From NCBI RefSeq assembly GCF_012516395.1, contig NZ_CP051206.1, positions 1,718,501 to 1,782,500 of the forward strand: DNA of 64,000 nt, read 5' to 3'. A program made the translations under genes and the position numbers. Source of the stretch: Dolichospermum flos-aquae CCAP 1403/13F (GTDB taxonomy: Bacteria; Cyanobacteriota; Cyanobacteriia; Cyanobacteriales; Nostocaceae). The notes under the pieces were generated by a model. It worked only from the letters and a program-made list of their open reading frames with translations, made no database searches and was not told where the DNA came from. This document shows positions 1-64,000 of this stretch, one piece after another. The first letter of the stretch is position 1; the number at the start of each line of letters is the position of its first letter.

Positions 1-693
1 TTCCAAAATCAACCTGTTGCCTTGTTTGGTGTCAAAGTGCAAATAAGCCATTTCTAAACCAGACATCCAACCTGCTATGGGTAAAGCCCTGGGTGAGAAA
101 ATCAAAATTCCCGGAATCCGAGTTTCTGGGCGTAATTCCGCCAACTCTAGGGGAAAAGCTTCACCAAAACCAATTTCCCAATCCGGCATTTGAGCCAAAT
201 CACTAGCCTCTAATGTCACAAAAGCCCATTGTTTTCCTTCTAAAGCATCTGGTAAACGTTGAGGTAAGGGCTTATCCAAACGCACAGAAGGATTGGCTAC
301 TCCCTGATATCCCGGTTCTTGGGGGTAGACTTCCTTCATGCGCTGCTGTATCCACTGATTAAGAACCAAAGTCCGCCGACTTGGTACAGCGGGTACTCCC
401 ACATCTTCACAGGATTTTGTAATCATGTTATTCATTTGGCGGCGGAAAAAGCGGATTTTGGTGGGGGAAGCACCGGCTTCTTCTATCGCTTCCTGGATTG
501 CTGTCCGTAGCCAACCCGAATTTACCTGGGTACTTGGGCAATATTTAGCATAGCGAAACAGAGAATCCGTTTGTGTACCAATATCTACAGGACTTTCACA
601 CACTAACATTTCCCATACTTTTTTCTGATTTTCGTCCAAAATCGGACGGGAGTAAAAATCGAGTTCCCAATACATTTTTCTCTGGCTGCCCAT
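1..693 (-). CDS. Tab2/Atab2-like RNA-binding protein (DUF1092), C-terminus cut by window edge
   Basis: The reverse-strand frame is open from an ATG at 693 to the window edge (231 codons). It reads MGSQRKMYWELDFYSRPILD, then a WEMLVCESP segment and a SLFRYAKYCPSTQVNSGWL segment typical of the cyanobacterial and plastid Tab2/Atab2 family. In Chlamydomonas and Arabidopsis these proteins bind photosystem mRNAs and help translation of PSI subunits; the cyanobacterial members are usually annotated only as Tab2/DUF1092. A second in-frame ATG at 675 (MYWELDFYSRP) matches the usual family N-terminus better and may be the true start. The missing C-terminus lies outside the window. Family assignment is confident; function in cyanobacteria is inferred from plastid relatives. 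Confidence 0.85.
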   Translation of the reverse strand, partial: MGSQRKMYWELDFYSRPILDENQKKVWEMLVCESPVDIGTQTDSLFRYAKYCPSTQVNSGWLRTAIQEAIEEAGASPTKIRFFRRQMNNMITKSCEDVGVPAVPSRRTLVLNQWIQQRMKEVYPQEPGYQGVANPSVRLDKPLPQRLPDALEGKQWAFVTLEASDLAQMPDWEIGFGEAFPLELAELRPETRIPGILIFSPRALPIAGWMSGLEMAYLHFDTKQGNRLILE

Positions 694-760
694 GTTTTAG
701 TGGTAAAAATCTGATGACTTGATATTTTGTGATTTCCTAACTTTACCAACTTACAGGAGC

Positions 761-800
761 ATTGGTAATTGGTCATTGGTAATTGGTAATTGGTAATTGG
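761..800. repeat. Heptanucleotide tandem repeat (TTGGTAA/TTGGTCA type)
   Basis: About five tandem units of a 7-base word (attggta / attggtc) are followed by a doubled ccctgttc word up to about 828. Short tandem heptamers of this kind are the STRR repeats known from heterocystous cyanobacteria. No gene is seen here. Confidence 0.7.
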
Positions 801-833
801 GAAAATTATTCCCTGTTCCCTGTTCCCTAGTCA

Positions 834-983
834 TACAGCGGTTTCCGCTCTTATGAGGTACAAAGTTGAATCATGAAACTCTTGTAGTGCGGGCATACTA
901 TGGCTAACGCCACGCTGCGCTATCGACAAGCTCAGTACAAGTCTTGCCCGCTAGATAACCTCATAACACCGGGAAGTGCTGTA
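834..983. mobile_element. MITE-B variant copy carrying a nested ~46-nt insert
   Basis: This copy begins TACAGCGGTTTCCGCTCTTA and ends GGGAAGTGCTGTA, the inverted ends seen in 107-bp copies at 10035, 28133 and 54005. The core GTAGTGCGGGCAT...TTGCCCGC is split by about 46 extra bases (about 897-942) with a GGCTAACGCCACGCTGCGC palindromic word, giving 150 bp in all. It fills most of the gene-free stretch 694-1008. Confidence 0.75.
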
Positions 984-1008
984 ACGACAATTTTTAACGC
1001 CAACCTAT

Positions 1009-1752
1009 TTAATTTTGATCCTGATTTTTGAATTCATCAAACTTAGCCCGAACCACCTGTATATCTTGCCACATTAACCATTTAGGCTTTCCTTGTTCCC
1101 GTGAAGGGTTACGCAACAAGTAAGAGGGATGAAAAATAGGCATACATAAACGCCCTTCCCACTCTAACCATTGACCGCGAATTTTAGTAATCGGGCGTTT
1201 GTCACCAATCACACCTTTCACAGAAGTTGCACCTGTTAATAAGATAATTTTGGGGTCAACTAGGCGAATCTGCTCAAATAAATATGGTTTACAAGCAGCA
1301 GCTTCTTCATTAGTTGGTACACGGTTTTCCGGTGGTCTACACTTGCAAATATTGGCAATATATATATCTGTTTCTGTACTTAAATTTACCGAAGCTAAGA
1401 TACTTTCTAGTAATTGTCCTGATCTACCTACAAATGGTAAACCTGTTTCATCTTCATTTTTTCCCGGTGCTTCCCCAATAATCATAATTTCCGCTTGGAG
1501 ATTACCACGGCCGACCACAGCATGAGTCCGGTTTTCACTTAATGCACAACGCTGACAGCCATTGCAATGTTTTGTCAATTCCTCTACATTGTCATAAGTT
1601 CCCGGCGGAATGGGAATTTTATTACTGGTAGTAATTAGCTCTTTTTGGTTTAAGCTAGAGTTATCAAATAAACTAAGTTGAGTTTCATGCTGCATGGAAT
1701 TTAGAATGGTAACTGGAAACTCCAGAATATTAACGCAAATATTACCACCCAT
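1009..1752 (-). CDS. Type-4 (family 4) uracil-DNA glycosylase, iron-sulfur
   Basis: This enzyme removes uracil from DNA in base excision repair. The family-4 signature GEAPGKNEDETGLPFVGRSG lies near residues 93-112 and the C-terminal HPSYLLRNPSR motif is intact. The Cys residues of CNGCQRC (about 63-69) and of NICKCRPP (about 136) can provide the [4Fe-4S] ligands. The 247-residue frame starts at 1752, but an internal ATG at 1695 (MQHETQLSLFDN) resembles the N-terminus of cyanobacterial homologues and may be the real start; neither has a clear Shine-Dalgarno. It stands alone on the minus strand beside cinA, another DNA-metabolism-related gene. Confidence 0.93.
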   Translation of the reverse strand: MGGNICVNILEFPVTILNSMQHETQLSLFDNSSLNQKELITTSNKIPIPPGTYDNVEELTKHCNGCQRCALSENRTHAVVGRGNLQAEIMIIGEAPGKNEDETGLPFVGRSGQLLESILASVNLSTETDIYIANICKCRPPENRVPTNEEAAACKPYLFEQIRLVDPKIILLTGATSVKGVIGDKRPITKIRGQWLEWEGRLCMPIFHPSYLLRNPSREQGKPKWLMWQDIQVVRAKFDEFKNQDQN

Positions 1753-1820
1753 CCTATCAATTAATAGACAGAATTAGATTGGGGCTTTGTCTACCCTTTT
1801 TTCCAGACAGCACACTCTAA

Positions 1821-2027
1821 TTAATCAAGTTTTAAAGCATTAACTGGCACATCATCCCAAGATTTAACTATCCTTAATTTGGCAATCCAGCCCTCTGCCT
1901 TTTGAGAGTTTGTGAGATTAGTCTTAAACGATTCATGACAATCCTTAGCCTGAGATTCATCACAAGAGGCAATACAGGCGTGAATCAGCCCAGAAGGATC
2001 AATTTGTTCATTTACCCAAATATTCAT
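1821..2027 (-). CDS. Small conserved hypothetical protein (68 aa)
   Basis: The protein starts MNIWVNEQIDPSGLIHACIA and ends SWDDVPVNALKLD. I do not recognise a named domain. It has a Cys-containing segment (CIASCDESQAKDCHESF) and a Trp-containing C-terminal half (GWIAKLRIVKSWDDVP). It has coding-like composition with no repeats and sits divergently from cinA. It resembles small conserved cyanobacterial proteins of unknown role. No function is proposed. Confidence 0.65.
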   Translation of the reverse strand: MNIWVNEQIDPSGLIHACIASCDESQAKDCHESFKTNLTNSQKAEGWIAKLRIVKSWDDVPVNALKLD

Positions 2028-2244
2028 AGTTTATCTTTTGAAAATATCGTGTTAAAACCGCCATCTTTAATTTTATAATGTTTATTGAATTTATGTACAA
2101 GAATAGTTAACAGGGAAAGAAGCGTGATAGATATAGATATGGAAATACCTGATTGTCAAAATCAAATATTAGTCCTATATTTAACCGAGTATTTAATATC
2201 ACCAGTTCCTCCCAAATTCCTCTTCCCAATTCCTTCCTAATCCC

Positions 2245-3555
2245 ATGAGTGCAGAAATTATTTGCGTTGGTACAGAAATGCTGCTAGGAGATATCCTCAA
2301 CAGCAATGCCCAATATCTTGCCCAGCAGTTAGCACAGTTAGGCATTCCTCACTACTATCAAACCGTCGTCGGGGATAATCCAGACAGACTTAAAGAAGTG
2401 ATAGAAATTGCCGCTTCCAGAGTACAAATTCTCATTTTCACCGGTGGTTTAGGCCCCACACCCGATGATCTCACCTGCGAAACTATCGCTGATTTTTTTG
2501 GCGTATCTTTAATAGAACGAGCCGATATTATCGAAGATATAACCGAAAAATTTGCCCAACGGGGACGAGTAATGTCTGCCAATAATCGCAAACAAGCCTT
2601 AATTCCCCAAGGTGCAGAAATTTTACCCAACCCCACAGGAACAGCACCGGGTATTATTTGGCAACCTCGTCCGGGATTAACTATTTTTACCTTCCCTGGT
2701 GTTCCCAGCGAAATGTATCGAATGTGGACAGAAACCGCCGTACCTTTTCTGAAAAGTCAAGGTTGGGGAAAAGAAATTATTTATAGTCGTAGTTTAAGAT
2801 TTTGGGGAATTGGAGAATCAGCTTTAGCCGAAAAAGTAGCCCCTTATTTTGACTTAACTAACCCCACAGTAGCCCCCTATGCGGGCAAGGGAGAGGTGAG
2901 ACTGCGAATCTCTGCTAAAGCCACAGACGCAACAACCGCAGAAGCTTTAATTACACCCATTGAAAAACAACTCATAGAAATTGCTGGCTTAGATTATTAT
3001 GGCATTGATAATGACACCCTTGCTGCTGTCGTTGGTAATTTGTTAAGGTCCGCGGGAGCAACCCTATCTGTAGCCGAATCTTGCACCGGTGGGGGACTGG
3101 GACAAATGTTAACGGAAATTTCTGGTAGTTCTGATTACTTTTGGGGTGGAGTAATTTCCTACGCCAATTCCGTAAAAATTGGACTATTAGGGGTCAACCC
3201 AGAGGATTTAGAGGAATTTGGGGCAGTGAGTGCGACAGTAGCTGAACAAATGGCTATTGGTGTTAAAAATCGGCTCTCAACTACTTGGGGATTAAGTATT
3301 ACAGGCATTGCCGGACCAACCGGGGGAACCCAAACCAAACCAGTGGGTTTAGTCTATATTGGTTTAGCTGGTCCTGGCAACGAAGTAATCAGTTTTGAAC
3401 ATCGCTTCGGAACAATTCGGGGACGGTCTTTAATTCGTTATGTGAGTGCAAATGCAGCTTTGGATAATCTGCGGCGACAGTTGCAAAAAAGGCTAGTACC
3501 GCAGGGCGGAAGTCAAAAGTCAAAACTAATATACAGTAGGCTTTTTGGCGATTGA
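2245..3555 (+). CDS. cinA: CinA-like protein (MoCF-type domain plus NMN amidohydrolase domain)
   Basis: This is a two-domain CinA. Residues 1-170 form the molybdopterin-binding-like (COG1058) domain with MSAEIICVGTEMLLGDILNS and FTGGLGPTPDDLT. The C-terminal PncC-type domain (from about 265) carries VAESCTGGGLGQMLTEISGS and SITGIAGPTGG. CinA homologues act as ADP-ribose pyrophosphatase and NMN deamidase in pyridine-nucleotide recycling; the competence link is historical. At 436 residues it is about 15-20 longer than usual: the tail after NLRRQLQKR is encoded by a dispersed repeat beginning ctagtaccgcagggcgg, of which a second copy lies just downstream at 3586. A repeat insertion probably replaced the original stop. 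Confidence 0.95.
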   Translation: MSAEIICVGTEMLLGDILNSNAQYLAQQLAQLGIPHYYQTVVGDNPDRLKEVIEIAASRVQILIFTGGLGPTPDDLTCETIADFFGVSLIERADIIEDITEKFAQRGRVMSANNRKQALIPQGAEILPNPTGTAPGIIWQPRPGLTIFTFPGVPSEMYRMWTETAVPFLKSQGWGKEIIYSRSLRFWGIGESALAEKVAPYFDLTNPTVAPYAGKGEVRLRISAKATDATTAEALITPIEKQLIEIAGLDYYGIDNDTLAAVVGNLLRSAGATLSVAESCTGGGLGQMLTEISGSSDYFWGGVISYANSVKIGLLGVNPEDLEEFGAVSATVAEQMAIGVKNRLSTTWGLSITGIAGPTGGTQTKPVGLVYIGLAGPGNEVISFEHRFGTIRGRSLIRYVSANAALDNLRRQLQKRLVPQGGSQKSKLIYSRLFGD

Positions 3556-3620
3556 ATATGGTTGCTTTATTTACGCCGTGATGTACTAGTACCGCAAGCC
3601 GGAATTAAAAATTAAAACAC
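3492..3620. repeat. Two direct copies of a ctagtaccgca repeat at the cinA 3' end
   Basis: The words ctagtaccgcagggcggaag (from 3492) and ctagtaccgcaagccggaat (from 3586) are each followed by an A-rich tail (agtcaaaagtcaaaa / taaaaattaaaa). The first copy lies inside the cinA frame, the second in the intergenic space. This A-tailed word recurs in many Nostocales genomes by recollection. Confidence 0.6.
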
Positions 3621-3983
3621 CAGATTACACAGTCCTTGTATCTGCTCAGTAAATGGGGGCGGACTACCTATTCGGGAACGATTTTACGCCATTTGAGGCT
3701 TGTCATTGAACGATTTACCCCGAATTATTGAGCGGTTACCAGTCCTTTTCCCTATTTTTAATGATGCCTTACTTACGATTTAGATGTCTATTGTATACTG
3801 GTTTTCTGTGACTCAGTACTTACACTTTGTGACAGTTTGGTCTAGACAATGCTTGACAATAGCTAATGAAGAGGGTATGGTTATAGAGAAAAAATTTTGT
3901 CCCAGAGAGTCATTATTAATTAGTAGTTTGGTTTGTTTAATTCTAAATTCTTTTAATGGACTTATAATCAAGAATGGCACTAA
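3621..3983 (+). promoter_or_regulatory. Gene-free leader of the polysaccharide locus with a sigma70-like promoter
   Basis: No convincing gene is seen between cinA and the first glycosyltransferase. A good consensus pair is present: TTGACA at 3853-3858 and TATGGT at 3876-3881 with a 17-bp spacer, giving a predicted start near 3888, about 95 bp before the glycosyltransferase start. A short open frame from 3784 overlaps this promoter and has no family resemblance, so it is not called. Confidence 0.4.
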
Positions 3984-5390
3984 ATGAAAGGCAGAAAAAT
4001 TCAAATCATCAACGAAAATCAATATTTAACAAAAACTCATACAGAGTTAAATAGTGTTCAGATATCTACTCTTACAAATAAAACAATGTCAAATCATAAG
4101 AGTTCTCTAATATCTCCTTTGCATTCAATGGAAGCTGTTCTGCTTTCTGAACCTAGTGATACTTTATATCGTAAACTAACTACTTTGTCTGTAATCACCG
4201 AGTTTTTTCCAGACTATGCTGCAACCGGACAGTTGATTGAAGAACTAGTGAAACAGCTTGAGAAACAAGGAATCATAATTAGAGTATTCACTGGACAACC
4301 AGGGTACGCTTTTACTACGGCTAAAGCCCCAGCCTTAGAGCAATTAGGCAACATTCGCGTCCAAAGATCCCGATCTACTCAGCTTTGGTCTAAGAGGATT
4401 CGGGGGAAGGCTGTGAATGGTGTTTTGTTTACATTGCGGACTTTTCTCCATATTATCAAGAATGCTCGCAAAAATGATGTATTTCTATTAACTTCAGCAC
4501 CTCCTTTTTTATCAATAGCCGGATATTTCGCTCATTTGTTATTAAAATTTCCCTATATATGCTTAATTTATGATCTATATCCGGATATTGCGATCGCTTT
4601 AGGCGTAGTTTCCAAAAAGCACTGGTTAGCTAAGTTTTGGTGGGCAGTCAACCGCCAGATTTGGCAAAAATCTAAAGGGATTATTGTTCTGAGTCCTGCT
4701 ATGAAGGAGAGGGTAATAGCAATCTGTCCAGAGGTAGCTGATAAGGTGTCTGTGATTCACAGTTGGGGCGATTCTGAGTTAATTGTCCCCATTGCCAAAG
4801 AAAAAAACTGGTTTGCCAAACAACATAATTTGGACACCAAATTTACAATTCTTTATTCTGGTAATATGGGTCGGTGTCATGATACGGATACAATTTTGGC
4901 AACTGCTCAAAAATTACAAGATGAACCGATTCAATTCGTTTGTATTGGTGGTGGACCCAAACGTGAAAGCTTTATTCAAGATGTGACTCGTTTAGGATTA
5001 AAAAACTTTCTCTTTCTCCCCTATCAAGACAAAAGTGTGCTACCCTATTCCTTGACAGCTTGCGATTTATCCTTAGTCAGTGTAGAAGCAGGTTTAGAAA
5101 GTTTAGTTGCTCCTAGCAAACTCTATCCAGCTTTAGCTGCGGGAAGACCCATAGCAGCTATTTGTCCAAAAGATTCCTACTTGCGACAGCTAATAGCAGA
5201 TGGTGAGTTTGGTATTAGCATTGACAATGGAGACAGTGATAGTCTATCTAAGTTTATTCTCAACTTAAAGAGCGATCGCCAACTTGCAGAAAAAATGGGT
5301 AATGCCTCCCGCGAATATTTGCAGTCAAACTTTACGCCAGAAATCATCGCTAAACAATACATCAATGTGTTAGAACAAGCTATAATTTGA
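3984..5390 (+). CDS. Glycosyltransferase family 4 (WcaI-like)
   Basis: This is a retaining GT-B glycosyltransferase. The N-terminal domain holds TTLSVITEFFPDYAATGQLI (residues about 65-84), the hallmark of WcaI/WbuB-like enzymes. The C-terminal Rossmann domain holds TILYSGNMGRCHDTD and LVSVEAGLESLVAPSKLYPALAAGRP, where the donor nucleotide is usually bound. The 468-residue frame has a 40-60 residue non-conserved N-terminus; in-frame ATGs at 4086 and 4128 are alternative starts. It is the first gene of the sugar locus and faces the same way as the gmd gene. Donor and acceptor sugars cannot be read from sequence. Confidence 0.88.
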   Translation: MKGRKIQIINENQYLTKTHTELNSVQISTLTNKTMSNHKSSLISPLHSMEAVLLSEPSDTLYRKLTTLSVITEFFPDYAATGQLIEELVKQLEKQGIIIRVFTGQPGYAFTTAKAPALEQLGNIRVQRSRSTQLWSKRIRGKAVNGVLFTLRTFLHIIKNARKNDVFLLTSAPPFLSIAGYFAHLLLKFPYICLIYDLYPDIAIALGVVSKKHWLAKFWWAVNRQIWQKSKGIIVLSPAMKERVIAICPEVADKVSVIHSWGDSELIVPIAKEKNWFAKQHNLDTKFTILYSGNMGRCHDTDTILATAQKLQDEPIQFVCIGGGPKRESFIQDVTRLGLKNFLFLPYQDKSVLPYSLTACDLSLVSVEAGLESLVAPSKLYPALAAGRPIAAICPKDSYLRQLIADGEFGISIDNGDSDSLSKFILNLKSDRQLAEKMGNASREYLQSNFTPEIIAKQYINVLEQAII

Positions 5391-5580
5391 AATGTCACTC
5401 CAGCGTTATCAACGTCAGTGTGTGAACAAATTCAGTAAATTTAAGACAACTCAGTTAACAAAATTTAATACCTCAGACGATGTTGAATCAGGAGTTGGGC
5501 TTTGATGGTCTTTTTGATCTCAGTCCCTCCCATGCAACCTTCTTACGATCTATTGTTTAGTTAGTGATCAGGAGGCCAAA

Positions 5581-6006
5581 GTGCAGAAAAGGTGTGAGCG
5601 AAATCGGAAACGTTCCCAACGCAGGGCTATCCATTGTCCCATACATAGCTGCTATATAGATAGTGTTAGCCAAAAACACGGACTATTTGCCGAACAAGCC
5701 GGACAACTACAAGAGCGGGGTATTCCTCGTCGAGAAGCGATGATTTTAGTCGCCAATAAAACTACAGTTTCTTTAACTGGTGAGTGGTTAGAGGCTTTTT
5801 GGTGCGAAGAGTGCCAAGAAACAAAATGGTATCATGTGCATAAGCATGGATCTAAGTATGAGATATCTCTTGCCCCAGCCGAACTTTGGCAACAAGCAAC
5901 AGGTGTAATTCATCCCCATCGTAATCCTTCTGTGGGAGAATTTACCTATAGGCAATCTCGGATGCTTGGAGGTAACAGTGTTAAAGACTTCTGGGTAATG
6001 AATTGA
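5581..6006 (+). CDS. Hypothetical Cys/His-rich protein (possible zinc binder)
   Basis: The gene begins with GTG preceded by a strong ribosome site (ggagg, 5571-5575). The 141-residue product opens with a very basic stretch (MQKRCERNRKRSQRRAIHC). It then has CPIHSCYIDSVSQKH and WCEECQETKWYHVHKH, suggesting a Cys/His metal site, and a C-terminal GEFTYRQSRMLGG. No named family is recognised. Its stop is 1 bp before the gmd start, so the two are probably co-transcribed. The leader (tgatcaggaggccaaagtgc) recurs in degenerate form at 11471, in front of the ABC permease. A regulatory or nucleic-acid-binding role is possible but not shown. Confidence 0.7.
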   Translation: MQKRCERNRKRSQRRAIHCPIHSCYIDSVSQKHGLFAEQAGQLQERGIPRREAMILVANKTTVSLTGEWLEAFWCEECQETKWYHVHKHGSKYEISLAPAELWQQATGVIHPHRNPSVGEFTYRQSRMLGGNSVKDFWVMN

Positions 6007-6007
6007 C

Positions 6008-6964
6008 ATGAAAAAAGCTCTCATTTGTGGAGTATCTGGACAAGACGGCGCATATTTAGCAGAATTACTGCTAAAACAAGGCTATACAGTCTGTGGAACT
6101 TCCAGAGATGCCCAAATCTCCCCTTTCCAGAATTTAGTCCACTTAGGAATTAAAGACCAAGTAAAGCTGGAGTCAATGTCCTTGACTGACTTCCGTAGCG
6201 TCTTACAGGTACTGACAAAAATCCAACCAGATGAAGTCTATAATTTGGCCGGACAAACTTCCGTCGGTTTATCTTTTGGACAACCTGTAGAAACATTAGA
6301 AAGTATAGCTACAGGCACACTAAATTTATTAGAAGCCATTCGGTTTTTAGGCGCGACCATTAAACTTTATAATGCAGGTTCGAGTGAATGTTTTGGTGAT
6401 ACTGGCAATGTAGCAGCAGCAGAAAATACTCCATTCCGTCCCAGAAGTCCTTATGCTGTGGCTAAAGCTGCGGCTTTTTGGGAAGTAGCTAACTACCGAG
6501 AAGCTTACGGATTATTTGCCTGTTCTGGCATTTTATTTAATCATGAATCTCCCCTGCGTCCAGAAAGATTTGTCACTCAAAAAATTATTGCTACTGCCTG
6601 TCGGATTGCCCAAGGTAGTAAGGAAAAATTATATTTAGGTAATATGTCAATTCAGCGGGACTGGGGTTGGGCGCAGGAATATGTGGAAGCCATGTATTTA
6701 ATGTTGCAACAATCACAGCCAGATGATTATGTAATTGCAACGGGAGAAAGCACTTCCCTGGAAGATTTTGTCGCGGCAGCATTTCTATCTTTAAACTTAG
6801 ATTGGCATGATCATGTAGTAGTTGATAGTAGCCTGTTCAGACCTACAGATTTGGCTGTGGGTAGAGGTAATCCGAGTAAGGCTAAGAACCAGTTAGGATG
6901 GGAAGCTAGATATAAAATGCAGGATGTGGTGAAAATGATGGTAGACGCGAGATTAGAATCATGA
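6008..6964 (+). CDS. gmd: GDP-mannose 4,6-dehydratase
   Basis: This extended short-chain dehydrogenase would convert GDP-mannose to GDP-4-keto-6-deoxymannose, the precursor of GDP-fucose, GDP-rhamnose and related sugars. The NADP-binding motif GVSGQDGAYLAELLLKQGY (residues 8-26) is the GMD form. Next come PDEVYNLAGQTSVGLSF, AGSSECFGDTG, the catalytic YAVAK (about 150) and NHESPLRPERFVTQKI, all GMD-specific. Length is 318, close to short bacterial GMDs. It starts 1 bp after the upstream Cys/His gene. No GDP-fucose synthase or reductase follows in the window, so the final sugar is not determined. Confidence 0.93.
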   Translation: MKKALICGVSGQDGAYLAELLLKQGYTVCGTSRDAQISPFQNLVHLGIKDQVKLESMSLTDFRSVLQVLTKIQPDEVYNLAGQTSVGLSFGQPVETLESIATGTLNLLEAIRFLGATIKLYNAGSSECFGDTGNVAAAENTPFRPRSPYAVAKAAAFWEVANYREAYGLFACSGILFNHESPLRPERFVTQKIIATACRIAQGSKEKLYLGNMSIQRDWGWAQEYVEAMYLMLQQSQPDDYVIATGESTSLEDFVAAAFLSLNLDWHDHVVVDSSLFRPTDLAVGRGNPSKAKNQLGWEARYKMQDVVKMMVDARLES

Positions 6965-7010
6965 AAAAAATCTGATCCAGTCGGGAACTTTTGCTAAAAT
7001 AGTTAGGTGA
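6962..7010 (+). promoter_or_regulatory. Recurrent leader segment with ECF-like GGGAACTT motif
   Basis: Starting at the gmd stop, aaaaaaatctgatccagtcg is followed by GGGAACTTTTGC (6983-6994). The same string in variant form lies at 11490-11536 in front of the ABC permease (GGAACTTTG, then TCTAA). GGAACTT is the -35 word of RpoE-type ECF sigma promoters. The promoter role is inference; the shared segment is directly visible. Confidence 0.3.
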
Positions 7011-7067
7011 AACATCGCTGAGATTAAAATCAAATATCAATATTTAAACTGTAATTGAGTAAGTAAA

Positions 7068-7523
7068 ATGCCACCTACACAAGCAAATGGCGAAATTTAT
7101 GAACAAGATTATCCGGAGTGGTTGGATATTACCCTTACCCAACTGCAAAATCGGGATTTAGAAAATATTGACTGGGAACATTTGATTGAGGAAATCACTG
7201 CATTGGGAAACGAACAAAAGCGTAAAGTAGAAAGTTACTTGAGAAAACTTATTAAGCATTTACTTCTTTATCAATATTGGGAAGCAGAGAGATTCTATTG
7301 TGCCAAAGGATGGATTGAAGAAATTGATAATTTTAGATCTGAATTAGATTTATTATTAGAGTCTAAAGTTCTTTATAATCATTCTGAAAAAATCATAGAT
7401 AAAATTTACACCAAAGCTAGAAATAATACAATTCGTAAATCTGAACTATCTCCAACAATATTCCCGGAAACTTGTCCTTATTCTTTAACAGAAATTCTCA
7501 ATCCTGAATGGTTGCCATCATAA
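7068..7523 (+). CDS. DUF29 family protein
   Basis: The 151-residue product shows the DUF29 layout: an N-terminal YEQDYPEWLDITLTQLQNRD, the core IDWEHLIEEITALGNEQKRK, the helix LRKLIKHLLLYQYWEAE, and the C-terminal FPETCPYSLTEILNPEWLPS. DUF29 proteins are small helical proteins common in cyanobacteria, often in many copies and next to transposons or toxin-like genes; their role is unknown. Its 3' end is duplicated as a fragment at 9938-10027, and a MITE-A copy sits 12 bp after the stop. Confidence 0.9.
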   Translation: MPPTQANGEIYEQDYPEWLDITLTQLQNRDLENIDWEHLIEEITALGNEQKRKVESYLRKLIKHLLLYQYWEAERFYCAKGWIEEIDNFRSELDLLLESKVLYNHSEKIIDKIYTKARNNTIRKSELSPTIFPETCPYSLTEILNPEWLPS

Positions 7524-7534
7524 TATTTATTATG

Positions 7535-7660
7535 CAGGGCAAACGCACCTAAATTCTGTAATCCATGCCCAGCAAGGGTTTCAACCTTTAGTTACAAAAA
7601 TTAACAATCGTCAAAACCTTTGTCCAGTAAGCATTCTAAAAATAAGATGCGCTTGCCCTG
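7535..7660. mobile_element. MITE-A copy 1 (126 bp) with perfect 10-bp target duplication
   Basis: The element runs from CAGGGCAAACGCACCTAAAT to AAGATGCGCTTGCCCTG, imperfect inverted ends, and contains no gene. It is flanked on both sides by ATTTATTATG (7525-7534 and 7661-7670), a perfect 10-bp direct repeat. A near-identical copy is at 10168 and an inverted copy at 23579. Confidence 0.95.
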
Positions 7661-7716
7661 ATTTATTATGTTTATAAACTTAGCCAAAACATTAAGCAAA
7701 ATTAAGGTTATAAGAA

Positions 7717-8337
7717 ATGGCTTATAGTGACTTTACTCTAGAGAGAATCACTAAAATATTTGGCATTAATATTGAAGAAAGAACAAATGTTTTCACTGCT
7801 TTCGACCAGTTAACAGTTGATGCTTTTTTTATCAAATACTTACAAAATAATATTCCCTTAGCTCAAGCAATTAGTACAGAGAAAGCCAAATCAGAAATGA
7901 TTATTGCCCCTGTTTTAATTGAAGTAAGAAGATTATTAGATAATAAAATTAGTTTATTCTCAGGAATTGATTTTAATGTTAATATTGAGCAAGGTTTAAA
8001 TGGATTTTGCGAGTTCTTAATCGGTCTATCATCTCAACAGTTATATGTGACATCTCCTGTGATTGCTTTGGTGGAGGCGAAAAATGATAATCTTAAACAA
8101 GGATTTGCTCAATGTATTGCCGAAATGATTGCTGCTGCTCAATTAAATCAATCGGAGGGAAATAATGTTGAAAATATTTATGGTTGTGTTACCAATGGCA
8201 ATCAATGGGTGTTTTTGCAATTAACTGGTAATCTAGTGGTAGTTGATTTAGATGAGTATTATATAAATCAACCAGAAAAAATTATTAGTGTATTTGTGAG
8301 TCTAATTAAGTCAGAGTTCAATCGGAAGCAAATCTAG
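7717..8337 (+). CDS. Conserved cyanobacterial PD-(D/E)XK-like protein (206 aa)
   Basis: The protein begins MAYSDFTLERITKIFGINIE and holds IEQGLNGFCEFLIGL followed by VIALVEAKNDNLKQGFAQCIAEM. The E-x-K of VEAKND after an upstream acidic strand is the core of PD-(D/E)XK nucleases. Relatives in cyanobacteria are annotated as hypothetical or type I restriction-like proteins. It lacks helicase, specificity or methylase partners here, so a full restriction system is not indicated. It sits in the accessory patch between DUF29 and Uma2 genes. Nuclease activity is inference. Confidence 0.7.
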   Translation: MAYSDFTLERITKIFGINIEERTNVFTAFDQLTVDAFFIKYLQNNIPLAQAISTEKAKSEMIIAPVLIEVRRLLDNKISLFSGIDFNVNIEQGLNGFCEFLIGLSSQQLYVTSPVIALVEAKNDNLKQGFAQCIAEMIAAAQLNQSEGNNVENIYGCVTNGNQWVFLQLTGNLVVVDLDEYYINQPEKIISVFVSLIKSEFNRKQI

Positions 8338-8399
8338 TTTTTGAAAGGAATTAGATTAACCTAACTGCTATTTAAAAACAGAAGACTACTGGTAATGCG

Positions 8400-8573
8400 A
8401 TGCTTTATACCTACGTATCAGAAAACCGCATTGGTGATCATATTTGCTATTATTCCGATTTAACAAAAATGCGTGAACATTATCCTCACAGGGATATTAC
8501 AATTTCCTTATAAGAGACAATTAAGCAGATAGTTGAATCTTGGCAACAGCGATTAAATACAGGAGATAATTAA
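8400..8573 (+). pseudogene. C-terminal remnant of an NAD-dependent epimerase/dehydratase
   Basis: A frame reading YVSENRIGDHICYYSDLTKM, then REHYPHRDITISL, a TAA stop, and in the same frame ETIKQIVESWQQRLNTGDN. This is the closing segment of extended SDR sugar epimerases of the CDP-paratose 2-epimerase / dTDP-glucose dehydratase type (typically ...ENRIGDHICYISD...HYPNWDIT...). Only about 57 codons remain, without the Rossmann motif, and one internal stop is present. It indicates that a nucleotide-sugar enzyme gene was lost at this spot. Confidence 0.65.
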
Positions 8574-8575
8574 CG

Positions 8576-9415
8576 ATGTATCAAAGCGATGTATATAGCA
8601 AACCCAGCTATGAGCCATTACCTCCTCAACAAACACTGCCAACGATGTATGATTTACCTAGCGAAGATCCAGAGGAGCCAGGGTTGCCAGACGAATTTCA
8701 TCTTTTACAACCAGAATTATTGCGTAGAACTTTTCGTCCGCCTTCTTATGCAGAAGATAATGTATTTACAGGTAGTGACTTAAATTTATACTATGACAGC
8801 AAGCATACACAATGGTACAAACGCCCTGATTGGTTTGCAGTTTTGGGGGTATCCCGTTTTTATGAACAAACAGAACTAAGATTAAGTTATGTTACTTGGT
8901 ATGAAGGAACATATCCCTTTGTGGTAATAGAACTAATATCTCCAGGAACAGAAAACGAAGACTTAGGGAGAAATAGAAATTTACGGGAAGTTAATCAACC
9001 ACCCAATAAATGGACAGTATATGAGCAAATTCTCAGAATCCCCTATTATTTTGCCTATAACCGTTATACTGATGAATTTAACTGTTTTGGTTTGGTAATG
9101 AACCGTTATCAACCGCTCTCTATTAATGGATTAGGGGTATGGCTAGAAGAAGCTGAATTGGGTTTAGGATTATGGGAGGGAGAATATCAAGGACTAACTA
9201 GACAGTGGTTACGTTGGTATGATAAAGATAATAACTGGTTGCCTACACCAGAAGAGCGAGAAAAACAGCGGGCAGAACAGGAAAAACAACGGGCAGAACA
9301 GGAAAAGCAGCGGGCAGAACAGGAAAAACAACGGGCAGACTCTGCTGAATTAGAAGTAGCTAAATTACGACAATTGTTATGGGAACAAGGTATCAGCTTA
9401 CCTAATGATCAATAG
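8576..9415 (+). CDS. Uma2 family protein (DUF820 endonuclease fold) with coiled-coil tail
   Basis: The 279-residue protein has a proline-rich N-terminus (TMYDLPSEDPEEPGLPDEFH). The Uma2 PD-(D/E)XK-like core follows: DLNLYYD...YKRPDWFAVLGV and PFVVIELISPGTENEDLG. The C-terminus carries four EKQRAEQ heptads (21-bp units, about 9253-9336), then SAELEVAKLRQLLWEQGI. Uma2 proteins are abundant in cyanobacteria and resemble restriction-type nucleases, but their role is not established. A 36-bp block coding for PEEPGLPDEFH is almost identical to the paralogue at 50662, suggesting recent exchange. Confidence 0.9.
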   Translation: MYQSDVYSKPSYEPLPPQQTLPTMYDLPSEDPEEPGLPDEFHLLQPELLRRTFRPPSYAEDNVFTGSDLNLYYDSKHTQWYKRPDWFAVLGVSRFYEQTELRLSYVTWYEGTYPFVVIELISPGTENEDLGRNRNLREVNQPPNKWTVYEQILRIPYYFAYNRYTDEFNCFGLVMNRYQPLSINGLGVWLEEAELGLGLWEGEYQGLTRQWLRWYDKDNNWLPTPEEREKQRAEQEKQRAEQEKQRAEQEKQRADSAELEVAKLRQLLWEQGISLPNDQ

Positions 9416-9458
9416 GGTTGAAAAATTGTCCGGTACAAAGGTAATCATTACTAATTTT

Positions 9459-9923
9459 ATGTCTAAATCACCTCTCTACGAAACAGATTTCATGGATTGG
9501 TTAACTCAACAAAAATTAGCCTTAGCTAGCCGAGATATAACAGCTTTGGATTGGGAAAATTTGGCAGAAGAGTTAGATAGTATGGGCATTAGTGAAAAAA
9601 ATGAGTTAAAAAATCGGTTAATAATTTTATTAACTCATTTGCTAAAATGGCAATACCAATCTTCTAAACGTTCTATTAGTTGGTTTACCACCATTGCCAA
9701 CCAAAGAGATGATTTACAAGATTTACTCAATGAAAAACCAAGTTTAAAACAATATATTCCTGATATTTTACCCAAAGCTTATCGAAATGCGAGAAGAGAA
9801 GCATCAGCAGAAACAGGTTTAGTATTAAGTACGTTTTCAGAAATTTGTCCTTATGATATACAAGAAATATTAAATCCTGAATTCTTGTGTAACACTACAG
9901 ATGATTTTGAAAAAGCTATGTAG
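9459..9923 (+). CDS. DUF29 family protein
   Basis: From the ATG at 9459 the product (154 aa) reads MSKSPLYETDFMDWLTQQKL, then LDWENLAEELDSMGISEKNELKNRL, a helix ILLTHLLKWQYQSSKRS, and the terminal FSEICPYDIQEILNPEFL typical of DUF29. The frame is open up to an ATG at 9405, which would overlap the Uma2 gene by 11 bp, but that extra 18-residue segment (MINRVEKLSGTKVIITNF) is not DUF29-like. The role is unknown. It is a diverged paralogue of the proteins at 7068 and 20407. Confidence 0.87.
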   Translation: MSKSPLYETDFMDWLTQQKLALASRDITALDWENLAEELDSMGISEKNELKNRLIILLTHLLKWQYQSSKRSISWFTTIANQRDDLQDLLNEKPSLKQYIPDILPKAYRNARREASAETGLVLSTFSEICPYDIQEILNPEFLCNTTDDFEKAM

Positions 9924-9937
9924 TGAGCTAATCAATC

Positions 9938-10027
9938 ATGTATCAGATAAATCCACCATTATCTTTCCATGAAACTTGTCCTTATTCTTTAAGAGAAATT
10001 CTCAATCCTGAATGGTTTCCATCATAA
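9938..10027 (+). pseudogene. DUF29 3'-end fragment
   Basis: This 29-codon piece reads MYQINPPLSFHETCPYSLRE and ends ILNPEWFPS. It matches the last ~25 residues of the DUF29 protein at 7068 (FPETCPYSLTEILNPEWLPS), and the similarity continues for about 10 bp past the stop. It is a leftover of a lost tandem DUF29 gene. Confidence 0.8.
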
Positions 10028-10034
10028 TAGTTAT

Positions 10035-10141
10035 TACAGCAGATTTCGCTCTAATGAGGTACAAACTTGAACCATGAAACTATTGTAGTGCGGGCATCTT
10101 GCCCGCTGGATATGTACCTCATAACACCGGAAAGTGCTGTA
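10035..10141. mobile_element. MITE-B copy (107 bp), TA-flanked
   Basis: The ends TACAGCAGATTTCGCTCTAA and CCGGAAAGTGCTGTA are inverted repeats extending through TGAGGTAC / GTACCTCA, with a GTAGTGCGGGCATCTTGCCC core hairpin. Comparing the surrounding DUF29 tail with the copy at 7523 shows that the element interrupts a TTATTATG-like site at a TA, as for Tc1/mariner-IS630-type insertion. Exact 107-bp copies are also at 28133 and 54005. Confidence 0.9.
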
Positions 10142-10167
10142 TGATGTTTATAAACTCAGCTAAATAT

Positions 10168-10293
10168 CAGGGCAAACGCACCTAAATTCTGTAATCCATG
10201 CCCAGCAAGGGTTTCAACCTTTAGTTACAAAAATTAACAATCGTCAAAACCTTTGTCCAGTAAGCATTCTAAAAATAAGATGCGCTTGCCCTG
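10168..10293. mobile_element. MITE-A copy 2 (126 bp) with perfect 10-bp target duplication
   Basis: The same sequence as the copy at 7535 is flanked by AGCTAAATAT at 10158-10167 and 10294-10303. The right-hand duplication overlaps the start codon of the next gene (ATG at 10302), so the element now provides the immediate upstream region of that gene. Confidence 0.95.
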
Positions 10294-10301
10294 AGCTAAA
10301 T

Positions 10302-10913
10302 ATGAACGAAAAATACAATAGTGCCAAAGAATGGCGTAAAGCAAATTACCGAAAACTAAAACAATATCGTGGAGAATGGATTATTTACACTAAGGATGGT
10401 GTAATAGCTCATCACCAAGATTATAGAATCATGACACAGCAAATTGACCTTCAGAACTTAAAATCTTCTGACTACATCACTGAGCGTATCTACGAGAACG
10501 AATTTGTTGAGCCAGTGAAGTTTTTCCCAGTGCGTTTTAGAACAGTCAAAAAACATGATTGGCAGCCAAAATACGAAGTCTGTCTAACTTTTCAAAATTC
10601 TAAAATCCTGGAAATGCTTGTAGATTCTGGTTCGGATATTAGCCTAATTACATTTTATTTAGGCACAGACTTAGGATATGCCCTCTCTCAAGGAGAAGTT
10701 CTGAGTAATGGAGAAGGAGTAGGGGGGAGTGTACAATATGTACTCCGACAAGTTGAAATGCAGATTGATAATTATACCTTTTCTGCTCCTGTTGCCTGGT
10801 TACAAAATGAGGATTGCCAAGAAGTTTTATTGGGTAGGGAAGTTGTGTTTGATTTATTTGATATTGAATTTAAACAAGCTGAGGAGAAAATCCTATTCAA
10901 ATATAGGGGATAA
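10302..10913 (+). CDS. Retropepsin-like aspartic protease domain protein with DUF5678-like N-terminus
   Basis: The first 45 residues (YNSAKEWRKANYRKLKQYRG, then EWIIYTKDGVIAHHQD) look like the short DUF5678 module. Residues 75-200 form a clan-AA aspartic protease-like domain with the catalytic motif MLVDSGSDISLI, a flap-like region, and the closing CQEVLLGREVVFDLFDI. Such single-domain retropepsin-like proteins are common in cyanobacteria and would work as dimers; substrates are unknown. MITE-A inserted directly at its start codon, so its native ribosome site was probably displaced (no purine-rich site is visible in the last bases of the element). Confidence 0.8.
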   Translation: MNEKYNSAKEWRKANYRKLKQYRGEWIIYTKDGVIAHHQDYRIMTQQIDLQNLKSSDYITERIYENEFVEPVKFFPVRFRTVKKHDWQPKYEVCLTFQNSKILEMLVDSGSDISLITFYLGTDLGYALSQGEVLSNGEGVGGSVQYVLRQVEMQIDNYTFSAPVAWLQNEDCQEVLLGREVVFDLFDIEFKQAEEKILFKYRG

Positions 10914-11071
10914 CTACTGGCAACTTATAAAATAAGTGTGTTATAAGTGAGCTAATAATATACTATGGGTGGGTAATTTGGCTACTTCTATAATTAAATG
11001 CTAAATTTAGCCTAATCTTGAGATATATAAGCCGTCAAATCAATAATTTTCAAATTGATAAATTAATACTT

Positions 11072-11464
11072 ATGTCAGATGCAGTTATTCGCGTTGAAAA
11101 CCTTGGCAAAAAATATATTATTGGCCATCAACAGCAGGAACGTTATACAGCACTGCGAGATGTGATTACTAATAAGGTTAAATCTATTGGTAGTTTACTA
11201 AATCCGCAAGCTAAGAATGAAAATCCGGCTTTTGAGGAATTTTGGGCTTTAAAGGATGTATCTTTTGAGATTAAACAAGGTGATAGAGTTGGGATTATTG
11301 GCCGCAATGGGGCGGGAAAATCAACGCTATTGAAGATTTTAAGCCGCATTACAGAACCGACAAAAGGGAGTATTAAAATTAAGGGCAGGGTTGCCAGTTT
11401 ATTGGAGGTGGGAACAGGGTTTCATCCAGAGTTGACAGGGAGAGAGAATATATTTCTCAATTGA
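11072..11464 (+). pseudogene. Truncated Wzt-like ABC transporter ATPase (N-terminal third)
   Basis: From the ATG at 11072 the frame reads [20 protein letters not shown], an [20 protein letters not shown] segment, the Walker [18 protein letters not shown], and [20 protein letters not shown], then stops after NIFLN. Signature, Walker B and the C-terminal Wzt domain are missing: about 130 residues remain of an expected 400-430. The break falls exactly where the recurrent leader (tgatcagaaggccaaagtac) begins at about 11470. It cannot be functional as an ATPase. A complete Wzt gene lies 1 kb downstream. Confidence 0.88.
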
Positions 11465-11489
11465 GATATTGATCAGAAGGCCAAAGTAC

Positions 11490-11540
11490 AGAAAAAATCT
11501 GACCAAAATCTGGAACTTTGTCTACAAGGCATCTAATATT
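11490..11540 (+). promoter_or_regulatory. Recurrent leader with GGAACTTT...TCTAA (ECF-like) in front of wzm
   Basis: The gaaaaaatctgacc string is followed by GGAACTTTG (from 11512) and TCTAA (11532-11536). It is a second version of the segment at 6962-7010 and is joined upstream to the leader of the gene at 5581. GGAACTT and TCTAA resemble RpoE-type -35/-10 words, with a spacer a little short (13 bp). Low confidence. Confidence 0.3.
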
Positions 11541-11589
11541 GTCAGTAATTAGGCGATTAAAGAAATAAATATAATTGGAAGATTTTAAG

Positions 11590-12453
11590 GTGAAGAAACC
11601 AAGTGCATTGTCTAATAAAGTTATTTACACCCCCGAAAGCCGGATTCGTCACCCAAAGCAACTATTACAGGAGATGGTAAGGGATTTACTGGCTTCTAGG
11701 GAATTAGCATGGCGGTTATTAGTGCGAGATATTAGCGCCCAATATCGTCAGTCTTTGTTGGGTGTGTTGTGGGCGTTTTTCCCACCAATTATCACAGCCT
11801 TGGGGCTGGTAGTTGCCAAAAATGCTGGGGCTGTAAATATTGGTATGACGGATATTCCCTATCCGGCTTATGTGATGTTTAGTATGTCACTATGGCAGAC
11901 CTTTGTGGAGGCTTTGAATGGTCCTTTGGCGGCTGTGGGTGGGGCTAGGTCAATGCTGGCAAAAATTAACTTCCCCAAGGAAGCGATTATTTTGGCTAAA
12001 TTAGGCGAAGTGTTTTTTAATTTTGGTATTAAGTTAATTTTTATTGTCGGGTTATTCCTGTGGTTTAAGATTCCCGTTACCTGGAGTGTGTTGCTAGCGC
12101 CTGTAGCTTTGATTCATTTGATCATCTTAGGAACAGCAATTGGCTTACTTCTTGCCCCTTTGGGGACTTTGTATGGGGATGTGGGCAGGGTGATACCGTT
12201 AATTGTTACGCCTTGGATGTTGTTAACTCCTGTGATTTTTCCCGTTCCTAAGCAAGGGTGGTTTAGTGTGGTAGTGAGTTGGAATCCCGTTACACCATTG
12301 TTGGTTACAGCCAGGGATTTGGCGATAAGTGGAGTGGTATCCAATCCCACTGGATTTTGGCTAGTGAGTGGTTTGAGTTTTGTGTTGTTATTTGTGGCTT
12401 GGATTTTGTATCGGTTGTCAATGCCGTTTATTGTTGAAAGAATGAGTTCTTAG
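11590..12453 (+). CDS. wzm: ABC-2 type polysaccharide export permease (Wzm-like)
   Basis: This is the membrane half of an O-antigen/capsule ABC exporter. The product has an N-terminal cytoplasmic stretch (LVRDISAQYRQSLLGVLWAF, the typical permease opening) and about six hydrophobic spans, including LIFIVGLFLWFKIPVTWSVL and SGLSFVLLFVAWILYRLS. It also has the late TPVIFPVP loop and WNPVTPLLVTARDL motif of TagG/Wzm. The GTG at 11590 follows GGAAG by 8 bases and is preferred; a TTG at 11575 is in frame. It pairs with the Wzt ATPase 27 bp downstream. It would move lipid-linked polysaccharide across the inner membrane. Confidence 0.92.
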   Translation: MKKPSALSNKVIYTPESRIRHPKQLLQEMVRDLLASRELAWRLLVRDISAQYRQSLLGVLWAFFPPIITALGLVVAKNAGAVNIGMTDIPYPAYVMFSMSLWQTFVEALNGPLAAVGGARSMLAKINFPKEAIILAKLGEVFFNFGIKLIFIVGLFLWFKIPVTWSVLLAPVALIHLIILGTAIGLLLAPLGTLYGDVGRVIPLIVTPWMLLTPVIFPVPKQGWFSVVVSWNPVTPLLVTARDLAISGVVSNPTGFWLVSGLSFVLLFVAWILYRLSMPFIVERMSS

Positions 12454-12480
12454 AATTTCTTAATTTTAAATTAATGTATT

Positions 12481-13704
12481 ATGTTAAACACAGAAGAGCA
12501 GAATTTACACCATCACACAAATGACGGGGAAGTTTTAGTCAGGGTTGAAAATGTATCAAAGAAGTTTTGCCGTAGTCTCAAGAAGTCTCTGTGGTATGGG
12601 GTGCAGGATATTGGCTCAGAGATGATGGGAATCAAGTATGACCATGAACTTAGACCCGATGAGTTTTGGTCAGTGAAAGATGTAAGTTTTGAGTTACGTC
12701 GTGGGGAGTGTTTGGGGTTAGTTGGTCGTAATGGTGCAGGAAAGAGTACGCTTTTGAGAATGTTGAATGGCTTGATTAAGCCGGATCGCGGTTTCATTGA
12801 AATGCAGGGGCGAGTGGGGGCGTTGATTGCCCTAGGAACAGGGTTTAACCCAATTTTGACTGGTCGGGAAAACATTTATGTCAATGGCTCTGTTTTGGGA
12901 CTTAGCAAAACAGAGATTGATGGAAAAATTGAAGAAATTATTGAATTTGCTGGGATTGAAGGTTTTATTGATTCGCCAGTACAAGGCTATAGTTCAGGTA
13001 TGCAGGTACGATTGGGTTTTGCTGTGGCGACGGCTCTTTCCCCCGATGTGCTAATTTTAGATGAGGTATTAGCGGTTGGTGATGCGGCATTCCGCAATAA
13101 GTGTTACCGAAGAATTGCCAATGTACGTAAAAATGCGGCGGTTATTTTTGTTTCACATAGCATGGAGCAAGTAGCGCGAATTTGTGACAAGGTACTAGTG
13201 ATGTCTTTAGGGGAAGTTGCTTTTTCAGGAAGCTTAGAACAAGGAATAGCGGTTTATGATCGGCTCAATGATGATGGGGAAGAGCAGGATGAGTCTTTTC
13301 TATCAGTAAGTGATCCGTTGACTTATTTTCAAGCTCAACTATCCCATGATGTTTTGTCTTCTGGCTCTCCTCTAAATATTCAATTTTCTATTGAAAGTTC
13401 TGATTTCTTAGAAGATTTTGTCTTGCGTATAATTTTTTATGATGTTTCTGGGGCTTTTGCCGCTGATTGTAACTTTTTTGCGCGTGACCATAAAATTCCA
13501 CCTCTATCTGGAATTTCCCATTGGGATGTTTCTCTTAGCTCTATCCCCTTAAAAAATGGAGTTTATCGGATTAGTTTCAATATCATTGATAGGCAGGGTG
13601 CGCTTGTCGTTTGGTCTTATAAACAGCAAAAAATAAAAATAGTGGATGCCTATCCTGGGGCAAATGCTAATTGCCAATTACAATTAGGACATTGGCTGAC
13701 CTAA
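12481..13704 (+). CDS. wzt: Polysaccharide ABC transporter ATP-binding protein (Wzt-like, with C-terminal substrate domain)
   Basis: The ATPase domain spans residues about 18-255: Walker [18 protein letters not shown], signature YSSGMQVRLGFAVATA, Walker B VLILDEVLAVGDAAF, and the switch His in FVSHSMEQV. After about 280 comes a Wzt_C-type beta domain (YFQAQLSHDVLSSGSPLNIQ, through VWSYKQQKIKIVDAYPGANA), which in E. coli O9a Wzt recognises the glycan terminus. The 407-residue length fits. It follows the permease by 27 bp and precedes the aldolase-like gene by 45 bp, so exporter and sugar-acid genes may be one operon. Confidence 0.94.
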   Translation: MLNTEEQNLHHHTNDGEVLVRVENVSKKFCRSLKKSLWYGVQDIGSEMMGIKYDHELRPDEFWSVKDVSFELRRGECLGLVGRNGAGKSTLLRMLNGLIKPDRGFIEMQGRVGALIALGTGFNPILTGRENIYVNGSVLGLSKTEIDGKIEEIIEFAGIEGFIDSPVQGYSSGMQVRLGFAVATALSPDVLILDEVLAVGDAAFRNKCYRRIANVRKNAAVIFVSHSMEQVARICDKVLVMSLGEVAFSGSLEQGIAVYDRLNDDGEEQDESFLSVSDPLTYFQAQLSHDVLSSGSPLNIQFSIESSDFLEDFVLRIIFYDVSGAFAADCNFFARDHKIPPLSGISHWDVSLSSIPLKNGVYRISFNIIDRQGALVVWSYKQQKIKIVDAYPGANANCQLQLGHWLT

Positions 13705-13749
13705 TTTCATCAGACTAATAGCAATAAATAACAACTATACTATTTAACT

Positions 13750-15360
13750 ATGATTAAGTTACTAGATTGTACTCTGCGAGATGGCGGATATTACAATGCT
13801 TGGGATTTTGATCAAGCTTTAATCGAAGACTATCTTCTGGCGATGAACGCAATATCTGTTGACTTTGTGGAGTTGGGTTTTCGAGGATTTGCCCAAGATG
13901 GTTTTCGGGGCGGATGCGCTTACACCACTGATAGTTTCATTCGGGGATTGTCTATCCCTGATGGACTAAAAATCGGGGTGATGGTGAATGCCAGTGAGAT
14001 TGTTAATCATCCAGATGGTGTGGAGCAAGCACTAGCCAAATTGTTTGCTCCTGCGGTTGATTCTCCTGTACTGTTGGTACGAATACCTTGCCATTTTTAT
14101 GAATTTGAAGCGACTTTAGTGGGTTGTCGCTGGCTCAAGGAGCAAGGTTATCAAGTTGGCATTAATCTCATGCAGATTGCCGATCGCTCTTTAGAGGAAA
14201 TAGAGCAGTTAGCCCATCTGGCCAGCCGATACCCTCTGGATGTACTGTATTTCGCCGATAGTATGGGCAGTATGAATCCTGGGCAAACTACAGAAATTAT
14301 TAGAGCTTTGCGTCAAGGCTGGCATAGAGAATTAGGTATTCATACTCACGATAACATGGGGCGGGCATTAGCCAATTCGCTTCAGGCGGTGGCAGATGGC
14401 GTTACCTGGATTGATGGCACGGTGACGGGTATGGGGCGAGGAGCAGGAAATGTGAAGACGGAGTATCTCGCGGTGGAGTTGGAAACCCTGCGGTCAGATC
14501 GCCCCTGCAATATTACGCCTTTGATGACGGCCATTCGCCGATATTTTGGTCCGATGCAACATTACTATGGTTGGGGAACTAATACTTATTACTATTTGGC
14601 TGGTAAGTATGGCATCCACCCAACGTATATTCAATCCATGCTGACGGATAGTCGTTATGGCGAGGAAGATTTATTAGCTGTTATTGATCACCTAAAAAAT
14701 TCTGGTGGCAAGAAGTTTAGCTTGAATACGCTGGAATCTGCACGACACTTTTATGTCGGTGAGCCAATGGGAAGTTGGTCACCAGCCAGTTTAATTGCTG
14801 GGCGTGAAGTTCTGATTTTGGGTACTGGACCTGGTGTTAAAAAGCATCAACGCGCATTAGCAGATTACATCCATCGTTATCAACCGATTGTCATTGCCCT
14901 CAATACTCAAACCCATCTAGAGCCGAAGTTGATTGATCTGCGAGTGGCTTGTCATCCAGTACGGTTATTGGCAGACTGTGCAGAGCATATCAGATTACCT
15001 CAGCCCTTGGTAACGCCAGTTTCAATGTTACCTGAAGATATTCTTGCTGAATTGGCAGGCAAGAAGCTACTGGATTTTGGTTTAGCGGTACAGCCTGACA
15101 CGTTTGAGTTTGCGGAGAATTATTGTGTGTTGCCGACATCAATGGTAATTGCTTATGCTTTGGCGATAGCTACCAGTGGTAAAGCTTCACAGATTCTCCT
15201 GGCTGGCTTTGATGGTTATAGTGCTGATGATCCTCGTAATCATGAAATGGATGTGTTACTTGGGCGTTACGTACGAGTATCTAAATCGGTACCTATTACA
15301 GCTGTAACGCCTAGTCGATATCAGATATCCCAAGGTTCTATTTACTCATTGATTGTCTAA
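13750..15360 (+). CDS. DRE-TIM aldolase-like domain fused to a DUF115/MAF-like C-terminal domain
   Basis: Residues 1-275 are an HMGL-type TIM barrel like 4-hydroxy-2-oxovalerate aldolase. Visible are LLDCTLRDGGYYNAWDF with the D-T-L-R-D-G metal/catalytic motif, the metal-binding LGIHTHDNMGRA and the GTVTGMGRGAGN loop. Such enzymes add or remove pyruvate on an aldehyde. Residues about 340-536 are a second domain with VLILGTGPGVKKHQRALADY, resembling the nucleotide-binding region of DUF115/MAF proteins, and LLAGFDGYSADDPRNHEM. Its neighbours are a CMP-sugar synthetase and a HAD phosphatase, which suggests that the product is a 2-keto-3-deoxy sugar acid. Substrate is inferred, not shown. Confidence 0.8.
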   Translation: MIKLLDCTLRDGGYYNAWDFDQALIEDYLLAMNAISVDFVELGFRGFAQDGFRGGCAYTTDSFIRGLSIPDGLKIGVMVNASEIVNHPDGVEQALAKLFAPAVDSPVLLVRIPCHFYEFEATLVGCRWLKEQGYQVGINLMQIADRSLEEIEQLAHLASRYPLDVLYFADSMGSMNPGQTTEIIRALRQGWHRELGIHTHDNMGRALANSLQAVADGVTWIDGTVTGMGRGAGNVKTEYLAVELETLRSDRPCNITPLMTAIRRYFGPMQHYYGWGTNTYYYLAGKYGIHPTYIQSMLTDSRYGEEDLLAVIDHLKNSGGKKFSLNTLESARHFYVGEPMGSWSPASLIAGREVLILGTGPGVKKHQRALADYIHRYQPIVIALNTQTHLEPKLIDLRVACHPVRLLADCAEHIRLPQPLVTPVSMLPEDILAELAGKKLLDFGLAVQPDTFEFAENYCVLPTSMVIAYALAIATSGKASQILLAGFDGYSADDPRNHEMDVLLGRYVRVSKSVPITAVTPSRYQISQGSIYSLIV

Positions 15361-15370
15361 TCATCATCTA

Positions 15371-16069
15371 ATGAAACAAGATATAAGTTTTTTTCTTCCT
15401 GTTAGAAAAGGGTCTCAAAGAGTTGAAAATAAAAATACTCGCCCATTTTCAAATGTTAGCGGCGGTTTACTTGAAATTAAGTTAAAACAACTTTTAGAAT
15501 GTGATTTTTGTAAAGAAATTGTTCTATCAACAAATGATGAAAAATCAATAGAAATCGCAAATACATTAAACTATTTAAATAAAATACGCATAGAGCGTAG
15601 ACCAGAGCATTTATGTCAGTCAAATACTTTAGTTCAAGACTTAATTAGATACGTACCGAAAGTGATGCAAACCGAGCATATATTTTGGGTTCATGCAACT
15701 TCACCCTTTGTAGATGCTAATGACTACTTTCAGGCAGTATCCCAATATTATGATGCATTAGATTGTGACTATGATTCACTCATGAGTGTTACAAAACACC
15801 ACTTTTTTATGTGGGATGCTCTAGAGAAGAAAATAGCGAATACTGATGATACTAAAGGACTATGGCCAAACACTCAAGATCTTGATCCCATATATGAGAT
15901 TAACAATGCTTTTTTTATTTCTAGTAAGAAAAATTATCAGAAGTTTCAAAATCGAATAGGTATAAATCCCAAGCTTTATGAGTTGGAAAAAATCAAGAAT
16001 ATCGATATTGATTGGGAAGATGATTTTCTGATAGCTGAAATCTTATACAGTCAGTCGTACTCAATTTAA
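15371..16069 (+). CDS. Acylneuraminate/ulosonate cytidylyltransferase family protein (NeuA-like)
   Basis: The product opens MKQDISFFLPVRKGSQRVEN, the CTP-binding motif of CMP-sugar synthetases (R-x-G-S-x-R...N-x-N/K). Later signatures are DFCKEIVLSTNDEKSIEIAN, HIFWVHATSPFVDANDY and NNAFFISSKK, and it ends at IDIDWEDDFLIAEIL, the typical D-x-D closing region. This family activates sialic, legionaminic, pseudaminic, Kdn or Kdo acids as CMP derivatives. The ATG at 15371 is preferred over a TTG at 15353 that would overlap the aldolase gene; the spacing is 10 bp. No NeuB- or KdsA-type synthase is in the window. Confidence 0.85.
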   Translation: MKQDISFFLPVRKGSQRVENKNTRPFSNVSGGLLEIKLKQLLECDFCKEIVLSTNDEKSIEIANTLNYLNKIRIERRPEHLCQSNTLVQDLIRYVPKVMQTEHIFWVHATSPFVDANDYFQAVSQYYDALDCDYDSLMSVTKHHFFMWDALEKKIANTDDTKGLWPNTQDLDPIYEINNAFFISSKKNYQKFQNRIGINPKLYELEKIKNIDIDWEDDFLIAEILYSQSYSI

Positions 16070-16256
16070 ATAGGATTTAGTGTAATCTCAAGGGTACCTC
16101 GTAAAATAGAGATGCTTATTGAGAAAAGCCTGATATGCCGTGGTTGATTTTCGCAATTAGGCAATTGATCGAGGTTTCCTAATGTTTTTTCATTTGTTGA
16201 TAGACATTTTTATTCTTGCCTCGAAGTTCTATAATTAATATAATTATCGTAAGGAT

Positions 16257-16922
16257 ATGCCAATACAGCCTATAGAGTTTTACTCGTGTTTCGTTTTTGA
16301 CTGTGATGGTGTTATCCTTGACTCCAATCAGGTCAAAACCCAAGCTTTTTATCGGGCTGCACTCCCTTATGGGGAAACTGTAGCTCAGTCCCTAGTTGAT
16401 TATCATATTCAAAATGGGGGCATTTCTCGCTATCGAAAATTTGAATATTTTCTACAAAATATTATTGGTGTTGGCATTGACCAAAAACCTCTTAACGAAC
16501 TTCTGTCAACCTATGGGGCTCACGTTCGAGAAGGTTTACTAAACTGTACAATTGCTCCAGGGATTCAGGAGTTACGTCAAGCATTGCCTGACACTTGTTG
16601 GCTTGTAGCATCTGGCGGAGATCAAGCTGAATTACATGATGTTTTTGAAAAACGAGGTATCAGTCACTTATTCAACGGTGGGATTTTCGGTAGCCCTGAC
16701 ACCAAAGAACAAATTTTGCTAAGGGAGAAAGAGCTAGGTAATATCCAATTTCCTGCTCTATTTCTGGGCGATAGCCGCTATGACTATATTGCTGCCACTA
16801 AAGCTGAACTTGACTTCATTTTTATTTCTGGCTGGACTGAAATGAAAGACTGGCAAGAGTTTTGCAAGACGCTTAAATTGCAACAGATGGATTCCATCTC
16901 CGCTCTGGTTTTTGATCTGTAA
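16257..16922 (+). CDS. HAD superfamily phosphatase
   Basis: The start ATG follows AAGG by 3 bases. Motif I is FVFDCDGVILDSNQVKTQAF with the Asp nucleophile, motif II is VASGGDQAEL, a Lys is in GSPDTKEQIL, and motif III-like FLGDSRYDYIAATKAEL completes the fold. At 221 residues with a helical cap after motif I it is a C1-cap, beta-phosphoglucomutase/phosphonatase-like HAD. It lies 187 bp after the cytidylyltransferase and before a DUF115 gene. Dephosphorylation of a sugar-acid phosphate, as in Kdo or Kdn synthesis, is the plausible role; the substrate is unknown. Confidence 0.85.
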   Translation: MPIQPIEFYSCFVFDCDGVILDSNQVKTQAFYRAALPYGETVAQSLVDYHIQNGGISRYRKFEYFLQNIIGVGIDQKPLNELLSTYGAHVREGLLNCTIAPGIQELRQALPDTCWLVASGGDQAELHDVFEKRGISHLFNGGIFGSPDTKEQILLREKELGNIQFPALFLGDSRYDYIAATKAELDFIFISGWTEMKDWQEFCKTLKLQQMDSISALVFDL

Positions 16923-17019
16923 AGCTCCTTATTTAAGAAAGTCGAAAGACTCTATTAACCTATTCTTTAAACCAAGGAATAGAGAATCAAAGATTCACTA
17001 GTCAACTCAATCTTTAAAA

Positions 17020-17859
17020 ATGCTGAATCAAATCAAACAAAAGACTAAGTCTGCTATATTAAGCCTACCCAATCTAAAAAGATGGATTAAGAGTATAGCC
17101 GATCAAGAAAGATTTGAAGGAAAAATTGAAGGAAAAATTGAAGAAGATGAAACTTACTTCAGACATATAAGAAATAAGTTTAAAGGTCAACGAGGATTTG
17201 TGATTGGAAATGGCCCAAGCTTAAAACTGGAAGATTTAGAAAAACTAAATTCAGAAATAACTATAGCTTCAAATAAAATCTTTTTGGCTTTTGATCAAGT
17301 AACTTGGCGTCCTAGCTACTACACAACTGCAGATCTCTTGGAATGGGAAAAAGTAAAATATCTTCTTCATCACCATTTTGATGTTGTGCACATCCCTAAT
17401 TACTTAAGCCCTGCAGGATCGCAGTGCCCGACTCGATGGTTCAAACATTTGGGACTGGCAGGGGAAGATAATGCAGAAGCGAATGAACGAAGCCACATTC
17501 ATTTCTCTGCGGATCTTAGCCTAGGTGCTTTTGGAGGGTGTACGGTCACCATGGAGAATTTGCAGCTCGCAGTTCACCTCGGCTTAGATCCTATTTATAT
17601 TATTGGCTGTGATCACTATTACAAAGGTGAAAAAGGATCTAGAGATATCCCTATTAATGCAAGTCAAGAAAAAAACCACTTTATTAAGAACTACAGAGAA
17701 CCAGGAGAAGTTACTAACCCAGCTATGACAGAAATTATGACTAAGGCTTATTATGAAGCATATAAATTCTCCATAGCTAACTCAATCAATATTTTTAATG
17801 CTACCAGAGGCGGCTTTCTGGAAATTTTCCCGAGAGTTGACTTCGACTCCTTATTTTAA
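17020..17859 (+). CDS. DUF115 / MAF-like protein
   Basis: The 279-residue product has a lysine-rich N-terminus with a doubled GKIEGKIE stretch. Then comes RGFVIGNGPSLKLEDLEKLN, the DUF115 signature, SNKIFLAFDQVTWRPSYYTTADL, and IYIIGCDHYYKGEK. DUF115 proteins include archaeal MptE and bacterial motility-associated factors linked to flagellin glycosylation with nonulosonic acids. They often sit beside CMP-sugar genes, as here. Its Rossmann-like motif is similar in kind to the C-terminal domain of the aldolase fusion at 13750. A transferase role for a CMP-sugar is possible but unproven. It precedes a GT2 gene by 5 bp. Confidence 0.82.
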   Translation: MLNQIKQKTKSAILSLPNLKRWIKSIADQERFEGKIEGKIEEDETYFRHIRNKFKGQRGFVIGNGPSLKLEDLEKLNSEITIASNKIFLAFDQVTWRPSYYTTADLLEWEKVKYLLHHHFDVVHIPNYLSPAGSQCPTRWFKHLGLAGEDNAEANERSHIHFSADLSLGAFGGCTVTMENLQLAVHLGLDPIYIIGCDHYYKGEKGSRDIPINASQEKNHFIKNYREPGEVTNPAMTEIMTKAYYEAYKFSIANSINIFNATRGGFLEIFPRVDFDSLF

Positions 17860-17864
17860 AAGAA

Positions 17865-18911
17865 ATGATGCCATCTAAAAATCACACGCCCAAAGTTTCT
17901 ATTCTTTTACCTAATTTAAATACCAGCAAATATTTACCAGCGAGATTTGAATCAATTCAAGCCCAAACCTTCACTGATTGGGAAACGATTGTTGTTGATA
18001 GTTACTCAAGCGATGGAGCCTGGGAGCTAATTCAGCAATATGCTCAAAATGATCCACGAATACTCATCTCCCAAGCTCCTAGAGAAGGAATTTATGCTGG
18101 ACTAAATCGGTGCATAAATCTTGCAAAAGGGGAATATATTTATATAGCGACCAGCGATGACACAATGATGCCTAATTTTCTTGAGGAAATGGTTGCCGCA
18201 CTAGACACTTATACCCAATGCAGTTTAGCCCATTGCTGTTTAACGTTTATTGATGAATTTGGAAAGCCGATTAAGCCTAATCCATGGGATGAATATTATT
18301 CATCTCTATATTATGGAGAAATGTTGAAAAAATTTCATATTCGCCAAGCCCCTTTGGATGGTATCTTACATTGTTTTCTGTTGACTGCTTATACATCTTT
18401 AACACAGTTATTAATAAGAAGATCTCTCTTTGAAAAAGTTGGGAACTTTTCAACACGCTATGGTTCGATGGCTGACTTTGGATGGGGAATGAAAGCCTCA
18501 TTAGTTTGTGATACCATTCATATCCCTAAGTATTTAGCCACATGGAGAAGACATCCAGAACAGGCAACTTTAGATGCTGATTCAATGAGTCCTAGTTACT
18601 ACTATTCTTTGATTGAGATGATTCATGAAGCAGTCTCCTTAGGGATAAGTGCTAACCCTGGAATCGAAAGATACTTTTCTAGGATGAATGAGATGAGCTA
18701 TGTATATAATCACCTAGCTTTTGATCTTCAAATTAGAGGTGCGAAAAATAGGCTAGAAAAAATCCCTCTAATACTTAAAATAATTCCTGCTCAATTAGAT
18801 ATTTTTTTAGATAGATATGTTCTCAGAAAAGCGCTACCAGATCGCTTGAAATATGCACGAAAGATAATTGCGAAATTTAATTTATCGAGAAGACTTATTC
18901 AGCTATCTTAA
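17865..18911 (+). CDS. Glycosyltransferase family 2
   Basis: This is an inverting GT-A enzyme. The nucleotide-binding N-terminus KVSILLPNLNTSKYLPARFE is followed by TFTDWETIVVDSYSSDGAWE and the metal-site region YIYIATSDDTMMPNFLEEM. The acceptor-side region is ADFGWGMKASLVCDT. It has 348 residues and a basic C-terminus without a clear membrane span. The start is placed 5 bp after the DUF115 stop (ATG ATG, so either may be used), suggesting translational coupling. The donor sugar is unknown. Confidence 0.9.
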   Translation: MMPSKNHTPKVSILLPNLNTSKYLPARFESIQAQTFTDWETIVVDSYSSDGAWELIQQYAQNDPRILISQAPREGIYAGLNRCINLAKGEYIYIATSDDTMMPNFLEEMVAALDTYTQCSLAHCCLTFIDEFGKPIKPNPWDEYYSSLYYGEMLKKFHIRQAPLDGILHCFLLTAYTSLTQLLIRRSLFEKVGNFSTRYGSMADFGWGMKASLVCDTIHIPKYLATWRRHPEQATLDADSMSPSYYYSLIEMIHEAVSLGISANPGIERYFSRMNEMSYVYNHLAFDLQIRGAKNRLEKIPLILKIIPAQLDIFLDRYVLRKALPDRLKYARKIIAKFNLSRRLIQLS

Positions 18912-18972
18912 GCTCATTTAACTTTCAACTCATTTAAGAACATATCGCCTACAACCTTATATTAATTTGTGT

Positions 18973-20229
18973 ATGAAACCGCCAACATTAAAAATCGCAG
19001 TATGGCATAACTTACCTAGCGGTGGTGGCAAAAGAGCTTTATTCCACCATGTAAAAGGATTGGTCGAGCGTGGACATACAGTAGAATCATGGTGTCCGCC
19101 CACTGCGGATCAAACATATCTTCCTCTTGGTGATCTGATCAAAGAAAGTATAGTCCCGTTGGCAGAAACTCAACCAAAAGCTGGACGGATTGCCAACTTA
19201 TTGAGTCCCTATCAAACGATGGTTGACAAGATTCAGGCAATGGATATTCACTGTCAACAATGTGCAGAAGAAATAAATAAGGGTGATTTTGATGTTCTTT
19301 TTGCCAACGCTTGTACTTTTTTCAGGACAACCTCAATCGCCAGATATGTAAATATCCCAAAGTTTCTCTATTTACAAGAGCCTTATCGCTGGTTATACGA
19401 AGCTTTACCAAAATTACCTTGGTTAGCTTTACCGCCTTTTGATAAGCCTTGGTGGACTTCACGCAGTTATTCATTGGCATTTCTAAGAAATCAAATTGAA
19501 GTGCAGGGATTTAGAGTTCAAGCTCGTGAAGAGTTGCTAAATGCTGAAGCATTCGATTTGATTTTAGTAAATTCGCTTTTTAGCCGTGAAAGTGTTCAAA
19601 GGGCTTATGGAATTGATTCCAAGGTTTGTTATTTGGGAGTTGACGCTGAACTCTTTAAGCCATTGAATCTGCCACGTCAAAAAAGTGTTGTTGGACTAGG
19701 GTCGATATATATAGGAAAAGGCTTAGAAAGAGCCGTTAATGCCGTTGCTACTATTGAGAAAAAAGATAGGCCTTCATTGGTCTGGATTGGAAACTTTTCG
19801 GATTTATCCTATCAAAATGAAATCATAAAACTTGCCACATCTATGGGGGTGGAATTTATTCCAAAAGTTAGAGTGTCAGATGATGAAGTTGTTAAATTAC
19901 TAAACGAAGCTTCAGTCATGCTTTACACGCCTATTTTAGAGCCATTTGGCTTTGCTCCTCTTGAAGCTAATGCCTGCGGTACTCCTGTGGTGGCGATCGC
20001 CGAAGGTGGGATCAGAGAAACAATCAAAGATGGAATAAATGGTTTTTTAATTAATGGAAATGAGCCTGTTGAGATGGGAAAAGCGATTTCAAAAATATTA
20101 AACAATAAGGAGTTAGCTGATAACATGGGTAAGAATGCAAGAAGTTATGTATTAGAGCAATGGAGTTGGGAAAGAGGAATTGATCGTCTAGAAAAGTGCA
20201 TTCTTAACTTGCTTTGCCAAAAAGCATAG
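18973..20229 (+). CDS. Glycosyltransferase family 4
   Basis: The N-terminal GT-B domain shows IAVWHNLPSGGGKRALFHHV, a glycine-rich opening typical of GT4. The C-terminal domain has VVGLGSIYIGKGLERAVNAV, MLYTPILEPFGFAPLEANAC, and GTPVVAIAEGGIRETIKDGI, the E-x7-E donor-phosphate motif region. Length is 418 from the ATG at 18973; a TTG two codons earlier is less likely. It stands alone 61 bp after the previous gene. A GCGATCGC site lies inside the conserved GTPVVAIAE codons. The sugar is not predictable. Confidence 0.9.
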   Translation: MKPPTLKIAVWHNLPSGGGKRALFHHVKGLVERGHTVESWCPPTADQTYLPLGDLIKESIVPLAETQPKAGRIANLLSPYQTMVDKIQAMDIHCQQCAEEINKGDFDVLFANACTFFRTTSIARYVNIPKFLYLQEPYRWLYEALPKLPWLALPPFDKPWWTSRSYSLAFLRNQIEVQGFRVQAREELLNAEAFDLILVNSLFSRESVQRAYGIDSKVCYLGVDAELFKPLNLPRQKSVVGLGSIYIGKGLERAVNAVATIEKKDRPSLVWIGNFSDLSYQNEIIKLATSMGVEFIPKVRVSDDEVVKLLNEASVMLYTPILEPFGFAPLEANACGTPVVAIAEGGIRETIKDGINGFLINGNEPVEMGKAISKILNNKELADNMGKNARSYVLEQWSWERGIDRLEKCILNLLCQKA

Positions 20230-20303
20230 TTGGTTTATTTGTGATTTATATAGCTCAAAAACTTGTTCAAAAGTATATTTTAAGCACATAGTCTAGAATC
20301 ATT

Positions 20304-20357
20304 ATGTCTGACATCAAAGCGATCGCCTTCTACCTGCCCCAATATCATCCCATCTAG
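20304..20357 (+). pseudogene. 5' fragment of a WbsX-family gene
   Basis: Eighteen codons read MSDIKAIAFYLPQYHPI then stop. They match the first 17 residues of the intact WbsX gene at 21119 with only about 4 mismatches in 50 bases, mostly synonymous. A DUF29 gene now lies between fragment and intact gene, so the fragment is a scar of duplication or insertion. Confidence 0.85.
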
Positions 20358-20406
20358 AAATTGCTAGAATGCTGATAAAACAGTCCAATATCAGGAGACT
20401 CAATCC

Positions 20407-20919
20407 ATGTCCGCTATAACTGCCCAAGAGCAAAAAGCTCAAATGCTCGATACCGCTCAAATAGCGACCCAAGTTCACGATCTTGATTTTTATCAATGGG
20501 TACAAACTACTATTGATAATATCCAGAGAGGGGCGATCGAAACTATTGATTGGGATTACTTAGTGGAGGAGTTGCGGGATTTGGGCAACGAGCAAAAAAA
20601 TCAGCTAGAAAGTCGCTTATTAGTTCTTTATGAACATTTACTTAAATTGACTTATTGGTGGCAAGAGCGTGATTACAATCAAAGGGGATGGCGAGCTACT
20701 ATTCTAGAACAACGGAAACAACTCAAGCGACTTTTAAACCGGAGTCCGAGCCTAAAGCCTTATTTTCAAGAAGTTGCCCAAGAAATTTATGATGATGCTT
20801 GCCAGATTACAAGCGTGAAGACAGGTTTAAATGCAAATCTATTTCCCCCATCTCCTATTGCCAATATAGAGCAAGTTTTGAATGAAGATTGGCTGCCAGA
20901 GTTAAAAGAAGATTGCTAA
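20407..20919 (+). CDS. DUF29 family protein
   Basis: The 170-residue product holds HDLDFYQWVQTTIDNIQRGA, IDWDYLVEELRDLGNEQKNQLESRL, LYEHLLKLTYWWQERD and IEQVLNEDWLPE, the DUF29 order. The N-terminal 20 residues (SAITAQEQKAQMLDTAQIAT) resemble the N-termini of cyanobacterial Uma2/DUF29 accessory proteins. A purine-rich aggaga lies 12 bp before the start. It interrupts the glycosyltransferase series between a WbsX 5' fragment and the intact WbsX gene, pointing to acquisition as a cassette. Confidence 0.9.
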   Translation: MSAITAQEQKAQMLDTAQIATQVHDLDFYQWVQTTIDNIQRGAIETIDWDYLVEELRDLGNEQKNQLESRLLVLYEHLLKLTYWWQERDYNQRGWRATILEQRKQLKRLLNRSPSLKPYFQEVAQEIYDDACQITSVKTGLNANLFPPSPIANIEQVLNEDWLPELKEDC

Positions 20920-20951
20920 ACTGTTAATTCATCCATAGATTTCATCAGTAA

Positions 20952-21089
20952 ACCTCGTATTTACTCACAAAATTGTCAATTACCGAACTAGAAGTTGAAT
21001 CTACGACGGATACACGGACAGAAATGATCCAGGCGATCGCTATAGTCCAAAATGTCGGTTACAGAATTGAAATAATCCGTAAAAACTGA
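20952..21089 (+). pseudogene. Short coding-like remnant of unknown family
   Basis: The frame reads KLSITELEVESTTDTRTEM then IQAIAIVQNVGYRIEIIRKN and a stop. It has coding-like periodicity and a HIP1 site but no start in a sensible context, and the frame is closed upstream at 20949. It looks like the C-terminal end of a lost gene. I do not recognise the family. Confidence 0.35.
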
Positions 21090-21118
21090 AAAACTTAGTT
21101 CAAAGTATTAATTAAATT

Positions 21119-22198
21119 ATGCCTGATATAAAAGCGATCGCCTTCTACCTCCCCCAATATCATCCCATTCCTGAAAATGATCAATGGTGGGGCAAGGGTT
21201 TTACGGAATGGACAAATGTTACGAAATCCAAACCCTTATTTAAAGAACACTATCAACCCCATCTTCCTGCTGACTTAGGCTTTTATGATTTGCGCCTACC
21301 AGAAGCGCGACAAGCTCAAGCTGACTTAGCACGAGAGTATGGTATTCATGGCTTTTGCTATTGGCACTATTGGTTTCATGGTAAGAGATTATTAGAGTCT
21401 CCAGTTAATGAAGTTTTGGCTTTAGGAGAACCTGACTTTCCATTTTGTCTTGCTTGGGCAAATGAGTCGTGGTCGCGTCGTTGGCTAGGTGAAGACAAAG
21501 AGATATTGATTAATCAAAAATACTCTCAAGAAGATGACACAAACCATGCTGAATGGTTAGTTCATTGCTTTGCCGATCCTCGCTATATAAAGGTGTATGA
21601 TCGCCCATTATTCTTAATATATCGCCCAACATCATTACCCGATCCTAAAGCGACGACCAAAACTATTAGGGAAGTGTGTCAAGCTTCAGGACTCCCCAAT
21701 CCTTATTTAGTCGGAATCAATGCCCATTCACGTCATATTGATATGCGGACGCTTGGTTTCGACTGCACTGAAGACCATTCTCCCCAGCTTGGTGTTTTAC
21801 CTGAAGCTTTCAATGATGACTTTTCCTTTAATCGATTAACTCGAAATATTAAGCGAGGAATATGGGATGGAGAACTAAAGATTTATGATTATGCTGATGC
21901 CATTCAGCTAATGGAATCAAGCCGACCTAAGTATCCTCACCACCCTGCATTCTTTGTCGGTTGGGATAATACAGCTAGGCGACAAGAGAAGGCGATCATT
22001 ATGACTGATAGTCACCCTGATATAGTCGCAACTCACTTGGCAAAAGTTATAGAATCTGTAGGACAATCTCTTTTAGAAGAACGAATTGTTTTTTTGAATG
22101 CTTGGAATGAATGGGCTGAAGGTATGTATTTAGAGCCAAATTCTTTACACGGACTTAGGTTATTAGAGGCGATTCGTTCAGTAATTCAATCCGACTAA
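21119..22198 (+). CDS. wbsX: WbsX-family (GT99/GH99-like domain) protein
   Basis: The product opens IKAIAFYLPQYHPIPENDQW with WWGKGFTEWTNV, the signature of the WbsX/GH99-like family found in O-antigen and EPS loci. Further marks are YGIHGFCYWHYWFHGKRLLE, FPFCLAWANESWSRRW and a closing IVFLNAWNEWAEGMYLEP with conserved acidic residues. The length, 359, is usual for the stand-alone form. These proteins are thought to act as glycosyltransferases or endo-glycosidase-like enzymes in polysaccharide assembly; the reaction is not established for most. A copy of its first 50 bases lies at 20304. Confidence 0.9.
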   Translation: MPDIKAIAFYLPQYHPIPENDQWWGKGFTEWTNVTKSKPLFKEHYQPHLPADLGFYDLRLPEARQAQADLAREYGIHGFCYWHYWFHGKRLLESPVNEVLALGEPDFPFCLAWANESWSRRWLGEDKEILINQKYSQEDDTNHAEWLVHCFADPRYIKVYDRPLFLIYRPTSLPDPKATTKTIREVCQASGLPNPYLVGINAHSRHIDMRTLGFDCTEDHSPQLGVLPEAFNDDFSFNRLTRNIKRGIWDGELKIYDYADAIQLMESSRPKYPHHPAFFVGWDNTARRQEKAIIMTDSHPDIVATHLAKVIESVGQSLLEERIVFLNAWNEWAEGMYLEPNSLHGLRLLEAIRSVIQSD

Positions 22199-22242
22199 GC
22201 CCATTCGTAGATAACCATATTATTTAGCGATTATATTTCCCA

Positions 22243-23517
22243 ATGCATATTCTAATTGCTACCCCTTACTTACCATGGCCTCTCAATGCTGGTGGAAAAG
22301 TTTCTCAGTTTTCAACATTAGCATCTTTAAGTAAAGATCACTCTTTCACTATAGTCTGTCCCATTCATTCTCAAAAAGAAACTGAGTATGTAAAGCAACT
22401 CGAAGAGCGTCTTCCCCATGTTCGGGTTAAACCAGTGCTGTTTTACACAGTCCCAACTTCCCCAACGACTTATTCGATTTTGCGTGTTTTCCTACACAAA
22501 GTCTTGTCTAGAATTCGTCAGCTACTTCAACAACTTAAACCCAATTTAAAAGAAGAAAAAGAAGAGGATGTTATTGAGCATCCTTACTATCCTTTTAAAC
22601 TTTTATCAGCCTCATTTATTCAAGCCCTATCGGAAGAACTTGAGAATAATGTTGATATTTTACAAGTTGAGTTTGCTGATATGCTTACATTAGGAATATT
22701 AGAACTTCCTAATATCCCTAAAATATTTGTCAATCATCAAATTCATTGGATCTATGCAAAAAGACATACCGAGATTCATGGACTGGATGAATACTCTGGC
22801 TATTTGGTAGGACGAATATATGCCGAGGAATCCCTATTGATATCCAAATTTGATAGTATTATAGTCTTCAGTAAAGCAGATGCTCAAGAACTAAGCACTG
22901 TAGTCAAAGAAAATAAAATACACGTTAGTCCCTTTCCAGTACCTGCTGATATTGATATTGCTGTAACAACTAATCCTATATCAGGAAAAAGTTTTACATT
23001 TGTAGGCTCTCAACAGCATGGTCCCAATAGAGATGCTCTTGAGTGGTTGCTATTAGATATTTGGCCTTTAATTAAGGCTTCAATACCACAAGCACAATTA
23101 TTTGTTATAGGTGATTGGAGCCAGTCATGGTGTTCTAATCATCAATTGGAAGATGTAACTTATACTGGTTTTATTGAAAATATTGCTGAGATAATGCAAG
23201 GGACAATTCAGCTTGTTCCAATTCGTATCGGTAGTGGTATTCGGACAAAAATTCTTACTGCTATGGCTCAAGGCGTTCCAGTCGTTTCTACAACTGTTGG
23301 CATCGAAGGAATTGACGTGTGTGATCTTGAACACGCTCTTGTTAGGGATACAGCAGAGGAGTTTGCGATTGGGGCAATCACATTAGCTAATGATCAAACT
23401 TTGGCGGATCATCTTGCTAATAGGGCTTTAGATTTTGTCAGGGATCATTACAGCCCAGAAGTTGTGCAAAAAGCTAGAAATAAAATTTATGAAGCAGTTA
23501 TACAGAGTCGAAGATGA
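22243..23517 (+). CDS. Glycosyltransferase family 4
   Basis: The product begins MHILIATPYLPWPLNAGGKV, a common GT4 opening. The acceptor domain ends near residue 240 and the donor domain has GKSFTFVGSQQHGPNRDALE, VPIRIGSGIRTKILTAMAQG and VPVVSTTVGIEGIDV. The RIGSGIRTKILTAMA element corresponds to the E-x7-E region in the subset of GT4 enzymes that use an R-x-G-S-G-x-R motif. It has 424 residues with a lysine/glutamate-rich insert around residue 105. Its stop overlaps by 4 bp (ATGA) a small frame interrupted by MITE-A. Confidence 0.9.
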   Translation: MHILIATPYLPWPLNAGGKVSQFSTLASLSKDHSFTIVCPIHSQKETEYVKQLEERLPHVRVKPVLFYTVPTSPTTYSILRVFLHKVLSRIRQLLQQLKPNLKEEKEEDVIEHPYYPFKLLSASFIQALSEELENNVDILQVEFADMLTLGILELPNIPKIFVNHQIHWIYAKRHTEIHGLDEYSGYLVGRIYAEESLLISKFDSIIVFSKADAQELSTVVKENKIHVSPFPVPADIDIAVTTNPISGKSFTFVGSQQHGPNRDALEWLLLDIWPLIKASIPQAQLFVIGDWSQSWCSNHQLEDVTYTGFIENIAEIMQGTIQLVPIRIGSGIRTKILTAMAQGVPVVSTTVGIEGIDVCDLEHALVRDTAEEFAIGAITLANDQTLADHLANRALDFVRDHYSPEVVQKARNKIYEAVIQSRR

Positions 23518-23886
23518 TACTTGGAATAAGCGATGATTGTAGTATCACAATTGAACACAGGCTATCCAGATCAAAATTCATGGCAAGCGCATCTTATTTT
23601 TAGAATGCTTACTGGACAAAGGTTTTGACGATTGTTAAGTTTTGTAACTAAAAGTTAAAACCCTTGCTGGGCATGGATTACAGAATTTAGGTGCGTTTGC
23701 CCTGGATCAAAATTCAACCAGATTGATTACAGTGAACCAGTTCAATTTTCATATTTTTGTCAGCAGTGCGCTCAAAATGCGACCAAAAAAGTAGGCGATA
23801 GCGAAGTGCTGCTGCAAGCAGATGTCCATGATATCAAAACCACAGCCCCCCAAATTCTAGAAATAATCCAACAATATTTTAGTTGA
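23514..23886 (+). pseudogene. Small gene interrupted by MITE-A copy 3
   Basis: A frame starts at the ATGA overlap with the preceding glycosyltransferase (MILGISDDCSITIEHRLSRS) and is cut by MITE-A. Removing the element and one 10-bp duplication restores one open frame of 78 codons ending VHDIKTTAPQILEIIQQYFS, with a YFCQQCAQNATKK segment in the middle. I do not recognise the family. The insertion adds 136 bp and shifts the frame, so the gene is broken. The restored coupling to the upstream gene supports a former real gene. Confidence 0.6.
23579..23704. mobile_element. MITE-A copy 3 (126 bp, inverted) with perfect 10-bp target duplication
   Basis: This is the reverse orientation of the element at 7535, with ends CATGGCAAGCGCATC (one substitution) and AGGTGCGTTTGCCCTG. 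GATCAAAATT flanks it at 23569-23578 and 23705-23714. Copies 1 to 3 have the same 126-bp length. Confidence 0.95.
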
Positions 23887-23900
23887 TAATTCTTGATATT

Positions 23901-24881
23901 ATGCCCAAAATTAGTGTTATTATCCCCAATTACAACCACGCTCAATTTCTAGAGCAACGTATTGAAAGCGTTCTCAATCAGACAGTTCAAGATGTCGAGG
24001 TTATTTTCCTCGATGATAATTCTACAGATAATAGCCGAGAAGTTTTTTCTAAATATGTCAATCACCCCAAAATTAGCCATGTGATTTTCAACGAAACTAA
24101 TAGCGGATCTCCTTTTAAACAGTGGAATAAAGGTTTCAGCCTAGCAACAGGTGAGTATATCTGGCTTGCTGAATCTGATGATTATGCTGATCCAAGGTTT
24201 TTGGAAACGTTAGTAGAGATTTTGGAAGAAAATCCTCAAGTCGGTGTAGCATATTGTCAATCACATCAAGTTGATAAATATAACGATTTTGTTGCTACAT
24301 TGCATTGCTGGACAGACGAATTAGATAAAGAACGTTGGCATAATGATTTTATAAATAACGGCTTAGAAGAGTGCCGAAAATATCTAATTGTCAAGAATAC
24401 TATTCCTAATGCTAGTGCTGTTTTAACCAGAAGGTATCTATTTAAAGAAATCGGATATGCCGACGAATCAATGTTTCTCTGTGGAGATTGGCTGACATGG
24501 ATTAAGTTATTACTTAGGTGTGATATTGCTTATTCTGCACAAGTTCTCAATTTTTGGCGCACTCATAGTACGAACGTACGATCAAAATCCAGTTTAAATG
24601 GTCTTGGTATTTATGAAAGAATGAAAATACTATCTATTATTCAAAAGCAAATAGATATCCCCAAAAAAGTTGCAGAGCAGATAAAAAATGATCTTGTTTA
24701 TGAATGGGTATCTTTAATGTTGAGAAGAAAAAATCGGGTATCTTTGAAAAAAAGCATCGAATTTTATCAACTCTCAAAGATCTGTGATTCGGCTATTGAA
24801 ATGAGATATTTGAAACAAGCTGGGTTGTATATTTCAGAAAAATTAAGAAGATTAAGAAGATCAAGTAGAAAAAATGACTGA
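23901..24881 (+). CDS. Glycosyltransferase family 2
   Basis: From the ATG at 23901 the protein (326 aa) reads MPKISVIIPNYNHAQFLEQR, the GT-A nucleotide-binding start, then VEVIFLDDNSTDNSREV and the metal-site stretch GEYIWLAESDDYADPRF. A later SMFLCGDWLTWIKLLLRCD carries the acceptor/base region. The frame extends 6 codons upstream to a TTG, but the ATG fits the family. The basic C-terminus (KLRRLRRSSRKND) could touch the membrane. It lies 51 bp before the next GT4. Confidence 0.9.
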   Translation: MPKISVIIPNYNHAQFLEQRIESVLNQTVQDVEVIFLDDNSTDNSREVFSKYVNHPKISHVIFNETNSGSPFKQWNKGFSLATGEYIWLAESDDYADPRFLETLVEILEENPQVGVAYCQSHQVDKYNDFVATLHCWTDELDKERWHNDFINNGLEECRKYLIVKNTIPNASAVLTRRYLFKEIGYADESMFLCGDWLTWIKLLLRCDIAYSAQVLNFWRTHSTNVRSKSSLNGLGIYERMKILSIIQKQIDIPKKVAEQIKNDLVYEWVSLMLRRKNRVSLKKSIEFYQLSKICDSAIEMRYLKQAGLYISEKLRRLRRSSRKND

Positions 24882-24931
24882 ATTTATAATTTTCTAATAT
24901 ATAACCAACAAATACTAATTAGGAAACTGCC

Positions 24932-26176
24932 GTGAAAATAGCCTTTATTAGCTATGAATATCCTCCTGATACAGCCATTGGGGGCATTGCAACATATGTC
25001 TATCAAGCAGCGAAAATGTTGAGTTTGCGAGGTCATCATGTAGAAGTATTTGCAGGTAGCACCGATCGCACTACGTCTGAAGTTGAAGGAAGAATTACTG
25101 TTCATCGGCTTCAGGGAATGCCTTCATCATTTTCTGATAGTATTGGGAAGATTTTTGCTGAACGCCATAGTTTTATAAACTTTGATGTATTGGAGGGAAC
25201 TGATTATGCAGCATCTGCGAGAGGAGCAGTAAAACTAGTTTCCAGTATCCCGTTGGTCGTAAAACTCCATACACCTGGATTTTTGGTCGAAAAAATTAAC
25301 TATATTGAACCTTCTTTCCAAATGAAAGCTAGGAGATTTATCGGCGCTCTTCGTAGAATTCGGAAGCCCGAACCTTTTATAAAGTTTAGCTATGACCCTA
25401 ATCATGACATAGAGCGTTTGCATATATTGGACGCAGATGAGATTGCCACACCATCACAAGATTTAGGAGTTAAATTAGTTCAATTATGGGGATTGCCATC
25501 GGGGAAAATCGCCCATGTCCCAAATCCTTACACCCCATCATCGGATCTGCTAGAAATTCCTATTAATACTCATAACAAAATAGTTACATTCCTTGGCAGA
25601 CTCGAAATCCGGAAAGGTGTTTTGGATCTTGCAGAAGCCATTCCAAAGGTGTTGAGATGTTTCCCAAACACAAAGTTTCGATTTGTTGGTGCATCACATC
25701 CATCACCACAAATGGGTATGGATATGCAGCAATATTTAACCAGAAAATTGTGGCGCTACAAGAACTCATTAGAATTTACAGGATCTGTAACTACTAGCCT
25801 TATTCCTGGGATTTTAGCTAATACTGATGTGTGTGTTTTTCCTAGTCGTTGGGAAAATTTTCCTAATGTGTGCTTAGAGGCAATGTCCGCAGGTCGTGGC
25901 ATTGTCGGTAGTAATGCAGGCGGTATGTCTGATATGTTGGGAGATGATCAAGCTGGGTTATTAGTTCCACCTTATTCACCCCAAGAGATCGCTGAAGCAA
26001 TTGTCAAATTACTAAAAAATCCAACTTTGCGGATGGAATTAGGGCAAGCCGCGCGCGATCGCGTCCTCTCAGAATATAATTTAGACAAGATAGGTTCTCT
26101 GCAAGAAGCTAGTTATTTTAGAGCTATTGAGAGAAGACAAGCTTTAGGAGCAAGAAATATGATCGATTACGATTAA
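24932..26176 (+). CDS. Glycosyltransferase family 4
   Basis: The start is GTG preceded by AGGAAA at 8 bases. The N-terminus KIAFISYEYPPDTAIGGIAT is the classic P-x-x-x-G-G-I GT4 opening. The C-terminal domain has VTFLGRLEIRKGVLDLAEAI, VCVFPSRWENFPNVCLEAMS (acid-base E-x7-E region) and GRGIVGSNAGGMSDML. Length is 414. It is the last intact gene before the broken segment at 26.2-26.8 kb. The donor is unknown. Confidence 0.92.
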   Translation: MKIAFISYEYPPDTAIGGIATYVYQAAKMLSLRGHHVEVFAGSTDRTTSEVEGRITVHRLQGMPSSFSDSIGKIFAERHSFINFDVLEGTDYAASARGAVKLVSSIPLVVKLHTPGFLVEKINYIEPSFQMKARRFIGALRRIRKPEPFIKFSYDPNHDIERLHILDADEIATPSQDLGVKLVQLWGLPSGKIAHVPNPYTPSSDLLEIPINTHNKIVTFLGRLEIRKGVLDLAEAIPKVLRCFPNTKFRFVGASHPSPQMGMDMQQYLTRKLWRYKNSLEFTGSVTTSLIPGILANTDVCVFPSRWENFPNVCLEAMSAGRGIVGSNAGGMSDMLGDDQAGLLVPPYSPQEIAEAIVKLLKNPTLRMELGQAARDRVLSEYNLDKIGSLQEASYFRAIERRQALGARNMIDYD

Positions 26177-26242
26177 ATACTACAAATATTATCTGTGATG
26201 AATCATCAAAATTATTACCAACTTTTTTAAATACAAATTCTA

Positions 26243-26640
26243 ACAAATTTTATTGATGCCTCCGTTGGTATTGATTGCTATCACGAACATCAAATTTAAC
26301 CTCTGATAAACTTGCATCAGCTTTTCAAATTATTGCGAAAAAGCCTAATAGTTATGTTTAGTCAGTTAACCCTGAGCTTGTGACAGAAGTACAGATCCGA
26401 AACTGCTCTGACGAAGAAGTCACAGAGGCTTTTGAATATTGCCTCAAACTCGTACCCAATACCAAAGGTTGGGAACGCGCATCAATTCTCGCAGCGAAAG
26501 TTACTTATTACATTCATGTCGGGAAACTTCAAAAAGCAAGAGAACTGCTTGAAGACATCCGAACTGATGGCTTTACATTTGATTCTGACCTTGCTCATGC
26601 GGAGAGGTGGTTAGATATCATGGAGAAGCAAATCCCATGA
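26243..26640 (+). pseudogene. Decayed gene; intact 86-codon tail from GTG 26380
   Basis: One reading frame reads SDKLASAFQIIAKKPNSYV, hits a TAG at 26359-26361, and continues in frame as SVNPELVTEVQIRNCSDEEV, then EAFEYCLKLVPNTKGWERAS and KLQKARELLEDIRTDGFTF, ending at 26640. The tail looks helical and repeat-like (TPR-like by eye), but no family is recognised. A GTG at 26380 could still express the last 86 residues. The upstream part (DASVGIDCYHEHQI in another frame near 26255) suggests a further frameshift. Confidence 0.5.
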
Positions 26641-26849
26641 CTTTCAATCCACAACGCGCTCGGGCACAAGGTAAGCTAATCGGCATTTCACGAGAAGGCG
26701 TTGCTGAAACATGAAACTAGGTATGAATTTAGGTGTAGAGACGTTCCATGGAACGTCTCTACAAGGGTTTTGAAATCATCAAAAATCATTTTCATACCTC
26801 AAATCAGCAACGCCCACGAGAAAATACTCCGGCTATTCTTCATTAAAAA
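26637..26849 (+). pseudogene. Small frame interrupted by MITE-C
   Basis: An ATG overlapping the previous stop (ATGA) opens MTFNPQRARAQGKLIGISRE and runs into the MITE. Removing the element and one 8-bp duplication gives ...GISRENTPAILH and a stop, only 27 codons. It is either a fragment or a very small gene. No family is recognised. Confidence 0.35.
26697..26814. mobile_element. MITE-C (118 bp) with 8-bp target duplication and a 28-bp palindromic core
   Basis: The ends GGCGTTGCTGAA and TCAGCAACGCC are inverted repeats, with subterminal GGTATGAA / TTCATACC. CACGAGAA flanks both sides (26689-26696 and 26815-26822). The core holds a perfect palindrome: GTAGAGACGTTCCA followed by its reverse complement, then ACAAGGGTTT. 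The same core lies in a different element at 28034. Confidence 0.88.
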
Positions 26850-26881
26850 CAATCAGACATTAACTATACCAATTGTTGAAA

Positions 26882-28036
26882 ATGAAAAAAAATATTTTAA
26901 TTGTTGGGGCTGGGTTCTCTGGGGCTGTAATGGCTAGAGAATTGGCTTTGTCGGGTAAATTCAAAATTCATGTAGTTGATGAGCGAAATCACCTCGCGGG
27001 TAATTGCTACACAGAAGTTGATAAAAAAACTGGAGTTACTATTCATCAGTATGGACCTCATATATTTAACACAGACAAGTTACATATCTGGAAATATATT
27101 CAGCAGTTCAGTGAATTTGCTCAGTATACACATCGTGTAAAAGCTGTGACTCAGCAAGGTATTTTTTCTTTGCCAATCAATTTATTAACTATAAATCAAT
27201 TCTTTGGGAAGAAATTTAAACCCGACGAAGCTCAACAATTTATTGCATCTTTAGGATGTAAAGATATAGAAACCCCACAGAATTTTGAAGAACAAGCCTT
27301 AAAGTATTTAGGTGAAGAATTATATGAATCCTTTTTTAAAGGATACACAATTAAACAATGGGGTTGTAGTCCCAAAAACTTGCCTGCTTCTATTTTAAAA
27401 AGATTACCTGTGCGATTTAATTATGATGACAGTTACTACCACAGTTCATATCAAGGCATACCAATAGATGGATATACAGCAATTATTGAGAAAATATTAG
27501 ACTTAGATGACATCCATGTTGAACTTTCTGTAAAATATGATCGTTCTTGGAATTGTAATTTTGATTATATTTTTTATACAGGAGCTATTGATGCTTACTA
27601 CAATTTTGAGTTAGGCAGACTAGGCTATCGAACGGTATCCTTTGAAAAAGATTACTATGAGGGAGATTATCAAGGATGTCCTGTAGTCAATTATTGTGAG
27701 TTATCTATTCCATATACGAGAATTCACGAACACAAGCACTTTACGCCTTGGGAAACTCATGATCAGACTGTGTTTTTTAAAGAATATAGTAAAGAAACAG
27801 AAGCAAACGATATTCCATATTACCCCAAGCGGTTATCTGATGATAAACATCTCCTACTTAAATATCGTGACATTGTATCACAGGAAACAAAGGTTTCATT
27901 TCTAGGACGTTTAGCTACATATCGCTATATGGATATGCATCATGTCATAGGAGAGGCATTAGACATGAGTAAAAAGTTTATACCTACCCCATTTGATGAA
28001 TGGCAGAGTTGCCCAAGATTTCCTAATCTTGAATAG
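26882..28036 (+). CDS. glf: UDP-galactopyranose mutase
   Basis: This flavoenzyme interconverts UDP-galactopyranose and UDP-galactofuranose. The FAD-binding N-terminus is MKKNILIVGAGFSGAVMARE with VVDERNHLAGNCYTEVDKKT. Substrate-loop marks are QYGPHIFNTDKLHIWKYIQQ, FFKGYTIKQWGCSPKNLPAS, and a C-terminal FLGRLATYRYMDMHHVIGEA with the conserved Arg and Asp. Length is 384 from the ATG at 26882. Its presence suggests galactofuranose in the polymer. The stop codon TAG is formed at the junction with a MITE (28034); before insertion the stop would have been TAA at the same site. Confidence 0.95.
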   Translation: MKKNILIVGAGFSGAVMARELALSGKFKIHVVDERNHLAGNCYTEVDKKTGVTIHQYGPHIFNTDKLHIWKYIQQFSEFAQYTHRVKAVTQQGIFSLPINLLTINQFFGKKFKPDEAQQFIASLGCKDIETPQNFEEQALKYLGEELYESFFKGYTIKQWGCSPKNLPASILKRLPVRFNYDDSYYHSSYQGIPIDGYTAIIEKILDLDDIHVELSVKYDRSWNCNFDYIFYTGAIDAYYNFELGRLGYRTVSFEKDYYEGDYQGCPVVNYCELSIPYTRIHEHKHFTPWETHDQTVFFKEYSKETEANDIPYYPKRLSDDKHLLLKYRDIVSQETKVSFLGRLATYRYMDMHHVIGEALDMSKKFIPTPFDEWQSCPRFPNLE

Positions 28037-28124
28037 ACATCTCCGAAAAAGATCGTAGAGACGTTCCATGGAACGTCTCTACAAGGGTTTCAATTCACGT
28101 ACATTTAATTCTCGGAGATGTCTA
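28034..28124. mobile_element. MITE-D (about 91 bp) with the same palindromic core as MITE-C
   Basis: Ends TAGACATCTCCGA and TCGGAGATGTCTA form a 13-bp perfect inverted repeat with TA at both edges. Inside is the same 28-bp palindrome (GTAGAGACGTTCCA plus its reverse complement) followed by ACAAGGGTTT as in MITE-C at 26697. The element overlaps the glf stop codon. Confidence 0.85.
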
Positions 28125-28132
28125 ATAGATAT

Positions 28133-28239
28133 TACAGCAGTTTCCGATATTATGAGGTACAGATATTAAGGATCAAACCTTTGTAGTGCGGGCATCTTGC
28201 CCGCTAATGGTGTACCTCACGCAGATGAAATTTGCTGTA
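28133..28239. mobile_element. MITE-B copy (107 bp), TA-flanked
   Basis: Ends TACAGCAGTTTCCGATATTA and GATGAAATTTGCTGTA and the core GTAGTGCGGGCATCTTGCCC match the 107-bp copies at 10035 and 54005. It lies 8 bp after MITE-D, so two unrelated elements sit side by side in the glf-to-28280 gap. Confidence 0.9.
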
Positions 28240-28279
28240 TTGTATTGTAAAAAATTTTTTAGCCTATTGTTCCTGAATC

Positions 28280-29398
28280 ATGAAAAAAATTATTTGGTTT
28301 ACAAACTCTCACGAACATAGAAATCATTTACTCAAATATGGGTTAATGAAACTTGCCCGACAGAGAAAAATTGAATTTATAGAACAAGATAATTCCCATC
28401 TATTAGATTACAATCTACCACTGTCTTTAAAGAATCATACTCATAGACACACAAATCTATTGATGTATATTAATGGTAATAAGACAATAAAAATATTGGT
28501 TGATAGCGAAGATTCTTTTGTGCATCTTTGCCCCCTAATTGAGGACGTAGATATTTATTTTTGTGCTGCTTATAATCATGATTTTCATGTAGAGAAGAAG
28601 TTTATTCAAAAATATGATTGGCAAACCAATGAAGACGTAGCTGAGTACGAGGAAAAATCTCGGCAACTTATTTCTGATTATAACGATCACTTTTGTAAGA
28701 TTAATAAATTTATACCAATAGGTTTTAATCTGTCTCATCCGATTCAAAACTCATATCTTAAACAGAAAGTAATAAATATAAGACATAAAATCACAAATTT
28801 GTTGCTTAAACAAAAAAATTGGGCTAGTGAACTAGAGATATTTGAAGCTAGATATAATTACGTTAATCAACTTCGACATGAAAAATTACTACACGATGTT
28901 GTTCTTTATGATACTTTGTGGGGTGGGTGGCCACAACATAGATACAACTTGCACGTAAAGCTTCAAGACTTATCTCAGCAATACAATATATCTTCTGTTT
29001 TAAAGTGGGACGAAAGTGCAAATCAGTCTAAGTTTATAAAAGAAGATTTCCCTGTGATTTCTCACCCTATTCATGGTAATTATGAGGAAATGCTCGCTGC
29101 TTCACGTCTTGGTGTATTTGCCACAGGATTTCATTGGGGGTGGCGAAATATTATGACACTGACTCTATTTTTTGGCATTCCTATTTACATGGATAAACCA
29201 ATCTTTGAGCCTTATTTTGATTTTGATGAATTTCAAGTCTTCTACAATGATGGAAATTGGCAATCTTTGGAGTCATGCCTCAATCAAATTGATGATGATT
29301 CATGGATAAAGACTAAACAGCATAATCAAAGTGTATACGATAAGTATTTAGCTCCTGAAAAAGTCGCGGAATATTTTATTAAAACTATAGATCCTTAG
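28280..29398 (+). CDS. Putative glycosyltransferase (GT-B-like, unclassified)
   Basis: The 372-residue protein starts MKKIIWFTNSHEHRNHLLKY. It carries internal HLCPLIEDVDIYFCAAYNHD and a C-terminal part resembling GT-B donor domains of capsule enzymes: VVLYDTLWGGWPQHRYNLHV, ISHPIHGNYEEMLAASRLGV, FATGFHWGWRNIMTLTLFFG, IPIYMDKPIFEPYFDF. The last resembles exostosin/fucosyltransferase-like C-termini. No clear CAZy family is recognised. Its place between glf and an acyltransferase in the sugar locus supports a transferase role. It could act as a galactofuranosyltransferase with Glf, but this is only positional inference. Confidence 0.6.
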   Translation: MKKIIWFTNSHEHRNHLLKYGLMKLARQRKIEFIEQDNSHLLDYNLPLSLKNHTHRHTNLLMYINGNKTIKILVDSEDSFVHLCPLIEDVDIYFCAAYNHDFHVEKKFIQKYDWQTNEDVAEYEEKSRQLISDYNDHFCKINKFIPIGFNLSHPIQNSYLKQKVINIRHKITNLLLKQKNWASELEIFEARYNYVNQLRHEKLLHDVVLYDTLWGGWPQHRYNLHVKLQDLSQQYNISSVLKWDESANQSKFIKEDFPVISHPIHGNYEEMLAASRLGVFATGFHWGWRNIMTLTLFFGIPIYMDKPIFEPYFDFDEFQVFYNDGNWQSLESCLNQIDDDSWIKTKQHNQSVYDKYLAPEKVAEYFIKTIDP

Positions 29399-29454
29399 AC
29401 AGTAATTTTTGAAGCATCCAAATTTTTAATTTTGACAAACATCCAAAACATCCA

Positions 29455-30618
29455 ATGAATTTAAAAACCACAAGCCAAGATATATCAAATAATGAAGGCA
29501 AATTATTGTCACTCCAGCTATTGCGATGTATAGCTGTTGTCTTAGTAGTTAATGCTCATGCGATCGACAATCAAATTAATCTGAATATTGGAGAGTCTTT
29601 TCAGCAGAATTTTTATTTTTTGGAAAATTTTGGTGCTGTTGGCGTTGATATTTTTTTTGTGCTTAGTGGCTTTATTATCTCATTAGTGGCAAAAAAATAC
29701 CTGAGATTATACGGCTTCAGAGATTTCTTAATTAAGAGATTGATTAGAGTTCTACCTATTTATTGGATAGTTACATTAATTACTATAGCTTTCTCAGTTT
29801 TCACCTCAAATATTTCTAGTCTTACATCTGTTAACTCTCCTAATAGATATTTCTTAAAATCATTTTTCATCTTGCCTTTTTTTGATGGTGAATATTTTAG
29901 AAATCCTATTATAGTTCAAGGTTGGACTCTTTCATTTGAGCTTTATTTTTATATTGTTGTAGCTATTTTTCTTATATCTAAATCAAAATATATTGTTGTT
30001 ACTTCTTTCTTGTTTATAACCTCATTGGTTGCTACTGGGATGGTATTTTACAATAATAGTAATGTAATATTTAAGTTTATCTCTAACCCAATAAATCTGG
30101 AATTTGTATTCGGCTGTATTATCGGCTGTATATATAGTTCTAAAATTCAGGTATCACGTTCTTTTTCTCTGGTGTTGAATTTGATTGCACTGATTGGATT
30201 AGGTGTAACTTTATTTGTGGGTTATGGTGATATTGGAAACCATGATAATATTGTTAACGGTCATCTCTCAATGATTCGTTTGTTGTTGTGGGGTGTGCCT
30301 TGTTCTCTATTAGTTGCTAGTTTGGTTTTTTTGGAATCATTTGTTTCAAAACAAATTCCCAAATTTTTGATTTTAATTGGTGATGCTTCGTATTCAATCT
30401 ATCTAACTCAATATTTATCTTTGAAAATTCTAAGTGATGTTTGGAAGAGCTTAAAGTTAACTTATCCAGATGTTTTTATCATCATTTCTGTGGGATTTTC
30501 AGTATTAGTTGGTACTATTTTCTATTTCACAGTTGAGAAAAAATTGATAAATTATCTTAATCGTCAATATAACTGTTTTTGTAAAAAAAGGGATTCACTT
30601 TTGATTAAATCTAGCTAG
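29455..30618 (+). CDS. Acyltransferase 3 family (OafA/YrhL-like) membrane protein
   Basis: This integral-membrane acyltransferase would O-acetylate or acylate sugar residues. The N-terminus LLSLQLLRCIAVVLVVNAHA carries the conserved Arg and His, followed by FGAVGVDIFFVLSGFIISLV and the RLIRVLPIYWIV motif. About ten hydrophobic spans follow, with LIGDASYSIYLTQYLSLKIL near the end. Length is 387, as usual for the membrane-only form. It lies 56 bp after the preceding gene and 10 bp before a GT2, so the three are likely co-transcribed. Confidence 0.93.
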   Translation: MNLKTTSQDISNNEGKLLSLQLLRCIAVVLVVNAHAIDNQINLNIGESFQQNFYFLENFGAVGVDIFFVLSGFIISLVAKKYLRLYGFRDFLIKRLIRVLPIYWIVTLITIAFSVFTSNISSLTSVNSPNRYFLKSFFILPFFDGEYFRNPIIVQGWTLSFELYFYIVVAIFLISKSKYIVVTSFLFITSLVATGMVFYNNSNVIFKFISNPINLEFVFGCIIGCIYSSKIQVSRSFSLVLNLIALIGLGVTLFVGYGDIGNHDNIVNGHLSMIRLLLWGVPCSLLVASLVFLESFVSKQIPKFLILIGDASYSIYLTQYLSLKILSDVWKSLKLTYPDVFIIISVGFSVLVGTIFYFTVEKKLINYLNRQYNCFCKKRDSLLIKSS

Positions 30619-30628
30619 GATAAGCCGT

Positions 30629-31591
30629 ATGAGAAACTTAATTACTGTTATTATCTGTACCCACAATCCGCGTCAAGAATATCTTGACAGAGTTCTTAAA
30701 GCCCTGAATAATCAAACCCTTTTGAGGCAAGAATGGGAGCTTTTATTAATTGATAATGCTAGTCAAAGACTGCTTGCTTCAGAAATTGATTTGAGTTGGC
30801 ATCCAAATTCACGCCACATTAGGGAAGAAACTTTAGGATTGACTGCGGCGCGGTTGCGGGGTATTAAGGAGGCAAACAACGATATTTTGGTGTTTGTTGA
30901 CGATGATAATGTTCTTGATCCAGATTATTTAAAAAATACCGTTGCGATTTTAGAACAAAATCCTAAGATTGGGGCAATCGGTGGCAAATGTTTACCAGAA
31001 TTTGAGGTTGAGCCTGAACCTTGGATTACTCAGTTTTATATTTGTTTAGCATTAAAAGATCACGGTGATGAGCCTAAAATCTATTTTAGACAACAGATAT
31101 TAGATATTCCTGCCAATGACTATCCGCCATTTGCTCCCATTGGTGCAGGATTAATTCTTCAAAAAGAACTAGCTGAAATTTATGCAAAATTAGTTTCTCA
31201 AGACACATCCAGACTTGCTCTCGGTCGCACAGGTAAAAGATTAGTTTCAGGTGAAGATAACGATATTATTTTGACATTACTAGAAGCTGGTTGGGGAGTC
31301 GGTTATTTCCCTCAACTGCAATTAACCCACCTAATTTCTGCAAACCGATTGACAAAAGATTATCTTGCTCGTTTAAACTATGCCTCATCTCGTTCTTGGA
31401 TTCAGGTGCTAGACTGTCATAATATTAGACCTTGGAAAAAGATTCCTCAATGGAGTGTTTTACCAAGACAGTTAAAGGCATTTTTTAGCTATCAAGCATG
31501 GAAAAGTTCCTCTGCTTTTATCCAGTGGAGAGGAAATTGTGGGATGTTTGAAGGACTAGCGGCTTTACCTGCAAACAAAACTGGTTTATAG
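30629..31591 (+). CDS. Glycosyltransferase family 2
   Basis: The 320-residue protein starts MRNLITVIICTHNPRQEYLD and shows LLIDNASQRL, LTAARLRGIKEANNDILVFV with DDDNVLDPDYL, the D-x-D metal motif. Then comes IGGKCLPEFEVEPEPWI and the base region VSGEDNDIILTLLEAGWGVGY. It resembles glycosyltransferases annotated near HpsE-like EPS enzymes. The start is 10 bp after the acyltransferase stop. The donor is unknown. Confidence 0.92.
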   Translation: MRNLITVIICTHNPRQEYLDRVLKALNNQTLLRQEWELLLIDNASQRLLASEIDLSWHPNSRHIREETLGLTAARLRGIKEANNDILVFVDDDNVLDPDYLKNTVAILEQNPKIGAIGGKCLPEFEVEPEPWITQFYICLALKDHGDEPKIYFRQQILDIPANDYPPFAPIGAGLILQKELAEIYAKLVSQDTSRLALGRTGKRLVSGEDNDIILTLLEAGWGVGYFPQLQLTHLISANRLTKDYLARLNYASSRSWIQVLDCHNIRPWKKIPQWSVLPRQLKAFFSYQAWKSSSAFIQWRGNCGMFEGLAALPANKTGL

Positions 31592-31654
31592 CCCTGACTA
31601 TCTCAACCGAAAAATCTAAATATTCTTGTATAAAAAAGTATTTTGTAATTAATA

Positions 31655-32629
31655 ATGGCTCAAAAAATCACAAAAACACGCCAACTTATCAAGCAGTTAA
31701 AGCTTGGAGTGCTAGTTTATAAGCTTTATCATCTTCCTAAGAGTTTTATCCAAAGGTTAACTCGTAAGGGTGCAGTAAATATGGCTGTGGACTTGCAAGC
31801 ACAAATAGAAATGGAGAAAGCTACTTATTTGCTCCCACCATTACAATTCGACCAAGGAGTTACCGAAACATTAGATATTCATTTTCTAACTGGCAAAAGA
31901 TTTTGGTATCAAACTTGTTTTTGTGCTTATTCCATGTCACAGTATATTCATGATTTTAGATTACGTCCAGTTATTTATGATGATGGATCTTTAGAAAAGC
32001 AGTATCAAGATGAGATTGTTAGAATTTTTCCCAATGCAAAACTTATTCTTAAACCAGAAATTGATGAATACATAGATAAATATTTACCAGAAAATAAGTT
32101 CCCCTATCTAAGAGAACGTCGGCTTAATTATCCTAATATGCGAAAATTAACCGATATTCATGTTAATTCTCAAGGTTGGAAGCTAGTTCTTGATTCTGAT
32201 ATGCTGTTTTTTCGCGCTCCAGAGCTTTTGTTGAACTGGCTAAAATGCCCTCAAAACCTATGTCACATGATAGATGTGGAAACATCCTATGGTTATTCGC
32301 CAGATTTAATGACTTCCTTAGCACAAGCAGAGATTCCTGAGCGAGTCAATGTCGGAATTTGTGGATTAAAAAGTGATGATATTGATTGGGAGCAATTAGA
32401 ATATTGGTGTAAAACCATGATCGAAAAAGAAGGTACACATTACTTTCAAGAACAAGCTCTTGTTGCTATGCTTATGGCTGGTAAATCTTGTACAGTTACC
32501 CCTGCCTCAGAGTATATTGTGATGCCAGAACGAGATGAGGTGATAGCACCTAAAGCTGTTTTACATCATTATGTTGCAGACTCTAAACCTTGGTATTTTC
32601 GCCATGCTTGGAAGCATATTCTGCGATGA
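31655..32629 (+). CDS. Glycosyltransferase-like protein with D-x-D motif (GT8/nucleotide-diphosphosugar transferase type)
   Basis: The 324-residue protein has a basic N-terminus and then LDIHFLTGKRFWYQTCFCAY, YPNMRKLTDIHVNSQGWKLV, LDSDMLFFRAPELLLNWLKC (D-S-D metal site) and NVGICGLKSDDIDWEQLEYW. It ends with LHHYVADSKPWYFRHAWKHI, a closing H-H...W-Y pattern seen in GT-A transferases. The order fits GT8-like enzymes, but the exact family is uncertain. It is placed between two GT2 genes in the same orientation. No membrane span is seen. Confidence 0.72.
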   Translation: MAQKITKTRQLIKQLKLGVLVYKLYHLPKSFIQRLTRKGAVNMAVDLQAQIEMEKATYLLPPLQFDQGVTETLDIHFLTGKRFWYQTCFCAYSMSQYIHDFRLRPVIYDDGSLEKQYQDEIVRIFPNAKLILKPEIDEYIDKYLPENKFPYLRERRLNYPNMRKLTDIHVNSQGWKLVLDSDMLFFRAPELLLNWLKCPQNLCHMIDVETSYGYSPDLMTSLAQAEIPERVNVGICGLKSDDIDWEQLEYWCKTMIEKEGTHYFQEQALVAMLMAGKSCTVTPASEYIVMPERDEVIAPKAVLHHYVADSKPWYFRHAWKHILR

Positions 32630-32664
32630 GAACCATAGTTGAAGTCGCAAGTATTTAATAACTT

Positions 32665-33624
32665 ATGAAACCTCTAGTTTCAATCTTAGTGCCAGCCTAC
32701 AATGCTGCTCCATACATAGCAGAAACTTTGGATTCGGCTTTAGCACAGACTTGGCAGAATATAGAAATTGTAGTTGTTGATGATGGTTCTAGAGATGATA
32801 CTTTAGCGATCGCCAAAACCTACGAATCAAAAAGAGTCAAGGTAATTAGTCAAGAAAATAAAGGTGCTAGTACAGCTAGGAATAGAGCTTTAAAAGCAGC
32901 CCAAGGAGACTTTATTCAATATTTAGATGCTGATGATTTGCTTGCACCAGATAAAATTGAGCGTCAGTTAAAGCTTTTAGAATTTGATCGTAACTCAGAT
33001 TATGTGGCATCAGGAGAATGGGCTAGATTTTTCCAAAACCCATCTGAAGCTATATTTACCCCACAAACTTTATGGACGGATATGTCACCCATTGACTGGC
33101 TTATTGCTGCTTGGGAAAAGAATTTGATGATGCACCCTGCGGCTTGGCTTGTACCGCGAAATATTTCTGACTCTGCTGGTATGTGGAATGAGAACGTATC
33201 ATTGAATGATGATGGTGAATACTTTTGTCGCGTTATTCTCGCTAGTCAAGGCGTTAAGTTTTGTGCAGGTGCTAAGTCTTACTATCGGTCAGGTATTTTT
33301 GGCAGTTTAAGCGGTTCAAAATCTCGAAAGGCATGGGAATCTGCTTTTTTATCAGCAGAGTTATGTACAAATAATTTATTAGCTGTTGAAAATAGCGATC
33401 GCACTCATTATGCTTGTGCTTGTTATTGGCAATATTTTGTTTTTATGGCATACCCACAAGCTAAAGATTTAATCCAAAATGCTGAAAAAAATGTTCGTTC
33501 TTTAGGAGGGTGTGACTTAAAACCGGAAGGAGGAATTATGTTTAAAGTTATGCGTGAGGTTTTGGGGTGGAAAATAGCAATGCAGTTGCAAAAGTTTTAC
33601 TATAGATATCGTTACAAAAAGTGA
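32665..33624 (+). CDS. Glycosyltransferase family 2
   Basis: The N-terminus KPLVSILVPAYNAAPYIAET is followed by NIEIVVVDDGSRDDTLAIAK and the metal motif FIQYLDADDLLAPDKIERQL, a standard GT2 fold. The acceptor region contains SLNDDGEYFCRVILAS. It has 319 residues. The last 183 bp of the gene are present a second time at 34265-34449, beyond a mazEF pair, so the 3' end lies at a recombination point. The mazE start follows within 54 bp. The donor is unknown. Confidence 0.92.
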   Translation: MKPLVSILVPAYNAAPYIAETLDSALAQTWQNIEIVVVDDGSRDDTLAIAKTYESKRVKVISQENKGASTARNRALKAAQGDFIQYLDADDLLAPDKIERQLKLLEFDRNSDYVASGEWARFFQNPSEAIFTPQTLWTDMSPIDWLIAAWEKNLMMHPAAWLVPRNISDSAGMWNENVSLNDDGEYFCRVILASQGVKFCAGAKSYYRSGIFGSLSGSKSRKAWESAFLSAELCTNNLLAVENSDRTHYACACYWQYFVFMAYPQAKDLIQNAEKNVRSLGGCDLKPEGGIMFKVMREVLGWKIAMQLQKFYYRYRYKK

Positions 33625-33677
33625 GCAAGCATTTAATTAGGATATACTATGTGTATCTTCAAGCTAAGATGCTAACT

Positions 33678-33917
33678 ATGAAATCGCAAATTGGTCGCTG
33701 GGGTAATTCTTTAGCCTTGAGAATCCCAAAATATATTGCAGATGAGTTGGCTTTATCGATCAATGATGAAGTTGACTGCCGTATTGAGAAAGGGCAGCTT
33801 ATAGTAAGGCTTGTTCAAAAGTTCCCAAAATACACACTCTCACAACTCCTTAGTCAAGAGTTAGAGCCTGAATCTGAGATTGACTGGGGCAAACCAATGG
33901 GTAATGAAGAATGGTAG
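33678..33917 (+). CDS. mazE: MazE-type antitoxin (AbrB/SpoVT fold)
   Basis: From the ATG at 33678 the product (79 aa) reads MKSQIGRWGNSLALRIPKYI, the swapped-hairpin DNA-binding motif, then ELALSINDEVDCRIEKGQLI and an acidic C-terminus (SEIDWGKPMGNEEW) that would neutralise MazF. Upstream in-frame starts at 33621 and 33669 overlap or abut the GT2 gene and are less likely. It overlaps mazF by 7 bp. A relic of its first codons (atgaaatctcaaattggtcg) lies at 37024, so another copy once existed nearby. Confidence 0.92.
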   Translation: MKSQIGRWGNSLALRIPKYIADELALSINDEVDCRIEKGQLIVRLVQKFPKYTLSQLLSQELEPESEIDWGKPMGNEEW

Positions 33918-34255
33918 ATTACATTCCCTGTCATGGGGATTTTATCTGGCTAAACTTTGACCCACAATCTGGACATGAGCAGATGGGAAAACGCCCCGCA
34001 CTAGTGTTGAGTCAAACCGAATTTAATAACTATCGCGGTTTTATATTTGTTTGTCCCATCAGTACAACTAAGCGCAAAAATCCTTTCTATGTCGAGATCC
34101 CAGATGGTCAAGCCGTAAAAGGTATAATAATGTGTGACCAATTGCGATCGCTAGACTTTCGTTCAAGAATTGCAGAATTTATTTCTACCTGTCCTGAAAA
34201 TTTGTTAGCAGAAGTTCTTGGGCATATTTATCCTATCCTGTACAAAAGTAATTAG
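33911..34255 (+). CDS. mazF: MazF-type endoribonuclease toxin
   Basis: The 114-residue protein begins MVDYIPCHGDFIWLNFDPQS with GHEQMGKRPALVLSQTEFNN, the PemK/MazF fold with the conserved Arg. VCPISTTKRKNPFYVEIPDG and GIIMCDQLRSLDFRSR follow, with the catalytic D-Q-x-R-S region. It cleaves mRNA at short sequences when MazE is lost. The gene overlaps mazE by 7 bp. The pair is bracketed by direct repeats of a GT2 3' end, evidence that it was inserted as a module. Confidence 0.95.
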   Translation: MVDYIPCHGDFIWLNFDPQSGHEQMGKRPALVLSQTEFNNYRGFIFVCPISTTKRKNPFYVEIPDGQAVKGIIMCDQLRSLDFRSRIAEFISTCPENLLAEVLGHIYPILYKSN

Positions 34256-34264
34256 ATATCAGGA

Positions 34265-34449
34265 TTTATGGCATACCCACAAGCTAAAGATTTAATCCAA
34301 AAGGCTGAAAAGATGTTCGTTCTTTAGGAGGGTGTGACTTAAAGCCGGAAGGAGGAATTATGTTTAAAGTTGTGCGTGAGGTTTTGGGGTGGAAAAGAGC
34401 AATGCAGTTGCAAAAGTTGTACTACCGTTATCGGTATAACCGGAAGTGA
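34265..34449 (+). pseudogene. Duplicated 3' end of the GT2 gene at 32665
   Basis: About 185 bp from tttatggcatacccacaagc to a terminal TGA match 33442-33624 with few changes. A 1-bp loss in the run after gctgaaaa shifts the frame, so it stops early after MFVL. The matching end codons read YYRYRYNRK versus YYRYRYKK. It is a non-functional right-hand repeat of the mazEF bracket. Confidence 0.92.
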
Positions 34450-34481
34450 TGCAAGTATGCAAGTATTCAGCTAGAGAAACC

Positions 34482-34546
34482 AGATCCCCGACTTCTATCA
34501 TTGATTTATTACTTATTGACATCATTGAAGAAGAAGTCGGGGATCT
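34482..34546. repeat. Inverted repeat AGATCCCCGACTTCT ... with 35-nt centre
   Basis: The 15-bp arms AGATCCCCGACTTCT and AGAAGTCGGGGATCT flank a 35-base centre. The same arms with a 3-base loop occur at 36929, 38054 and 62066 (variant). It ends 23 bp before the next glycosyltransferase start. Confidence 0.85.
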
Positions 34547-34569
34547 TACCTTCAAACAATTTGGTCAAA

Positions 34570-35799
34570 ATGGCAAAAATCCTGATTCTAATTGGCGCTC
34601 ATCTATGCACGGCTCCTCGTCCTCAAAAAGAAGCTGAAACATTGGCAAATGCTGGACATGATGTCACTATCGGTGGTTTTTGGTTTGATCCAGATTTAGT
34701 AGAACGCGATCGCCTATTGATGATTTATAAGAAATGGCAATTTCTGCCGATTATTGACTTTCAACCCCATCAAAAAATTAACAATTGGTCAGTTCGATGG
34801 CGATCGCGCATTGCCAAGGAAAAATTTCAGCGATTCGGAATTTTCTCACCCCAACTATTAGGTTATGGGGTAAAAGAAATGCTAAAAACAGCCCAGAACT
34901 TCAAAGCTGATTTAACTATTGTCCATGCGGAGGCAGGTCTCTGGGTCGGTAGTCAATTACTAGATGAAGGATTGAGAGTTGGGGTGGACTTTGAGGATTG
35001 GTTTTCTGAAGACCTTTTACCAGAAGCTCGTGCTGGTCGTCCTATTGAAAAACTAAAATCTTTAGAAAGTAGGCTAATTAATGAATGTAGCTATTGTATT
35101 ACCACTTCCCATGTTATGGCTAAAGCCTTAGCTCAAGCCTACCAGTCTCAAGTTCCTACAGTAATTTACAATACATTTCCTTGGCAAGAACGATCGCAGC
35201 TAGATGGCAAAATAGGCGATCGCCAAAACTTAGACTTACCATCAATTCATTGGTTTTCCCAAACTATTGGACAAGGTAGAGGTTTGGAAATTCTTTTTCA
35301 AGCATTGCCACATATTAATCAACCAATTGAAATCCATTTGCGCGGTAACTACCCTGAAAGTTCTCGTCAATGGTTAGAGCCACAAATTCCTCAACAATGG
35401 CGCGATCGGCTATTTATCCATGCCACCGTTCCCAATCATGAATTACTGTCTCGAATATCTGAACACGATATTGGCTTGGCTTTAGAGGTAAATAATATAC
35501 CTAGCAGAAATCTCACGATTACTAATAAGATATTTCAATATTTACAGGCAGGACTAGCAGTAATAGCCACTAACACAGAAGGTCAAAGCGAGATATTAAA
35601 TGAGTATCCTGAAGCTGGTCAAATAATTGCTAGTCATGATGCGATCGCCTTAGCATCAGCCATAAATAACTTGGTTAATGATCCTCAAAAATTAGCTGCC
35701 ACTAAAAAAACTGCTTTGTTAGCTGCTCAAGATCAATTAAACTGGGAGAACCAAGAGAGTATAATATTAAGATTAGCCACAAAAGCAATTAGTAGTTAA
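34570..35799 (+). CDS. Glycosyltransferase family 4-like protein
   Basis: From the ATG at 34570 the protein (409 aa) reads MAKILILIGAHLCTAPRPQK with EAETLANAGHDVTIGGFWFD, a GT-B N-domain. It continues with HAEAGLWVGSQLLDEGLRVG and VDFEDWFSEDLLPEARAGRP. The C-domain has HWFSQTIGQGRGLEILFQAL, LALEVNNIPSRNLTITNKIF and YLQAGLAVIATNTEGQSEIL, the donor-site region. The frame extends upstream through the inverted repeat, but that part is repeat-derived. Several HIP1 sites lie inside the gene. The donor is unknown. Confidence 0.85.
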   Translation: MAKILILIGAHLCTAPRPQKEAETLANAGHDVTIGGFWFDPDLVERDRLLMIYKKWQFLPIIDFQPHQKINNWSVRWRSRIAKEKFQRFGIFSPQLLGYGVKEMLKTAQNFKADLTIVHAEAGLWVGSQLLDEGLRVGVDFEDWFSEDLLPEARAGRPIEKLKSLESRLINECSYCITTSHVMAKALAQAYQSQVPTVIYNTFPWQERSQLDGKIGDRQNLDLPSIHWFSQTIGQGRGLEILFQALPHINQPIEIHLRGNYPESSRQWLEPQIPQQWRDRLFIHATVPNHELLSRISEHDIGLALEVNNIPSRNLTITNKIFQYLQAGLAVIATNTEGQSEILNEYPEAGQIIASHDAIALASAINNLVNDPQKLAATKKTALLAAQDQLNWENQESIILRLATKAISS

Positions 35800-35867
35800 A
35801 CAAAAAATCAGACAATCTCTGGTTTTTCCATTAGCGAGGAATGCGACCTGCTTGCAGCAGCATAGAA

Positions 35868-35939
35868 CTATACCAACAAGTCCGGCGATCGCTGCCCTTG
35901 GAGTAAGTATTGCTACTGAATATATAATGTGATTATGAA
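35868..35939. repeat. Direct repeat R1, left copy (leader of the Rpn-like gene)
   Basis: About 72 bp from ctataccaacaagtccggcg to the Rpn start are repeated at 36846-36917 with few changes. At the right copy the start ATG has become ATA. The two copies bracket the Rpn-like gene. Confidence 0.9.
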
Positions 35940-36837
35940 AACCGATAAACTCTTTTACCGACTATTTTTATCTCAACCAGGTTTAATTGCCGAGTTAATC
36001 CCAGAAATCCCCAAAGATTGCGAATTTACCTATAGTGCGCCCGGAGTCAAAGAGAAAGGATTTGAACTAGATGGACTATTAACACCTGTTACCAAGGATC
36101 TCAGTTTACCTCTGGTATTTCTAGAAGCCCAGATGCAGGGAGATCCAAGATTTTATGGGCGGTATTTAGCAGAAATTTTTCTGTATTTATATCAATACAA
36201 CGTCAAGCAACCTTGGTACGGATTATTAATTTTGCCCAATCGGAATGAAGAACTAGGCTCAGATATTCCCTACCAATCTTTGTTAAAGAGTCAAGTCAAA
36301 CGACTCTATCTGGAAGATTTGTTACCGTTAAAGGATTTGAGTCCAAATTTGGCATTACTGAAGTTACTTGTTGTAGATGAACAAGATACAGCAACCTTGG
36401 CACAGGCAATTATTAATAGTGCGGAAACAGAGGCAGAATTTCGGCGACTCTTGGATTTAGTAGAAGCTATACTTGTTAATAAATTCCCACAACTTGGTAC
36501 AAAGGAGATTTTGCAAATGCTAAACCTGAAAACAGTAGATGTAACCCAAACACGGTTTTATCAGGAAGTGTTTCAAGAAGGACAGCAAGAGGGACGACAA
36601 GAGGGACGACAAGAAGGACGACAAGAGGGACGACAAGAGGGACGACAAGAAGGACGACAAGAAGGGGAAGCAAATCTATTGCTTCGTCTTTTAACTAAGC
36701 GGTATGGTATGTTGTCTCCGTCCCAAGAGGAGCAAATAAGAAGTTTGGATGTAGAGCAGTTGGAGAGTTTGGGGGAAGCTTTGTTAGATTTTACAAACAA
36801 ATCTGATTTAGATACATGGCTTTCAGGACAGTTGTAG
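35935..36837 (+). CDS. Rpn/DUF2887-DUF4351 family putative nuclease
   Basis: Residues 1-200 (MKTDKLFYRLFLSQPGLIAE, CEFTYSAPGVKEKGFELDGL, LVFLEAQMQGDPRFYGRYLAE) match the PD-(D/E)XK-type Rpn/DUF2887 group. The F-E-L-D...F-L-E-A-Q acidic residues are the likely active site. The middle holds an array of seven RQEG/QQEG units encoded by a GACAAGAGG-type 12-bp repeat (36592-36665), followed by a DUF4351 C-terminus (LLLRLLTKRYGMLSPSQEEQ). These proteins promote RecA-independent recombination in E. coli relatives. ATG at 35935 is chosen; a GTG two codons earlier is possible. The gene is bracketed by R1 repeats. Confidence 0.87.
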   Translation: MKTDKLFYRLFLSQPGLIAELIPEIPKDCEFTYSAPGVKEKGFELDGLLTPVTKDLSLPLVFLEAQMQGDPRFYGRYLAEIFLYLYQYNVKQPWYGLLILPNRNEELGSDIPYQSLLKSQVKRLYLEDLLPLKDLSPNLALLKLLVVDEQDTATLAQAIINSAETEAEFRRLLDLVEAILVNKFPQLGTKEILQMLNLKTVDVTQTRFYQEVFQEGQQEGRQEGRQEGRQEGRQEGRQEGRQEGEANLLLRLLTKRYGMLSPSQEEQIRSLDVEQLESLGEALLDFTNKSDLDTWLSGQL

Positions 36838-37206
36838 GTCTAACAACTATACCAACAAGTCCGGCGATCGCTGCCCTTGGAGTAAGCATCGCAACTGAGT
36901 ATATAATGTGATTATAAATAAGAAAATAAGATCCCCGACTTCTCTCAGAAGTCGGGGATCTGAAACTCCAGGGTAGCGGCAATTGAAATATACTTTGTTG
37001 ATCTTGAAAGCGATCGCTAATTTATGAAATCTCAAATTGGTCGTTGTTTATTATAAAATAAATAACGATCGCCCTTGAAGAATATAGACTATTAATTTTT
37101 ATTTAGTCCACGTAAGTAGACTTGATTTGTGTATTAGCGATTTATAATCGCCGATAGCGTAGCTGAACTCATAGATAATCATCCAAAGCATCAGGAGAAC
37201 AAATCC
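36838..37206. other. Gene-free mosaic: R1 right copy, R2 left copy, hairpin, mazE relic
   Basis: 36846-36917 is the right R1 copy. 36916-37031 is the left copy of repeat R2 and includes the hairpin AGATCCCCGACTTCT/AGAAGTCGGGGATCT at 36929-36961. At 37024, atgaaatctcaaattggtcg matches the first codons of mazE (33678) and then stops. A degenerate AGT(C)CAC...AGTAGACTT palindrome lies near 37104. No gene is seen. Confidence 0.85.
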
Positions 37207-37992
37207 ATGGCAGCAATTACAGCCCGCGAACTAGAGTTGCAAATGCCCGATGCCAGTAAACTTTTAAGTGATGAACCAGAAATGGAAAGCTCCCTGCACT
37301 ATATGCAACTGTTATTGCTAGTCACCTGCCTCGAATGGGCATGGCAAGACCGGGATGATTTTTTCATTGGTGCAAACCTGACCATTTACTTCAGTCGCCA
37401 ACAACTCAAAAATCGTGACTTTCGAGGTCCAGATTTTTTCCTAGTCAAAAACACCACCAGAGAACCACGCAACTCATGGGTGGTCTGGGAAGAAGACGGA
37501 CGTTATCCCGACCTGATTATTGAATTACTGTCCGACTCCACCGCCAATGTAGATCGCACCACCAAACTAGACTTATACGCAGAGAGATTTCATACCCCTG
37601 AATACTTTTATTTTTCACCCGAAACCTTAGAATTTGCAGGCTTTAGACTAGAGTTTAATAAATATCGCCCCATCACGCCCAACGCCCAAGGATGGCTATG
37701 GAGTGAAGCCCTGGGCTTTTTCCTGGGTATTCACAATGGCCAGTTGCGTTACTTCTCCTTAGAAGGCACTATCATCCCTACCCCCCAAGAAGCCGCCAAA
37801 GATGAAATACTCAAAGCCAACCAAGCAATTCAAATAGCAAAACAAGAATCTCAAAGGGCTGAACAAGAATCTCAAAGGGCTGAACAAGAATCCCAAAGGG
37901 CTGAACAAGAATCCCAAAGGGCTGAACAAGCTAATAGGGAGTTGTATAAATTAAAGCAAAAAATGCGATCGCTTGGTATTTCTCTTGACTAA
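37207..37992 (+). CDS. Uma2 family protein (DUF820) with coiled-coil tail
   Basis: The 261-residue product starts MAAITARELELQMPDASKLL. It has FFIGANLTIYFSRQQLKNRD, FRGPDFFLVKNTTREPRNSW and GRYPDLIIELLSDSTANVDR, the Uma2 core with the P-D...E-L-L-S active-site pattern. RTTKLDLYAERFHTPEYFYF follows. The tail carries four EQESQRA heptads (21-bp units, about 37849-37930), then LYKLKQKMRSLGI. It is a different Uma2 subtype from the proteins at 8576 and 50662. The gene lies between two R2 repeats. The role of the family is unknown. Confidence 0.9.
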   Translation: MAAITARELELQMPDASKLLSDEPEMESSLHYMQLLLLVTCLEWAWQDRDDFFIGANLTIYFSRQQLKNRDFRGPDFFLVKNTTREPRNSWVVWEEDGRYPDLIIELLSDSTANVDRTTKLDLYAERFHTPEYFYFSPETLEFAGFRLEFNKYRPITPNAQGWLWSEALGFFLGIHNGQLRYFSLEGTIIPTPQEAAKDEILKANQAIQIAKQESQRAEQESQRAEQESQRAEQESQRAEQANRELYKLKQKMRSLGISLD

Positions 37993-38040
37993 GCCTTGAT
38001 CAATAGACATCGCCAAAAAAAAGCCTTCACTCTATAAATA

Positions 38041-38157
38041 AAATAAGAAAATAAGATCCCCGACTTCTCTCAGAAGTCGGGGATCTGAAACTCCAGGGTG
38101 GCGGTAATTGAGATATACTTTGTTGATCTTGAAAGCGATCACTAATTTATGAAATCT
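38041..38157. repeat. Direct repeat R2, right copy
   Basis: About 115 bp, including the 33-bp hairpin at 38054-38086 and the string gaaactccagggtggcggta, repeat 36916-37031. The similarity ends at atgaaatct (38149-38157), where the sequence switches to a degenerate copy of glycosyltransferase codons. Confidence 0.9.
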
Positions 38158-38243
38158 GATGTATCTAAATTGTTTGCTTGACGAGGAATGCGACCTGCTT
38201 GCAGCAGTGCTTCGGTATCGCAACAACAAGTTTGACATATTAG
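38157..38243 (+). pseudogene. Degenerate fragment of the GT4 gene at 39856
   Basis: The string gatgtatctaaattgtttgc and later caacaacaagtttgacatatt match 40007-40073 inside the GT4 gene at 39856, with an inserted cgacctgcttgcagcagtgc word. The word gaggaatgcgacctgcttgc also occurs at 35838. It is a recombination scar with no coding capacity. Confidence 0.7.
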
Positions 38244-38279
38244 AACCTCAATTTTTATTATTTTACCCACATAAAATCA

Positions 38280-39206
38280 GTGGCAAAAAAAGCAGATATA
38301 GGCAGTAAAAGATTAATCAGTCTGGCACCTAATACATGGGTACAGTGGATTACCCAACGTTCCAATCTGGAAGTACAAGACATCCTCAACACAGAATTTC
38401 AGTGGATAGAGAGAGAAAGTGACGTTTTACTCAAAGTGTACAGCCCAGAAATAGGAGAATTTTTACTACTTAACGAACTACAACTCCGTTACAACCAGAG
38501 AATGCCCCGGCGATTGCGAGCTTACACAGCCCTAGCAGAAGAGCGTTACAACTTAAAAGTATACCCAGTTCTCATTAACATCCTCCCCCAAAGCACTAAA
38601 CAAATAATCCCCAATCGCTATGAATCAGAAATATTAGGGATAAAGGCTTATCAAGATTATCAAGTCATCAACCTGTGGGAAGTAGATGTTAACCTAGTGT
38701 TTGAGCAAAAAATATCTACCCTATTGCCATTTGTGCCAATTCTCCAGGGTGGGAACAGTGAAAATAACTTACGTCAAGCAGTAACAGAACTGCGGAAAGA
38801 TGAACAGCTAAAAGACCTAGAGCCGTTATTATCATTCTTTGCTAGTTTTGTCTTAGATATTCCCTTAATTCAACAAATCATGAGGTGGGATATGACAGTG
38901 TTAAGAGAATCACCGTGGTATGAAGAAATTCTTAAAGAAGGATTACAGCAAGGATTACAGCAAGGAGAACAACAAGGATTGCAACAAGGATTACAACAAG
39001 GATTACAACAAGGATTACAACAAGGATTACAACAAGGGGAGTCCGTCCTTGTCTTGCGTCAACTCACTAGGAGGTTTGGGGAAATAGAATTTTCTATCAC
39101 ACAGAAAATCCAGAAGTTACCAACTACTAAGTTAGAAATTTTGGGAGAAAGTTTATTGGATTTTTCCCAGTTACAAGACCTGATACACTGGTTAGAAGTT
39201 CATTAA
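38280..39206 (+). CDS. Rpn/DUF4351 family putative nuclease
   Basis: Translation starts at GTG (38280). The product (308 aa) begins MAKKADIGSKRLISLAPNTW and holds the DILNTEFQWIERESDVLLKV and FLLLNELQLRYNQRMPRRLR elements of the cyanobacterial Rpn-like group, with a PD-(D/E)XK-type core expected. Residues about 220-255 are tandem QQGL units encoded by a GGATTACAACAA-type 12-bp repeat. The C-terminus (LVLRQLTRRFGEIEFSITQK) is DUF4351. It is related in plan, not in sequence detail, to the protein at 35935. The role is probably nuclease or recombination-related, by family. Confidence 0.83.
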   Translation: MAKKADIGSKRLISLAPNTWVQWITQRSNLEVQDILNTEFQWIERESDVLLKVYSPEIGEFLLLNELQLRYNQRMPRRLRAYTALAEERYNLKVYPVLINILPQSTKQIIPNRYESEILGIKAYQDYQVINLWEVDVNLVFEQKISTLLPFVPILQGGNSENNLRQAVTELRKDEQLKDLEPLLSFFASFVLDIPLIQQIMRWDMTVLRESPWYEEILKEGLQQGLQQGEQQGLQQGLQQGLQQGLQQGLQQGESVLVLRQLTRRFGEIEFSITQKIQKLPTTKLEILGESLLDFSQLQDLIHWLEVH

Positions 39207-39313
39207 ACTGCAAACAGGGAAATGCTCGCAGCAGCACTTCCCTATCGCTCTAATAATTAAACCTTTAGAATTTTATTAATTGCCCATATTGAATTACTTG
39301 TAATTAGATTTTT

Positions 39314-39622
39314 ATGCCCTCATGGAATCCTCAATATAAAACCTTAGACCACTGGCGGGGCGTTGCAGCCTTATGGGTGATGATTTTTCATGGTTTTGGA
39401 ACTGTGTACAATAAACCTCTTCACCCATTGGTTGACCTAGTAAAATCAGTAGCAGCACCGGGTTGGTTAGCAGTACATCTTTTTTTTGTAATTAGTGGCT
39501 ATTGTATCGCCGCTAATGTCTATAAATTAATCCTTAAGCAAGGTAGCAGTTGGGATTTTTTGAAAAATAGATTCTGGCGGTTAATGCCCACTTATTGGCT
39601 GGCATTTATAGTAAACAAATAA
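39314..39622 (+). pseudogene. Truncated acyltransferase 3 (N-terminal 102 residues)
   Basis: The frame reads KTLDHWRGVAALWVMIFHGF, LAVHLFFVISGYCIAANVYK and NRFWRLMPTYWLAFIVNK, the first two to three segments of an OafA-type acyltransferase, and then stops. A functional protein has 350-400 residues with about ten membrane spans; the intact one at 29455 shows the expected form. The remainder is missing, and an unrelated FkbM fragment follows 17 bp later. Confidence 0.9.
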
Positions 39623-39639
39623 TGGAGTAATCTAAACCC

Positions 39640-39846
39640 ATGAATTTAAGATGGTATGTCGGCAGCACATTGAACTCAGTTTTAAACGCCGTCTTGAGCA
39701 GTCAAGCATTTCCCCTAACTCGATATTTTCCGCGTAGTATAAGTGTTTTTTATGACATTCAAAGATTCTCGCAGAAAAAAGATTTAAAGATTTTATTAAT
39801 GATTAAATTTACTAAACCCAGCAAAATTAAGAGTTATTCTATTTAA
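39640..39846 (+). pseudogene. N-terminal fragment of an FkbM-type methyltransferase
   Basis: The 68-codon frame begins MNLRWYVGSTLNSVLNAVLS and continues SQAFPLTRYFPRSISVFYDI with QRFSQKKDLKILL. The RYFPRxxSxxYDIQRF string is the usual lead-in of a group of FkbM methyltransferases, just before their I-F-D-V-G-A-N SAM motif, which is missing here. The last ~18 residues are A/T-rich and unrelated. An intact FkbM gene of another subtype is at 40922. Confidence 0.65.
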
Positions 39847-39855
39847 CCCAATTTA

Positions 39856-40890
39856 ATGAAAATATTACTCACCGCTGATCCTGAATTACCAGTACCGCCA
39901 AAACTCTATGGTGGTATTGAACGGATTGTTGATTTATTAGTTGTAGGGCTGCAAAATCGCGGTCATGAAGTGGCTCTTGTTGCTCATCCTGAATCAACAT
40001 CATCTGTATCTAAATTGTTTCCTTGGGGAGGAATGCAATCGCAAAACAAGCTTGACACATTACAAAATATGATCACCCTATGGTCAGCAGTCAAGTCATT
40101 TAAACCTGATGTTGTCCATAGCTTTTCGCGCATTTTCTATATGCTGCCAATTCTGCGATCGCCTTTACCCAAAATTATGTCTTATCAAAGGCGACCTAGC
40201 GATCGCACTGTCAAACTAGCCGCCCAAATTGCGGGTAGATCTCTCACTTTTACAGGTTGCAGTGATAGCATTTGCAAAATCGGGCGCAATGCAGGCGGAA
40301 CTTGGCAAACAATTTATAACTGTGTTGAACCGGAGAAATACACATTTCAAGGAAAGGTAGATGCGGATGCACCTTTAGTTTTTTTGAGCCGGATTGAGCG
40401 GATTAAAGGGGCGCATACAGCAATTGCGATCGCCAAAAAATGCGATAAAAAACTCATCATTGCAGGCAACTATAGCCAAACCGGTGAGGAGGGAAAGTAT
40501 TGGCAAGAAGAAATAGAGCCACAGCTAGGAAAAAATAGAATTGAATACATAGGAACAGTCAATGATGAGCAGAAAAATAATTTATTAGGTCAAGCCTCAG
40601 CTATGCTTGTTCCTATAGAATGGGATGAGCCTTTTGGCATTGTCTTTGCTGAAGCTTTAGCCTGTGGGACTCCCGTAATTTCTTGTCCAAGAGGCTCATT
40701 GCCGGAAATTGTGCGAGAAGGAGTTGATGGTTATTTGATCACTTCCATTGATGACGCAGTTAATAAGGTGCGTCAGTTAGATCAGATTGATCGTCATGAT
40801 TGTCGTCAACGAGCGATAGAATGTTTTTCTAGCGATCGCATAGTTGAACAATATGAATTACTCTATAACAAGCAACTGAAAAATATTTGA
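39856..40890 (+). CDS. Glycosyltransferase family 4
   Basis: The 344-residue protein starts MKILLTADPELPVPPKLYGG with IERIVDLLVVGLQNRGHEVA, the P-P-x-x-Y-G-G-I-E opening of a well-marked GT4 group. The donor domain has LVFLSRIERIKGAHTAIAIA, VPIEWDEPFGIVFAEALACG with the E-x7-E motif, and TPVISCPRGSLPEIV. It is shorter than most GT4 proteins, as usual for this group. Part of its 5' coding region (40007-40073) is found as a degenerate copy at 38157. It is followed at 31 bp by the FkbM gene. Confidence 0.92.
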   Translation: MKILLTADPELPVPPKLYGGIERIVDLLVVGLQNRGHEVALVAHPESTSSVSKLFPWGGMQSQNKLDTLQNMITLWSAVKSFKPDVVHSFSRIFYMLPILRSPLPKIMSYQRRPSDRTVKLAAQIAGRSLTFTGCSDSICKIGRNAGGTWQTIYNCVEPEKYTFQGKVDADAPLVFLSRIERIKGAHTAIAIAKKCDKKLIIAGNYSQTGEEGKYWQEEIEPQLGKNRIEYIGTVNDEQKNNLLGQASAMLVPIEWDEPFGIVFAEALACGTPVISCPRGSLPEIVREGVDGYLITSIDDAVNKVRQLDQIDRHDCRQRAIECFSSDRIVEQYELLYNKQLKNI

Positions 40891-40921
40891 TTCTTTTGTA
40901 ATAGTAATAAAAATTAAATTT

Positions 40922-41785
40922 GTGATTACCTCATTTTTGAGAACTTGGCGTTTTATTCTTAATCATCCACTGGCATCGCGAAACTTACCAGAAGCAATTA
41001 AGCTTTGGTTTAAATGGCAAGTTGGATCTCGCATTTTAAAGATGCCAGTAGTTGTTCCTTTTGTCGGAGATTCTCAATTAGTAGCTGAGTTAGGAATGAC
41101 TGGTGCGACAGGTAATATTTACACTGGATTGCATGAATTTACAGATATGGCTTTTTGTTTACATTTATTGCGAGTAGGTGATCTTTTTGTTGATGTAGGA
41201 GCAAATATCGGTTCATATACAGTACTTTCATCAAAAGTAGTTGGAGCTAATAGTTTAGCGATCGAACCAGTGCCAACGACCTATAAACGCTTACGACGTA
41301 ACATAAATATCAATGATATATCATCCTTAGTAGATAGCCGTTGTTGTGCCGCAGGAAAAAATCATGGCTCAATAAAATTTTCTTCGGATATGGATACAAC
41401 AAACCAAGTTGTCGCTGCTGATTATAAAGGAAATTCAATTGAAGTTCCGGTTGAATCGCTCGATTATATACTTGAAAAATTGCAGCCAACATTAATTAAA
41501 ATTGATGTAGAGGGATTTGAACCAGAGGTAATAGAGGGATCGCGCAAAATTTTAACGTCTGATTGTTTACTTGCTGTTCTATTAGAAACAGTTGATCCTT
41601 CAATTGAGAAGACCCTTCGAGAATCTGGCTTTCAACCTGGTAATTACGACCCATTTAAGAGAGAATTAAAGACCTCAGCACATAATCATTTAAGTAATAA
41701 CTATTTATGGATTCGGAATTTATCTAAAGTTGAAGATAGGTGTAAAACTGCTCCCCAATATCAAGTATTAGGAGTTGATTTTTGA
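40922..41785 (+). CDS. FkbM family SAM-dependent methyltransferase
   Basis: Translation starts at GTG. The 287-residue protein has a LFVDVGANIGSYTVLSSKVV SAM-binding motif near residue 88, AIEPVPTTYKRLRRNININD, VPVESLDYILEKLQPTLIKI and the FkbM hallmark DVEGFEPEVIEGSRKIL. These enzymes O-methylate sugars or other hydroxyls; in EPS loci they usually methylate a sugar residue of the polymer. No membrane segment is seen. It is coupled in orientation with the GT4 on each side. Confidence 0.93.
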   Translation: MITSFLRTWRFILNHPLASRNLPEAIKLWFKWQVGSRILKMPVVVPFVGDSQLVAELGMTGATGNIYTGLHEFTDMAFCLHLLRVGDLFVDVGANIGSYTVLSSKVVGANSLAIEPVPTTYKRLRRNININDISSLVDSRCCAAGKNHGSIKFSSDMDTTNQVVAADYKGNSIEVPVESLDYILEKLQPTLIKIDVEGFEPEVIEGSRKILTSDCLLAVLLETVDPSIEKTLRESGFQPGNYDPFKRELKTSAHNHLSNNYLWIRNLSKVEDRCKTAPQYQVLGVDF

Positions 41786-41845
41786 TGTTCTTATCTGACT
41801 TTTTTTAGTTTTGTATTAGCTATTTCTATAGTTGTAAGTAATTAA

Positions 41846-43156
41846 ATGAATCATCGAGTTCTTATTGTTAGCCCCCATTTCCCACCAATTAACGCCGCTG
41901 ATCATCAGCGCATTAGAATGGCACTGCCATACTTTGAAGAATTTGGATGGGATGTAACTGTTCTATGTATCGAACCAGATTTTATCGAAGGAATATATGA
42001 TCCCAACCTGAATTTGACGGTTCCGGAAAACATTGAAACTATTCGAGCATCAGCTATTTCTCCGAAACTATCTAGAAAATTAAAACTTGGGAATTTAGCT
42101 TTTAGATCCATACCTTTTTTGATAAAAGCAACAGCTAAATATTTTGAAGAAAATTATTTTGATTTAGTTTATTTCTCAAATACAGTTTTTTTGACCATGC
42201 CCCTTGGTCGCTACTGGCTAGAGAAATATAAAATTCCTTATATTTTAGACTTTCAAGATCCTTGGTTAAGTGATTATTATGATCGCACTCAAAACACTCC
42301 CCCTGGTGGCAAACTAAAATATGCAATCGCCCAGTCTTTTGCTAAGATTTTAGAACCCTTGACTTTGGCTAAAGCCTGCCATATAACCAGTGTTTCGCCA
42401 GAATATCCCAAAGTATTAATGCAGCGATATTCCTGGCTCAAAGCAGAGCAGTTTACTGTTCTCCCCTTCGGCGCTCCTGACAAAGATTTTGAGATCCTAC
42501 CTAAACTGAATATCCAACAGAAAATATTTGATCCCAATGATGGTTATCAACATTGGGTTTATGTGGGTAGAGGTGGTGAAGATATGGCTTTGAGCCTGAA
42601 TGTCCTTTTCTTAGCAATTCAAAAACATCGTCAGCACAATCCCGAAATTTGGCAAAAAATTAAAATTCATTTTGTTGGCACGAAATATTCAATTTTTGAC
42701 AACAATAAGGAAATAGAGGCGATCGCCAAATCCTATAATTTAGACGATATAATCACTGAATATCCACAACGTATCCCTTACTTTGAAGCCTTGCAAGTTT
42801 TAAAAGATAGTCATGCCATTTTAATAATTGGTTCTGATGATCCCAGTTATTCTGCATCTAAAGTCTATCCATGTATCCTCGCCCAGAAGCCCATCTTAGC
42901 AATTCTGCACGAACAGAGTCTTGTCGTCAACGTAATTAAAGAATGTCAAGCTGGCTATACCGTAACTTTTACTAATTTAACCAATATAGAAATTTATGAT
43001 ACCCTTGGAGAAGGAATAGAATGGTTACTTAATTCTCTAGTCTACGGACTTTCAGAAACAACAGATTGGCAAGCATTTGAGCCTTATACCGCTAGACAAA
43101 TGACCCGAACTTTGTGTAAAATTTTTGATCAGTCAACTAATCCAAAATCAAGGTAA
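41846..43156 (+). CDS. Glycosyltransferase family 4-like protein
   Basis: The 436-residue product begins NHRVLIVSPHFPPINAADHQ with RIRMALPYFEEFGWDVTVLC, the N-domain of a GT-B enzyme. IPYILDFQDPWLSDYYDR, the long ITSVSPEYPKVLMQRYSWLK, and YVGRGGEDMALSLNVLFLAI follow. The donor end is HAILIIGSDDPSYSASKVYP with CILAQKPILAILHE, matching the PSKxYP type seen in GT4 and GT4-like enzymes. The family fit is slightly looser than for the other GT4 genes. The donor is unknown. Confidence 0.82.
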   Translation: MNHRVLIVSPHFPPINAADHQRIRMALPYFEEFGWDVTVLCIEPDFIEGIYDPNLNLTVPENIETIRASAISPKLSRKLKLGNLAFRSIPFLIKATAKYFEENYFDLVYFSNTVFLTMPLGRYWLEKYKIPYILDFQDPWLSDYYDRTQNTPPGGKLKYAIAQSFAKILEPLTLAKACHITSVSPEYPKVLMQRYSWLKAEQFTVLPFGAPDKDFEILPKLNIQQKIFDPNDGYQHWVYVGRGGEDMALSLNVLFLAIQKHRQHNPEIWQKIKIHFVGTKYSIFDNNKEIEAIAKSYNLDDIITEYPQRIPYFEALQVLKDSHAILIIGSDDPSYSASKVYPCILAQKPILAILHEQSLVVNVIKECQAGYTVTFTNLTNIEIYDTLGEGIEWLLNSLVYGLSETTDWQAFEPYTARQMTRTLCKIFDQSTNPKSR

Positions 43157-43299
43157 AACCTAAAATATGCAAAAAAAATTGTGATTTATGCAAAACTGAA
43201 CTAGAACTTTCTGGGTATGAACTCGGTAACATCGAAACCTATATTTTTACAAAAGCTATAAATTAAATTTTGTAATGCAAGCCCTACGTAAAAAAAATA

Positions 43300-44760
43300 A
43301 TGTCACATTACTCTCTAAACAATAGACCTTTGCTAAGTCTAAAATCAGATAAAATATCTGTAAGTAAAATATTTTGGGTAATTTGCCTTGTGCTGGCTTT
43401 TATTGGGCTAACGACACCTAATCCCCTGGAAACATCTTTAGGATGCCTAATTTGGCCAGTCCTGTTTTCATTGCTTTGGCGACCTGGTGAACCACCTGCA
43501 TTATTATTTGCAGCCAGCTTTCAAATGATTCAGGTAATTGTCCCTGTCATTAATGCTAATTTAGCAGGAGAAACCCTAGAGCAGAATTTTGGTCAAGAAC
43601 TAAGTTTAGCATTTTATTTAGGTATCCTATCTATCCTAGCACTCGCCTATGGTATGAAGCTGGCTGTTGGCAATTCTCCTGTAATTAGCTTAATAGATCA
43701 AGAAAAAAGTGCATCAGAATTAAAATTTTCTAGGTTAGCAATAGCATATTTAGGGACATTCGTACTTTCTTCATTAATGAGTGTTCTAGCATTTGGAAAT
43801 CCTGCTTTTACACAACTTTTGCTATCTTTGGCATCTTTGCGCTGGTTGGTTATTTTTTTGATTGTCTGGAATGGATTTCGTGATCTTAAATTTAGCTTAT
43901 TATCTTTAATCATTGTTATTTGGGAAATTATCATTGGGATGACTGGTTTTTTTAGCGGATTTAAGCAAATTATTTTTCTAGTATTGGTTGTATATGGGGC
44001 GACTAGTCTGAAAGTTAAGCAATTACTACGCCCCCAAGTTTTAATATTGATGGTGCTATTACTGTTATTAGCAACTTACTGGCAAAGTGTCAAGGGAGAT
44101 TATCGTAACTATGTTAACGGAGGAACTCAAACTCAAACCGTGAGGGTTTCTTTGGCTGATAGCTTAAATTATCATACTAATTCTGCCAATAACATCAACG
44201 AGAAAGAGCTTGGAGACGGATTTAATGCCTTATTATCTCGTTTGGGATACCTTAAATTTTTCGCTGGTACCATTAGAACTGTACCTAATGCTGTTCCTTA
44301 TCAAAATGGCAAACTATGGTCGGAAGCAATATCTGCTTTAATTCCCCGTGCTTTTTTTCCTGATAAGCCGATATTTGACGATTCCAAACGCACAAATGAA
44401 TTTTCGGGTATTGAAGCGGCTGGGGCTGACAAAGGTACTTCGGTTAGTATTGGCTATGTGGGTGAGAGTTACATTGATTTTGGCGTTCCATTCATGTTTG
44501 CACCAATTTTTGCCCTAGGCTGTTTTTGGGGTTGGCTTTACCGATTTATAACTAATGTAGGATCAATTCCTTTGCTAGGATTAGCAGGAGCAACGACTAT
44601 TTTATTGAACTCAGCAGTTTTTTTTGAGTCTTCTAATGTTAAAATATTTCCTGCAGGAGTAATTTTATTATTAGTTTATTCTATGGTTCTTCGTCTTTTT
44701 GGAAAAAACATTTGGTTATGGCTGACGTGTAAATCTAAGAGGATGTTTGAAAAGTTTTAG
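43300..44760 (+). CDS. Polysaccharide polymerase-like membrane protein (Wzy-type)
   Basis: The 486-residue protein has about 11-12 hydrophobic spans, beginning ISVSKIFWVICLVLAFIGLT, with a large loop near residues 275-370 (ALIPRAFFPDKPIFDDSKRT; GTSVSIGYVGESYIDFGVPF). It thus fits O-antigen polymerases and related EPS polymerases: many spans, a long periplasmic loop, and no ATP or sugar motif. It would polymerise lipid-linked repeat units. The final codons KSKRMFEKF and the stop are supplied by the left end of MITE-E, so the native C-terminus was replaced. Wzy sequences are poorly conserved, so the call rests on topology and context. Confidence 0.75.
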   Translation: MSHYSLNNRPLLSLKSDKISVSKIFWVICLVLAFIGLTTPNPLETSLGCLIWPVLFSLLWRPGEPPALLFAASFQMIQVIVPVINANLAGETLEQNFGQELSLAFYLGILSILALAYGMKLAVGNSPVISLIDQEKSASELKFSRLAIAYLGTFVLSSLMSVLAFGNPAFTQLLLSLASLRWLVIFLIVWNGFRDLKFSLLSLIIVIWEIIIGMTGFFSGFKQIIFLVLVVYGATSLKVKQLLRPQVLILMVLLLLLATYWQSVKGDYRNYVNGGTQTQTVRVSLADSLNYHTNSANNINEKELGDGFNALLSRLGYLKFFAGTIRTVPNAVPYQNGKLWSEAISALIPRAFFPDKPIFDDSKRTNEFSGIEAAGADKGTSVSIGYVGESYIDFGVPFMFAPIFALGCFWGWLYRFITNVGSIPLLGLAGATTILLNSAVFFESSNVKIFPAGVILLLVYSMVLRLFGKNIWLWLTCKSKRMFEKF

Positions 44761-44902
44761 GCTGTGATTTTAGGCACTTACAGATCCCCCCTAACCCCCC
44801 TTGCTAAGGGGGGAACTAGAGTCAAAGTCCCCCTTTTCAAGGGGGATTTAGGGGGATCTAAAAATATTTGATACACCATGAGGGACTTTTCAAACATCCT
44901 CT
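44738..44902. mobile_element. MITE-E (about 165 bp) with nested G/C-run palindrome
   Basis: Ends AGAGGATGTTTGAAAAGT and ACTTTTCAAACATCCTCT form a perfect 18-bp inverted repeat. Inside is a second inverted repeat: AGATCCCCCC/CCCCTAA runs facing TTAGGGGGATCT around ctagagtcaaag. The left end lies inside the last codons of the Wzy-like gene. No gene is inside. Confidence 0.9.
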
Positions 44903-44941
44903 AAGTTGAATTAACTTTGCTGAGGTAGTTAAAATTAGTCA

Positions 44942-46120
44942 ATGACGAATTTAGCAATTATTGCATCTCATCCAATTCAGTATTACGCGCCACTTTTTCG
45001 GTCTCTGGCTCAAGACTGTAATTTTAATATTAAAGTATTCTATTTATGGGATTTTGGCATTACAAATCAGATTGATCCAGGATTTAAGCAATCATTAAAA
45101 TGGGATATTCCATTACTAGATGGCTATAACTTTGAATTTGTGCCTAACATTAGTAAAGATCGCGGCACTCATCATATCTTTGGCTTGCAAAATCCCAGCC
45201 TGACTCAGCAAGTTTTAGCATTTAAACCAGATGCTATATTCCTAACAGTATCCTATAACTACGCAAGTATTTATAGGTTTCTTTGGCAGATGAGAAATAT
45301 CAATATTCCCATGATATTTCGTGGTGATTCCCATCGAATTCAGGCAAAAAATGATTTTAAAAGTCAGCTAAAAAAGCTATTTATTGCCAAAATTTTCCAA
45401 AATTTTGCTGCTTGTCTATATGTTGGTAAAGCTAATTATGAATATTTTAAATATCATGCTGTCTTAGAGAGTAAATTATTTTTCGCTCCCCATGCTATTG
45501 ATAATAACCGGTTTTCTGCCATGACTAATGAGGCATCTAGTCAAGCAAAAAATTGGAAACACGAATTAGGTATCCCTCCCCAAAATCAGGTGATCCTTTT
45601 TGCTGGCAAATTTGAACATAAAAAGCGTCCTTTGGATTTAATTCAGGCTTTTATTAATGCACAATTAAAATCAGTGTCTCTGCTATTAGTTGGGGCTGGA
45701 AATTTAGACTCAGAAATGCGAGATTTGTCTAAGCATAATGATCAAATTTACTTTGCTCCATTTCAAAACCAATCGCTAATGCCGCGTACTTATGCTAGTT
45801 GTGATGTCTTTGTTTTGCCTAGCTATGGTAGTGGTGAAACATGGGGGTTAGCAATTAATGAAGCGATGTGTATGGGATGTCCTGTAATTGTTAGCAGTCA
45901 TGTTGGTTGTGCGGCTGATTTAGTTAAACATAGAAAGAATGGTTTGATTTTTGAAGCAGGAAATGTAGAGGCTCTTACTGCTAGTCTTAAAGAGGCTATG
46001 GCTGATCATTATCGCTTGAAACAATGGGGAGAAGAAAGTAAAATTATTGTCAGAGACTACTGTTATGATCGCATAATTGCAGGCTTAAAGGAAGCCTTGG
46101 CAGCGATATGTAATAAATAA
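44942..46120 (+). CDS. Glycosyltransferase family 4
   Basis: The product (392 aa) starts MTNLAIIASHPIQYYAPLFR, the HPIQYYAPL opening of a common GT4 group. It has FKPDAIFLTVSYNYASIYRF, IFRGDSHRIQAKNDFKSQLK, VILFAGKFEHKKRPLDLIQA, VLPSYGSGETWGLAINEAMC (E-x7-E) and GCPVIVSSHVGCAADLV. Such enzymes are frequent next to AsnB-like genes in EPS loci. It is 18 bp before the next GT4, so the two are likely translated together. The donor is unknown. Confidence 0.92.
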   Translation: MTNLAIIASHPIQYYAPLFRSLAQDCNFNIKVFYLWDFGITNQIDPGFKQSLKWDIPLLDGYNFEFVPNISKDRGTHHIFGLQNPSLTQQVLAFKPDAIFLTVSYNYASIYRFLWQMRNINIPMIFRGDSHRIQAKNDFKSQLKKLFIAKIFQNFAACLYVGKANYEYFKYHAVLESKLFFAPHAIDNNRFSAMTNEASSQAKNWKHELGIPPQNQVILFAGKFEHKKRPLDLIQAFINAQLKSVSLLLVGAGNLDSEMRDLSKHNDQIYFAPFQNQSLMPRTYASCDVFVLPSYGSGETWGLAINEAMCMGCPVIVSSHVGCAADLVKHRKNGLIFEAGNVEALTASLKEAMADHYRLKQWGEESKIIVRDYCYDRIIAGLKEALAAICNK

Positions 46121-46138
46121 ATATTATCTATATTATCT

Positions 46139-47320
46139 ATGAATAAAAATAATCTTCACCTCTGGTTTCCCAACTTATTTGCATTTACGGGTGGTATTCA
46201 AACATACTGCTGTTTCTTCCTCAAAGCCATTCAAAATATCTACCCTGATACTGATTATGATATCTTTATCAAACATGATAGACATTCCTCACCCAACTTC
46301 TCAACCCTAGCCCCTACTAGATTTCACTTTGCTGGATCTATACCATTACCACTGAGAACAGTTGCATTTGCAGTCCAGCTAATTGGTTGGGGAATCTGGA
46401 AACGCCCAAAATTAATCATTACCGGACACCTGAATTTTACTGTTGCAGCCTACTGGCTAAAACGATTGACAAATATCCCTTATTGGACTGTCGCTCATGG
46501 TATCGAAGCCTGGGATATCAAAAACTCAGCTTTGCAAACAGCTTTACATCATGCAGACCTGATTTTAGCAGTTAGTGGCTATACCCGCGATCGCCTCCTG
46601 AGAGAACAAAACCTCGACCCGGATAAAATCTCCGTACTCTATAACACATTTGATGCCGATAAATTTGTACCCGCATCTAAACCGACCTATTTATTAGACC
46701 GATATCAACTTAAACCAGAACAACCGACAATTTTAACAGTAGGTAGATTATCAGCATCAGAACAGTATAAAGGCTATGACCAAATCATCCGCGCCATACC
46801 AAAAATTCGTGACCTAATTCCCGATGTTCATTATATCATTGTGGGTAAAGGAGATGATAAATTGAGAATTGACCAATTAATTACCGAATTAAAATTAGAA
46901 ACCTGTGTCACTCTGGCTGGTTTTGTTCCCGATGCTGAACTTTGTGATTACTATAATCTTTGTGATCTTTTTGCCATGCCCAGTAAAGGCGAAGGTTTTG
47001 GTATAGTTTATTTAGAAGCCTTAGCCTGTGGTAAACCCGTACTCGGTAGTAATCAAGACGCAGCAGTTGATGCGCTTTGTCATGGTAAACTAGGGGCATT
47101 GGTAAATCCTGATGATGTGGATGAAATTGCTCAAACTATTATTCAAATTTTACAAAGTACATATCCTAATCCTTTAATGTATCAACCCGAATCCTTGCGT
47201 CAACAGGTTATTGACACCTTTGGTTTTGAGCAGTTTCAGAAAACTTTGGCTGGATATTTGCACCGATTATTGAATCCAAATCATAAAATCAGGAAGCCAG
47301 GGAATAAGTTTCTCCGCTAA
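46139..47320 (+). CDS. Glycosyltransferase family 4
   Basis: The product (393 aa) starts NKNNLHLWFPNLFAFTGGIQ with TYCCFFLKAIQ. Its donor domain has ILTVGRLSASEQYKGYDQII, IVGKGDDKLRIDQLITELKL, VTLAGFVPDAELCDYYNLCD and LFAMPSKGEGFGIVYLEALA with the E-x7-E motif, then GKPVLGSNQDAAVDAL. This is a textbook retaining GT4 with mannosyl- or rhamnosyltransferase-like features, although the donor cannot be assigned. It starts 18 bp after the previous GT4. Confidence 0.93.
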   Translation: MNKNNLHLWFPNLFAFTGGIQTYCCFFLKAIQNIYPDTDYDIFIKHDRHSSPNFSTLAPTRFHFAGSIPLPLRTVAFAVQLIGWGIWKRPKLIITGHLNFTVAAYWLKRLTNIPYWTVAHGIEAWDIKNSALQTALHHADLILAVSGYTRDRLLREQNLDPDKISVLYNTFDADKFVPASKPTYLLDRYQLKPEQPTILTVGRLSASEQYKGYDQIIRAIPKIRDLIPDVHYIIVGKGDDKLRIDQLITELKLETCVTLAGFVPDAELCDYYNLCDLFAMPSKGEGFGIVYLEALACGKPVLGSNQDAAVDALCHGKLGALVNPDDVDEIAQTIIQILQSTYPNPLMYQPESLRQQVIDTFGFEQFQKTLAGYLHRLLNPNHKIRKPGNKFLR

Positions 47321-47387
47321 TAGCACAAGTTGGACTTAAACGACTAATTTTGATGAAGTTGATATATACGCAAACAATAGGGTTTTT

Positions 47388-47597
47388 ATGAAAATAATTG
47401 ATGATTGGTATTTAGAAAACTTGGTTTGTTCTCAAGATAAAACAGCACTCAATTTAGTAGATAATAATCTAGTTTCAGTATCAGGTAATAGCTATCCAAT
47501 AGTTAATGGTATTCCCATAATGCTTTTAAATAATTTAGTCGTCTTGAGACGACTTTTGCTATTAGACTCAGAATTCATTCTGAAGCGGGTTAAATAA
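47388..47597 (+). pseudogene. Trm112-like (UPF0434) N-terminal fragment, truncated by a palindromic repeat
   Basis: The first 50 residues (LENLVCSQDKTALNLVDNNL, then VSVSGNSYPIVNGIPIMLL) are the Trm112-like zinc-ribbon-type module that often precedes a class I methyltransferase domain in EPS loci; only one of its usual Cys residues is present. The frame then enters a palindromic repeat (AGTCGTCT/AGACGACT at about 47539-47556) and ends as RRLLLLDSEFILKRVK. No methyltransferase domain follows. It may still be expressed as a short peptide but looks like a truncated gene. Confidence 0.65.
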
Positions 47598-47668
47598 GAA
47601 TGAAATAGCCCTGGAATTTATCCCTTATCGAAAATACCTGTTAATTTAAACCAAAGCTAATTACTAAT

Positions 47669-49453
47669 ATGTGTGGTATTGCCGGAATTATTGGATTTAA
47701 TGACTATGATAATCAGTTAAAAGCAAAAATCGAAAAGATGCAAACTGCACTAAAACATCGTGGTCCTGATGATGCAGGTATTTATATTTCAACTGACAAA
47801 CAAGCAGCTTTAGCTCACACTCGACTTTCTATACTTGATCTCAGTGCTGCTGGACATCAACCTATGTCTACCAGTGACAACCGCTATCATATTACATTTA
47901 ATGGAGAAATTTACAACTTTCAAGAATTGCGAGAAAATCTTATTTCCCAAGGTGAAAAATTTCATTCTCAAACAGATACAGAAGTAATTCTCAAACTCTA
48001 TCAAAGAATCGGTTCTGATTGTGTCCACCACTTACGAGGAATGTTTGCTTTTGCGATTTGGGATGATTTAGAAAAAACTTGTTTTTTAGCTCGTGACCCT
48101 TTAGGAATTAAACCACTTTACTATTACCAATTAGGTACAACTTTAGTATTTGCTTCCGAACTCAGAGCAGTTTTAGCATCTGGTTTACCTGCAATTAATA
48201 TGAGTGTGGAAGGATTATATGGTTATTTAACAACTGGTTCAGTTCCCGAACCATACACCCTAATCGCTGACATTCATTGTTTATCTGCTGGTAATTGGCT
48301 ATATTGGCACAATGGAAATATTACTAAAAAACAATATTGGCAAATAAATTTTACTCCTGAAAAAATTTCTCCTCCAGAAGCGCGAGAAATAGTCCGTAAA
48401 GCTTTATTAGATTCCATTCAACATCATTTTATCAGTGATGTACCCGTGGGAATTTTCCTCAGTGGTGGTATTGACTCCACAACCATTCTCGCTCTAGCAA
48501 CCCAAACCCAACAATCACAATTATCTACCTATTCCATAGCTTTTGCTGAATCGGAATTCAATGAGGGAGAATTAGCTGAAAAAATCGCTAATCATTTTGG
48601 TGCAAAACACACAGAATATCAAGTTACATCATCCTTTGCTAAGGGAATATTACCAGACTTTCTCAAAGCAATTGATCAACCCAGTATTGATGGCTTTAAT
48701 ACATTTTGTGTATCTAAGGTTGCCCATGATCAGGGCATGAAGGTAGTATTATCCGGTTTAGGTGGAGATGAAATATTTGGTGGATACCAGTCTTTCCAAA
48801 AAGTGCCTCAGATGGTTTCATTTAGTAAAAATACAAAATTCTTATCTTTGCTTCGCACGGGTTTCGGTATAGGCTTGGCAAATTGGGGAACTTCAGCAAA
48901 AATGAAACGATTCGGTGATTTTTTAAGGCATCCTCCTACTTTTGCATCTGCTTATCGTAGTTTTCGAGGTATTTTTTCTCATCAAGAAGCTTTGACAATT
49001 GTTCAACAACTATTGGGAGAAAGTTTGATTTATCAACAGCAATTAGACAGTAACCAGAATACTCCAGAAGATGAAGTCAGCTTTTTAGAATTAAGCCGCT
49101 ATATGCGTAATCAATTACTGCGAGATAGTGATGTGATGAGCATGAATTGGGGTTTAGAATTGCGTGTTCCTTTTGTAGATCAAGCTTTACTAGAAGCTGT
49201 TGCACCAATCCCTAGTAATATTCGTTTACAAGAGGGGAAAAAACTTTTAACACAAGCAATTACAGAAATACCTGATTGGGTAGTAAATAAACCTAAGAAA
49301 GGCTTTTCTTTCCCTTTTGAAAGTTGGATGGATAGTGAATTTGGTGATTATTTCCAAAACTCAAATATACCCCTAAATATATCTCTCACTTCCTGGTATC
49401 GTCGTTGGAGTTTAGCAATATTTAAACATTGGTGGGAGTCGGTTAGATCATGA
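47669..49453 (+). CDS. asnB: Asparagine synthase-like amidotransferase (AsnB)
   Basis: The class II glutaminase domain has Cys2 ([20 protein letters not shown]), the [15 protein letters not shown] strand and FNGEIYNF. The synthetase domain has the PP-loop [20 protein letters not shown] (about residue 260) and [20 protein letters not shown]. Length is 594. In sugar clusters AsnB homologues often amidate uronic or other sugar acids (as WbpS-like enzymes) rather than make free asparagine. Here it lies among glycosyltransferases and overlaps the next one by 4 bp, which favours glycan amidation; free asparagine synthesis cannot be excluded. Confidence 0.93.
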
Positions 49454-50637
49454 AAGTTCTCCATGTAATTCCTTCCGTCAGTCCTGTGCGTGGTGGTCCG
49501 AGTCAAGCCATTATACAAATGGTGAAAGCTTTAAGAAAAAATGACATTAATGCAGAAATTATCACTACTAATGATAATGGTGAAGATTTATTAGATGTAC
49601 CTTTCGGAAAATTTATAGATTATCAACAAGTTCCTATCCAGTTTTTCCCCCGGTTTTCTCCTCCTATTAATGCAGTTAGAGAATTTGCTTATTCAGGAGA
49701 TTTTACCATTTGGTTATGGAAAAATATCCGCAATTATGACTTATTGCATATTCATGCTATTTTTTCTTATAGTTCTACTATAGCAATGGCGATCGCCCGA
49801 CTGCAAAAAGTTCCCTATATTGTTCGTCCTCTAGGACAACTGTGTACATGGTCTTTACAGCAAAGTGCCAGAAAAAAGCAAATATATCTCAGAATTATCG
49901 AAAAATCTAATCTTAATCAGAGTCAATCAATTCATTTTACTTCCGCATTAGAACAGCAAGAAGCTTCGCTATTAAATTTGACCTCCCCAAGTTTTATTCT
50001 TCCTCATGGACTTTCCATTCCACCCATAATTCCTAATGCTTATCAACGTCTGCGACAACACTTTAATTTACCAGCAGATGAACCAATTATTTTATTTTTA
50101 TCTCGCTTACATCCCAAAAAAGGGTTAGATTACTTAATTCCAGCATTAGGAAAATTATCTCATTACCGTTTTACATTCATTTTAGCAGGTAGCGGTGATC
50201 CTGATTATGAAAATGAAATTAAATCACTTTTAGTCTCTGAGGGAATTCAGAATCGTACCCATTTAACTGGATTTGTTAAAGGAGAAATTAAGGGATTATT
50301 AATACAAGGAGCAGATTTATTTGCTCTGACTTCCTATTCAGAAAACTTTGGTATATCAGTTCTAGAATCCCTAGCTGCGGGTACTTCAGTTATAATTACA
50401 CCTGGTGTTGCTTTATCTGATATTGTTGATCAACAGCAAATTGGCTCTGTTGCAGAACTTGACGTGAATGAAATTTCTGCTGCTATTCAACATTTCCTAG
50501 ATAATCCTCAGGAAGCAAAAAAAATGGGCGATTGCGCTCGGCAGTTTATATTGGATAATTATACATGGGATAGAATAGCATTAAAAATGGTTTCAGTGTA
50601 TGAAGATATAATCTTTATATCCCCGACTTCTTGTTAA
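49450..50637 (+). CDS. Glycosyltransferase family 4
   Basis: The start codon overlaps the asnB stop (ATGA), so translation is probably coupled. The protein (395 aa) reads [20 protein letters not shown] with [10 protein letters not shown], then [20 protein letters not shown] and [20 protein letters not shown]. The donor domain holds [60 protein letters not shown] with E-x7-E, and [16 protein letters not shown]. The match to the GT4 group found beside asparagine synthase-like genes is strong. The donor is unknown. Confidence 0.93.
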
Positions 50638-50661
50638 GATGAAACACAGGAGATAGTCATC

Positions 50662-51492
50662 ATGTATCAAAGTGAAGCACCTCCGCACAAAAACCTGCCC
50701 ACCATGTATGATTTACCCAGCGAGGATATTGATGAATTAGACTCCACAATTCATCCCCGTCCACCCTGGGAAACCATGCCCACGATGTATGATTTACCTA
50801 GTGAAAATCCAGAGGAGCCAGGGTTGCCAGACGAATTTCATGACTTTCAACCGCAATTATTACGGGAAACCTGTCAATCTCCCGTTTATCCCCAAGAGGA
50901 AATGTTCATTGGTACAGATTTAAACTTATACTATGATCCTCGCCATTATTCATGGTATAAAAGACCAGATTGGTTTTTAGTGTTAGGAGTGCCTGCTTCT
51001 GAAAAACAGGAGGATATGCGCTGGAGTTATGTGATTTGGCAAGAAGGATTATCTCCATTTTTAATAGTAGAATTATTATCACCAGGTACGGAAGCAGAAG
51101 ATTTAGGACAAACATTAAGAAGCGCGAATAAACCGCCGACAAAATGGCAAGCTTATGAACAGTATTTGCGATCGCCATATTATGTTATTTTCGATAGATA
51201 TGAAAATCGGCTCCGAGTATTTCAACTATTTGGGACAAAATATCAAGCAGTCGAACTGACAGAACCAAAATTCTGGTTTCCTGAGTTGGAATTAGGAGTA
51301 GGAGTTTGGGCGGGAAAATATCAAGGTACAGAAGGTTTGTGGCTACGTTGGTATAATCAAGATGGTGATTGGATTCCTACTTTTGCCGAAAGAGCAGAAC
51401 AGGAGAAACGACGAGCAGAACAGGAGAAACAACGGGCAGACAAATTAGCTGAAAAATTGCGGGCTTTGGGAGTCAATTTAGATGAGATCTAA
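50662..51492 (+). CDS. Uma2 family protein (DUF820) with coiled-coil tail
   Basis: The 276-residue protein has an N-terminal duplication: PTMYDLPSEDIDELD and then PTMYDLPSENPEEPGLPDEF. The Uma2 core follows with YKRPDWFLVLGVPASEKQED and SPFLIVELLSPGTEAEDLGQ. The C-terminus has EKRRAEQEKQRADKLAEKLR heptads. It is a paralogue of the protein at 8576; a 36-bp block for PEEPGLPDEFH is nearly identical in both, 42 kb apart. Its function is unknown; a nuclease fold is known for the family. It follows the GT4 by 24 bp. Confidence 0.9.
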   Translation: MYQSEAPPHKNLPTMYDLPSEDIDELDSTIHPRPPWETMPTMYDLPSENPEEPGLPDEFHDFQPQLLRETCQSPVYPQEEMFIGTDLNLYYDPRHYSWYKRPDWFLVLGVPASEKQEDMRWSYVIWQEGLSPFLIVELLSPGTEAEDLGQTLRSANKPPTKWQAYEQYLRSPYYVIFDRYENRLRVFQLFGTKYQAVELTEPKFWFPELELGVGVWAGKYQGTEGLWLRWYNQDGDWIPTFAERAEQEKRRAEQEKQRADKLAEKLRALGVNLDEI

Positions 51493-51536
51493 ATAAAATT
51501 AACTGAAAGGAGATATGTTATTGTGGGTAGACAATA

Positions 51537-51899
51537 ATGATAGAAAACATCACCACAGAAAACAGCAATCAAACTCTAGAAGAAAGAAAAAAAGAGGCAT
51601 TACAAACAGCCGCAAAATGTCGGCAAATTCTCTTAGAAAATGGAGCAAAAGAGGTAATATTATTTGGTTCTTTATCAGGAGAAAGTCCTTGGCATTGGCA
51701 ATCTGATTTAGATTTAGCCGTGAGAGGAATGTCAGAAAAACAACAATGGGAAGCCTATTCTCTTCTAGAAAAAATCACACCTAATTGGTTAAAAATAGAT
51801 TTGGTAGCATTAGAAGAAATCCCAGATTTTGTGCGTTCTCGCATTCTCAAAGAAAAACCCATGCCTACTAATAAATATTTGTTTACTTCAGGGGACTGA
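51537..51899 (+). CDS. MNT-type nucleotidyltransferase domain protein
   Basis: The 120-residue product has the minimal nucleotidyltransferase motif VILFGSLSGESPWHWQSDLD (G-S...D-L-D) after RCRQILLENGAKE-like text, and LKIDLVALEEIPDFVRSRIL at the end. Such MNT proteins usually pair with a HEPN partner as a toxin-antitoxin system that AMPylates the HEPN toxin. No clear HEPN gene follows: only a 40-codon GTG frame (51986-52108) and a 24-codon frame overlapping it. It may be an orphan or its partner may have decayed. Confidence 0.83.
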   Translation: MIENITTENSNQTLEERKKEALQTAAKCRQILLENGAKEVILFGSLSGESPWHWQSDLDLAVRGMSEKQQWEAYSLLEKITPNWLKIDLVALEEIPDFVRSRILKEKPMPTNKYLFTSGD

Positions 51900-52266
51900 A
51901 AATTAATCTTTAGTCTACTTCAGTAGACTTGAGCTATTAGACAGGGAATTAATTCCCTGGCGGATTATGGGATAATCAGAAAGATGTGAATAAAAGACAA
52001 ACATCAACTATTATAGCAAAAATCCCAGCAGCGATCGCTATTTTTAATCAATGGTTAGAATCTCCAGTAAAAGACCTAACTTACCAAATAATCTACTCAA
52101 ACAAATGACTAACACACCTAACGAATACGAATATTCTTATCAAAATAGTCAACCTGGACAGTACAAATATCAAGTTTAAGTTTGCAGGTAGATTTCCCTA
52201 TCTTTGGAAAAGTATGTTGTGTTCTAGTACCATTGTCTAATAACAAGAATTTATTTGAATATCCTA
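51900..52266. other. Gene-poor gap with palindromes and two very small frames
   Basis: An AGTCTACTTCAGTAGACT-type palindrome (about 51912-51930) is followed by the perfect palindrome CAGGGAATTAATTCCCTG (about 51942-51959). A GTG frame of 40 codons (51986-52108, NKRQTSTIIAKIPAAIAIFN...) overlaps by ATGA a 24-codon frame (52105-52179). Neither resembles a known family, and they could be remains of a HEPN partner of the preceding MNT gene. Nothing else is seen. Confidence 0.5.
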
Positions 52267-53049
52267 ATGTTAGAAGAAATTACACCTCTCATCCTTACCT
52301 ATAACGAAGAAAATAACATTAATCGTACCCTAGAAAAACTTAAATGGGCAAGTAAAATCATTGTTATTGACAGTTATAGCACAGATAAAACATTAGAAAT
52401 TTTGTCTTCCTATCCTCAATTAGAAGTATTTCCCAGGAAATTTGATTCCTTCGCTAGTCAATGCAATTATGGACTGTCAAAAATTACATCAGAATGGGTA
52501 CTATCTCTAGATGCAGATTATATATTAACCGATGATTTAATTCGGGAAATTACATCTTTGCCCATAGATTCAGCTATAAATAGCTATAGTGTCAGGTTCA
52601 AATACTGTGTTTTTGGTAAACCCTTACGTGGTACTTTGCTTCCACCCCGCAAAGTCCTTTATAAAAAAGAAAAAGCAATTTATCAAAATGATGGACACGC
52701 CCATAAAGTGATTGTACAAGGTAAGTCTAGTCAATTATCAGCATACATCCACCATGACGATCGCAAACCATTGAGTCGTTGGTTATGGGCGCAAGATCGT
52801 TATATGGTAATTGAAAGTAAAAAACTTCTAGAAACACCAGAGCATGAGCTTAGTATAGGCGATCGCATCCGCAAACGCAAAATCCTCGCACCTTTAATAA
52901 TCTTCATTTATTGTCTCATCCTCAAAGGCGCTATTCTCGACGGTTGGCATGGATGGTACTATACATTTCAGCGAGTTTTGGCAGAAATATTGCTGGGTAT
53001 ACATATAATAGAAGCAGAGAAAATAGATATTGAGCGAACCCAAAAATAA
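52267..53049 (+). CDS. Glycosyltransferase family 2 (LgtF/KdtX-like)
   Basis: From the ATG at 52267 the protein (260 aa) reads MLEEITPLILTYNEENNINR, then KIIVIDSYSTDKTLEILSSY and the D-x-D stretch SEWVLSLDADYILTDDL. The middle segment CVFGKPLRGTLLPPRKVLYK and a GHAHKVIVQGKSSQLSAYIH with HDDRKPLSRWLWAQDRYMV mark the beta-1,4-glucosyltransferase (LgtF/KdtX) subgroup. Its C-terminus ILDGWHGWYYTFQRVLAEIL is hydrophobic and typical. A TTG four codons upstream is in frame. The acceptor cannot be fixed. Confidence 0.92.
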   Translation: MLEEITPLILTYNEENNINRTLEKLKWASKIIVIDSYSTDKTLEILSSYPQLEVFPRKFDSFASQCNYGLSKITSEWVLSLDADYILTDDLIREITSLPIDSAINSYSVRFKYCVFGKPLRGTLLPPRKVLYKKEKAIYQNDGHAHKVIVQGKSSQLSAYIHHDDRKPLSRWLWAQDRYMVIESKKLLETPEHELSIGDRIRKRKILAPLIIFIYCLILKGAILDGWHGWYYTFQRVLAEILLGIHIIEAEKIDIERTQK

Positions 53050-53159
53050 AAAACCACCAACCCCGACGGTAATATAACAAGCCAAATCATCCATAGAGGT
53101 GTGACATTGCACAGGAAGCACAAGTAAGTAATTATTAGCAATTATTAGCTTTTGAGTTA

Positions 53160-53290
53160 CTGTTAATTAACTTACCTTTGGGGGTTAAAGTCCCCTGCTT
53201 CTACAAGCAGCGGGTTTTGCGTCGGGGTAAAATCCCCGTTGCAAAACGTAATTCTAAATTCTAAATTCTAAATTCTGCATTCTTTTAACC
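53160..53290. repeat. Nested palindromes and ATTCTAA heptamer repeat
   Basis: The gene-free stretch 53050-53354 holds GGGGTTAAAGTCCCC, a larger inverted repeat TTTTGC...GGGGTAAAATCCCC...GCAAAA, and then three to four tandem attctaa units (about 53250-53276). No gene is seen. Confidence 0.75.
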
Positions 53291-53354
53291 CTGTTTTGGA
53301 TTGTCTCAGGTCTTACTGGAGCCAGCTTTAACCCACGTTTTCGCCCCCCATTTT

Positions 53355-53930
53355 ATGCGTTTAGACAATTACACAGTCGGCAGCTACACACCCGGAGCGA
53401 CATATAGTCAACAACTTCTGTGGTACTTCATTGGCTCACCATTAGTTGAAAGTTATTGGCTACCTATCTCATCTATAAAAGTTTCGATACTGAGGCTTTT
53501 TGGAGCTAGTATCGGCAAGGGTGTGAATATCAAGCCTGGAGTCCGCATTAAGTTTCCCTGGCGCTTGACCATTGGTAATCATGTTTGGATTGGAGAAAAT
53601 ACCTGGATTGACAATCTAGCAACCGTAGTCATCGAAAATCATGTGTGTTTATCCCAAGGTGTTTATCTGTGTACTGGTAATCATGACTGGAATCATCCCA
53701 ATTTTCAACTGATTCCTGCCCCCATTCATATCCAAGAAGGTAGTTGGATAGCAGCGAAATCAGTCATTGGGCCTGGTGTCACCATTGGTAGGGGAGCAGT
53801 TTTAGCGTTAGGTAGTGTCACAGGAAGATCCTTAGAGTCCAACATCATCTATTCAGGAAATCCGGCTCAACCAATCAAAAAAAGGACAGAATGCGAAGAT
53901 GTTGTGTCTCGCACTGCCAAAAATGAATAG
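53355..53930 (+). CDS. WcaF-like O-acetyltransferase (left-handed beta-helix)
   Basis: From the ATG at 53355 the protein (191 aa) starts MRLDNYTVGSYTPGATYSQQ, the WcaF opening. It continues into hexapeptide repeats: GASIGKGVNIKPGVRIKFPW, IGNHVWIGENTWIDNLATVV and VCLSQGVYLCTGNHDWNHPN. The catalytic-type His is in GNHDWNH, and IGPGVTIGRGAVLALGSV and YSGNPAQPIKKR complete the fold. It transfers acetyl from acetyl-CoA to a sugar of the polymer (colanic-acid-type enzymes). An 18-codon upstream extension from a TTG is possible but not family-like. It is the last modifying enzyme before wzc. Confidence 0.93.
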   Translation: MRLDNYTVGSYTPGATYSQQLLWYFIGSPLVESYWLPISSIKVSILRLFGASIGKGVNIKPGVRIKFPWRLTIGNHVWIGENTWIDNLATVVIENHVCLSQGVYLCTGNHDWNHPNFQLIPAPIHIQEGSWIAAKSVIGPGVTIGRGAVLALGSVTGRSLESNIIYSGNPAQPIKKRTECEDVVSRTAKNE

Positions 53931-54004
53931 TTGCAAAAATTAGTATATAATTTACCAATATTGTTTGTGGCATTCCAGAAGGTTCAATAGTGACATAACC
54001 TAAT

Positions 54005-54111
54005 TACAGCAAATTTCGCTCTAATGAGATACAAACTTGAATTATGAAACTCTTGTAGTGCAGGCATTTTGCCTGCTGGATATGTACTTCATAAAACCGG
54101 AAAATGCTGTA
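54005..54111. mobile_element. MITE-B copy (107 bp), TA-flanked
   Basis: Ends TACAGCAAATTTCGCTCTAA and CCGGAAAATGCTGTA, with core GTAGTGCAGGCATTTTGCCT, are the third full-length member of the family at 10035 and 28133. It lies in the leader of the wzc gene. The rest of the gap (53931-54274) holds no gene; a promoter is expected but no strong consensus was picked. Confidence 0.9.
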
Positions 54112-54274
54112 TCCATACTTTGATACAATGTTTAATTTATGACAATAGTCCCACCTCTGAGCTAGATAACGCCAGGAGTCTAGTTTAAGTAGTCTCGTTG
54201 AACCAAGAATCCCCGTGTCTTGAGACCAGGGAGTATCAAATATCCTTCCCTTATCACTTACACAATAGAAATCC

Positions 54275-56515
54275 ATGCTTAATAAGCAAATTACAAACCG
54301 GACAAATTCTATCAATAGCATCATTCCTACATCTGGATCATTTCCAGATTCTACATTTTCTCAGTTTACCGAACAGGAACAGTCTGATGGTCTAAGTTTT
54401 AAGAGCTTTCTTGAAGTTTTACAACGCCGAGCGGTTGTCATTGTAGCGGTGATTTTTGCTGGTATGACTGGTGTTACTTATTTAACAATGACGCAAAAAA
54501 GTATATATGGAGGAAATTTTCGAATCTTAGTTGAACCTGTTAGTAATGATGATCAAGCAGAAAAAGTAAGGCTGACAGACTCTTCTTTTACTACACCTGG
54601 ACTAGATTACGAAAGTCAAATTCAAGTTCTTAAAAGTTCAGAACTGCTACAACCAATTATTGAAAAATTACGAGAATCATATCCTCAAATTACCTACAAC
54701 TCTCTTATTTTAGGTTTAAATATTCGTCGTCTTGGAACGACAAAAATCATCGAAATCAGCTATCAAAGTAGTGATCCTCAAGAAATCCAATTCGTCTTAA
54801 ATACATTTTCTCAATTCTATTTAGAATACAGCCTAAATAAGCGGAAAACCAAACTAAATCAAGGCGTTCAATTTGTAGATCAACAACTACCCGATATCCA
54901 AAATCGGGTGACACAGTTGCAAAAAGAACTGCAAATATTCCGCCAAAAATACAATTTTTTTGATCCAGGAACCCAATCTGGAATAATTACTGGAAGTCTC
55001 CAATCGTTGAGACAACAACGAGCATCTGTAAATCAACAGTTAGCCGCTGCTAAAAATAATTATCTGAGATTGCAGGCACCAGAAGAACAATTGGCCATGC
55101 TCAATGATGCTCCTCTTTACCAACAGTTAATTGTCCAACAGCGCCAATTAGACACCCAAATATCTGGAGAATTAGCTCGATTTCAAACTGATAACCCAGT
55201 TATTCAAACCTTACAAGATAAAAGAAACAATCTCTTACCTATTATCAATGCAGAAGCAAAACGAATTTTGAACACTAGAATAGCTCAAGCGGCTGTTATC
55301 ATTCGGAAAATAGAAGTAGATAATCAACAACTGACACAAGCAGAACAACAATTACAAAGCGAATTAAAACAACTACCAATTCTCTCTAGACAATACGCTG
55401 ACATTCAACGGAATTTACAACTAGCAAATGAGAGTTTGACGAGGTTTTTAGCTAAGCGTGAACAATTACAAATAGACGTAGCACAAACAGAACTACCTTG
55501 GGAATTAATCCAAGCACCTGCTCAATCAAGATATCCAATTTCGCCAGATACTACCCGCAATTTACTATTGGGATTTGTGGCTAGTTCTTTATTAGGATTC
55601 GGTGTTGCCAAAATCATCGAAGATATAGATAACACCTATCACAGTATTGAAAATCTCCAGGATAAGATCGGAGTGCCTTTATTAGGGTCTATTCCCTTTA
55701 GTAAAAACTTAGCTCAGAGTCAATCTTCAAAGCTGAGAAACATAGGAAAAGATCAAGAACCAGAAGTAGTTGTGGACCCTATTATGGCAAGTGATGAATA
55801 TAACACTTCTCCTCGTCGTCCTTCCCAATCCATATCTTATTATGGACAGGGATCATTTTGGGAATCCTTACAAGTTTTATATAGTAATATTCAACTGCTT
55901 AATTCTGACCGACCAATTAAGTCTTTCGTTGTTTCCTCTGCTGTCCCCGGAGATGGTAAAAGTACGGTGGCATTTAGCTTGGCAAAAACAGCCGCGATCA
56001 TGGGGAAAAAAGTATTACTTGTAGATTGTGACCTCCGCAAACCCAAGGTTCACAAATTATCACAATTAAATAATCTGTGGGGAATAAGTAGTTTAATTTC
56101 TTCAGATATAGATGTAGCGCAAGTAATTCAAAAAATACCCGGATTGAATGATTTATCTGTGATTACCGCAGGTCCTGTACCACCCGATCCTGCCCGGTTG
56201 CTCTCATCAGATAAAATGAGTCAAATAATGGACTATTTCACCGAGAATTTTGATTTAGTGATTTATGATACTCCTCCTTTGTCAGGATTAGTAGATGCTA
56301 GATTGGTAGCAGTTCATACTGATGGTGTGATGCTAGTTGTAAGAATTGATAAAACAGATAAATCAGTCGCAAAGCAACTTGTTGATACGCTAAAAGCATC
56401 TCCCATCAATTTACTAGGATTAGTAGTCAACGGCGACAAATTCCGAGGACTCGGATATAACTATAATTATGGATACAGTTCATATTACCGTACTAAGAGT
56501 CAATCGGTTAACTAG
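54275..56515 (+). CDS. wzc: Polysaccharide co-polymerase with tyrosine autokinase (Wzc-like)
   Basis: The 746-residue protein has an N-terminal Wzz domain with membrane span RRAVVIVAVIFAGMTGVTYL (about 51-70), a long periplasmic coiled-coil part (residues 170-400) and a second span NLLLGFVASSLLGFGVAKII near 430. The cytoplasmic BY-kinase domain follows: Walker A VVSSAVPGDGKSTVAFSLAK (about 550), Walker A' KVLLVDCDLRKPKVHKL and Walker B DLVIYDTPPLSGLVDARLVA. The tail holds many Tyr residues (YNYNYGYSSYYRTK), the autophosphorylation cluster. It would set chain length and couple polymerisation to export. The matching Wza-type outer-membrane channel is not in the window. Confidence 0.95.
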   Translation: MLNKQITNRTNSINSIIPTSGSFPDSTFSQFTEQEQSDGLSFKSFLEVLQRRAVVIVAVIFAGMTGVTYLTMTQKSIYGGNFRILVEPVSNDDQAEKVRLTDSSFTTPGLDYESQIQVLKSSELLQPIIEKLRESYPQITYNSLILGLNIRRLGTTKIIEISYQSSDPQEIQFVLNTFSQFYLEYSLNKRKTKLNQGVQFVDQQLPDIQNRVTQLQKELQIFRQKYNFFDPGTQSGIITGSLQSLRQQRASVNQQLAAAKNNYLRLQAPEEQLAMLNDAPLYQQLIVQQRQLDTQISGELARFQTDNPVIQTLQDKRNNLLPIINAEAKRILNTRIAQAAVIIRKIEVDNQQLTQAEQQLQSELKQLPILSRQYADIQRNLQLANESLTRFLAKREQLQIDVAQTELPWELIQAPAQSRYPISPDTTRNLLLGFVASSLLGFGVAKIIEDIDNTYHSIENLQDKIGVPLLGSIPFSKNLAQSQSSKLRNIGKDQEPEVVVDPIMASDEYNTSPRRPSQSISYYGQGSFWESLQVLYSNIQLLNSDRPIKSFVVSSAVPGDGKSTVAFSLAKTAAIMGKKVLLVDCDLRKPKVHKLSQLNNLWGISSLISSDIDVAQVIQKIPGLNDLSVITAGPVPPDPARLLSSDKMSQIMDYFTENFDLVIYDTPPLSGLVDARLVAVHTDGVMLVVRIDKTDKSVAKQLVDTLKASPINLLGLVVNGDKFRGLGYNYNYGYSSYYRTKSQSVN

Positions 56516-56529
56516 GGTTTGCTGATAGC

Positions 56530-56555
56530 GACCGTGCTAATTTCACAGCATGGTC
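56530..56555 (+). terminator. Hairpin after wzc, possible terminator
   Basis: GACCGTGCT and AGCATGGTC pair with one G-U over an 8-base loop, 14 bp after the wzc stop. There is no good T-run, so it may be a terminator or only a processing hairpin. Confidence 0.35.
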
Positions 56556-56665
56556 TTGACGTTTCCTACTTATTTTGAGGTGGCGTTTTCCTAAAACCTA
56601 TCTAGCTTTGCCCCGATGCTCTTTCAGCACTAGTAGGCTGTCAAATTTATTTTGACGGGTTTTTG

Positions 56666-56726
56666 GTAGTGCGGGCATACTATGCCCGCACCACCTTTGT
56701 ACATCATAAGAGCGGAAACCGCTGTA
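56666..56726. mobile_element. Partial inverted copy of MITE-B
   Basis: The right part TACATCATAAGAGCGGAAAC...GCTGTA is the reverse of the MITE-B left end at 834, and the GTAGTGCGGGCATACTATGC hairpin core is present. The left terminal repeat is missing. It sits in the gene-free stretch 56516-56802. Confidence 0.7.
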
Positions 56727-56802
56727 TTAAGCAAAGAAATATTCACGAGGAACCAGTCACAGACATTATTTCGTGTCTGTGGCTCGAATTTATTTTTCTA
56801 AA

Positions 56803-56886
56803 TGGGCAGGAGGAGAATCGAACTCCTATGACCTCACGGCCGCCGCATTTTGAGTGCGGTGCGTCTACCAATTCCGCCACCCGCCC
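56803..56886 (-). tRNA. tRNA-Leu (anticodon CAA)
   Basis: On the minus strand the 84-nt sequence begins GGGCGGGTGGCGGAATTGG and folds with a 7-bp acceptor stem to CCTGCCC plus discriminator A. The anticodon arm is CCGCA CTCAAAA TGCGG, so the anticodon is CAA (reads UUG). It has the long variable arm of a class II tRNA and the T-arm TTCGATT. The 3' CCA is not encoded. Confidence 0.97.
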
Positions 56887-56951
56887 TTGGGTGTCACTCT
56901 TACAAGTATAGCCTATTTTTTTTAGTTTGGCAAGAGGTAATTAGATTTAAT

Positions 56952-58049
56952 TTAGAAATTTTTTGGTAATTGGTTCACCAAACTAGAATCAATATCTCCC
57001 AAACTGGCACAACCACTCAGAGCCATTGCCAAATTTAACTCATCTTGTAATAGGGAAATGATGTGAGATACGCCAATTTTTCCAGCTACCGCTAATCCCC
57101 ATAACACTGGACGGCCAATGAGTACGGCTTTAGCACCGTAAGCTAAGGCTTTGAGGATATCTGTACCCCGACGGATACCACCATCCAATAGGACTTCGGC
57201 TTTACCGTCCACTGCGGCGATAATATCAGGTAAAGCATCCAAAGAAGCGATCGCTCCATCTAATTGTCTACCACCGTGATTAGAAACTACAATTGCTTGC
57301 GCTCCATATTCTACAGCCCGCACAGCATCATCAGCCCGTAAAATTCCTTTCACTACCAAAGGTAGGGGACTCAGAGATTGTAACCATTCCAAATCCTTCC
57401 AAGTGACTGCGGGGTTAATTTGTTGAGCAAAATAAGTCAATAAACCAGATTCTCCTGGTGCTTGGGGAATGTCCAAACCAGAGATATTAGTTAAATTAGC
57501 GGGATGTAAGCCAGGAGGTAAAGTGAACTCATTGCGCTGATCTCGTTCTCTTTTTCCCAATATAGGCGCATCTACCGTCAGACAAATTGCTTTGTATCCT
57601 GCGGTGTATGCTCGTTGCACCAAAGCCTGAGTTAAACCCTGATCTTTATGGATGTAAAGCTGAAACCATTGCAAACCTTTGGCAACTGTGGCAACTTCTT
57701 CTAAACTCTTGGTAGCAAGGGTACTCAACACCATGCCCACACCTGCGATTTCTGCTGCTAAAGCTGTAGCAATTTCTCCTTCTGGATCAGCCAGACATTG
57801 AAAAGCCATGGGTGCGATTAATAGGGGTAATTGCAAAGATTCCCCTAAAACCTGGGTAGTGAGGTTAATTTTACTAACATCAACTAACATTTTCGGACGA
57901 AGTTTCACTCTTGTAAAAGCAGCGAGATTATCCCGCAATGTCACTTCATCCCATGCACCACTGCTGTAATAATCAAAAGCCATCTGGGAAAGATGCTCTT
58001 TTGCTAGTTGTTCGTATCCAAATAAATTAATCGCTGATAAAGAATTCAT
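56952..58049 (-). CDS. FMN-dependent alpha-hydroxy acid oxidase (lactate/glycolate oxidase-like)
   Basis: From the ATG at 58049 the 365-residue protein reads MNSLSAINLFGYEQLAKEHL, with the family motifs AFDYYSSGAWDEVTLRDNLA, LPLLIAPMAFQCLADPEGEI, LQWFQLYIHKDQGL and IVVSNHGGRQLDG (catalytic His). It ends with the flavin phosphate loop LLDGGIRRGTDILKALAYGA. It closely resembles the Nostoc enzyme that acts mainly as an L-lactate oxidase, related to plant glycolate oxidase. The start at 58049 matches that family; the frame is open to 58088, overlapping the next gene. It would oxidise a 2-hydroxy acid and give H2O2. Confidence 0.93.
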   Translation of the reverse strand: MNSLSAINLFGYEQLAKEHLSQMAFDYYSSGAWDEVTLRDNLAAFTRVKLRPKMLVDVSKINLTTQVLGESLQLPLLIAPMAFQCLADPEGEIATALAAEIAGVGMVLSTLATKSLEEVATVAKGLQWFQLYIHKDQGLTQALVQRAYTAGYKAICLTVDAPILGKRERDQRNEFTLPPGLHPANLTNISGLDIPQAPGESGLLTYFAQQINPAVTWKDLEWLQSLSPLPLVVKGILRADDAVRAVEYGAQAIVVSNHGGRQLDGAIASLDALPDIIAAVDGKAEVLLDGGIRRGTDILKALAYGAKAVLIGRPVLWGLAVAGKIGVSHIISLLQDELNLAMALSGCASLGDIDSSLVNQLPKNF

Positions 58050-58072
58050 ATCTTGATTGACTCTAGCAAAAT

Positions 58073-58948
58073 CTACCAATTCCTCCATCCACCTTGAGAT
58101 ATAGTTTCACTTTTGTGATTAATGCCGTGATTTTGCACTAATTTTTGGTACTCTTGACTACCTGCCCAACGGTCAATTTCCCTAGCTCGTAATACGGGGA
58201 CAGGATGGCTTAATTGGGCTGTACGGGCGGATTTGACCATTTCTCCCAATTCCGTTTTACTAATGTCATCATAGGCACGAGCTTGATCTATAAAGGCCTC
58301 TAAATTGAGTTGGGGGGCTAAACTGGGAGAACCGCCGGCTAACTTCATTAATACTGACATGACAACTTTCGGATTTTGGGTAGCTAACAAAGCGGCGCGA
58401 TCGCAGGTAAACTCAGCACAGCGGACCCATTCTAATAATTGTGACTGAATAGCTTGAGCCAAAACAGCACCGACATTTGGGACAATGGCAGCAGCTAAAA
58501 TCAATAAATTCACAGGTGTTAAATACACGCTATGATCACATTTAAGATGACCTAATTCATGGGCAATTACAGCCTGTATCTCTTCAGGGGTGAGGATTTC
58601 AATCAAGGATGTATGAATAACCACAAAAGGCTGTTTACCTCGCATGGCAAAGGTGTAAGCGTTAGGGGCTGGATGTTGACGCACATATAACTGAGGTGGA
58701 TCAATATCCAGAATTTGACAAGCTTCTAATAATAATTTGTGTAAATCAGGAAGTTGTTTTTCTCCTACTAAAATACTAGAAGCGATATTTTCCACATAGA
58801 AAACCTGTTCGGCCATGGGACCGAGCAAATTTCTCACCATCATATCTAAACCGGGAATTTGTTTGAGAGTTTTAGTAGCTTCCAAGTCCAGAGGATGACG
58901 GAATGAGTCTGCTTTTAAGCCTGTAAGCGAGGTTTTGAGTAAGGACAT
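58073..58948 (-). CDS. M48 family metalloprotease
   Basis: From the ATG at 58948 (MSLLKTSLTGLKADSFRHPL) the 291-residue protein shows IQAVIAHELGHLKCDHSVYL with the HExxH zinc site, and the third ligand Glu in WVRCAEFTCDRAALLATQNP. Hydrophobic VNLLILAAAIVPNVGAVLAQ could be one membrane span between them. It is a member of the HtpX/Ste24-type group that degrades membrane or envelope proteins. The frame runs 31 codons further upstream into a hairpin repeat (59022-59047), which is not part of the protein. It lies 24 bp ahead of the oxidase gene, so the two may be one unit. Confidence 0.92.
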   Translation of the reverse strand: MSLLKTSLTGLKADSFRHPLDLEATKTLKQIPGLDMMVRNLLGPMAEQVFYVENIASSILVGEKQLPDLHKLLLEACQILDIDPPQLYVRQHPAPNAYTFAMRGKQPFVVIHTSLIEILTPEEIQAVIAHELGHLKCDHSVYLTPVNLLILAAAIVPNVGAVLAQAIQSQLLEWVRCAEFTCDRAALLATQNPKVVMSVLMKLAGGSPSLAPQLNLEAFIDQARAYDDISKTELGEMVKSARTAQLSHPVPVLRAREIDRWAGSQEYQKLVQNHGINHKSETISQGGWRNW

Positions 58949-59021
58949 AGTATTTAAAGTAAGAGAAAATGTGAATTCTAGTGTTTTTGACATAACAAAA
59001 TCCAAGATGATCGAGGATTTT

Positions 59022-59047
59022 GTTGGGTTTCCTTGCGTCAACCCAAC
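59022..59047. repeat. GTTGGGTT...AACCCAAC hairpin repeat
   Basis: GTTGGGTT and AACCCAAC face each other around tccttgcgtc. It lies between the M48 and msrA genes and extends the M48 frame artificially. This word is common between cyanobacterial genes. Confidence 0.75.
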
Positions 59048-59075
59048 CTACGATACGATGTTGATTTCTATGGTT

Positions 59076-59741
59076 CTAACTAACTTGTGCTTCAGGAATA
59101 CCTACGGGACAAGCTACGTTAGTACCACCTAAACCACAATAACCACCGGGGTTTTTGGCTAAATATTGCTGATGGTATTCTTCAGCATAGTAAAATTCTG
59201 GTGCATCTAAAATTTCTGTGGTAATTTTGCCATAATCGGCGCTGGTAAGGGCTGATTGATAAGCGTTCTGTGATGTTACGGCTAATTCTTTTTGCTCTTG
59301 TGAATAAACGTAAATTCCTGAACGGTATTGAGTACCAGCATCATTACCTTGACGCATTCCTTGGGTGGGGTTGTGGCTTTCCCAGAACACTTTCAATAGT
59401 TGGGAATAAGTAATGATTTTGGGGTCAAACACTACTAATACTACTTCATTATGACCTGTCATGCCACTACATACTTCTTGATAGGTGGGGTTGGGTGTGT
59501 AACCAGCCGCATAACCTACCGCAGTGGTGTAAACTCCTTCTTGTTGCCAGAATTTGCGTTCTGCTCCCCAAAAACAGCCTAAACCAAACATGGCGGTTTC
59601 TAAACCTGCGGGAAAAGGTGCTTTGAGGGGATTTTTATTAACATAATGTTGTGCGGGTACTCGCATCACTTCTGCACGTCCTGATAGGGCTTGCTCAGGT
59701 GTAGGTATGGCTGACTTTTTGCCAAATCCGAATATTCCCAT
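59076..59741 (-). CDS. msrA: Peptide methionine sulfoxide reductase MsrA
   Basis: The 221-residue enzyme has the MsrA active site [20 protein letters not shown] (Cys nucleophile near residue 55), [40 protein letters not shown] and [17 protein letters not shown]. The C-terminal region has the recycling Cys in [20 protein letters not shown]. It reduces the S-form of methionine sulfoxide in oxidised proteins. The N-terminal 40 residues before the domain are typical of cyanobacterial MsrA. It lies between lipB and the M48 gene on the same strand. Confidence 0.95.
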
Positions 59742-59769
59742 GATTTTTAATTTGTATTATGTTTGATTG

Positions 59770-60477
59770 CTATTCTTTTTTATTGTAAAGATTTTTGTAG
59801 CTAGTCGGAGATTTATCAACCTCAAATTCCACACCAAATACTTCTGCAAAACATTGATTGACAAAAGGACGGACTTGGTTACAGGTAATGTCAGGAATCC
59901 ATTTGGCTAAACTGCTGACTGGTTTATCAATAATGCCACAGGGGATAATTTGTTTAAATCCTGTCATGTCTGGACAAACATTTAAGGAGAAACCGTGCAT
60001 GGTAATCCATTTACTCACTTTTATGCCGATGGCAGCAATCTTGTATCCTTCTAGCCAAACTCCGGTAAAACCAGGAATCCGTTCTCCTTTCAAGTCGTAA
60101 TTTGCTAAAACGCGAATTAATACTTCCTCAAGTTGACGCAAGTACCAATGCAAGTCTTGACGATAACGGCGTAAGTTTAAAATGGGATAACCTACCAATT
60201 GTCCGGGACAATGATAGGTAACTTCGCCGCCTCTTTCAATGCGATGCACATCATAATCACTTTTGTCAAGATTAAATTTAATAAATTCTGGATTTGCTGC
60301 TGTCCCCAAGGTGTAGACTGGGGGATGTTCTAGTAGAATTAAGACATCATCTAGTTCTGGATTGTGAATGCGTTCTGCAACGAGCGATCGCTGCCACTGA
60401 TGAGCGGTTTCATAAGGCATTACGCCAACATTATATAGTAAACAACGGTACGGGTTCAATTGAGTGCTAGGAATCAT
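59770..60477 (-). CDS. lipB: Octanoyltransferase LipB
   Basis: From the ATG at 60477 ([20 protein letters not shown]) the product of 235 residues has [20 protein letters not shown], the substrate motif [20 protein letters not shown] and [20 protein letters not shown] with the catalytic Lys. [20 protein letters not shown] carries the active-site Cys of the P-C-G-I motif. It transfers octanoyl from ACP to lipoyl domains in lipoate synthesis. An ATG seven codons upstream is in frame and less likely. It is 28 bp ahead of msrA on the same strand. Confidence 0.95.
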
Positions 60478-60919
60478 CAGTGAATAGGTGATAAGCAAGA
60501 AAGAGGCAAGAGGTAAGACACCCGATAAGTAAGTGGGTGTTAAAAAATGTAAAAATATAATATAAACCTAACCCCCCAACCCCCTTCCCTACCAGGGAAG
60601 GGGGAGTCAAAGCCTCTCCCCTCGTAGGGGACAGGTTTGGAGAGAGGTTTTATATTTAATTGTGTCAAGCTACTTACCTCTTATTTCCCAAAAATATAAC
60701 GAACAAATGTCAAGCTATGCAAAGGATCTTAAAGGAACGTCAAGGAAATATATTTTATAAACCACAAGGTGCTAGTTTGAATATATAACCTGAATGGGCG
60801 TTGGGAGAAGAGCAATAAGCTAAGACAATACCAGCTAATTTACTGACTGATGGCAACTTAAAAATTTATTTGTATCAATCAGGATCAAATTTCCCAAAAT
60901 GGTTGTATTCTCTATACAA
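60478..60919. other. Gene-free stretch with palindromic repeats between lipB and hpf
   Basis: CCCCCTTCCCT/AGGGAAGGGGG (about 60580-60604) and CCTCTCC.../GGAGAGAGG (to 60648) form adjacent hairpins of a common cyanobacterial interspersed repeat. The remaining sequence is A/T-rich without a credible gene. The two genes diverge here, so promoters for both should lie in this stretch. Confidence 0.75.
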
Positions 60920-61060
60920 TAGTGAACAAGACTGGGGGACAAAAAAAGGGTTCCTTTTAGGAACTACGGTCAGAAACGGTAAGTTCTACCGAGATTGCCT
61001 GTGGAGCGGAAAAACCTCTTAGAAGCCATTCTAAGACCGTGATGAAGCAGGAAGTAAACA
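60920..61060 (+). ncRNA. Strongly foldable untranslated segment upstream of hpf/lrtA
   Basis: Three nested or adjacent stems are visible: GGTTCC/GGAACT at about 60948-60965; CGGTA/TACCG (60977-60981 with 60987-60991); and TCTTAGAA/TTCTAAGA (61017-61036). The outer ACGG (60966-60969) can pair with CCGT (61037-61040) and would close the last two. No protein frame is seen. It may be the 5' leader of the lrtA mRNA or a separate small RNA; no known family was recognised. Confidence 0.45.
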
Positions 61061-61410
61061 CTAAGGTTGTCGCTGTCCAGATGTGTCTAGACTTTGGTAA
61101 TTTTGGGTAAGTTTTATAGAACGGCAAGCACTCCTATTTTGGTAAAGTTCCATAGAACTAGGCGTTTAAAAGAAATATATCTCAAAAGGCCTAATTCAAT
61201 AGTTTTGCTTCAAACAGCCAATTCCTTGGTAAACAGTTGGAAACAAGACGATAAATAGCGCAAACATGACGATGTAAGAAGTGTTAAAAATGCTAAAAGG
61301 CAATGTCTTAGGGATAGGTGGCGATTTATGCTGGTGGCAGTGATAGGCCTTACCGCAATTTCTATTCCTAACTGAAAACATCACATATAATATTGAGCGG
61401 GAGAGTTTAC

Positions 61411-62046
61411 ATGAAGCTTGTCATCCACGGTAAAAATATTGAAATCACTGATGCAATTCGTGAATATGTGCATCAAAAGATTGAAAAGGCAGTTAGTCAC
61501 TTCCAGAACATCACCAATCAAGTGGATGTCCATTTAAGCGTAGCTCGCAATCCCCGAATAAGTACGAAGCAAGCGGCAGAAGTAACTATTTATGCTAATG
61601 GTAGTGTGATCCGTGCGGAAGAAAGCAGCGAAAGCTTATATGCAAGTATTGACCTAGTTGCAGACAAAATTGCTCGGCAATTGCGGAAATATAAGGAAAA
61701 AAGGCAGGATCATAAAACTCAACCTATATCAACTAACGAAGTAGTAGCACCCGAACCTGTTGCAGCGGATTTAATAGGCGATCGCACCGCTGAATTACCC
61801 CAAGAGGTTGTTCGCACCAAATACTTCTCCATGCCACCAATGACATTGGCAGAAGCGCAAGAACAACTGCAACTGGTGGGACATGACTTTTATATGTTTC
61901 ATAATGCAGAAAGTGGAGAGATTAACGTCATTTATGAACGTAATCACGGCGGTTATGGAGTAATTCAACCTCGTAATAACGGTAACGGCAACGGTAAAAA
62001 TGGCAAATCTGCTCATGTTGGTGTAGCAGAAAAATCTAGAGTTTAA
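61411..62046 (+). CDS. hpf: Ribosome hibernation-promoting factor, long form (HPF/LrtA)
   Basis: From the ATG at 61411 the protein (211 aa) reads [20 protein letters not shown], the S30AE domain, with [20 protein letters not shown] and [21 protein letters not shown] linker leads to the dimerising C-terminal domain [40 protein letters not shown]. It binds idle 30S subunits and drives 100S dimers. In cyanobacteria the orthologue is LrtA, whose mRNA is light-repressed with a regulated 5' leader. A long gene-free leader here (over 300 bp) with strong folds fits that pattern. The six-codon upstream extension is not family-like. Confidence 0.95.
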
Positions 62047-62063
62047 TTATCGAGAGTCTCAGA

Positions 62064-62095
62064 TCCCCGACTTCTCAGAGAAGTCGGGGATCTTA
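62064..62095. terminator. Hairpin between convergent hpf and prxQ, likely bidirectional terminator
   Basis: AGATCCCCGACTTCT and AGAAGTCGGGGATCT face each other with almost no loop, followed by TTAATTTA. The same arms form repeats at 34482, 36929 and 38054, so it is an interspersed repeat that can also end transcription from both sides. Confidence 0.65.
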
Positions 62096-62097
62096 AT

Positions 62098-62556
62098 TTA
62101 TGCTGCTAGTTGTTGCAGGGTTTTCAATGCTTCTTCAACGTGGCCTTTAAAGTTCAACATGGAATCAAGTACATACTGAACCACACCATTTTGGTCAATC
62201 ACATAGGTAACTCGGCCGGGAATAAAACCAAAAGCAGTAGTTGCACCATATTGTTTTCGGACTTTATCACCTTGATCACTTAAAAGTGTAAAAGGCAAAT
62301 TGTATTTATTTGCAAACTTTTGATGAGAGTCGCTAGAGTCACCACTCACACCAATAACTTCAGCACCAGCGGCTTGAAATACTGCATATTGATCTCGAAA
62401 AGCGCAAGATTCTATAGTACATCCTGGTGTATCATCCTTGGGATAAAAATAGAGAACAACGGATTTTTTACCCCGAAAGTCTGCCAAGCTAACATTTTCG
62501 CCGTTTTGGGTAGGTAGACTAAAATTAGGTGCGGTATCTCCAACTTTGATAGCCAT
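62098..62556 (-). CDS. Peroxiredoxin Q/BCP
   Basis: From the ATG at 62556 (MAIKVGDTAPNFSLPTQNGE) the 152-residue protein has VVLYFYPKDDTPGCTIESCA with peroxidatic Cys in PGC and resolving Cys five residues later (ESC), then FRDQYAVFQAAGAEVIGVSG. The GRVTYVIDQNGVVQYVLDSM strand completes the fold. It reduces peroxides with thioredoxin. It lies convergent to hpf. The longer frame from 62577 adds a MKFKFFN tail that is not family-like. Confidence 0.94.
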   Translation of the reverse strand: MAIKVGDTAPNFSLPTQNGENVSLADFRGKKSVVLYFYPKDDTPGCTIESCAFRDQYAVFQAAGAEVIGVSGDSSDSHQKFANKYNLPFTLLSDQGDKVRKQYGATTAFGFIPGRVTYVIDQNGVVQYVLDSMLNFKGHVEEALKTLQQLAA

Positions 62557-62682
62557 ATTAAAAAATTTAAACTTCAAACATTACTTAATAAAAGTTTACC
62601 CTGTAACTTAGCTTCTAGGATTTTCCTTGATAAAGTGCATCAGGAGGAGTAAGGTGAGATTCTTAAATAAGATATTCCGTCT

Positions 62683-63819
62683 ATGCGTCTGAGTTCCCTT
62701 GATGTGTTTCGTGGTATTACCATCGCTGCAATGATTCTTGCTAATATGGCCGGAGTTGCAGGTGATGTTTATGTTTATCGTCCCCTCAGTCATTCCGAAT
62801 GGCACGGTTGTACACCCACTGACTTAATATTTCCCTGCTTTTTATTCATTGTTGGTGTGGCTATGACGTTTTCTTTAGCAAAATATACCGCAGAGAACAA
62901 GCCCACCAAAGCAGTTTATTTACGCATCCTGCGCCGCACTGCGATTCTGTTTATATTGGGTTTAGTATTAAATGGTTTTTGGAATCAAGGTGTTTGGACT
63001 TTTGATTTAAGTAGTATCCGCTTGATGGGGGTATTGCAACGGATTGCTTTAACTTATCTTTTTGCATCTTTAATAGTTTTAAAATTACCTCGCAAAAGTC
63101 AATGGTTAGTAGCAGGAGGATTACTAATTGCTTATTGGTTGACAATGATGTATATTCCTGTTCCTGATTATGGTGCAGGAGTGCTAACGAGAGAAGGTAA
63201 TTTTGGCGCATTTATTGACAGATTAATTATTCCCAAGGCACATTTATATAAAGGTGATGGGTTTAATTTCCTGGGAGATCCTGAAGGACTTTTCAGCACT
63301 ATTCCGGCAATAGTTAGCGTTTTAGCCGGTTATTTTACTGGGGAATGGATTAAAGATAAAAAACAGGCTACTTCACAAACTAGCATGGATTTAGTCTTGT
63401 TTGGTTTGTGTTGTTTGGTAATTGCAATTATTTGGGATGTGGCATTTCCCATTAATAAGAAAATTTGGACGAGTTCCTATGTTTTATTTACCACTGGTTG
63501 GGCGTTAATGTTATTAGCAGCTTGTTATGAATTGATAGAAGTGAGGTTAATTAAACGCTGGAGTAAGCCTTTTGAGATCATGGGATTAAATGCGATCGCT
63601 CTTTTTGTAGCATCTGTAATCTTGATTAAAATCACTGCAAAAACCCAACTTGGTACAGGTGAAACTGCTGTGAGTATCTATAATTGGATTTACCAAAATA
63701 TCTTTGCATCTTGGGCAGGAAATTTCAACGGCTCATTTTTGTTTGCACTTGTTACCCTGTTATTTTGGTATGGTGTTGCTGTATTGATGTATCAGAAACG
63801 CTGGTTTATTAAAGTGTAA
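62683..63819 (+). CDS. DUF5009 / HGSNAT-like acyltransferase membrane protein
   Basis: The 378-residue membrane protein starts MRLSSLDVFRGITIAAMILA, the YeiB/HGSNAT-like lead with D-x-x-R-G, then LSHSEWHGCTPTDLIFPCFL with the conserved His and F-I-V-G-V-A. About ten to eleven hydrophobic spans follow, with IMGLNAIALFVASVILIKIT near the end. The eukaryotic relatives acetylate terminal glucosamine of heparan sulfate using acetyl-CoA. The bacterial members are thought to acylate cell-envelope sugars, but the substrate is unknown. It is divergent to prxQ. Confidence 0.88.
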   Translation: MRLSSLDVFRGITIAAMILANMAGVAGDVYVYRPLSHSEWHGCTPTDLIFPCFLFIVGVAMTFSLAKYTAENKPTKAVYLRILRRTAILFILGLVLNGFWNQGVWTFDLSSIRLMGVLQRIALTYLFASLIVLKLPRKSQWLVAGGLLIAYWLTMMYIPVPDYGAGVLTREGNFGAFIDRLIIPKAHLYKGDGFNFLGDPEGLFSTIPAIVSVLAGYFTGEWIKDKKQATSQTSMDLVLFGLCCLVIAIIWDVAFPINKKIWTSSYVLFTTGWALMLLAACYELIEVRLIKRWSKPFEIMGLNAIALFVASVILIKITAKTQLGTGETAVSIYNWIYQNIFASWAGNFNGSFLFALVTLLFWYGVAVLMYQKRWFIKV

Positions 63820-63833
63820 ATAAACCTATTGTG

Positions 63834-63854
63834 GGACGGGCATCTTGCCTGTCC
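63834..63854. terminator. GGACGGGCA/TGCCTGTCC hairpin between convergent genes
   Basis: A 9-bp stem with a 3-base loop lies 14 bp after the DUF5009 stop and before the end of a reverse gene. Its core (gggcatcttgcc) is that of MITE-B, so it may be both repeat and terminator. Confidence 0.45.
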
Positions 63855-63893
63855 AAATTCTGTAAATTCACTAATGAAACCTTTGAGGAAAAT

Positions 63894-64000
63894 TCATTCT
63901 TTCGCTTCAAAATTAACTTTATCATAGATATCTTCCAGTGAAATTTGACAATCAATAGAAGCTAAATTTAAAGAATCCTGACTATTTGAATATTCTGAAA
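63894..64000 (-). CDS. Partial hypothetical protein (C-terminus only)
   Basis: The reverse frame is open from the window edge to a TGA at 63894-63896 and reads SEYSNSQDSLNLASIDCQIS then LEDIYDKVNFEAKE. The family is not recognisable from about 34 residues. It faces the DUF5009 gene across a hairpin. Confidence 0.45.
   Translation of the reverse strand, partial: SEYSNSQDSLNLASIDCQISLEDIYDKVNFEAKE

Follow-up and report, generated by a model that had tools for sequence, protein, structure and literature searches.

The routes known for CMP-activated sialic-acid-like sugars and for Kdo begin with a PEP-dependent synthase, and surface-sugar loci are commonly annotated by the gene that encodes it. 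The stretch analysed here, 64,000 nucleotides of Dolichospermum flos-aquae DNA (the window), raises the question of what would make the sugar acid at a locus where a CMP-sugar synthetase is found beside an aldolase. The cassette concerned (13750-17859) directly follows the genes of a Wzm/Wzt exporter, all on the + strand. Gene calls, made with a simple ORF finder, were as follows:

11575..12453, + strand: Wzm-type ABC-2 permease of a polysaccharide exporter (Pfam ABC2_membrane, 44 bits)
12481..13704, + strand: Wzt-type ATPase with a C-terminal extension (ABC_tran, 86.5 bits)
13750..15360, + strand: fusion protein of 536 aa, DRE-TIM aldolase plus Maf/GT42-like domain (HMGL-like, PF00682, 97.2 bits; curated cut-off 29)
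14791..15357, + strand: C-terminal domain of the fusion (pLDDT 96.8 when modelled by itself)
15353..16069, + strand: NeuA/PseF-like CMP-sugar synthetase (CTP_transf_3, PF02348, 41.8 bits; cut-off 22.6)
16257..16922, + strand: HAD phosphatase, beta-PGM/phosphoglycolate phosphatase-like (Hydrolase, 36.4 bits; cut-off 26.4; HAD_2 also above its cut-off)
17020..17859, + strand: stand-alone DUF115/MptE-like protein (PF01973, 42.8 bits; cut-off 34.6)
17865..18911, + strand: GT2 glycosyltransferase, downstream (Glycos_transf_2, 87.7 bits)

The order of aldolase fusion, CMP-sugar synthetase, HAD enzyme and DUF115 protein behind a Wzm/Wzt exporter is that of the original prediction; all were recovered at these coordinates with Pfam scores above cut-off, and the motifs LLDCTLRDGGY, HTHDN, GMGRGAGN, GTGPG and RKGSQRVENKN were present in the translations. 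Within the fusion, the aldolase occupies approximately residues 1-320 and the Maf/GT42-like domain approximately 348-536. The synthetase has a TTG start that overlaps the aldolase stop, with an alternative ATG at 15371. The Wzm protein matched the NCBIfam galactan Wzm model weakly and below cut-off (33.5 bits), and Wzt was 96% identical to its homologue in a same-genus relative (L034), whose aldolase shares 95.5% identity with that of the window. The HAD phosphatase was without a PDB match at E 0.01 (HMMER). Promoter-like sites at the locus fell below the shuffle mean and were uninformative.

NeuB and KdsA had been noted as absent from the window, and this absence extends to the whole genome (99.96% complete), where NeuB and DAHP-family profile searches found neither. 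The sole matches in these searches were two ORFs (346 aa and 360 aa), both of which read as DAHP synthases by sequence; the shorter reached 122 bits, where the KdsA cut-off is 314. On these searches we rejected the idea that a NeuB or KdsA encoded at another place in this genome supplies the acid to the cytidylyltransferase. The synthetase at 15353..16069 is the genome's sole CMP-sugar synthetase, the other CTP_transf_3 match being GlmU-like. Its nearest PDB entry was 9t4z, PpNeuA (E 4.7e-11), and it did not reach the curated score for PseF (TIGR03584; 67.4 bits vs 205.7).

We consider it probable that this locus encodes a pathway, independent of PEP, that leads to a 2-keto-3-deoxy (ulosonic) sugar acid activated with CMP. 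In such a pathway the aldolase half would add pyruvate to an aldose, probably a phosphorylated one, the HAD enzyme would then strip the phosphate, and the NeuA-like enzyme, judging by its family, would activate the acid with CTP. The fused Maf/GT42-like domain, the DUF115 protein or both would, on the strength of predicted fold, transfer the acid to the glycan exported by Wzm/Wzt. We infer pyruvate as the donor, and likewise the acceptor, the product and the order of the steps. Since the gene set moves between phyla and no precursor enzymes accompany it constantly, a common metabolite is the probable acceptor, for example glyceraldehyde-3-P, erythrose-4-P or a pentose-5-P.

The assignment of the N-terminal half as a DRE-TIM aldolase was borne out by its PF00682 score. 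By both profile and fold, its closest characterised families were the pyruvate-using 4-hydroxy-2-oxovalerate aldolases, and it did not reach the curated score for that activity (TIGR03217; 99.4 bits vs 286). Arg-Asp and His-x-His are metal/substrate residues of the DRE-TIM superfamily; the corresponding R10, D11, H198 and H200, the Arg, Asp and two His of related aldolases, were kept in all 80 aligned fusions. In DmpG and BphI the catalytic His sits after RDG-x, DmpG carrying LRDGSH. At this position (14) the fusions have Tyr in 76 of 80 cases and His in four. Loss of active-site residues was thus only partial, and the chemistry may differ from that of known pyruvate aldolases of the superfamily, given Tyr where they have the catalytic His. 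The proposal that the fusion takes the place of NeuB or KdsA draws support from its DRE-TIM family, from the failure to find a PEP-dependent synthase and from its linkage to synthetases (see below). Counting against it are the Tyr substitution, the low TIGR03217 score, the fused loci with no synthetase or HAD gene nearby, those with an HpcH/GarL-type aldolase, the loci with a PfkB gene, and the C-terminal domain having no 90%-conserved His.

The C-terminal domain was predicted, with high confidence, to adopt the fold shared by Maf and GT42 sialyltransferases, which take CMP-ulosonic acids as substrates. VIA-align of the model ranked Maf first, with identities to the Maf and GT42 enzymes of 17% or less, and a sequence profile search placed CstII at the top (whole-chain E 0.002; only 0.047 for the best single stretch). 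GT42 enzymes use a catalytic His base; in an alignment of 80 sequences, no His occurred in the invariant or 90%-conserved columns of this domain. With a second domain of this predicted fold, the fused polypeptide may both build and transfer the sugar acid. The MptE-like family PF01973 scored 16.9 bits on the fused GTGPG domain, below its cut-off of 34.6; this domain seems to be distantly related to the separate DUF115 protein. The latter, the sole PF01973 match in the genome, had a single doubtful PDB match (2hgc, E 0.012) and is a candidate second CMP-sugar transferase. One Maf is reported to accept both Neu5Ac and Kdo (PMC11339370).

The original prediction had proposed a search for the same gene set in other genomes. 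We examined 99 loci: 80 genome-contig loci were the best 80 of at least 564 relatives, chosen by similarity to the fusion family, and a further 18 stretches were picked by us from 67 genomes as best matches plus some single-domain ones. Neighbouring families were counted with HMMs built from our own clusters, the HAD count pooling three of them. Fused aldolases, defined by an open frame no shorter than 480 aa (a few loci may therefore be misfiled), had a CMP-sugar synthetase within 5.5 kb in 76 of 88 loci, which ties the fusion genetically to these synthetases across phyla. Only 1 of 11 non-fused loci did so, and that one is a broken fusion. L102 and L100 match only to about residue 330, L067 and L101 resemble fusions with a broken frame, and L122 is a short frame. 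Twelve fused loci had no synthetase within 5.5 kb; some are interrupted by contig ends, which are not the cause in the type represented by L037, L040, L041 and L117. With the families used, 26 of the 88 had no HAD gene and 75 no separate DUF115 gene within the same distance. A PfkB gene takes the usual HAD place in three loci (L107, L125 and L130), and that of L107, the one scanned, is KDG-kinase-like. The aldolase is carried by cyanobacteria, SAR11, marine gammaproteobacteria, Bacteroidota, Bacillota and others; phage records gave one partial match (39% coverage). Beside it the synthetase is either KdsB-like or NeuA-like, depending on the locus, and its type is repeatedly exchanged. The module is a widely spread cassette and no peculiarity of one locus, and we conclude that the route is mobile.

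The N-terminal enzyme could instead be a Claisen-type or other DRE-TIM enzyme that uses another donor, such as acetyl-CoA or a keto acid, and modifies a sugar acid made elsewhere. This reading would accommodate the Tyr substitution, and the superfamily also takes in isopropylmalate, homocitrate and citramalate synthases. However, we regard it as unlikely, given the closest characterised relatives of the enzyme and a window genome in which no NeuB, KdsA or HpcH-type enzyme was found to make the acid. An HpcH/GarL-type aldolase might itself be the true ulosonate synthase in some modules, leaving the DRE-TIM enzyme another job. Indeed, HpcH stands between aldolase and synthetase in L034 and lies within 5.5 kb in 14 of the 88 fused loci, but the other 74 are without it, and the window genome has no HpcH-family protein above cut-off, its one weak match reading as a pyruvate kinase. 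We rejected HpcH as a universal synthase on these grounds and give this division of labour very little credence. It is quite possible, although not what we would favour, that the Maf/GT42-like domain is a nucleotide- or CMP-sugar-binding regulatory domain, with transfer left to separate DUF115 or GT2 proteins; the first-ranked matches to CstII and Maf argue against this, as does the lack of a nearby DUF115 gene in most fused loci.

The aldolase might also make ordinary Kdo as an alternative to KdsA, joining pyruvate and arabinose-5-P to give Kdo-8-P ahead of HAD and KdsB-like steps. Consistent with this, the nearest synthetase was KdsB-like for 41 of 80 fusions, and the two KdsB-like enzymes scanned, those of L069 and L035, exceeded the cut-offs of two NCBIfam 3-deoxy-manno-octulosonate cytidylyltransferase subfamily models. 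Both nevertheless fell short of the kdsB equivalog TIGR00466 (145.9 and 141.9 vs 155.2). KdsA was already present above cut-off in 13 of the 21 module genomes, chosen by us, that were checked for KdsA and NeuB, and at locus L091 a KdsA and a second KdsB adjoin the module. In a tree covering all 30 loci, the module-type KdsBs clustered apart from other KdsBs with 97/95 support, on labels assigned by similarity rank and with three long branches; its KdsB matches were drawn from 16 genomes of our choosing, and 2 of 32 matches, being without a locus, were left out. The synthetase of the window is, in addition, NeuA-like. We rejected Kdo as the module's product and hold this route to be improbable.

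For the PEP-independent pathway, we tentatively suggest a more specific form, in which one polypeptide combines a pyruvate aldolase with a Maf/GT42-like transfer domain, and a travelling three-gene cassette, drawing on common metabolites only, yields a short ulosonic acid (with six or seven carbons, for instance, as in CMP-2-keto-3-deoxygluconate). To our knowledge, an acid of this type is not known as a CMP-sugar. The cassette looks like an alternative, pyruvate-based route by which several bacterial phyla produce acidic sugars and activate them. If so, many surface polysaccharides may hold acidic sugars missed by present annotation, and orphan KdsB/NeuA paralogues gain a partner enzyme. Open-licence PubMed Central yielded no description of an aldolase route, which is weak evidence of absence since it omits most subscription papers and all preprints; nor did this literature yield a demonstration that the fusion family acts on an unrelated substrate, or a paper on BVU_2661. 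A putative 4-hydroxy-2-ketovalerate aldolase is named in a Campylobacter jejuni capsule locus (PMC9858101).

BVU_2661 is a putative aldolase of Bacteroides vulgatus, whose N-terminal domain is PDB 3dxi, a single-domain structure with a title that gives no function. Compared with DmpG and BphI, the fusion has the same DRE-TIM fold and Arg/Asp/His/His residues, but scores below the TIGR03217 cut-off, mostly replaces the catalytic His, carries an extra domain and has no aldehyde dehydrogenase gene for a neighbour, as judged from the eight surrounding window genes that were scanned. Its C-terminal domain resembles Maf and the GT42 enzymes CstI and CstII in fold and in a G-x-D region, but differs in its fusion to an aldolase, its low identity and its want of a 90%-conserved His. 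Finally, at surface glycan loci the NeuB and KdsA pathways bring together a phosphatase, a CMP-sugar synthetase and transferases that use CMP-sugars. Here a DRE-TIM aldolase stands in the place of the synthase, no PEP-dependent enzyme of that kind having been found, but the phosphatase, the CMP-sugar synthetase and candidate CMP-sugar-using transferases are likewise gathered in a surface glycan locus.

The genes named in the original prediction were found where it had placed them, all in one direction, in a source genome of two contigs that is 99.96% complete. By family assignment, they are arranged as follows:

Wzm/Wzt exporter, preceding the aldolase fusion, same direction
13750-15360, same direction as Wzm/Wzt, aldolase fusion
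15353-16069, same direction, NeuA/PseF-like synthetase
16257-16922, same direction, HAD phosphatase
17020-17859, same direction, DUF115/MptE-like protein
After the DUF115/MptE-like gene, same direction, GT2 glycosyltransferase

Ahead of the full Wzm/Wzt pair, a 148-aa open frame (11018-11464) matches a Wzt-type ATPase over that protein's N-terminal region and looks like a truncated partial duplicate.

The prediction had the fusion standing in for NeuB or KdsA, and a search for these enzymes elsewhere in the genome returned only DAHP-synthase-like ORFs. PF03102 (NeuB) gave one match (31.2 bits), PF00793 gave two (ORFs of 346 and 360 aa), and the KdsA model (TIGR01362, cut-off 314) reached 122 bits at the 346-aa ORF; we read these ORFs, from their sequences, as DAHP synthases. 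Besides the window's synthetase, PF02348 matched just one other protein, a GlmU-like one of 454 aa, and PF03328 yielded a single sub-threshold match, to a pyruvate-kinase-like protein. Among 21 hand-picked genomes carrying the aldolase module, KdsA exceeded the cut-off in 13, and NeuB was strong (≥174 bits) in seven, weak (31-38 bits) in five and not found in nine. Neither KdsA above cut-off nor strong NeuB was detected in five of them: G000, G153, G291 (Rossellomorea aquimaris, locus L054), and G303 and G304 (loci L131 and L116), the last two being MAGs that may be incomplete. In the Gram-positive Bacillus sp. ISL-41, the locus that contains the module (L091) also has KdsA with an adjoining KdsB of its own, at about 5000-7000 of that locus and separate from the aldolase module; used as a query, this KdsA matched one of 99 loci, L091 itself.

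The predicted gene set could also be followed into other genomes, where fused aldolase and synthetase recur together. At E 1e-20 the fusion matched in 67 of 291 genomes of the window's phylum, mostly to the aldolase half. We examined 99 loci: the window, 18 hand-chosen stretches from the phylum search, and the best 80 of at least 564 relatives from a genome-contig scan. A fused frame was present in 88; a CMP-sugar synthetase lay no more than 5.5 kb away in 76 of these, sharing the strand in 75 and at most 300 bp distant in 54. The same search placed a HAD gene in 62 of the 88, HAD and synthetase together in 57, an HpcH aldolase in 14 and a separate DUF115 protein in 13. As an internal control, synthetases per covered 2-kb bin, counted outward from the aldolase, were 69/173, 12/162, 11/150, 5/144 and 6/140. 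The 11 other loci included one with a synthetase (within 2.5 kb), L067, a fusion with a broken frame; the remaining 10 had none within 7 kb of the sequence examined, and seven of these, about 290-350 aa long, clearly consist of the aldolase domain alone. NeuB lay within 9 kb in 13 of the 88 fused loci. In 12 of these there are two or more synthetases, as though one served each synthase, although L107, one of them, runs against this pattern with a pair of NeuB genes for its two synthetases. Eight plasmid records matched the fusion, three (all Leisingera) over most of the query; the one Leisingera plasmid inspected encodes the aldolase, then a 3-deoxy-manno-octulosonate cytidylyltransferase, then HAD, and two of the five partial matches, on inspection, had no synthetase.

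Parts of the module have been exchanged. The nearest synthetase of 80 fusions was KdsB-like in 41 and NeuA-like in 31, with none within 4.5 kb in eight, and mapping KdsB-like or not onto the aldolase tree takes 18 changes, at least 13 of them forced by well-supported branches (bootstrap partly unsettled). By placing the window's aldolase alongside the enzymes from Bacillus, Rossellomorea, Methylobacillus and a Microthrix MAG, the tree speaks for movement between phyla. A same-genus relative, L034, closely matches several of the window's genes in DNA (97% identity for Wzt and most of the aldolase, 93% for Wzm, 97% for most of HAD) and is 99% identical in protein at a downstream glycosyltransferase; despite this, the NeuA counterparts that lie between these genes are only 30% identical. 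The two DUF115 genes have no mutual match at E 1e-5, and L034 has an extra HpcH gene that is not in the window's module. In this pair the constant core is aldolase plus HAD; the activator and transferase candidates vary.

Other arrangements were also observed. A PfkB-type kinase takes the usual HAD position in L107, L125 and L130 (KDG-kinase-like in L107, the one scanned). Seven loci (L115, L120, L128, L081, L056, L079, L082) have an extended operon of fused aldolase, LdpA-like iron-sulfur protein, HAD phosphatase, KdsB and a large, weakly TIGR04326-like surface-carbohydrate protein, with HpcH in all except L082, where it was not found. L037, L040, L041 and L117 combine fused aldolase, LdpA-like protein, HAD, HpcH and an acetolactate-synthase-type TPP enzyme, with no CMP-sugar synthetase nearby. 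L050 (family f31, of the window's phylum) has two tandem fused aldolases surrounded by synthetase-type genes, four of them NeuA-like and one KdsB-like. In a SAR11 subgroup (L073, L075 and L099) the gene immediately after the fused aldolase encodes a B12-type radical SAM protein; a NeuA-like gene shows in L073 alone, a few genes on and on the opposite strand.

What these results show is gene anatomy and linkage; the route proposed as most likely is the following. The fused aldolase would join pyruvate to an aldose, probably phosphorylated, giving a 2-keto-3-deoxy acid; HAD would dephosphorylate it, the synthetase would convert the acid to its CMP-sugar, and the fused C-terminal domain or the separate DUF115 protein would transfer this to the exported glycan. 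Within six genes of the aldolase, in 96 loci with a called aldolase, the core genes were HAD (41), KdsB-like (41) and NeuA-like (35), and the commonest non-core clusters were epimerase/dehydratase-type (27), GT2 (19), ABC (17), DegT (15) and HpcH (14). Because no constant precursor enzyme is evident among these clusters, a common metabolite probably serves as acceptor; KDG-kinase-like and GarL-like neighbours in subsets hint, weakly, at C6-type 2-keto-3-deoxy acids. With a module KdsB as the query, a second, more distant KdsB was found in 15 of 16 hand-picked genomes. In a tree of 30 KdsBs, 17 close and 13 distant ones, so labelled by similarity rank, split at 97/95 support, with three distant rows on long branches; one of the three is the KdsA-linked KdsB of the L091 genome, whose placement is therefore unsure. 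The simplest reading is that the module makes a dedicated product other than Kdo.

We found no published account of this route in the open-licence PubMed Central literature searched. What would set it apart is the unusual fusion of a synthase-like with a transferase-like domain, and a different first enzyme of CMP-ulosonic acid biosynthesis. Set against the known biosynthesis of these compounds, the proposed route would be the same kind of pathway, but one whose first enzyme is a DRE-TIM aldolase.
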